Source: a virus. Taken from it: DNA of 22,941 nucleotides. Below, piece after piece: positions 1 to 22,941 of the stretch. The notes beneath the pieces were generated by a model, which had not been told where the DNA came from, did not search any database, and worked only from the letters and a program-made list of their open reading frames with translations. A program made the translations under genes and the position numbers. The DNA lies in the IMG/VR virus record IMGVR_UViG_3300020183_000489, positions 1 through 22,941 of that record; one strand, given 5' to 3'. Within the stretch, counting starts at the first letter, position 1. Each line of letters starts with the position of its first letter.

Positions 1-175
1 GATACTCAAAGAATGTAAGTTTCATCTCTTTGTGTGTCATGCCACAATGTTTAGCGGCAGCAGGAAGTGTCATAGTGCAGTTAAACAACCCTTCGTTCGC
101 CTCTTTGACGTTCTCTGGAGTTGTTTTAACTGGTGCCTCGTAGAGTGCTGCTCTATTGATTTTTAAAAGGGCCAT
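1..175 (-). CDS. Small conserved-looking phage protein, 3' end cut by window edge
   Basis: An open frame runs from an ATG at 175 to the left edge, 58 codons without a stop, beginning MALLKINRAALYEAPVKTTP. It overlaps the end of the upstream 69-aa gene by 23 bases, in line with the overlapping style of the whole tiny-gene chain. Residues around 35-57 (LPAAAKHCGMTHKEMKLTFF) have an Ala-rich helix, a Gly-Met-Thr turn and a second helix, which faintly resembles a helix-turn-helix; this is a guess from pattern only. No strong Shine-Dalgarno is visible, so translation may depend on coupling with the gene before it. I do not recognise the family with certainty. The C-terminus lies outside the window. 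Confidence 0.7.
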   Translation of the reverse strand, partial: MALLKINRAALYEAPVKTTPENVKEANEGLFNCTMTLPAAAKHCGMTHKEMKLTFFEY

Positions 176-362
176 CTTTAATCATATCATCAAGTTTATC
201 TAGAATACCATCAAACGACTTTAGTTGGTCAATACGACACATAATCTCAGAGATAGTATTACAAACTACTGGTCGTTCTTGTCGTGCTGCAAATGCTAGT
301 GCATTACGCAGTGCCGATGATGCTTCATCTAGTGAATCTGTTACTTGTTTTGCTAATGCCAT
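153..362 (-). CDS. Small helical hypothetical protein (69 aa)
   Basis: This 69-aa protein has no recognised function. The sequence is mostly amphipathic helix (residues 5-30 and 36-63), with no signal peptide, membrane segment or metal-binding cluster. Its ATG overlaps the TAA stop of the 64-aa gene by one base (TAATG), a classic translational coupling arrangement. Its 3' end overlaps the next partial gene by 23 bases. It belongs to a chain of four tiny genes downstream of a consensus sigma70-type promoter at 699-727, so early expression by host RNA polymerase is likely. Small early proteins of this type in T4-like phages often act on host targets, but nothing in this sequence identifies one. 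Confidence 0.75.
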   Translation of the reverse strand: MALAKQVTDSLDEASSALRNALAFAARQERPVVCNTISEIMCRIDQLKSFDGILDKLDDMIKDGPFKNQ

Positions 363-556
363 TAGTCAGATGCTCTCCATTGTGCATATACAGATGTGTC
401 TGTAGTTGTTAAGACACGGTTTTGTTGAAATGCTTCTACAGTTGTTAGAATCTCATGTGCTTTTCTTTTTGCTAGCTGCTCATCCCAATATTTGTGCTCC
501 CATGCATCATAGAGATGCATAATGAGCGTGTCAATTAATTTATCGTAATGCGTCAT
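362..556 (-). CDS. Small hypothetical protein (64 aa)
   Basis: This 64-aa protein is rich in Trp and Tyr in its first half (HLYDAWEHKYW, residues 14-24), followed by a probable helix with Lys/Arg and Ala-His-Glu and a polar tail. I do not recognise it. The ATG overlaps the TGA of the 41-aa gene in an ATGA arrangement (553-556), and its own stop overlaps the next start as TAATG. Both junctions imply translational coupling within one mRNA from the promoter at 699-727. No membrane segment or catalytic motif is visible. Confidence 0.75.
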   Translation of the reverse strand: MTHYDKLIDTLIMHLYDAWEHKYWDEQLAKRKAHEILTTVEAFQQNRVLTTTDTSVYAQWRASD

Positions 557-678
557 TTAATAACCTCTAAGTGGCGCTTAAGTGATTGCAGACGTGCTTT
601 TGCTTGACGCACTGCCTGAGGTTTCAGGGTGCGTTTTGCTTCTTTCTTAGAATGGTGCTGCCAGTTTGGCGTGGTCAT
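553..678 (-). CDS. Very short basic protein (41 aa), first gene after a consensus promoter
   Basis: An ATG at 678 opens 41 codons ending in TGA at 553-555. The protein begins MTTPNWQHHSKKEAKRTLKP and is strongly basic, with about a dozen Lys/Arg, consistent with an extended N-terminus and a C-terminal amphipathic helix (QAVRQAKARLQSLKRHLEVI). It is easily missed because of its length. Support comes from position: it starts about 14 bases after the expected transcription start of the promoter at 699-727, and its stop forms an ATGA overlap with the next gene. A GGAAAC stretch about 12 bases before the ATG could be a weak ribosome site. A nucleic-acid-binding role would suit the charge but is only inference. 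Confidence 0.6.
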   Translation of the reverse strand: MTTPNWQHHSKKEAKRTLKPQAVRQAKARLQSLKRHLEVIK

Positions 679-698
679 TGGTCTGTTGCGTTTCCAGT

Positions 699-727
699 AT
701 TATATAGGATTTAGGAAACGTTGTCAA
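699..727 (-). promoter_or_regulatory. Consensus sigma70-type promoter for the tiny-gene chain
   Basis: On the minus strand TTGACA (722-727) is followed by a 17-base spacer and TATAAT (699-704), 12 of 12 consensus positions with the optimal spacing. The -35 element lies inside the last codons of the methyltransferase gene and the -10 in the 32-base gap after it. Expected transcription start is near 691-693, giving a leader of about 14 bases before the 41-aa gene. A host-like promoter of this strength is typical of T4-like early genes; expression timing here is inferred. Confidence 0.8.
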
Positions 728-1652
728 GAAATTTACCGAGAGACGCACCTGAGACAGATGCGATACGCTGCTCTGCTAGTTTAGCATACTCTGGATTCAG
801 TTCAAATCCGATATATTTGCGTTGATTTGTTTTTGCAACCTCACCTGTAGTGCCAGAACCCATAAAAGGATCAACAATAATACCATCAACAGGGCAACAT
901 GATAGAACAGGTTTAGTAATTAAATCTGGAGGATACACAGCAAAATGAGCACCTTTATAGGTGGTGCTAGCAACTTCCCATACGCTAAATTCTGGTCGCA
1001 TAGGGCAATTACCAGATGCAATCAGCTCTTCATAATTAAAATCACGCTCGATGCCCATCTCTTCTCGCATACGAGCATAATGCTTATCTTGATTAACAGA
1101 AGAAATAGCAAATCCTTCCTTCTCAGATGCGCCAGCATCCTTACGCTTATCTACATTGTTCTTAGAGAACATACGTCGAATGCTAATCTCTGCTTGTGGC
1201 ACGAGAATAGGATTGCGATCAAAATAGTATTTCTTCACATCTTTCACAAACCAAAAGAACTTCTCGTGGTTAGACCAGAAGCGATCTTTAGATGAAATAG
1301 GCTGTGGATTTGGTTTGTTCCAGATAATTTCGTTTCGTAGATGCCATCCACGATCAGACATAGCAATCTCAAAGCGACTAGGAACCTGAAGCAAACGCTT
1401 CTTGTCATAGGTATCGGCAATGTTTACCCAACAAGATCCAGTCGGTTTTAATACACGATAGATCTCATCAAATACCTTACATAGGTTCTCCACATAATCA
1501 CCCACAGTATTTTCCACACCAATCTGACCTACGTTCTGATAGTCGCGTAGATTATAATAGGGTGGCGAAGTAACACACAAATCTACAGAAGAATCAGGAA
1601 GATGCTGTAGATTGGCGATATTGTCACCGACGTGAATGATGTTTGTTTGCAT
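711..1652 (-). CDS. DNA methyltransferase, beta class (N6-adenine or N4-cytosine)
   Basis: This protein transfers a methyl group from S-adenosylmethionine to an exocyclic amino group in DNA. With the ATG at 1652 it has 313 residues. Catalytic motif IV (TSPPY) is at residues 28-32. The S-adenosylmethionine-binding motif I (DPFMGSGTTG) is at 261-270, followed by FELNPEY at 283-289. A motif X-like AHFAVYP lies at 236-242. Motif IV before motif I is the beta-class order, and TSPPY occurs in both m4C and m6A enzymes, so the base is undecided. A longer frame starts at a TTG (1694) and would overlap the upstream gene by 41 bases. The ATG lies one base after that gene's TGA (TGATATG), so I prefer it. 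The neighbour upstream may be a nuclease, which would make this a restriction-modification-like pair. Otherwise it is an orphan methylase that masks phage DNA. Confidence 0.93.
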   Translation of the reverse strand: MQTNIIHVGDNIANLQHLPDSSVDLCVTSPPYYNLRDYQNVGQIGVENTVGDYVENLCKVFDEIYRVLKPTGSCWVNIADTYDKKRLLQVPSRFEIAMSDRGWHLRNEIIWNKPNPQPISSKDRFWSNHEKFFWFVKDVKKYYFDRNPILVPQAEISIRRMFSKNNVDKRKDAGASEKEGFAISSVNQDKHYARMREEMGIERDFNYEELIASGNCPMRPEFSVWEVASTTYKGAHFAVYPPDLITKPVLSCCPVDGIIVDPFMGSGTTGEVAKTNQRKYIGFELNPEYAKLAEQRIASVSGASLGKFLDNVS

Positions 1653-1653
1653 A

Positions 1654-2139
1654 TCAGGGTTTGAGAGCGTATTGATCGTAGGAAAAGAGGTCAAAGAACT
1701 GTTTTACAGTCAATTTACCATCTTTGATAGTTCCATTATCCGTCAGTTCTACTACTTTGTCAACTGGAATTTCATAGAATTTAGGAGGTTCGGTGAAACG
1801 AGCACGAAGATCACAGAATACATAAGAGTCAACCGAGCTCAATTTCTTCTGGTAGTCGTTTTCATCATAGAAACGACCTTTGCCAGTAGCAGTAGAAGGA
1901 GAAAAATAGACGTATTTTGTCTTACAAATGTTGCGAACTTCAACCAACTGGTTGATACGTTCCTTCACCACAACATCGTAAGGCAGTTGCTTACCAACTA
2001 CACGTTTACCACCAAGAAGCGTAGCAACTGCTGCCTCAGTAATAGGTGATGTGCCGCTGCCATTTACAGTTTCGATAAAGTCATCCAGACTAATACCGTA
2101 ACCTTCAGCAACTTTTTGAGCGTTAATGTTCCAAAGCAT
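1654..2139 (-). CDS. Hypothetical protein, possible PD-(D/E)XK nuclease (161 aa)
   Basis: I do not recognise this family with certainty. The pattern resembles the restriction-endonuclease-like (PD-(D/E)XK) fold: a Pro-Tyr-Asp in a strand (LPYDVVV, residues 52-58), then Val-Glu-Val-Arg (66-69) in the place of the usual Glu-x-Lys, a strand YVYFSPS (76-82), and DSYVFCDLRA (104-113) followed by FYEIP (121-125). That last pair, a 'Tyr-Val-Phe-x-Asp-Leu ... Phe-Tyr-x-Ile-Pro' arrangement, is common after the active site in such nucleases. The Lys to Arg change would be unusual and could mean an inactive or specialised enzyme. It is followed after one base by the DNA methyltransferase, which makes a nuclease role more plausible. 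A TGAG eight bases before the ATG is a modest ribosome site. Its gene also carries a possible promoter for the methyltransferase. Confidence 0.6.
   Translation of the reverse strand: MLWNINAQKVAEGYGISLDDFIETVNGSGTSPITEAAVATLLGGKRVVGKQLPYDVVVKERINQLVEVRNICKTKYVYFSPSTATGKGRFYDENDYQKKLSSVDSYVFCDLRARFTEPPKFYEIPVDKVVELTDNGTIKDGKLTVKQFFDLFSYDQYALKP
1735..1763 (-). promoter_or_regulatory. Possible sigma70-type promoter for the methyltransferase
   Basis: On the minus strand TTGACA (1758-1763) is followed by 17 bases and GATAAT (1735-1740), 11 of 12 consensus positions. It lies inside the 3' part of the upstream 161-aa gene, with an expected start near 1727 and a leader of about 75 bases before the methyltransferase ATG. 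Similar matches occur by chance inside other genes of this AT-rich window, so the call depends on its position upstream of a gene and on the two similar sites nearby. Confidence 0.45.
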
Positions 2140-2147
2140 GATTAATC

Positions 2148-2381
2148 TCAGTTAAATGTAGGGCAAACGTAGTAGGAAACATCATCGCCTTGTTCGGCAG
2201 ATCCCCACTCCATAAATTCTTGACAAAGTGCCACGATGTCTCCATCACGACCACCCATCTTATCAAGAATCTCGAAACGTGTTTCTACATACTCAAGAAT
2301 GTCTTCAACGACAGTCTCAACGTCATCCGACTCGATCATCGGAACTACGCCGTCGTCACCGTAGTCTTGGATACCGATCAT
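2148..2381 (-). CDS. Acidic hypothetical protein (77 aa)
   Basis: This small, strongly acidic protein has Asp/Glu clusters at residues 6-10, 17-27 and again near 45-67, and no recognised motif. The middle (ETVVEDILEYVETRFEILDKM) is probably helical. It has a strong ribosome site (GGGAGA about seven bases before the ATG) and follows the promoter at 2409-2437 with a leader of about 20 bases, so it is probably made early and in quantity. Its stop lies eight bases before the next gene. Very acidic small phage proteins sometimes mimic DNA to block nucleases, which would be an interesting possibility beside a possible nuclease gene, but the sequence does not show this directly. Confidence 0.78.
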   Translation of the reverse strand: MIGIQDYGDDGVVPMIESDDVETVVEDILEYVETRFEILDKMGGRDGDIVALCQEFMEWGSAEQGDDVSYYVCPTFN

Positions 2382-2404
2382 AGGGTGTCTCCCGTTCAGT
2401 GCTC

Positions 2405-2417
2405 TGCTACTGTAGCA
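2405..2417. repeat. 13-bp palindrome over the -10 element
   Basis: The sequence TGCTAC-T-GTAGCA is a perfect inverted repeat with one central base. It covers the -10 hexamer of the promoter at 2409-2437. A dyad in that position is where a repressor could sit, but no regulator is known and the dyad is short. Confidence 0.4.
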
Positions 2418-2437
2418 CGGGCACCGAACCCTGTCAA
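2409..2437 (-). promoter_or_regulatory. Sigma70-type promoter before the 77-aa acidic gene
   Basis: On the minus strand TTGACA (2432-2437) is followed by 17 bases and TACAGT (2409-2414), 10 of 12 consensus positions. It sits in the largest intergenic gap of the window (about 52 bases), with the TGA of the preceding oxygenase gene inside the -35 hexamer. Expected start is near 2402, followed by a GGGAGA ribosome site and the ATG at 2381. It lies at the point where base composition rises and gene content changes from structural/accessory to small early-type genes. Confidence 0.65.
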
Positions 2438-3030
2438 GCCCCCTGCCAAAAATTCTTTTCCGTTGATTTTACCATCCTAGGAGTTACACGAAATACTACA
2501 GTAGATCTATAAACATACTTTTCAGTTGGTGCTAATCCACGATGAGGATGTGTAGATGGAATAATAATTAGTCTTCCTGGTTTATATTCATGTTCTTCAA
2601 CAACAATAGAACCATCTTCGCTTGTTAATTGAAATTGCCCACCCCAACTAGAATCCCACTTAGAATTTGTCATAAGCATAATAGTAAAATCATTTGGATT
2701 CTTACTATCACAATGAGTTGTTCCATCACAACCAGTATGTTGAACATTCAACGATATCTGAGAAAGATAAAACTTTGTCTGTAATTTATCTTCTATCATC
2801 TCAAAAATATCAAAAAATGTTGAAGCAGACTCATGCAATACAGTTATTCTGTTAATTGATTTACGATCAAATAATATTTGACCAAGCAATCTATGTGTTC
2901 CTTCTTGACCAAAAGGCCATGTGGATCTGTTGGCAATATTATTAGAGCAAAGAGGAATATCTCTTATCATAGAATCTAACTGATGAACATAAATGTCATC
3001 AAACAATCCATCAATAACTTTGCAAATCAT
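2434..3030 (-). CDS. 2OG-Fe(II) dioxygenase, prolyl-4-hydroxylase-like (198 aa)
   Basis: Enzymes of this superfamily use Fe(II), O2 and 2-oxoglutarate to hydroxylate an amino-acid side chain, nucleotide or small molecule. Visible landmarks are the metal triad His106-x-Asp108 (THCDS) and His163 (HPHRG), a Trp-Gly-Gly turn at 129-131 before the core strands, and Arg175 (YRST), which would bind 2-oxoglutarate. Length and motif spacing suit small phage and bacterial members. The substrate is unknown. The ATG sits three bases after the upstream stop, with an AGAGAA ribosome-site-like stretch. This is the last gene of the AT-rich accessory cluster, and its stop codon lies inside the next promoter. 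Confidence 0.85.
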   Translation of the reverse strand: MICKVIDGLFDDIYVHQLDSMIRDIPLCSNNIANRSTWPFGQEGTHRLLGQILFDRKSINRITVLHESASTFFDIFEMIEDKLQTKFYLSQISLNVQHTGCDGTTHCDSKNPNDFTIMLMTNSKWDSSWGGQFQLTSEDGSIVVEEHEYKPGRLIIIPSTHPHRGLAPTEKYVYRSTVVFRVTPRMVKSTEKNFWQGA

Positions 3031-3033
3031 AAT

Positions 3034-3597
3034 CTATTCTCTGTGAATATTAATATTGTATGATATAGAAATCCTATCGTCTTCAGATAAATTTTCTTCT
3101 ACATAATGATTTATATAAGTTGGAAAGAAGTATCCACATCCTTCTTCTGGTTCTATTTTCTCTTCTAATTTTACATTTTGAAACAGCGATGTCATCTTTG
3201 CTGTGCTCTGACATTGTTGTGGATTAATCAAACATAAATTACCAGAATTTTTTGGTGCTTTTACGTAATAGACACCAGTAAAATCTCCTTCATGTATATG
3301 AGGTAAATGATATGCTCCTGGTGGATTAATATTACAAAACAGATTACCAAGATAAAATTTACATGGTGCTATAGGAACCAATTCGTTCTGTATAAAATTT
3401 TCAAACTGCTTACCTATTACAGAAATAAGATTCTGTAATTGTGGCAAATTCTGAAGTTCATTTTTCTGCCAACCTTTACGGTTAGAATGAACATCAGAAT
3501 TTGTCTGCAGTTGTTTTAACGAATATAGAAAATTTTCAATTTGTTTATTATTAAAATTATCTAATTGGTATTTTCCAAAAGTAGTTCCTAAGATCAT
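3034..3597 (-). CDS. Putative 2OG-Fe(II) oxygenase, TIGR02466-like (187 aa)
   Basis: The C-terminal half resembles the TIGR02466 group: PPGAYHLPHIHEGDFTGVYYV (92-112, shown here as its parts: PPGAYHL then HIHEGDF then TGVYYV), a later FFPTYINHYVEEN (157-169) and DRISISYN (174-181). Likely metal ligands are His100 and/or His102 and the distal His164, with Arg175 for 2-oxoglutarate. The HxH in place of the usual HxD is a feature of this subgroup as I remember it, and makes the exact ligands uncertain. The N-terminal 75 residues are a Gln/Asn-rich helical region. The ATG overlaps the upstream TGA as ATGA (3594-3597), so translation is probably coupled to the 294-aa gene. The substrate is unknown. 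Confidence 0.75.
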   Translation of the reverse strand: MILGTTFGKYQLDNFNNKQIENFLYSLKQLQTNSDVHSNRKGWQKNELQNLPQLQNLISVIGKQFENFIQNELVPIAPCKFYLGNLFCNINPPGAYHLPHIHEGDFTGVYYVKAPKNSGNLCLINPQQCQSTAKMTSLFQNVKLEEKIEPEEGCGYFFPTYINHYVEENLSEDDRISISYNINIHRE

Positions 3598-4478
3598 TCA
3601 ACTTCTTCAAAATCAACAACAACAAAGGTATATAATTTTTTATCTACCATCACACCATCTTCCCATTTAAACTTAACAGAAAATTGCTGCCATTTAGGGC
3701 TTTTCTCTCTACAGAATTTTACTTCATCTTCTGATAATAATCCAGTCTCAAGCATTCTGTCAAAATACTTATCTTTTCTATCAACATAACCATCGTAAGA
3801 ATTATTACTCAAGTAATATTCTTTTTGGAAAAATGCACTAACCAATTCAATAGAAATTTTACCATCATCTGTAGAATTAAATTGAATGCGAATGGGGGAT
3901 CTAAAAGAATCTGGATCTGCTGCCAATCCCAATTTAATATTAGGATAATTTAGATCAACAAATTGTTGAACTTTATTAATATTTTCCAGTTCATTTAGAT
4001 AAGAAAGAACATCAGAATTTGGTCTAAACAGAGTAATGTATTTCACAACATCTCCATTCAATCCAACAGATATTCCCTCAATACCAATATCCAATTCCTG
4101 TGAACGCAGATATTTTAAAACCGATGGTTCTGTTTTATTTCCTAACATTTTATAGAATTTAGAAACGGATTCTTCAACCATTCCTCTATAATCATAAGCA
4201 AAATACGAATGATATGCTTCTATATTATTTTGATTATCAGAAGATATCCATAATCCACAACTATTCGTTTTGAATGCAGCACCAGATTTAAATCCTTTTC
4301 CGACTTCTAAATCATCAAAAAATTGATAATATTTTTTTAATGTTTCACAAGCAGATGATTGAATAGCATCTTCCCCATATTCAATATAATCATGAGGAAC
4401 ATATTTATGATAACTAATACATTCTTCCGTAACTAAACTATATTCCTTTACTCCAATATAGTGATCAACTATCGCCAT
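3594..4478 (-). CDS. Unrecognised 294-aa protein with alternating helix and strand pairs
   Basis: I do not recognise a family. By eye the sequence alternates between probable helices (residues about 37-58, 99-127, 154-176, 229-260) and strand pairs (about 65-96, 130-152, 195-217, 263-292). The later strand pairs look alike: ISVGLNGDVVKYITLF, IRIQFNSTDDGKISIELV and FSVKFKWEDGVMVDKKLY. This helix/strand/strand/helix periodicity and the length near 300 residues resemble the ABBA barrel of aromatic prenyltransferases, but no sequence match supports that and other folds are possible. The gene starts directly after the 114-aa gene, with a GAGG ribosome site about nine bases upstream, and its stop overlaps the next oxygenase start (ATGA). 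Sitting between oxygenases, it may act in the same modification pathway. Confidence 0.8.
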   Translation of the reverse strand: MAIVDHYIGVKEYSLVTEECISYHKYVPHDYIEYGEDAIQSSACETLKKYYQFFDDLEVGKGFKSGAAFKTNSCGLWISSDNQNNIEAYHSYFAYDYRGMVEESVSKFYKMLGNKTEPSVLKYLRSQELDIGIEGISVGLNGDVVKYITLFRPNSDVLSYLNELENINKVQQFVDLNYPNIKLGLAADPDSFRSPIRIQFNSTDDGKISIELVSAFFQKEYYLSNNSYDGYVDRKDKYFDRMLETGLLSEDEVKFCREKSPKWQQFSVKFKWEDGVMVDKKLYTFVVVDFEEVE

Positions 4479-4479
4479 C

Positions 4480-4824
4480 TTATTCGCCCTCGTTAGAAAA
4501 TACTAACTGACCTTGAGCATTATACACAGCACCGAATATGTAATAATCTGGATCACCGTCAGTAGGTGAGTTTGGAAAAGTATCCGATAAAAATCTATCT
4601 GCTTCTTCTACCGTTTCAAACTCCATAATAAAAAATTCGCTATTAAAGATTGCTGTGAAAACATCATCGGTAACAAGATGTCTATACAAATCATATACTT
4701 TATTTAATTTATCAACATCTTTACACTTGTCAGGGCCAACTACACGCACAAACAAATGTGGAGTTCCTTTTGCCTTCACATACTCTTCTATAATAGTTTG
4801 AAATTCGTAAACTTGATAGTTCAT
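4480..4824 (-). CDS. Unrecognised small acidic protein (114 aa)
   Basis: This small soluble protein has no recognised motif. It has an N-terminal helix (YQVYEFQTIIEEYVKA), a strand HLFVRVVG, and an FIMEFETVEEADRFLSD segment that suggests a small alpha/beta fold of the ferredoxin-like kind; this is a visual impression only. A longer frame begins at a TTG (4848), but the ATG at 4824 gives a four-base ATGA overlap (4821-4824) with the stop of the upstream oxygenase. That is the junction style of this cluster, so I place the start there. No good ribosome site precedes it, which fits coupling. The stop is followed after one base by the 294-aa gene. Confidence 0.75.
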   Translation of the reverse strand: MNYQVYEFQTIIEEYVKAKGTPHLFVRVVGPDKCKDVDKLNKVYDLYRHLVTDDVFTAIFNSEFFIMEFETVEEADRFLSDTFPNSPTDGDPDYYIFGAVYNAQGQLVFSNEGE

Positions 4825-5360
4825 GATGGTTTTGTGAATAGTTTCCAAGCAATAGTTATTCTTATTCCGCCAAAAGATCTAGTAGTTTCTTCTGCCCAAT
4901 GATAGATTTGACCTGGAAATAAAACTCCTTTATTAGGTTCTGGAATAACATAATGATATTTAGTTCCCGTTTGGGTTGGAATAATAAATGCCGTTTTACC
5001 TCCCCACTGCACATCCCAACAATCCATAGGATAATATAAAAATGTTCTGCAAGTATCAACATAACCATCTACGTGTGGTTTACCACGCATTCCATATGTT
5101 TGACCGTTAGCATAAACACGTTCCATATCAAATTTTTGATTGGTAGCATTTTCTATTTTTCTGAACAAATACTCGGTAAAGAATTTTTCGTCAGATAATC
5201 CCATATACCAAAATGGCGGCATGTTATCTTTTTCTGTTTGATTGCTTTTATGCCCCCATGCCCATTTATCCAATTGAGTATATCTCAAAATAGATGAGTG
5301 ATCAGATTCGGTAAAGATATCTGGATATTCTATAATATCATTTACACTAAATAATTGCAT
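4821..5360 (-). CDS. 2OG-Fe(II) dioxygenase (179 aa)
   Basis: The facial triad is clear: His96-x-Asp98 in KPHVDG, distal His154 in GQIYHWAEE, and Arg167 in GIRITIAW as the 2-oxoglutarate anchor. A WGGKTAF turn (119-125) and the Phe-Pro-Gly (148-150) before the distal His are typical of double-stranded beta-helix hydroxylases. The N-terminus (residues 1-80) would form the usual helical support. Substrate unknown. The ATG at 5360 lies 14 bases inside the end of the upstream PKHD-type gene and has an AGAGA stretch just before it. Its stop overlaps the start of the 114-aa gene. Confidence 0.87.
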   Translation of the reverse strand: MQLFSVNDIIEYPDIFTESDHSSILRYTQLDKWAWGHKSNQTEKDNMPPFWYMGLSDEKFFTEYLFRKIENATNQKFDMERVYANGQTYGMRGKPHVDGYVDTCRTFLYYPMDCWDVQWGGKTAFIIPTQTGTKYHYVIPEPNKGVLFPGQIYHWAEETTRSFGGIRITIAWKLFTKPS

Positions 5361-5991
5361 TTTCTCTAATCAAATTATGACGAACGGTTTCAAACTTATG
5401 CTTGAGTGGATGATCTGGTTCTAATTGTGCTAACAATTTACTGAATTCAGTAATAATTTCTCTGTTCTTTCCATTATCTATCATAGAACAGAACCACCAA
5501 GTTATAACTTTCCTTTCACCTCTAGTTACTTTCTTTACCGAATGTGGTAATCCTGTGTGATATATTACTGCTTGACCAGGATTTAATTTATATTCTAGTT
5601 CTTTGCCACCAACTTCAATGACCAGTTCACCACCTTCATATTCTTCTGGTGATGATAGAAAACATGTAACACTATAATCCGTTTTCATTCCATCAAGAAT
5701 CCACATATCATTATGCCAAGCATAATGCATTCCTTCCTTATATCTCAGAAAGTTGGGGTGAGTATGACCTCTAGGGAGAAAATAATAATTAAATTCTGCA
5801 TTCTCTGAAATGTGTTTATCCACCAACTGCACTAATGATGGATAATGTATTTCATCTAATATCTGTTCGTTATATTTTAAATCTCTATTTGCAGATCCAG
5901 ACCAAGATCCATCAGTGAACTCACAAAATTCATAAAAATCTGTGATATTTTTTACTATAGACAAGGGCAACATATCAAAAACATGTATCAT
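5347..5991 (-). CDS. PKHD-type (PiuC/YbiX-like) 2OG-Fe(II) hydroxylase (214 aa)
   Basis: This is the clearest oxygenase of the cluster. It shows FLRYKEGMHYAWHND (81-95) with ligands His93-x-Asp95, then YSVTCFLS, the EGGEL turn (119-123), and PGQAVIYHTGLPHSVKKV (138-155) with distal His150. GERK follows with Arg160 as the 2-oxoglutarate anchor. This order and wording match PKHD-type hydroxylases such as PiuC/YbiX, whose substrates are poorly known. A short C-terminal helix (176-190) is also typical. The start lies two bases after the upstream TAA; no good Shine-Dalgarno is seen, so coupling is likely. It overlaps the next oxygenase by 14 bases. Confidence 0.9.
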   Translation of the reverse strand: MIHVFDMLPLSIVKNITDFYEFCEFTDGSWSGSANRDLKYNEQILDEIHYPSLVQLVDKHISENAEFNYYFLPRGHTHPNFLRYKEGMHYAWHNDMWILDGMKTDYSVTCFLSSPEEYEGGELVIEVGGKELEYKLNPGQAVIYHTGLPHSVKKVTRGERKVITWWFCSMIDNGKNREIITEFSKLLAQLEPDHPLKHKFETVRHNLIRENAII

Positions 5992-5993
5992 AA

Positions 5994-6932
5994 TTACTGA
6001 GGGCTTAGTTTACTGTAATCAATCTCTCTATATACTTCTTCTAACTTTAACTGCTTAGAAAGTTCTAAAATTTTTGCATTTACTGGTCGAATCTTATCAT
6101 CGTATGTTTCCATAAAGATCACTAGATTTAACATAGTAGCACTAGTAAAATCTTTTGATACTTGGAAGTCATACTTATCAAATTGATCTTCTGTAGACAA
6201 ATATTCTACCTCACGATTAGGATATTTGTCAAGATAGACAGAAGGATCAATAGGATATTTTAGTGTAGTAATAAACTTAAACATTTCAAAGTTTGTTTCA
6301 AATACTTCGCGTGGTTTTGCTGGCATCAACTCTCTTAGTTTCTGTCTCCACACAACCCACATATCTCGTTCACCTTCGAATTTTTGTGGTGCATCTGGAA
6401 GAACTCTCCAGTCAGAAAATAGAAGCATTTTATTAATTTCATCTTTTTTCTTATACCACTTAGCATCATAAAAATAATCTAGAGAATTCAATTCTCGTAT
6501 TTCAGACAAGAGGCGATTAGTTTCTGCTTCTTTTTGAATAATAACAATCGCTTCAAGTTTTTCACATAAATCTAACAATTCAGAAGTTTTGCACTCCTTA
6601 AATTCATATGTAACCCAATATGATGATTGAGTTGCAAAATCATACTTCAATCTTCTTTTTTGGCACAGAAAAGTGTTATCAGTGTATAGAATAATGTATT
6701 CTAATTCATCTTTTCCTTCATTATGCCACAAACCTTTTACTAAAGGTAAAACCTTTTCTTCCCATGCTTCATCTACAATAAAAGTAGTTTGCCCACCTTC
6801 ATTAATTAATCCCAGAGTTACAGCCTTTTCTTTAAAATTAAACTCAAACTTTGAAGATCTAGGAGTAGCTACCTGAGACCAAAATTTATCCATCTCAGAT
6901 TGAGATGGTTGCATGTAATCGGAATTTGCCAT
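5994..6932 (-). CDS. Protein with tail-fibre-assembly-chaperone motif (312 aa)
   Basis: Residues 166-202 contain INKMLLFSDWRVLPDAP and then MWVVWRQKLREL. This 'DW..LPD.P ... W..(Y/W)RQ.LR.L' signature is the mark of phage tail-fibre assembly chaperones (Caudo_TAP/DUF4376 type), which help fibre tips trimerise. Here the motif is in the middle, preceded by about 115 residues of beta-rich sequence and a helix (118-150). It is followed by about 100 residues with no recognised motif, so the protein is longer than most chaperones. It starts in a TAATG overlap with the upstream oxygenase and has an AAGG ribosome-site-like stretch. Placement between fibre genes and oxygenases suggests it serves one of the collar or adhesin proteins. 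The function is inferred from the motif. Confidence 0.72.
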   Translation of the reverse strand: MANSDYMQPSQSEMDKFWSQVATPRSSKFEFNFKEKAVTLGLINEGGQTTFIVDEAWEEKVLPLVKGLWHNEGKDELEYIILYTDNTFLCQKRRLKYDFATQSSYWVTYEFKECKTSELLDLCEKLEAIVIIQKEAETNRLLSEIRELNSLDYFYDAKWYKKKDEINKMLLFSDWRVLPDAPQKFEGERDMWVVWRQKLRELMPAKPREVFETNFEMFKFITTLKYPIDPSVYLDKYPNREVEYLSTEDQFDKYDFQVSKDFTSATMLNLVIFMETYDDKIRPVNAKILELSKQLKLEEVYREIDYSKLSPQ

Positions 6933-7588
6933 TATGGTGCCTTGATAAACCAGCCTGTTAAAATGTATTTATCTTGAGTAAATACTGTATTTCCTTTATG
7001 AACATGAGTCATTCCAGCTGGCCAGATAGTTACAGTTCCCACTGATGGTTTAATTCTTCTTCGTTGATAGAGAAATTCTGTCTCTGCTTCTCCATCTGGC
7101 ATATCATTTAGATAGATAGCCCAAACAAGTTCTCTTGCGTGATGACCATAACCAGCATTTTCATAATGCCATACATGGTATCCTCCACCTGGAGGAGTCT
7201 TTTGCATTTTATTATCTTCAGCAATCAATTTAGAATTTTTTAATTGATCGTAAGTATCAATATAATGAAGCGCACATGCAGTTAGATACTGTTGTAATTC
7301 ATAATTTAATTTAGGATTTGAATAATTTAAAAGAATAGATAGATCTTTTCTACCTAAACTACCATTCTGAAATTGACCAGTTCCATCAAGAACACCAAAT
7401 TCATCACTCGCTAAATCTTCATTGTAAAAAGTTGATACTTGAATAGTTTCCTCAAAATAATCAATAGTTTTTTGGCACACATACTGAGGAACAAAATTTT
7501 CCCAGATGCCAATAAAATCATTAAATTCAGACTTGGTGATGTTTTCATCTTTCATCAACTCAAGTGGTCTAATTGGTGTAGTTCCCAT
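6932..7588 (-). CDS. 2OG-Fe(II) oxygenase with His-x-Glu ligand pair (218 aa)
   Basis: The double-stranded beta-helix core is visible in the C-terminal half. It shows GYHVWHYENAGYG (136-148), ELVWAIYLND (153-162), GTVTIWPAGMTHVHKGN (184-200) and KYILTGWF (207-214). The likely metal ligands are His141-x-Glu143 and His195 or His197; Glu replaces the common Asp. Lys207 occupies the place where Arg usually binds 2-oxoglutarate. These are departures from the canonical set, though the WP.G.THVH.G ... K.I.TGW pattern is familiar in phage oxygenases. The start has a strong GAGGA ribosome site overlapping the upstream stop region. It is the first gene of the oxygenase cluster after the fibre genes, and its stop overlaps the next start (TAATG). 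Confidence 0.82.
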   Translation of the reverse strand: MGTTPIRPLELMKDENITKSEFNDFIGIWENFVPQYVCQKTIDYFEETIQVSTFYNEDLASDEFGVLDGTGQFQNGSLGRKDLSILLNYSNPKLNYELQQYLTACALHYIDTYDQLKNSKLIAEDNKMQKTPPGGGYHVWHYENAGYGHHARELVWAIYLNDMPDGEAETEFLYQRRRIKPSVGTVTIWPAGMTHVHKGNTVFTQDKYILTGWFIKAP

Positions 7589-7595
7589 AATTTCC

Positions 7596-8861
7596 TCAAA
7601 AAACTTTGATGATATATTTAACTCGATAATATTTAGTGAGTAGTGGAATAGTGTTTTCTGGTGCCAGTGAAGGAGTTGGTAAAACTTTCTTGGATGGGTT
7701 TAAAGCAAAAGTTGCTTCATTTGCAGCTAATGCCAATTCTGTTTGGGAAAAATTAATTGTAACTGTGGTTGAAGTTGACATGCTACCAGCAGCATCTCCA
7801 CCACCATTATTATTTCCATATCCATAAACATTAGCAGTGCTACCAAATGAACTTAATGACAAGTAATGAGCGTGTGTTTTTAATTCGCCAGGAGACCAAA
7901 CAGTGACGTTTCCAGTAACAGTATTAATATCAATACCTGCAGATGCATTACCACCACTAGGTAATCCAGAAATACTATTTTGAACTGCACCCGCCCAGTA
8001 ATTATTGAAAGTTCTATTGACACTACCACCAGGAGCAACAACACTATTATATCCAATAGAGGGATATAATGTTTTTGTTATTTCCCCTGGCGATATCTGA
8101 TAAAAAGCAGGAACGCCCCAAGCAACACAACCTACGTTAATTTCATCATTTTGAGCAGTAACAACATCATGTTCATGTTGCGCTGGAATAACAATTGTTT
8201 CTTTAACTGGTCCGACAACACCAGAAACATTACCAGTAATCGTATATGTAGTTTCCCCAGAAATTTTTTCAGCACCAGTAGTAGTTAAAGTTCCTAATTT
8301 AAAAAACTTACCGTCTGGAGGAACAGTGCCAGAAAAAACTTGTTCATCTGGTGGAGAACCAGAAGCATCAATCTTTTTAATATACCAGTTTCCACCAGTA
8401 GATCCAACAATATTTCCATCTCCAGTAGAGGAAGAAGCAGGATCTGGTCCCTTATAAGTTGTTACGATTGGTGATGATGCCGCATTACCATCTATTCTAC
8501 CAACTCCAAACAATTTACGCAATCTGTAATTTGGTAGTTTAAAAGACCCTGTATAAGTGTAACTATTACCAGATAAATTTTTTACGCCATTTCCACCATA
8601 AGTATTGCCGATTGCATTGAATAAATCTGGATAATCAACAGCATTCAATGTATCTCCATTACATTCTCTCCACCCAGGATAACGAGACGTAAGACTTCCA
8701 CTCAAATCTCCCCAGTTTCCTGTTCTATCTCTAAAGATAGAAATAACAGTTCCAATAGCAAGACCATCTTCTTTGATTGCTTTTCTGCTATACCATACTC
8801 CAGGATCTTGAGCGTCAGCAGATGTATATGTTCCGACAGTCCAGGTAGTTGTATATGGCAT
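7596..8861 (-). CDS. Tail collar-domain fibre protein (421 aa)
   Basis: Residues 36-121 match the phage tail collar domain (PF07484 type): GTVISIF, PGWRECNGDTL, YPDLFNAIGNTYGG and FKLPNYRLRKLFGVG. Such domains occur in short tail fibres (T4 gp12) and other receptor-binding tips. The remainder is Gly/Ser/Thr/Asn-rich beta sequence with two His-x-His motifs, His229-Glu-His231 and His330-Ala-His332, like the metal-binding sites of T4 gp12 and gp37. The C-terminus ends in a hydrophobic strand (YRVKYIIKVF) that resembles the ends of the two other collar proteins here. The ATG is preceded by AGGAAAC and the upstream gene's TAA. A perfect T4 late-promoter motif lies 85 bases upstream. Confidence 0.88.
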   Translation of the reverse strand: MPYTTTWTVGTYTSADAQDPGVWYSRKAIKEDGLAIGTVISIFRDRTGNWGDLSGSLTSRYPGWRECNGDTLNAVDYPDLFNAIGNTYGGNGVKNLSGNSYTYTGSFKLPNYRLRKLFGVGRIDGNAASSPIVTTYKGPDPASSSTGDGNIVGSTGGNWYIKKIDASGSPPDEQVFSGTVPPDGKFFKLGTLTTTGAEKISGETTYTITGNVSGVVGPVKETIVIPAQHEHDVVTAQNDEINVGCVAWGVPAFYQISPGEITKTLYPSIGYNSVVAPGGSVNRTFNNYWAGAVQNSISGLPSGGNASAGIDINTVTGNVTVWSPGELKTHAHYLSLSSFGSTANVYGYGNNNGGGDAAGSMSTSTTVTINFSQTELALAANEATFALNPSKKVLPTPSLAPENTIPLLTKYYRVKYIIKVF

Positions 8862-8862
8862 C

Positions 8863-11031
8863 TTAGTTTCCTACCGATATTTGAGTATTAACAGATCCTC
8901 CCAAAGTAGCACTGGAAGTTATTCTTACTTTTAGTGTTTCTCCATTATTTATATTTCCACTTGTAACCCAAGGACCCCCATTAATTGAAATCTGTGCGCC
9001 ACCAGTAATACTAATTGGAGATGGAGAAGTAATACCTGTAATGAGAATAGTATTACTTTCTATCAAAACACTTGGCGCTTGATTTGGTTTATTGATGAAA
9101 GTAAAGGCATCAGGAATTGTATCTCCAGCAGTTGTGGTAAATAAATTCCAAGTATCTGTTAAATTTCCTACTGTCACATTTGTAGAAACTACTCCACCAA
9201 AATCAGCAGATGAAGTTAACCTAACTCGTAATGTTTGATTATTGTTAATTGTTGTTGGAGAATTTACAAATGCTCCTCCATTAACACTAATTTGAGCACC
9301 ATTTGTTGTAGTTACTGTAGCTGGAACATTAATACCAGTAATTGTAATGGGATTACTATTAGTTAAAGTGGATACTGCAGCACCAGTAACATCAAGTATA
9401 TTAAAAAATTCTGGGCTAGAATCAGCAACAAGAACATTCGTAACACTCCAAGTAACGGGAGCACTATCACCAACAGTAATTGCAGTATTTTTACTGTCTC
9501 CTAACACATTACTAGTTAAAACTCTAAGTTGTAAAGTCTCACCGTTATTAATTGTTTTTGATGTAGTGCTAAAAGCACCACCATTTACAGAAGACTCAAA
9601 ACCATTAGAAGGTGACGTAACTGTTACTGCTTGTGTTATACCAGTAATTGTAACAATATTACTGTTAATATATGTTTGTAAAGAGGCGTCGGTAACATTA
9701 TTAAAAGAAAATGGATTTGGATTTTGAGATGGTGGGGAAGACGTAGTAATAGACCACACACCAGTAACAGATCCAACAGAAACCGTAGTTGATTTGCCCG
9801 TATTGTATGATGCAGATGAAGTCATTCTTACTGCAAGTGTCGATCCATTTGTTACTGTTTTAGTAGATGTAGAAAATGCTCCTCCATTTACTGATGTCTC
9901 AGCACCATTCGTAGCATTTACATTAACAGAAATACCATTTCCTAATCCAGAAATAGTTACAGCACTACTAGTATAAAGAGTAGATAAAGATGCATCAGTC
10001 ACATTCGCAAAAGCGAATGCATCCGCTGTTGTATCTGGCGCTACAACTTGAACAGTAACTGATTCTGTGTCAGTTGTGCTGCCATCAGTAGCAGTAAGAG
10101 TATACTGAGTGGTTACATTTAATGGTCCGACTATAATTTGTTGTATACCTGTAGAAACTGCTCCAACTCCTTGATTTATACTAGCACTAGTTGCTGTATT
10201 TGTAGCGCCAAGATTAGTGCTCCACGACAAAACTACCGTTTCTCCCTGAGTAATTGTTGTAGTTGGATATTGATCATTTGCTTTAAAATAAGAAATAGAT
10301 GCTGGAGCAGTAAAAGTGACAACAACATATCCAGCACCATTATTAGTTGACTGACTAGTTAACGAATATGTAGAATAACCAGATCCACCACCGCCGCCGC
10401 CGCCTGATACACCACCATTATCATTGCCAGGACCTCCTCCGTTACCACTATTATATCCACCGCCACCGCCGCCGCCGCCTCCACCATCACCACTTTTATT
10501 TGCTCCATTTCCGCCATCTTGGGGAGTTCCTACAGCGGTAACAAATGTTCCTGCTGTTCCGCCGCCGCCGCCAGGTGTATTCCAAGAACCACCTCCACCC
10601 CCACCACCGCCACCCGCGACAACAGTATATGCGTTCACAAAACTATCAAATACTGCTGAAGCACCACCACCGCCAGCTCCGCCACCAGAACAACCACTGC
10701 CGCCAGCATTACCACCATTTCCACCATCACCATCATTATTTCCACCACAATCTCCTCCACCACCACCACCTGTTCCAGCGACACATCCAATTCCATTGCT
10801 TGCAGCATCACCAACATAAAAAGTCAATTGATAATCTTCGCTTCTTTGTGGTATCGTAAAAGTTCCCACTCTACCAGCGCCGCCACCACCAGGAGTACCG
10901 CCAGCATCGCCGCCACCAGATCCTCCTTTTCCGCCAGCCACAGTAATAGTAGGGCTTTGTGTTCCTCCAGGAACTGTGATAGTCTGCGCTTGTGGAGAAT
11001 AGTTATAAGTGAGTGTAATAGATCCTGCCAT
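8863..11031 (-). CDS. Adhesin-like protein: polyglycine domain, Ig-like domain, four repeats (722 aa)
   Basis: Domains in order: a short beta start (1-31), a glycine-rich domain (32-218) with runs of up to ten Gly, and a closing NGAGYVVVTF strand. An Ig-like domain follows (about 245-330, with VVLSWST and YTLTATDG). Four repeats then run from 337 to 722, marked by (V/I)NGG at 381, 482, 583 and 683, a period of about 101 residues. Glycine-rich domains of this type form polyglycine-II sandwiches in the S16 gp38 adhesin, so this may be a receptor-binding tip protein; that link is by analogy. The C-terminal half is paralogous to the adjacent 679-aa protein. The ATG follows directly on the upstream TAA. 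The low-complexity DNA creates long proline-rich open frames on the other strand that are not genes. Confidence 0.85.
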   Translation of the reverse strand: MAGSITLTYNYSPQAQTITVPGGTQSPTITVAGGKGGSGGGDAGGTPGGGGAGRVGTFTIPQRSEDYQLTFYVGDAASNGIGCVAGTGGGGGGDCGGNNDGDGGNGGNAGGSGCSGGGAGGGGASAVFDSFVNAYTVVAGGGGGGGGGSWNTPGGGGGTAGTFVTAVGTPQDGGNGANKSGDGGGGGGGGGGYNSGNGGGPGNDNGGVSGGGGGGGSGYSTYSLTSQSTNNGAGYVVVTFTAPASISYFKANDQYPTTTITQGETVVLSWSTNLGATNTATSASINQGVGAVSTGIQQIIVGPLNVTTQYTLTATDGSTTDTESVTVQVVAPDTTADAFAFANVTDASLSTLYTSSAVTISGLGNGISVNVNATNGAETSVNGGAFSTSTKTVTNGSTLAVRMTSSASYNTGKSTTVSVGSVTGVWSITTSSPPSQNPNPFSFNNVTDASLQTYINSNIVTITGITQAVTVTSPSNGFESSVNGGAFSTTSKTINNGETLQLRVLTSNVLGDSKNTAITVGDSAPVTWSVTNVLVADSSPEFFNILDVTGAAVSTLTNSNPITITGINVPATVTTTNGAQISVNGGAFVNSPTTINNNQTLRVRLTSSADFGGVVSTNVTVGNLTDTWNLFTTTAGDTIPDAFTFINKPNQAPSVLIESNTILITGITSPSPISITGGAQISINGGPWVTSGNINNGETLKVRITSSATLGGSVNTQISVGN
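8946..8953 (-). promoter_or_regulatory. T4-type late promoter motif before the 421-aa collar gene
   Basis: TATAAATA on the minus strand is an exact match to the T4-like late promoter -10 box, 85 bases before the ATG at 8861. It lies inside the coding end of the 722-aa gene. In AT-rich DNA a chance match is possible, so this is moderate support only. Confidence 0.4.
9842..9949 (-). repeat. Copy 1 of a ~108-bp nearly identical direct repeat
   Basis: Aligned by eye with 12035-12142, about eight of 108 bases differ, mostly at silent positions. It encodes the first C-terminal repeat (NATNGAETSVNGGAFSTSTK region) of the 722-aa protein. Confidence 0.85.
10378..10938 (-). repeat. Polyglycine-coding low-complexity tract
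   Basis: Dense GGN codons (CCN on the plus strand) encode the glycine-rich domain of the 722-aa protein. It contrasts with the AT-rich surroundings. Apart from glycine it contains short breaks with aromatic residues (YNSG, YSTYS) and four cysteines at about residues 83, 95, 114 and none later within the tract that I can pair with confidence. Confidence 0.75.
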
Positions 11032-13071
11032 TTATCCTACGGTAACAGTTGTAGTAATTGTTGCTCCCAAAGTTGTTGAAGATAATTGCCTCAACACGAA
11101 TGTGTCACCTTCGTTCACGGTATGAGTTGTTGCATAAGAACCACCATTAACAGATGCTTGTGCTCCACCAGTAACAGTTAAAGTAGATGGAGAAGTTATA
11201 CCCGCCAAAATTACTGTATTGCTATACACATAAGTGTTAGGTGGTTGATTTAATTTATTAAAGAAGAAGAAATCATCTGGAATAGTATCTCCAGCAGTTG
11301 TAGTCATCACAGTATATGTATTCGACAATGTATTAATTCCAGATCCAATAGTAACTTCAGTAGATGTAGTTCCCCCTGGAGTAGAACTAGAATTTATTCG
11401 AATAACTACAACATCTCCATTATTAACTGTTTGTGGAGAAGATAAGAAAGCACCACCATTGATTGAAATTAATGCTCCATTTGTTGTAGTTATTGGTGTC
11501 GGAATATTAATACCAGTAACAGTAAAAGGAACACTATCAATTGCAGTTCCTGGAGGTGCATTATTTCCAATAGGTGTAGTAAGAACTTCAAAATAATTTG
11601 GAGATCCGTCAGCAACAAGAACATTAGTAACTTGCCATGATACAGGAGCACCATCACCTACAGCAATTTGAGTAGTTCTAATATCACCCAAAACATTACT
11701 TGTCAATATTCTCAATTGCAACGTCTGCCCATTACTAATTGTTTTAGCAGAATTACTCCAAGCACCACCATTTACAGATGATTGAGCATATCCAATATTA
11801 CCTGGAGCTGTTACATTTACTGTTGATGTTATACCAGTAATAGTAACAATATTACTATATGCATATGTTTGCAATGGAGCTTCAGTAACGTTATTAAATG
11901 TAAATATATTAGGAATTTGAGCAGGTGGAGATTTAGTAGAAATAGACCACGCTCCAGATACAGAACCAATAGTTATAGTTGTTGTTTTAGTGCTATTATA
12001 TCCAGTGGGAGATGTCATTCTAACAGCAACAGTTGATCCATTCGTTACTGTCTTAGTAGATGTAGAAAATGCTCCCCCATTTACTGATGTCTCAGCACCA
12101 TTTGTAGCATCCACATTAACAGAAATACCAGTTCCCAATCCACCAATAGTTATAGTGTTGCTAGTATACGAAGTATTTAATTCCGACTGCTGAACGCTAG
12201 GAAATGTAAATAGATCTGGAATATTATCTGGTGCTAGAACCTGAACAGTAACAGATTGAGTAGCAGTTCCAGATCCCCCAACTGCACTTAAAGTATAAAC
12301 TGTTGTTTGCGTTGGTCCAGTTATAGTTAATGTTCCCTGATCAACAGGAGTGACATTTCCAACACCTTGATTAATACTAGTAGAAGTAGCAGTGGATAAT
12401 TGACCTAATTTAGTATTCCAAGCAAAAGTAATTGGATCTCCAGGATTAATTTCTGCAGTAGTTGGAGCTCCGTTGATTGTAAACTGACTGATAGTTGTTG
12501 GAGGAGTTCCGTAAATTTCAATTCTACAAACTCCATATCTATCACCTGCATTAATGTGACTCTGAAATGGAATTCCATCATTGAATTCTGGTTGTTGAAT
12601 ACTAAATGCAGTTATTCTCCACAATCCTACTGTTTTTTCATCTGCATTTAAAGCAAATGATTTAGTAAACCAATTTTCTTGACCACCTAGATTTGGATAT
12701 GTAAATCCACCGTCTTGACCAGAAAATGCTAATAGTCTAGCAACTCCTGTTGGAGATCTAAGATACAAAGATTCGCCAACGTTATTGGGTCTTTCACCGC
12801 CATTAAAATCGTTTCCAGCTATAATAGTAAGAGTAATCGTATCCATTGAAGTTAAATTCAACAGAAAAGTTGCTTCTCTATCCTGAACATAACTGGTTGT
12901 ATTAAAAGTTCCTATGCTTAGATATGATTGCCCAGTTGGAGTAGTCCATCCACCCAGTTCTCCGCTGTTTACACCACCGTAAACACCAAAACCAGATGCA
13001 TAAATTGCACACCCATCTAATAGTTGGAAGTTTAAATTTACTCCAGGGCGATAATCGTATACTAATGCCAT
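11032..13071 (-). CDS. Adhesin-like protein: unique N-terminal domain, Ig-like domain, four repeats (679 aa)
   Basis: The N-terminal 189 residues form a separate beta-rich domain (FGVYGGVNSGELGGW, LYLRSPTGVARLLAFSG, WRITAFSI, YGVCRIEIYG) that reads like a galactose-binding or proprotein-convertase-type sandwich; this is an impression only. An Ig-like domain follows (190-279, ITFAWNT and YTLSAVGG). Four repeats run from 285 to 679, with (V/I)NGG at 330, 433, 537 and 641. From residue 190 on it is paralogous to the 722-aa protein, including nearly identical DNA at 12035-12142. The two proteins thus share a shaft and differ at the tip. The ATG follows two bases after the upstream TAA with no clear Shine-Dalgarno. 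It is probably a virion fibre or adhesin component. Confidence 0.82.
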   Translation of the reverse strand: MALVYDYRPGVNLNFQLLDGCAIYASGFGVYGGVNSGELGGWTTPTGQSYLSIGTFNTTSYVQDREATFLLNLTSMDTITLTIIAGNDFNGGERPNNVGESLYLRSPTGVARLLAFSGQDGGFTYPNLGGQENWFTKSFALNADEKTVGLWRITAFSIQQPEFNDGIPFQSHINAGDRYGVCRIEIYGTPPTTISQFTINGAPTTAEINPGDPITFAWNTKLGQLSTATSTSINQGVGNVTPVDQGTLTITGPTQTTVYTLSAVGGSGTATQSVTVQVLAPDNIPDLFTFPSVQQSELNTSYTSNTITIGGLGTGISVNVDATNGAETSVNGGAFSTSTKTVTNGSTVAVRMTSPTGYNSTKTTTITIGSVSGAWSISTKSPPAQIPNIFTFNNVTEAPLQTYAYSNIVTITGITSTVNVTAPGNIGYAQSSVNGGAWSNSAKTISNGQTLQLRILTSNVLGDIRTTQIAVGDGAPVSWQVTNVLVADGSPNYFEVLTTPIGNNAPPGTAIDSVPFTVTGINIPTPITTTNGALISINGGAFLSSPQTVNNGDVVVIRINSSSTPGGTTSTEVTIGSGINTLSNTYTVMTTTAGDTIPDDFFFFNKLNQPPNTYVYSNTVILAGITSPSTLTVTGGAQASVNGGSYATTHTVNEGDTFVLRQLSSTTLGATITTTVTVG
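11035..12219 (-). repeat. Four ~103-residue repeats in the 679-aa protein
   Basis: The units align one-to-one with the four repeats of the 722-aa protein and keep their order, including the shared TTAGDTIPD lead-in to the last unit and the VTNVLVAD.SP lead-in to the third. This suggests whole-block duplication and not repeat shuffling. Confidence 0.8.
12035..12142 (-). repeat. Copy 2 of the ~108-bp nearly identical direct repeat
   Basis: Partner of 9842-9949, 2193 bases away. It encodes the first C-terminal repeat of the 679-aa protein. Higher identity here than elsewhere between the two genes hints at recent gene conversion or strong constraint. Confidence 0.85.
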
Positions 13072-13073
13072 AT

Positions 13074-13928
13074 TTAAAATTTAATAATGTATTCTACAAC
13101 AACAAATGGGGCAACACTTTCGTTTAGAACTTTTACGTTTTTGGTAGAAATATTTAATGTTGTTTGTAAGTTATCTGCTGGAACATTAAATGTATTGTAT
13201 TGATATACAAAATTTTGATTATAACTAGTAGGCCACGTAATTCCATGTGAGTGATTAGATGCTGTAGTGTTTGCTGGATTGCCAGATCCAACTGTAGCAT
13301 TACCACCAAAAGGAGAGCAGTTTTGCCCACTCTTACCTTCAGCGCCTACTTTAAAGTTTCCAGTGTAATTTAAAACTTTTGCGTTTGATCCATGACCATG
13401 TGCTTGGAAATTACCAGCATCTAAAATAGTAGTTGATGTTTTCTTATCAGTATTTGGTGGATTAAATTTCGCATTTCCAAGAAGAGATAATCCAGTTTGA
13501 CCAACTACAGTAAAGTTACCAGAATAATCAATTGTTACGCTGTTTCCTACATTAGAAGTAACTTCTACTTCAACACCAACTCTTTTTGTGGTTGCTGACT
13601 GCAATAAAGTTATATCACTATATGTTCCAGTAGATAATCCAGGTGAAAGATATTTTGATCCCAAATCTGGCAATTGAAATTGATTATCTGTTAATTGAGA
13701 TGTTTCTTTTTTAAATCTGGAATTACTACCTGTTCCTAAAATTAATGCTAATTCAGGATAATCAGAAGCAGTTTTTATCGACCCATCGCAACGTAAATAT
13801 CCTGCAGGAATTTTAGTTTTGAAAGTATCATCCAATGGGTCATTAGATAAATTTAAAAAACTGGTAAATATTTGAATGCTACCTACCATTCCACCAAATT
13901 TAGATTTTTCTCTTGCGTAATTTGCCAT
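13074..13928 (-). CDS. Tail collar-like fibre protein (284 aa)
   Basis: Residues 14-90 form a divergent collar domain: MVGSIQIFTS, IPAGYLRCDGSIKTASDYPELALILG and FQLPDLGSKYLSPG. After a beta-rich middle come two His-x-His motifs, His177-Gly-His179 and His226-Ser-His228, as in metal-binding fibre tips of T4-like phages. The C-terminus (VVVEYIIKF) matches the ends of the 421- and 409-aa collar proteins, so the three are probably paralogues. The N-terminus MANY is shared with the 409-aa neighbour, which also points to duplication. The start lies two bases after the upstream TAA with little sign of a ribosome site. It is probably a trimeric short fibre or fibre-tip protein of the virion. Confidence 0.82.
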   Translation of the reverse strand: MANYAREKSKFGGMVGSIQIFTSFLNLSNDPLDDTFKTKIPAGYLRCDGSIKTASDYPELALILGTGSNSRFKKETSQLTDNQFQLPDLGSKYLSPGLSTGTYSDITLLQSATTKRVGVEVEVTSNVGNSVTIDYSGNFTVVGQTGLSLLGNAKFNPPNTDKKTSTTILDAGNFQAHGHGSNAKVLNYTGNFKVGAEGKSGQNCSPFGGNATVGSGNPANTTASNHSHGITWPTSYNQNFVYQYNTFNVPADNLQTTLNISTKNVKVLNESVAPFVVVEYIIKF

Positions 13929-13930
13929 GG

Positions 13931-15160
13931 TTAGAATGCCCTAATTAAGTATAAGCAAATTAATGAAGGTGTTGTCGTAGTAACATTCAAGTTGAATGCT
14001 TTATCAACATTCGCTGGAGTAACATTTGAAATAACATTTGCATTCGTAGTATTAGGAAGTCTCAGATTTCCTATATCAAATGTAGTTTCAAAAGGTTCAT
14101 GATCGTGTGGAGAAATAACTACTTGTTGACCAGCAATAATAGTGTTTTGGTTGAAACTAATTGCATTAGAATCATACATTACTTTATTCCAGTTATCAGT
14201 ATCTCCACTGTTTCCACCACCAGGATCAAAATTTCTGTTGGATATTGTTTGAGATCCACCGCCACCAACATATAACAAAGTATCTCCAGGAAGAAACTGT
14301 TCATCCATAGAATTACTATTTGTGGTTCCTTTGGTTTGATAAGGACCAAACCAGTTTGAGATAGGAGATCCAACTACATTAAATGGTTTTAAGTTAAATG
14401 TTGGGTTTTCGCCTTGAACATTAGCAATAACTACGCCAGGAGCACCACCACCAAATCCTTGTTGGTTTGTATATTGAATGGTTAACTGTGCTTGAACCTG
14501 ACTGTAATCAAGTTGGTCAAAGCTAGCACGGTTAATACTATAGTTTATTTCCCCCCATGCTGCAACACCTGTTCCTGGTCTACTACCATCAGAACCAGCA
14601 TATATTGTATTAAAAGTAGTTGGGTGACTATGAATTGTTATGTGTCTTCTTCCCAATTTTCTAGGGGAAACATAGACTGTTTTAGAACCGAATGTTTCGT
14701 TTATCTTAGCACCTGTCAATTTGCCAGTAAAATCATTTTCTGGCGTATAAGAAAAATTAATATCAGTATAAGCATTGTAATTTGTTCCTACACCATTATC
14801 ACTATCTTGACCGATAAGAGAAGTATTTGTTCCTGGTGCAACAAGAGCAGCAAGAGCTTCATTACTGCTTGTATTATCACCAGATCCACCAAAATAAGAA
14901 GCTTCTATATCTTGTAATGATCTTTGTGAAATATTAGGCAGTGCAATTTCACCAGTGTAATTAGGAAATGTTCCACCAAATCCAGATCCACCATAAGTAT
15001 TTCCTACATTTTGAGTGAGAAGAGGATATGCTGCAGCATTAACTGTTTGCCCATTACAAATTAACCATCCAGGCGGAACTGCAGTTAAGTCTCCTACCCA
15101 TGGCATAATAGTGCCGATAGCGGCACCTTTCATAGTTTTTATGCTTCCGTAATTTGCCAT
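13931..15160 (-). CDS. Tail collar-domain fibre protein (409 aa)
   Basis: The collar domain is clear at residues 14-80: AIGTIMPWVGD, PPGWLICNGQTVNAAAYPLL, NVGNTYGGSG and IALPNISQRS. Later regions are Gly/Asn/Thr-rich beta sequence with two His-x-His motifs, His177-Ser-His179 and His352-Asp-His354. The C-terminal strand ICLYLIRAF resembles those of the two sister collar proteins. Collar proteins are usually trimeric and sit at baseplate short fibres or fibre tips, binding host surface sugars. The gene follows the giant structural gene after seven bases and precedes its closest paralogue by two bases. Confidence 0.87.
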   Translation of the reverse strand: MANYGSIKTMKGAAIGTIMPWVGDLTAVPPGWLICNGQTVNAAAYPLLTQNVGNTYGGSGFGGTFPNYTGEIALPNISQRSLQDIEASYFGGSGDNTSSNEALAALVAPGTNTSLIGQDSDNGVGTNYNAYTDINFSYTPENDFTGKLTGAKINETFGSKTVYVSPRKLGRRHITIHSHPTTFNTIYAGSDGSRPGTGVAAWGEINYSINRASFDQLDYSQVQAQLTIQYTNQQGFGGGAPGVVIANVQGENPTFNLKPFNVVGSPISNWFGPYQTKGTTNSNSMDEQFLPGDTLLYVGGGGSQTISNRNFDPGGGNSGDTDNWNKVMYDSNAISFNQNTIIAGQQVVISPHDHEPFETTFDIGNLRLPNTTNANVISNVTPANVDKAFNLNVTTTTPSLICLYLIRAF

Positions 15161-15167
15161 AATTGTA

Positions 15168-18100
15168 TTAGATTTCCATTAACCACCAACCTTGTAGGTT
15201 GCTTGGAACACCAGAAGAAGAACCATCTGAAAGTAGAGGACCAGCATATACTAATCCAAAAGCAGCGTTTGGTGTAGTTACAATCAATTCGCCACCGTCA
15301 TATCCAGTCAATGATACTCCAGAAATTGTAGCAGCAGTATTGGAAGTATCACCTTGAATTGGAACTCCAGATGGAGCTCTCAAGATAAACTTAACATTGT
15401 ATGTCAATGATCCACTGAGATCTACAAATCTAATCATATCACCAGTAGTTGCTGTTGCTGGTAATTTAACCACTAAGTTAGAAGATGGTTTTACAAAGTA
15501 ATTTATATTAGATATGAGAACGCCACCATCACCAGAGACAGTATTCAAGTAGATCCACTTTCTAGCACCAGTAGCAGAGAAGTATTGATCAACACCACCC
15601 AAATCAATAGTTCCATTGTTATTAACCTTAAATCTCTTAGTTGCATTATTATTTACTGTTAGATCACCACCGTTGAGTGTAACATCGCCAGCAAAAGTGT
15701 TTGTTCCTGTGCCATTTGTTGCGATAACACCAGAGATCGTAAGGTTTCCACTTCCATTTACAAACGATAACTTAGATGTAGTTGTATCAGAAGCAAAGAT
15801 ATTAAAATCACCGCCATTAATTACGGTATTACCAGATGTTCCATTAACAATTAACTTATTGAATCCAGTTCCTACACCCAGATTACCAAGAATCTGAGTA
15901 TTTCCATTAGCACTATCTACTTGGAAAGTTAAAGTTGGAGTAGCAGCACCATTAGTAATCTTGAATAGATTGTCATTAGCAGTAGTAGAACCATTTAATG
16001 TAATGGTGTTATCTACATCTAAAGTTCCTCTAATGTAAGTATTACCAGTTGTAGAAAGAACTTGGAATACAGTTAGAGCAGGAGAACCGCCATCGTTAAC
16101 ACGTAATCCCTGAATATCATTAGGAGCAGTATTAACCTGAGTTACTCTAAAGAGTTCAGTGTCGTCAATTCTTAGAATATCACCTACATTAATTGATCCA
16201 CCAAATTCAGATGTTGTAATCGTAACAGTTGCACCAGCAACACCATTAGCAATAGTAGATGCAGTGTAACTTACATTTTCTGACTTAATAAGTTTGATAA
16301 TTGGGCAATTATCTGGATGATCGTCTCTCTGTGTTGTATTCTCTTGAGCTCTTTGAACTCTTACTCTATAACCAAGTGGATCAGAAGCATTAGTTGCGTT
16401 GAGAATTTCAACGACACGAAGAATTTCGCTATTCGCTTGATTAGATCCACCAACTACGGTTGATCTGTCAATCAATAGAAGATCACCAACAGTAATATCA
16501 GAAATACCAATTGATTGATTTAGTGGTAAGAAGTATTCTGTTGCAGATGATGGCATTAAGAATGTCGATCCGCCCCAGAAAGCAGCACCTTGAGTATCAA
16601 GAGACTTATTAATTTCAATTGGTTTATAAAGATCGATATTTAAATTAATTAAACTACCGACTGGGTGAGCAGAAACTGGTGTAGAAAATACACCTCTAGT
16701 TGCATTTAATGTTCCTGCTTGTAGACCACCATTAAGTGTCATGTTACCATTAACTTGCTCACTCGCCTTCACAAGTAAACTGTTATTGACAGTAGTTGTT
16801 CCAGCGTCAGCGCCAACACTTAAAAGCGAAGAACTTCTAGCAAAGTTTACTGTAGTAGGACCACCAGAAGCACTGAAGAGATCAAGTTGACCAGCAAAAG
16901 TATACATTCTGGCAATACCACTGCCAGGAGCATTCTTAGCGCCAATTTCAACTTCACCATCAATCTTAGTTAGTCTATTTTGAATTCTTAATTGACTAGT
17001 TGAGTTAGAATATGCACCACCAATTGTGATATTTGAAGTATACGCAGCATTATCAGCAACTGAACCAATATCAATTAGGGAGTTGGTAGAATTTCTATGA
17101 ATAAACAGAACACTAGAAGTTGCAGCATCACCAATCGTTATAGTTTGATTGGGAGCAGCATTTCCAACATTAATGGTTTGTAGTGATGTTGTAGTATTTC
17201 CTACACTTAATGAAGTTGCACTACTAAAAGCATTTACTGTAGTGCTTGTGGTTCCTAGATTGAATGAAGAGCTAGAACTGTTTAGAGTTCCAGTATCAAG
17301 ATCTAACTGACCACCAATTTTGAAATCAGAAGTAATTCTTCCATTTCCAACTACAACAAAGTTTCTATCTAAATCAGATGCAGCATTTCCATTGTTTGTA
17401 GTGTTAATTCCGAGTCTACCACCATTAGTGGTCATGACTCTTAATGTCACACCATTGTTTATACTGAATCCAGGATCAGTCCAGTCGCCACTAAATCCAA
17501 GAATTAAAGCATCATCTCTTAATTGATATAATTTTCCACTTCCTATTGTTGTGTTATAATTATAGATTTTTTGACCTGTAATATAAGCATTACCAACAAC
17601 GTCTAAGTTTGCCTTAGGATCTGTTAGTGTGGATACAAATGCAGTTTGATATGCAGCATGTGCAGATCTAGCAACAGTATTAACACCTAACTTATAGTCA
17701 CCAATAGTTGCTGTCTCAGTTCTAAGGGCTTCAGCACCGATAACACCCCACTCTTTGAACGCAGTTTGTGATCTTGCGATTACAATTGATGGTTGAGCAA
17801 CCTGATCTACAGGATAACCTTTACCGCTATTAAGATTAATAGGATAAATTGGTAGATTTGTGTTAGTTAAAATATCAACAAAGTTATTTGAAGATGAGAA
17901 TGGGAATAGACTGTCACTATAAACAGGCCATACTCCATTCAAATTAGCAAGAGAACCAGTAGCGCCAGTAATTCTAATTTGTGTAGAGCTGGTGATTCCT
18001 AGATTAGAATTAGTAATACCAATATTCCAATTTAATCTTACAATAGTTCCGCTTGTATTTCCTTGAATGCCAAGAACCTGAGGAGTTGGATTGCCTACAC

Positions 18101-21100
18101 CAGAAAAATTTGTAAGTCTAATGTAATCATTAGCGTAAATCCAACCAAGAGAACCAGAGAATAAAGTTTGATCTCCTTTTAAAATTAAATCACCAGATTT
18201 CAGTGGATCTCTAGTTCCAAAGTTTGTATTTTGTAATTGAGAAGGACCACCTGTAGTTCCACCATAAGTATTTGCAAGATCAGGTGTTCTATTTGATAGA
18301 CCTACACGGAAAGTATAGTCTTGTGTTCCTCTTGTATTGAAGTCAAAAATAGCAGCCTGTATTCTGTTCTGGTGTAATACAATATCACCAGTTTTTTGAC
18401 CAGAAATGTTATACTCAAGATATTGATCATAACCAACAGGCGTTCCTTCGCCCGTAACAATTTTAAGTGATGGTTTGTTCTCTACTGCACCGAATGAGGT
18501 TGCATTGTTAATAACAACTGGAGCATTGAATGTGCTCTCTTCATCACCATCACCACCATTAACAGTAATAATTTCATTGAATGTTACAGGAACATCAAAA
18601 GTTGTTACAAGAGTTCCAATTGAATCACCTTCATCATCAGACTCAACAACTTCTGCTTTTTCTAAGAATGTTTCTTCGCCCGTGATAGCATTAATCTTAC
18701 GGTTACCGATATAAAGGTCACCGTTAGAGTTTAAACCAGTGTAGAATACGATACCAGCATCTTCTCTCTTTGCCTGAGCGTAGAAGTCTTGAGTATCAGT
18801 AAGAACAACTTCCTGACGAACTGGGAAACCAGTTGAGTAGTTACCAGGACCGAATCCAAGATATTCAAACGTGTGGTTACCAGAACGAGCAATTGATGGT
18901 CTACGAAGTTCTACATAAAGTTTTCCTTCTGTTGGATACTGAGAATCACCTGAAATAGAAATTAGTCTTCCTTCAGAACCAGCAGACGCAGATCCTGGTT
19001 GTGCTTGAATAGTATTGTTCCCAGTGTAAGTATAATTTCCTGTTCCAGGATCATTTACGAAATCTAGAACCATTTCCTTGGTAACAGATCCCTTAGCATC
19101 GTTAACTGTTACTAAACCATGAACATAGTTATCAGCAGCAGAGATAGTTGGTGGAGGATCTAGAAGAGTTGCGGTTGATGGATCAATACCCTTATACCAT
19201 TCTGGATCGTTCTTATAGAACTCTGGATATAACTTAGAAACTGGTTGAGAGAATCTAAAGTTTCTAAAGTTTTCACCAACACCAGAACCAGTTGGATATG
19301 GGTTGATATTACCGCGTAAGCAAGTTAGGTAGTAAACACCATCTTGTTGACCAGGAATTCTTCTACGAATTGTATCAATATCAAAGATGTAGAAAGTATT
19401 TTCCATTTCAGAAAGATCTTCTACTTCAGCAATAGTATAAGATACCCCTTGATCATCGTTAATTGTATCACCAGGAGTCATGGTATATACGTTTGCACCT
19501 TCAACAACATACAAGAAGTTCTTAATATCAGATCTTCCGTCGTTTGGTTCGCTTAATAATGTTGCCGTTACAGAACCTTGAGTAAAAGTAGTTGCTACAT
19601 TAGCATTCCAATCAAGAGTTGAATTACCAGAGAAATCCTTAAGGATCATATAATAATCATTCTCATATGCAAAATATGCATGAACGTAAGCAGAACCTTT
19701 ACTATTTCCACTCCAAGTAACTTTGTTTGTATTATTCGAATTAGGAATACTTTCTACAAAAGATCCATCTCCACCTTGAGGTGCAGAAATCTTAACAGTA
19801 GTGAATAGTTTAGTCTTGTATGCTTCAGCATCAACACCAATATCAAATACTGTTAATTGTAAATAATCTTTTCCAGAAATTTTCTTCTTTCTTGCTGATT
19901 GAATAGTGAAAGAAATCTTAGAATCTGTCTCTACTCTCTTAGGATTTCCTGCAGAAGCTGGGTCGTAAGTCGAATTGAAGTTTGGATTGAGAGTTAACTG
20001 CTCTTGTAGAGTTAATCCTAGTCTTTCTCCTGTTAATGGAGCATTGAATGTAGCTAATGAAGATCCTGCAGCGGTCGGCTTTAGCAGAATTCTTTGTGGA
20101 AGAAGTCTTCTCTTTTCATCTGTTCTAATTTTAAGAACAAAACCACGTAGAGGATCACGAACTGTCTTAAGATTCTTAGGAATTACATAACGTAAACGAT
20201 AAACACGATCATCAGCAGTTCTATTATCTTCAATACGCTCAAATGTGCTATCAGTTGTTTTTAATCTTGTTTGGAAATCATTTTGCTTTAATCTAGTAAT
20301 AATTTGATTATTTCCAGACAAAGTATTAAGATACCACAATGATTCTAGAGGATCATACATAAGTGGTGATCTTCTCTTACTTGCAAATGTATAGAATACT
20401 GCAGTGCTTCCTGGTTGGAAAGTAACTGGGCTAATATTATCTCTAGCATCAGCAAAAGTTTGGTGAATAGTAAAACGCTTAGAACTTACATAGCGAACAT
20501 AGTATTCTTGTGTATTCGAAACAGTAGTTCCACCGAAGTTAGATGCAAGAGTTGGTAAAGAAGATCCAGTAATATCGCTTCCTACACGGAAGAAAACTTT
20601 CTGTGGTTCTACATTATTTGATGGAATATCAAAAATGTGTGGTCTATCAGTTTCTAATTCATAACTGCTCCCAGCAGAAACTTTTGTCTGATATTGATGT
20701 AGATCATATTTAATATCAAGAATATATTGATATACATCAATTTCAACATTAGCATCAATACCATCTGTTTCAGAGGAATAAATGTAGATACCAGCAGCAG
20801 CATTTTCTTCACTGGTCGCAAGCATTAATGTTTGTTGGTTTGCTCCATTAAATCCAACACTCAACGAATAGTTAAATGGATCTGTTCTTCTTCCTGGAGC
20901 AATTACATAATATGTGGTATTAGTATCAAATCCTTTCGGTAATCTGATAAGTCTCTTATCTGGATTCTTACCTTTTGCCGCTCTAGGAACAAGTCTAACA
21001 GGGGTTCCTGTTTCTAGTTGGTGTGGGTTAGTTGTAGGAGATTGATTACTATCAAGTTCAGTTAAAGTAAATAGTGTTGATCTCTGTGCAAGAGTTGCTG

Positions 21101-22941
21101 TATTTAACGAATATGATACTCTAGGAACTATTCCCACACCGTTATTAAGAATAGTGCTAATAATATTGGTTAGGTTTACAAGAGTGTTGGCAACTGAGGC
21201 ACATTCACCACCAGGAGCTCCAGTGGAAGGATCACCTGCAGTTAGATAGTTATAATCTTGAATTACTGCAGCATCAGTCGATGGTTCAACGGCAGATGAC
21301 CAAATACCAGACTCCAGCTGAACATACAATTTAGTAGTTGTTGAAGTAACTGTGGCATTTACTGTTGTGCCAGTATCAAATTTGGATCCCAAAGTTCCTA
21401 ATTCGATTTGATTAGAAGCTAATCCATTTTGACCATCACCAATTTTCTTGATGTATGCGTTGCTAGGAATAGCAGTAGTGTAATTTACTACACTTGAAGC
21501 ACTTGCGGGAATAGCGTCGACACTACGAACTCTCATTCCCACCGCAAGACCAATAGTGCTAGTTACTGTTACAACTGGCGATCCAGAAGTAATTGAAGCA
21601 TTATTGATGTAAGTATTGTGATTTCTCATTGCAGAAATCGCCAAATTTCTTACATAGTTGTAAGCATCAATTGTTTCTTGTCTTTCATTCTCAATATAAT
21701 CAAGAGTGAATCCATCTTGATTTCCATCAGTAGTGTCAGAAACAAGTGGAACTGCTATATAGTATGCTTCTGCGGCATTAATCGTGTTTTCGTTACCCCC
21801 TAATCTCAAATCAGCGGTAAGTGCTTCTACAATATATCCAATATCTCTCTTACACTTACTTGCTTCACTGATCTGAGACCATTGACCAGGATTTGATGCA
21901 GGTAGATTATTTAAATTACCAGCAGCAAGAGAAGTTGTTAGAATAGCTGTTAAAGTATCAATTGTTTCCCTTACATTAGCACAATCATAATCACCGTTAT
22001 CTACATTTGGTAAGTTATTAAGTGTTCCTGCACTAATTACATCTGTTACGATGGCGAAGAGATTAGTAGCTGCGCTTTGAACATCTGAACAAGCAGTAAG
22101 ACTATTATTGCTCACATTGCCGCCAGTTCCACCAGCACTAGTAGGACCAGCAGAAATGCTTAGATTTTTGCTGTAAAGTTGATTTGTGATTGCTTTCTTC
22201 ACCATATCTCTAGCAGCATTAAATGCAGTTACAGACTGTGCTGTTTCACCAACAAGACCGTTAGAAATAGGTGTTCCAGAAAGAGTGAAATATTCCTTCA
22301 CTGCGCTTACAGTGAATTCATTACCTCCCCAGAAAAGATCTTGAGCAACAGAATCAACGATAATTCCAATATCACGCTTACACTTTGCTTCGCCCGAAGG
22401 AACATTAGTTGATGCTGTTTCAACAGGCATACCAGTTAAAGAACCAGCAGTAACAACGCTAGTAACTAAAAGTGCAAGTGTATCAATTGCAGATTTAACA
22501 TTAGCACAAGAGTCTGGATTTACATTTGATGGAGAACCAGAAGAAGGTGATGGATCTGCAGTAATTGTAAGATCTTTAGTAAACAACTGGTTAGTAATTG
22601 CCAGTTTCATTACATCACGAGCTTTGTTGAAAGCTGTATTACTTTGTGCCTCTTCACCGACCAAACCATTGCTAATTGGCGTATTACCATTAAAATATTG
22701 CTGAACAAACTTGCGAGTGTAAACATTTCCGCCGCCTTGAACGATGTCTAGAGATACAGAATCGATAAAGATACCAATATCTCTCTTGCATTTTGCTTCT
22801 CCAGCAGGAACAGTAGTTGATACTGACTCGGCAGGAAGGGCAGCTATGCTACCAGCAGTAATTATATCAGTAACAATTAGTGACAAGCTAGTAATAGCAG
22901 CTTGAACATTAGCACAGGAGGTGGGATTTGTATTTGATACA
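15168..22941 (-). CDS. Giant virion structural (tail-fibre-like) protein, 5' end outside window
   Basis: The frame is open to the right edge, giving at least 2590 residues. The TTG at 22886 is internal and the reading continues upstream in frame through a further repeat start (PTSCANVQAAITS). In order from the N-terminal side come ~136-residue repeats (22941 to about 21630) with SCANV, KCKRDIG and GTPISNGLVGE motifs. A long middle with mixed beta sequence follows. A region from about 18780 contains YIGNRKINAITGEETFLEK and NAPVVINNATSFG-type text, typical of cyanophage structural proteins as I remember them. A long C-terminal stretch of short beta repeats (ITLNGSTTANDNLF, VIATNGTGTNTFAGDVTLNGG) suggests a trimeric beta-helix shaft, ending with GWWLMEI. 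It probably forms a large fibre or baseplate-associated appendage. No enzymatic motif was seen. Confidence 0.85.
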   Translation of the reverse strand, partial: VSNTNPTSCANVQAAITSLSLIVTDIITAGSIAALPAESVSTTVPAGEAKCKRDIGIFIDSVSLDIVQGGGNVYTRKFVQQYFNGNTPISNGLVGEEAQSNTAFNKARDVMKLAITNQLFTKDLTITADPSPSSGSPSNVNPDSCANVKSAIDTLALLVTSVVTAGSLTGMPVETASTNVPSGEAKCKRDIGIIVDSVAQDLFWGGNEFTVSAVKEYFTLSGTPISNGLVGETAQSVTAFNAARDMVKKAITNQLYSKNLSISAGPTSAGGTGGNVSNNSLTACSDVQSAATNLFAIVTDVISAGTLNNLPNVDNGDYDCANVRETIDTLTAILTTSLAAGNLNNLPASNPGQWSQISEASKCKRDIGYIVEALTADLRLGGNENTINAAEAYYIAVPLVSDTTDGNQDGFTLDYIENERQETIDAYNYVRNLAISAMRNHNTYINNASITSGSPVVTVTSTIGLAVGMRVRSVDAIPASASSVVNYTTAIPSNAYIKKIGDGQNGLASNQIELGTLGSKFDTGTTVNATVTSTTTKLYVQLESGIWSSAVEPSTDAAVIQDYNYLTAGDPSTGAPGGECASVANTLVNLTNIISTILNNGVGIVPRVSYSLNTATLAQRSTLFTLTELDSNQSPTTNPHQLETGTPVRLVPRAAKGKNPDKRLIRLPKGFDTNTTYYVIAPGRRTDPFNYSLSVGFNGANQQTLMLATSEENAAAGIYIYSSETDGIDANVEIDVYQYILDIKYDLHQYQTKVSAGSSYELETDRPHIFDIPSNNVEPQKVFFRVGSDITGSSLPTLASNFGGTTVSNTQEYYVRYVSSKRFTIHQTFADARDNISPVTFQPGSTAVFYTFASKRRSPLMYDPLESLWYLNTLSGNNQIITRLKQNDFQTRLKTTDSTFERIEDNRTADDRVYRLRYVIPKNLKTVRDPLRGFVLKIRTDEKRRLLPQRILLKPTAAGSSLATFNAPLTGERLGLTLQEQLTLNPNFNSTYDPASAGNPKRVETDSKISFTIQSARKKKISGKDYLQLTVFDIGVDAEAYKTKLFTTVKISAPQGGDGSFVESIPNSNNTNKVTWSGNSKGSAYVHAYFAYENDYYMILKDFSGNSTLDWNANVATTFTQGSVTATLLSEPNDGRSDIKNFLYVVEGANVYTMTPGDTINDDQGVSYTIAEVEDLSEMENTFYIFDIDTIRRRIPGQQDGVYYLTCLRGNINPYPTGSGVGENFRNFRFSQPVSKLYPEFYKNDPEWYKGIDPSTATLLDPPPTISAADNYVHGLVTVNDAKGSVTKEMVLDFVNDPGTGNYTYTGNNTIQAQPGSASAGSEGRLISISGDSQYPTEGKLYVELRRPSIARSGNHTFEYLGFGPGNYSTGFPVRQEVVLTDTQDFYAQAKREDAGIVFYTGLNSNGDLYIGNRKINAITGEETFLEKAEVVESDDEGDSIGTLVTTFDVPVTFNEIITVNGGDGDEESTFNAPVVINNATSFGAVENKPSLKIVTGEGTPVGYDQYLEYNISGQKTGDIVLHQNRIQAAIFDFNTRGTQDYTFRVGLSNRTPDLANTYGGTTGGPSQLQNTNFGTRDPLKSGDLILKGDQTLFSGSLGWIYANDYIRLTNFSGVGNPTPQVLGIQGNTSGTIVRLNWNIGITNSNLGITSSTQIRITGATGSLANLNGVWPVYSDSLFPFSSSNNFVDILTNTNLPIYPINLNSGKGYPVDQVAQPSIVIARSQTAFKEWGVIGAEALRTETATIGDYKLGVNTVARSAHAAYQTAFVSTLTDPKANLDVVGNAYITGQKIYNYNTTIGSGKLYQLRDDALILGFSGDWTDPGFSINNGVTLRVMTTNGGRLGINTTNNGNAASDLDRNFVVVGNGRITSDFKIGGQLDLDTGTLNSSSSSFNLGTTSTTVNAFSSATSLSVGNTTTSLQTINVGNAAPNQTITIGDAATSSVLFIHRNSTNSLIDIGSVADNAAYTSNITIGGAYSNSTSQLRIQNRLTKIDGEVEIGAKNAPGSGIARMYTFAGQLDLFSASGGPTTVNFARSSSLLSVGADAGTTTVNNSLLVKASEQVNGNMTLNGGLQAGTLNATRGVFSTPVSAHPVGSLINLNIDLYKPIEINKSLDTQGAAFWGGSTFLMPSSATEYFLPLNQSIGISDITVGDLLLIDRSTVVGGSNQANSEILRVVEILNATNASDPLGYRVRVQRAQENTTQRDDHPDNCPIIKLIKSENVSYTASTIANGVAGATVTITTSEFGGSINVGDILRIDDTELFRVTQVNTAPNDIQGLRVNDGGSPALTVFQVLSTTGNTYIRGTLDVDNTITLNGSTTANDNLFKITNGAATPTLTFQVDSANGNTQILGNLGVGTGFNKLIVNGTSGNTVINGGDFNIFASDTTTSKLSFVNGSGNLTISGVIATNGTGTNTFAGDVTLNGGDLTVNNNATKRFKVNNNGTIDLGGVDQYFSATGARKWIYLNTVSGDGGVLISNINYFVKPSSNLVVKLPATATTGDMIRFVDLSGSLTYNVKFILRAPSGVPIQGDTSNTAATISGVSLTGYDGGELIVTTPNAAFGLVYAGPLLSDGSSSGVPSNLQGWWLMEI
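21627..22919 (-). repeat. ~136-residue tandem repeats in the giant protein
   Basis: Unit A (22512-22919) and unit B (22095-22511) are complete and share SCANV, AGEAKCKRDIG or SGEAKCKRDIG, GG..-T, PISNGLVGE, AF..ARD, AITNQL and a Ser/Pro linker. A half-unit (21987-22094) carries only the ACSDV...AGTLNNLP part. A divergent unit follows (about 21627-21986, DCANV, KCKRDIG, LGGNENT, then a changed C-terminal half). More units may lie beyond the window edge. Confidence 0.85.

Follow-up and report, generated by a model that had tools for sequence, protein, structure and literature searches.

A run of Fe(II)/2OG oxygenase and chaperone genes conserved beside the tail fibre genes of T4-like cyanomyoviruses, a possible fibre-maturation operon

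Results

Eight packed genes follow the collar fibre gene

The window, by which we mean the whole stretch of DNA analysed, is a virus record of 22,941 bases whose genes match T4-like cyanomyovirus families. Open reading frames are present at the coordinates noted for the run of interest (2434-7588), which reads on the minus strand. In the reading direction, a giant fibre gene is followed by four smaller fibre/adhesin genes, a collar-domain fibre gene and then eight packed genes, labelled ox5, chap, ox4, ox3, u122, u294, ox2 and ox1.

7596-8861, minus strand: collar-domain short tail fibre protein, 421 aa (PF07484, 2e-11; phrog_4924, 2e-81)
6932-7588, minus strand: ox5, Fe(II)/2OG oxygenase with HxE..H..K (H141, E143, H197, K207) (PF13640, 2e-7; phrog_61, 5e-47)
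5994-6932, minus strand: chap, tail (fibre) assembly chaperone (phrog_4697, 2.3e-64; weaker matches to phrog_4912 'tail fiber assembly', 0.0013, and PF16778, 0.083)
5347-5991, minus strand: ox4, PiuC/PKHD-type Fe(II)/2OG oxygenase (H93, D95, H150, R160) (PF13640, 5e-14; phrog_61, 6e-38)
4821-5360, minus strand: ox3, Fe(II)/2OG oxygenase (H96, D98, H154, R167) (phrog_274, 2e-29; PF13640, 1.8e-4, below the cut-off)
4480-4824, minus strand: u122, small protein (phrog_4883, 5e-30)
3594-4478, minus strand: u294, rapidly diverging protein predicted to adopt an ABBA (PT-barrel) fold (AF2 and Foldseek)
3034-3597, minus strand: ox2, PF13759-type oxygenase with HxH..H..R, an optional member (PF13759, 1.6e-16; phrog_81, 8e-36)
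2434-3030, minus strand: ox1, Fe(II)/2OG oxygenase related to ox3 (H106, D108, H163), an optional member (PF13640, 4.8e-7; phrog_274, 1e-17)

The first-pass annotation had described five oxygenases chained with a fibre-chaperone-motif gene beside collar and adhesin genes, and this description held. Four of the five exceed the Pfam cut-off (PF13640 for ox1, ox4 and ox5; PF13759 for ox2), and the fifth, ox3 (22.9 against a cut-off of 27 bits), is assigned through phrog_274. The phrog_4697 match identifies the gene at 5994 as a tail assembly chaperone. Neighbouring genes overlap or are separated by at most 7 bp, and the collar and adhesin genes come ahead of the run, with the collar gene immediately before ox5. 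The start of u122 is more likely to be the ATG used here, as in its relatives. A DNA methyltransferase gene (711-1694; phrog_67, 2e-66) lies downstream of the run.

Active sites and relatives of the oxygenases

Fe/2OG ligand patterns had been proposed for all five proteins. The HxD/E..H form is present in ox5, ox4, ox3 and ox1, whereas ox2 carries HxH...H...R, a variant of that triad. Alignments of distinct sequences show that both His and the Lys of ox5 are invariant and its Glu is found in 75/76 (a single Glu/Asp exchange), that H, D and H of ox4 are invariant with R in 74/75, that the entire ox3 site (H, D, H, R) is invariant among 68, and that ox2 has three invariant His with R in 22/23. 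The basic residue after the last His (K in ox5; R in ox4, ox3 and ox2) is therefore conserved in at least 22/23 in each case. For ox1, H, D and H are invariant (12 distinct sequences), and the column checked for a 2OG-binding basic partner in this 12-sequence alignment is Ser. Close pairs of run genes gave dN/dS values of 0.01-0.23, and the run genes are under purifying selection.

Comparison with the PDB connects several of the proteins to hydroxylases. The C-terminal catalytic region of ox5 matches bacterial prolyl 4-hydroxylase (3itq/5hv0, 2.5e-6), and ox4 matches the PKHD-type protein 3dkq (8e-36, profile 1-219) and PiuC (9ghl, 4e-30) over its full length. A joint ox3 and ox1 profile weakly matches OGFOD1 (3e-4) and PHD2, while ox2 matches the uncharacterised structures 3bvc (7e-17) and 2rg4. 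Homology to PiuC/PKHD-type, bacterial P4H and OGFOD1/PHD enzymes makes a protein substrate plausible.

An older proposal, known here as it is cited in PMC9146016 and PMC3037559, assigns such oxygenases to DNA repair, and enzymes of DNA repair or DNA modification would also accord with a name in the databases: relatives of ox3 in RefSeq records and in phrog_274, which ox1 matches too, are called 'DNA endonuclease V'. Given that an invariant HxD..H site is found across the family and nothing in it points to DenV, this widely copied label does not fit the ox3 family and looks like a propagated error. Identity of ox3 with T4 DenV was rejected on its invariant 2OG site, its 2OG-family matches and the lack of any DenV family match in Pfam. 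Moreover, the relatives found (PKHD-type for ox4, prolyl hydroxylases for ox5 and ox3, uncharacterised structures for ox2) include no DNA-repair enzyme, and the run sits among fibre assembly genes. We regard a DNA-directed role as highly improbable.

The run is a conserved module

An IMG/VR scan with a chaperone profile returned 80 loci, and 97 loci with the chaperone were examined with profiles built here. The order in these loci is fibre, ox5, chap, ox4, ox3, u122, u294 and then optional ox2 and ox1, with median gaps along the run of +2, -4, -14, -6 and -1 bp; neighbours mostly overlap or lie at most 10 bp apart. The first six run genes occur in order in S-PM2, Syn1, S-CAM1, S-CAM3, ACG-2014e/i/j, S-H9-2, S-RIM32, Sf-FP1 and Sf-CH11, and isolates with the run order span many genera. 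The run, with three to five oxygenase genes, is a conserved module of T4-like cyanomyoviruses, and its gene order, which recurs in scores of phages, is more than chance. Co-occurrence with collar and fibre genes in other phage genomes, suggested as a check in the first-pass annotation, is borne out.

The ox5 slot is occupied in 94/96 loci. In the set of 58, occupancy is 53 for ox4, 51 for ox3, 58 for u122, 54 for u294, 23 for ox2 and 10 for ox1. The variability of the genes after u294 is compatible with the 3' end of the fibre operon being a tolerant site that accumulates oxygenase genes without joint function. However, the first six run genes are strictly ordered and slot-orthologous, with no turnover. 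On a tree of ox5 and ox4 relatives, a single branch separates the 38 ox5-slot copies (clusters) from copies outside the slot, with a support of only 80 and warnings of long branches; two changes are required for the ox4 slot. This suggests that slot genes persist and are not replaced by outside copies. Passive accumulation at a tolerant site is, in our judgement, very unlikely.

u294 has a predicted prenyltransferase-like barrel

The run gene that diverges most rapidly is u294 (mean column identity 22%, compared to 41% for u122). Its AlphaFold2 model (pLDDT 85.7, pTM 0.86) was compared with the PDB using Foldseek, and the best 50 matches are all prenyltransferases (top match 7fhf, 5.7e-6), with a probability of 1.00 but TM of 0.4-0.5. 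No basic column in the u294 alignment, examined for conserved diphosphate-binding residues, exceeds 0.68, and none of those above 0.5 lies in the barrel strands. Unlike the neighbouring oxygenases with their invariant sites, u294 has no strongly conserved basic residue in its strands, so prenyltransferase activity lacks support. Among viruses, the strong matches are to uncharacterised proteins of ACG-2014e, S-CAM1, S-CAM3, S-RIM44 and S-RIM32 together with one other protein, and Pfam and NCBIfam searches with u294 returned no match. The predicted fold gives a structure-based lead for this otherwise unannotated gene, T4-GC743.

The u122 model (pLDDT 94) has no confident structural match in the PDB. 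Several top Foldseek names suggested a thioredoxin-like fold for u122; with a best E of 0.17 and TM below 0.5, this assignment was rejected.

ox5, ox3 and u294 are absent together

We widened the survey with two further IMG/VR scans that used divergent chaperones, giving 110 complete cassettes, a larger set than the 58 above. ox5 is missing from 28/110. Cassettes without it occur in S-WAM2 and Sf-FR1, so ox5 is dispensable with some fibres. The chaperone and u122 are kept in 28/28 of these cassettes, and u122 is found in all 110, while u294 and ox3 are found in 0/28. When cassettes are clustered at 70% chaperone identity, 35 clusters have both ox5 and u294, 3 have ox5 only, none has u294 only and 10 have neither (Fisher p-value 4e-8, for lineages that are related). 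On the chaperone tree these patterns correspond to about 4 changes for ox5 and 2 for u294, and the 3-4 independent pairs give no power for a tree-based co-variation test. With so few events, the co-absence of ox5 and u294 is suggestive rather than decisive.

Oxygenase genes are in excess near the fibre cassette

Oxygenase genes are very common in these phages. Their positions were compared across 14 related genomes; positions were transcribed by hand, and in several genomes the start of the giant fibre was estimated from where the collar lies. Among the matches listed, 73/121 oxygenase genes are found no more than 6 kb from the fibre cassette, compared to a mean of 22.4 expected, and 0/100,000 circular shifts reach 73, a p-value that is optimistic because the 14 genomes are related. 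Some oxygenases also lie just before the giant fibre, e.g. in S-PM2.

The remaining 48/121 of the listed matches (~40%) are more than 6 kb away. In the Pelagibacter phage HTVC008M, four tandem oxygenases (5443-7682) lie between the baseplate gene region and the neck genes, not by fibres; this phage also has a tryptophan halogenase between its terminase genes. Oxygenases at positions unrelated to fibres, the observation that had been set against a fibre role, therefore do exist, but alongside a statistical excess by the cassette, and the ~40% found elsewhere indicates that the fibre link holds for particular lineages and not for the superfamily.

This scatter agrees with the metabolic role proposed for cyanophage oxygenases in 2010 (PMC3037559) and repeated in PMC9602691, according to which they would change nitrogen signalling and energy in the host by consuming 2-oxoglutarate, fibre proximity being incidental. 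A metabolic role leaves unexplained both the fixed-order slots interleaved with a fibre chaperone and the co-absence with u294, and we consider it quite unlikely for the run.

In Syn9, S-SM1 and S-TIM4, whose fibre set is different, oxygenase clusters also lie ~4-9 kb downstream of the fibre genes. In S-TIM4, ORF23 is related to ox5 and adjoins a gene annotated as tail fibre; ORF23 was among 20 genes, most of them structural, that mutated during experimental host adaptation, and it was not particle-associated (PMC6224464). In Syn9 (12966-16071), two tail fibre assembly genes and then two tryptophan halogenase genes lie between the fibres and the oxygenase cluster. The halogenases are possibly another protein-modifying enzyme by fibres.

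Fibre proteins and signals

The C-terminus of the collar fibre protein is conserved and ends ..KYYRVKYIIKVF; the protein has HxH motifs at 229 and 330. HxH motifs bind metal in T4 gp12 and gp37. An HxH lies near the fibre C-terminus in this protein and most of its relatives, and far upstream in S-WAM2-type fibres without ox5. By a hand tally, clusters with ox5 have the C-terminal HxH more often (36/37, against 4/9 for those lacking ox5; p-value 5e-4); as an ox5-specific fibre feature it is weak, given the exceptions and shared ancestry. The neighbouring fibre/adhesin protein (8863-11031) has a glycine-rich N-terminal part (18.7% Gly overall) and matches cyanophage virion structural families. 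A collagen-like Gly-X-Y substrate was rejected, as the fibre proteins of the window contain one short glycine-rich run only.

CTAAATA is enriched before ox5 and was considered as a late promoter. However, it falls on codons of the conserved C-terminal peptide of the fibre (TKY/VKY) and is a coding artefact. Simple promoter and terminator scans performed no better than on shuffled sequence.

Discussion

The link of these oxygenases to fibre genes is strongly supported. A dedicated hydroxylation system for virion fibres had been proposed from the initial reading of the locus; synteny, slot orthology, the joint absence of ox5, ox3 and u294 and the excess by the cassette uphold its fibre link, whereas hydroxylation of Pro, Asn or Lys side chains is what we infer. 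Our preferred interpretation, to which we give about an even chance, is that the run serves T4-like cyanomyoviruses as an operon for fibre maturation, in which the oxygenases hydroxylate the fibre or its chaperone during assembly. The genes would be expressed jointly. The chaperone and u122 would help the fibre encoded just upstream to fold or trimerise, and the oxygenases would act during its synthesis, hydroxylating side chains on the fibre or on the chaperone holding it. The probable role of u294, which is the fastest to diverge and is missing from every cassette that lacks ox5, is to recognise the variable fibre or to position the oxygenases. This suggests chemical modification by the virus of its own fibres.

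The synteny fits equally well with an operon of related purpose whose target is not the fibre but, for instance, only the chaperone, a different virion protein or a molecule on the host surface. Near some of the clusters lie Nol-like carbamoyltransferases, enzymes with possible small-molecule or surface substrates. However, the ox5 slot between fibre and chaperone points to the fibre, and we consider a non-fibre target unlikely.

Extending the fibre-maturation interpretation, we propose tentatively, and with some doubt, that multi-enzyme hydroxylation matures receptor-binding fibres, that a dedicated chaperone and a recognition protein with a barrel fold guide it, and that parts are lost or swapped with fibre type. 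If true, viruses abundant in the sea would use chemistry to adjust the proteins by which they select hosts. In a non-exhaustive search of open-access main texts, we found neither a described phage fibre-modification system of multi-enzyme hydroxylation with a chaperone nor a link between oxygenases and fibres; the genes are called metabolic or DNA-repair. What the many oxygenases of ocean cyanophages do has been in question since at least 2010, and a fixed operon with a fibre chaperone makes this testable in laboratory phages such as S-PM2 and Syn1.

Several known systems resemble parts of the run. Bacterial prolyl 4-hydroxylase (3itq, 5hv0) is like ox5 in its catalytic region, with Glu as the acid ligand in ox5. 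PiuC and PKHD-type hydroxylases (9ghl, 3dkq) are full-length homologues of ox4, which differs in being a member of a phage operon. The ABBA prenyltransferases NphB, AmbP1 and CloQ resemble the barrel predicted for u294, but at TM-scores of only 0.4-0.5 and ~8% identity. For the run as a whole, cyanomyovirus T4-GC 734-743 with GC240, GC28, GC166 and GC101 (S-PM2, Syn1) correspond to the same genes in matching order in the record annotation; in the literature searched they are treated only as separate metabolic or repair genes, without a proposed fibre role. Synechococcus phage Sf-CH1b, whose record names no system, matches the run in all eight genes (36-71% identical) and in their order, and has an extra, sixth oxygenase.
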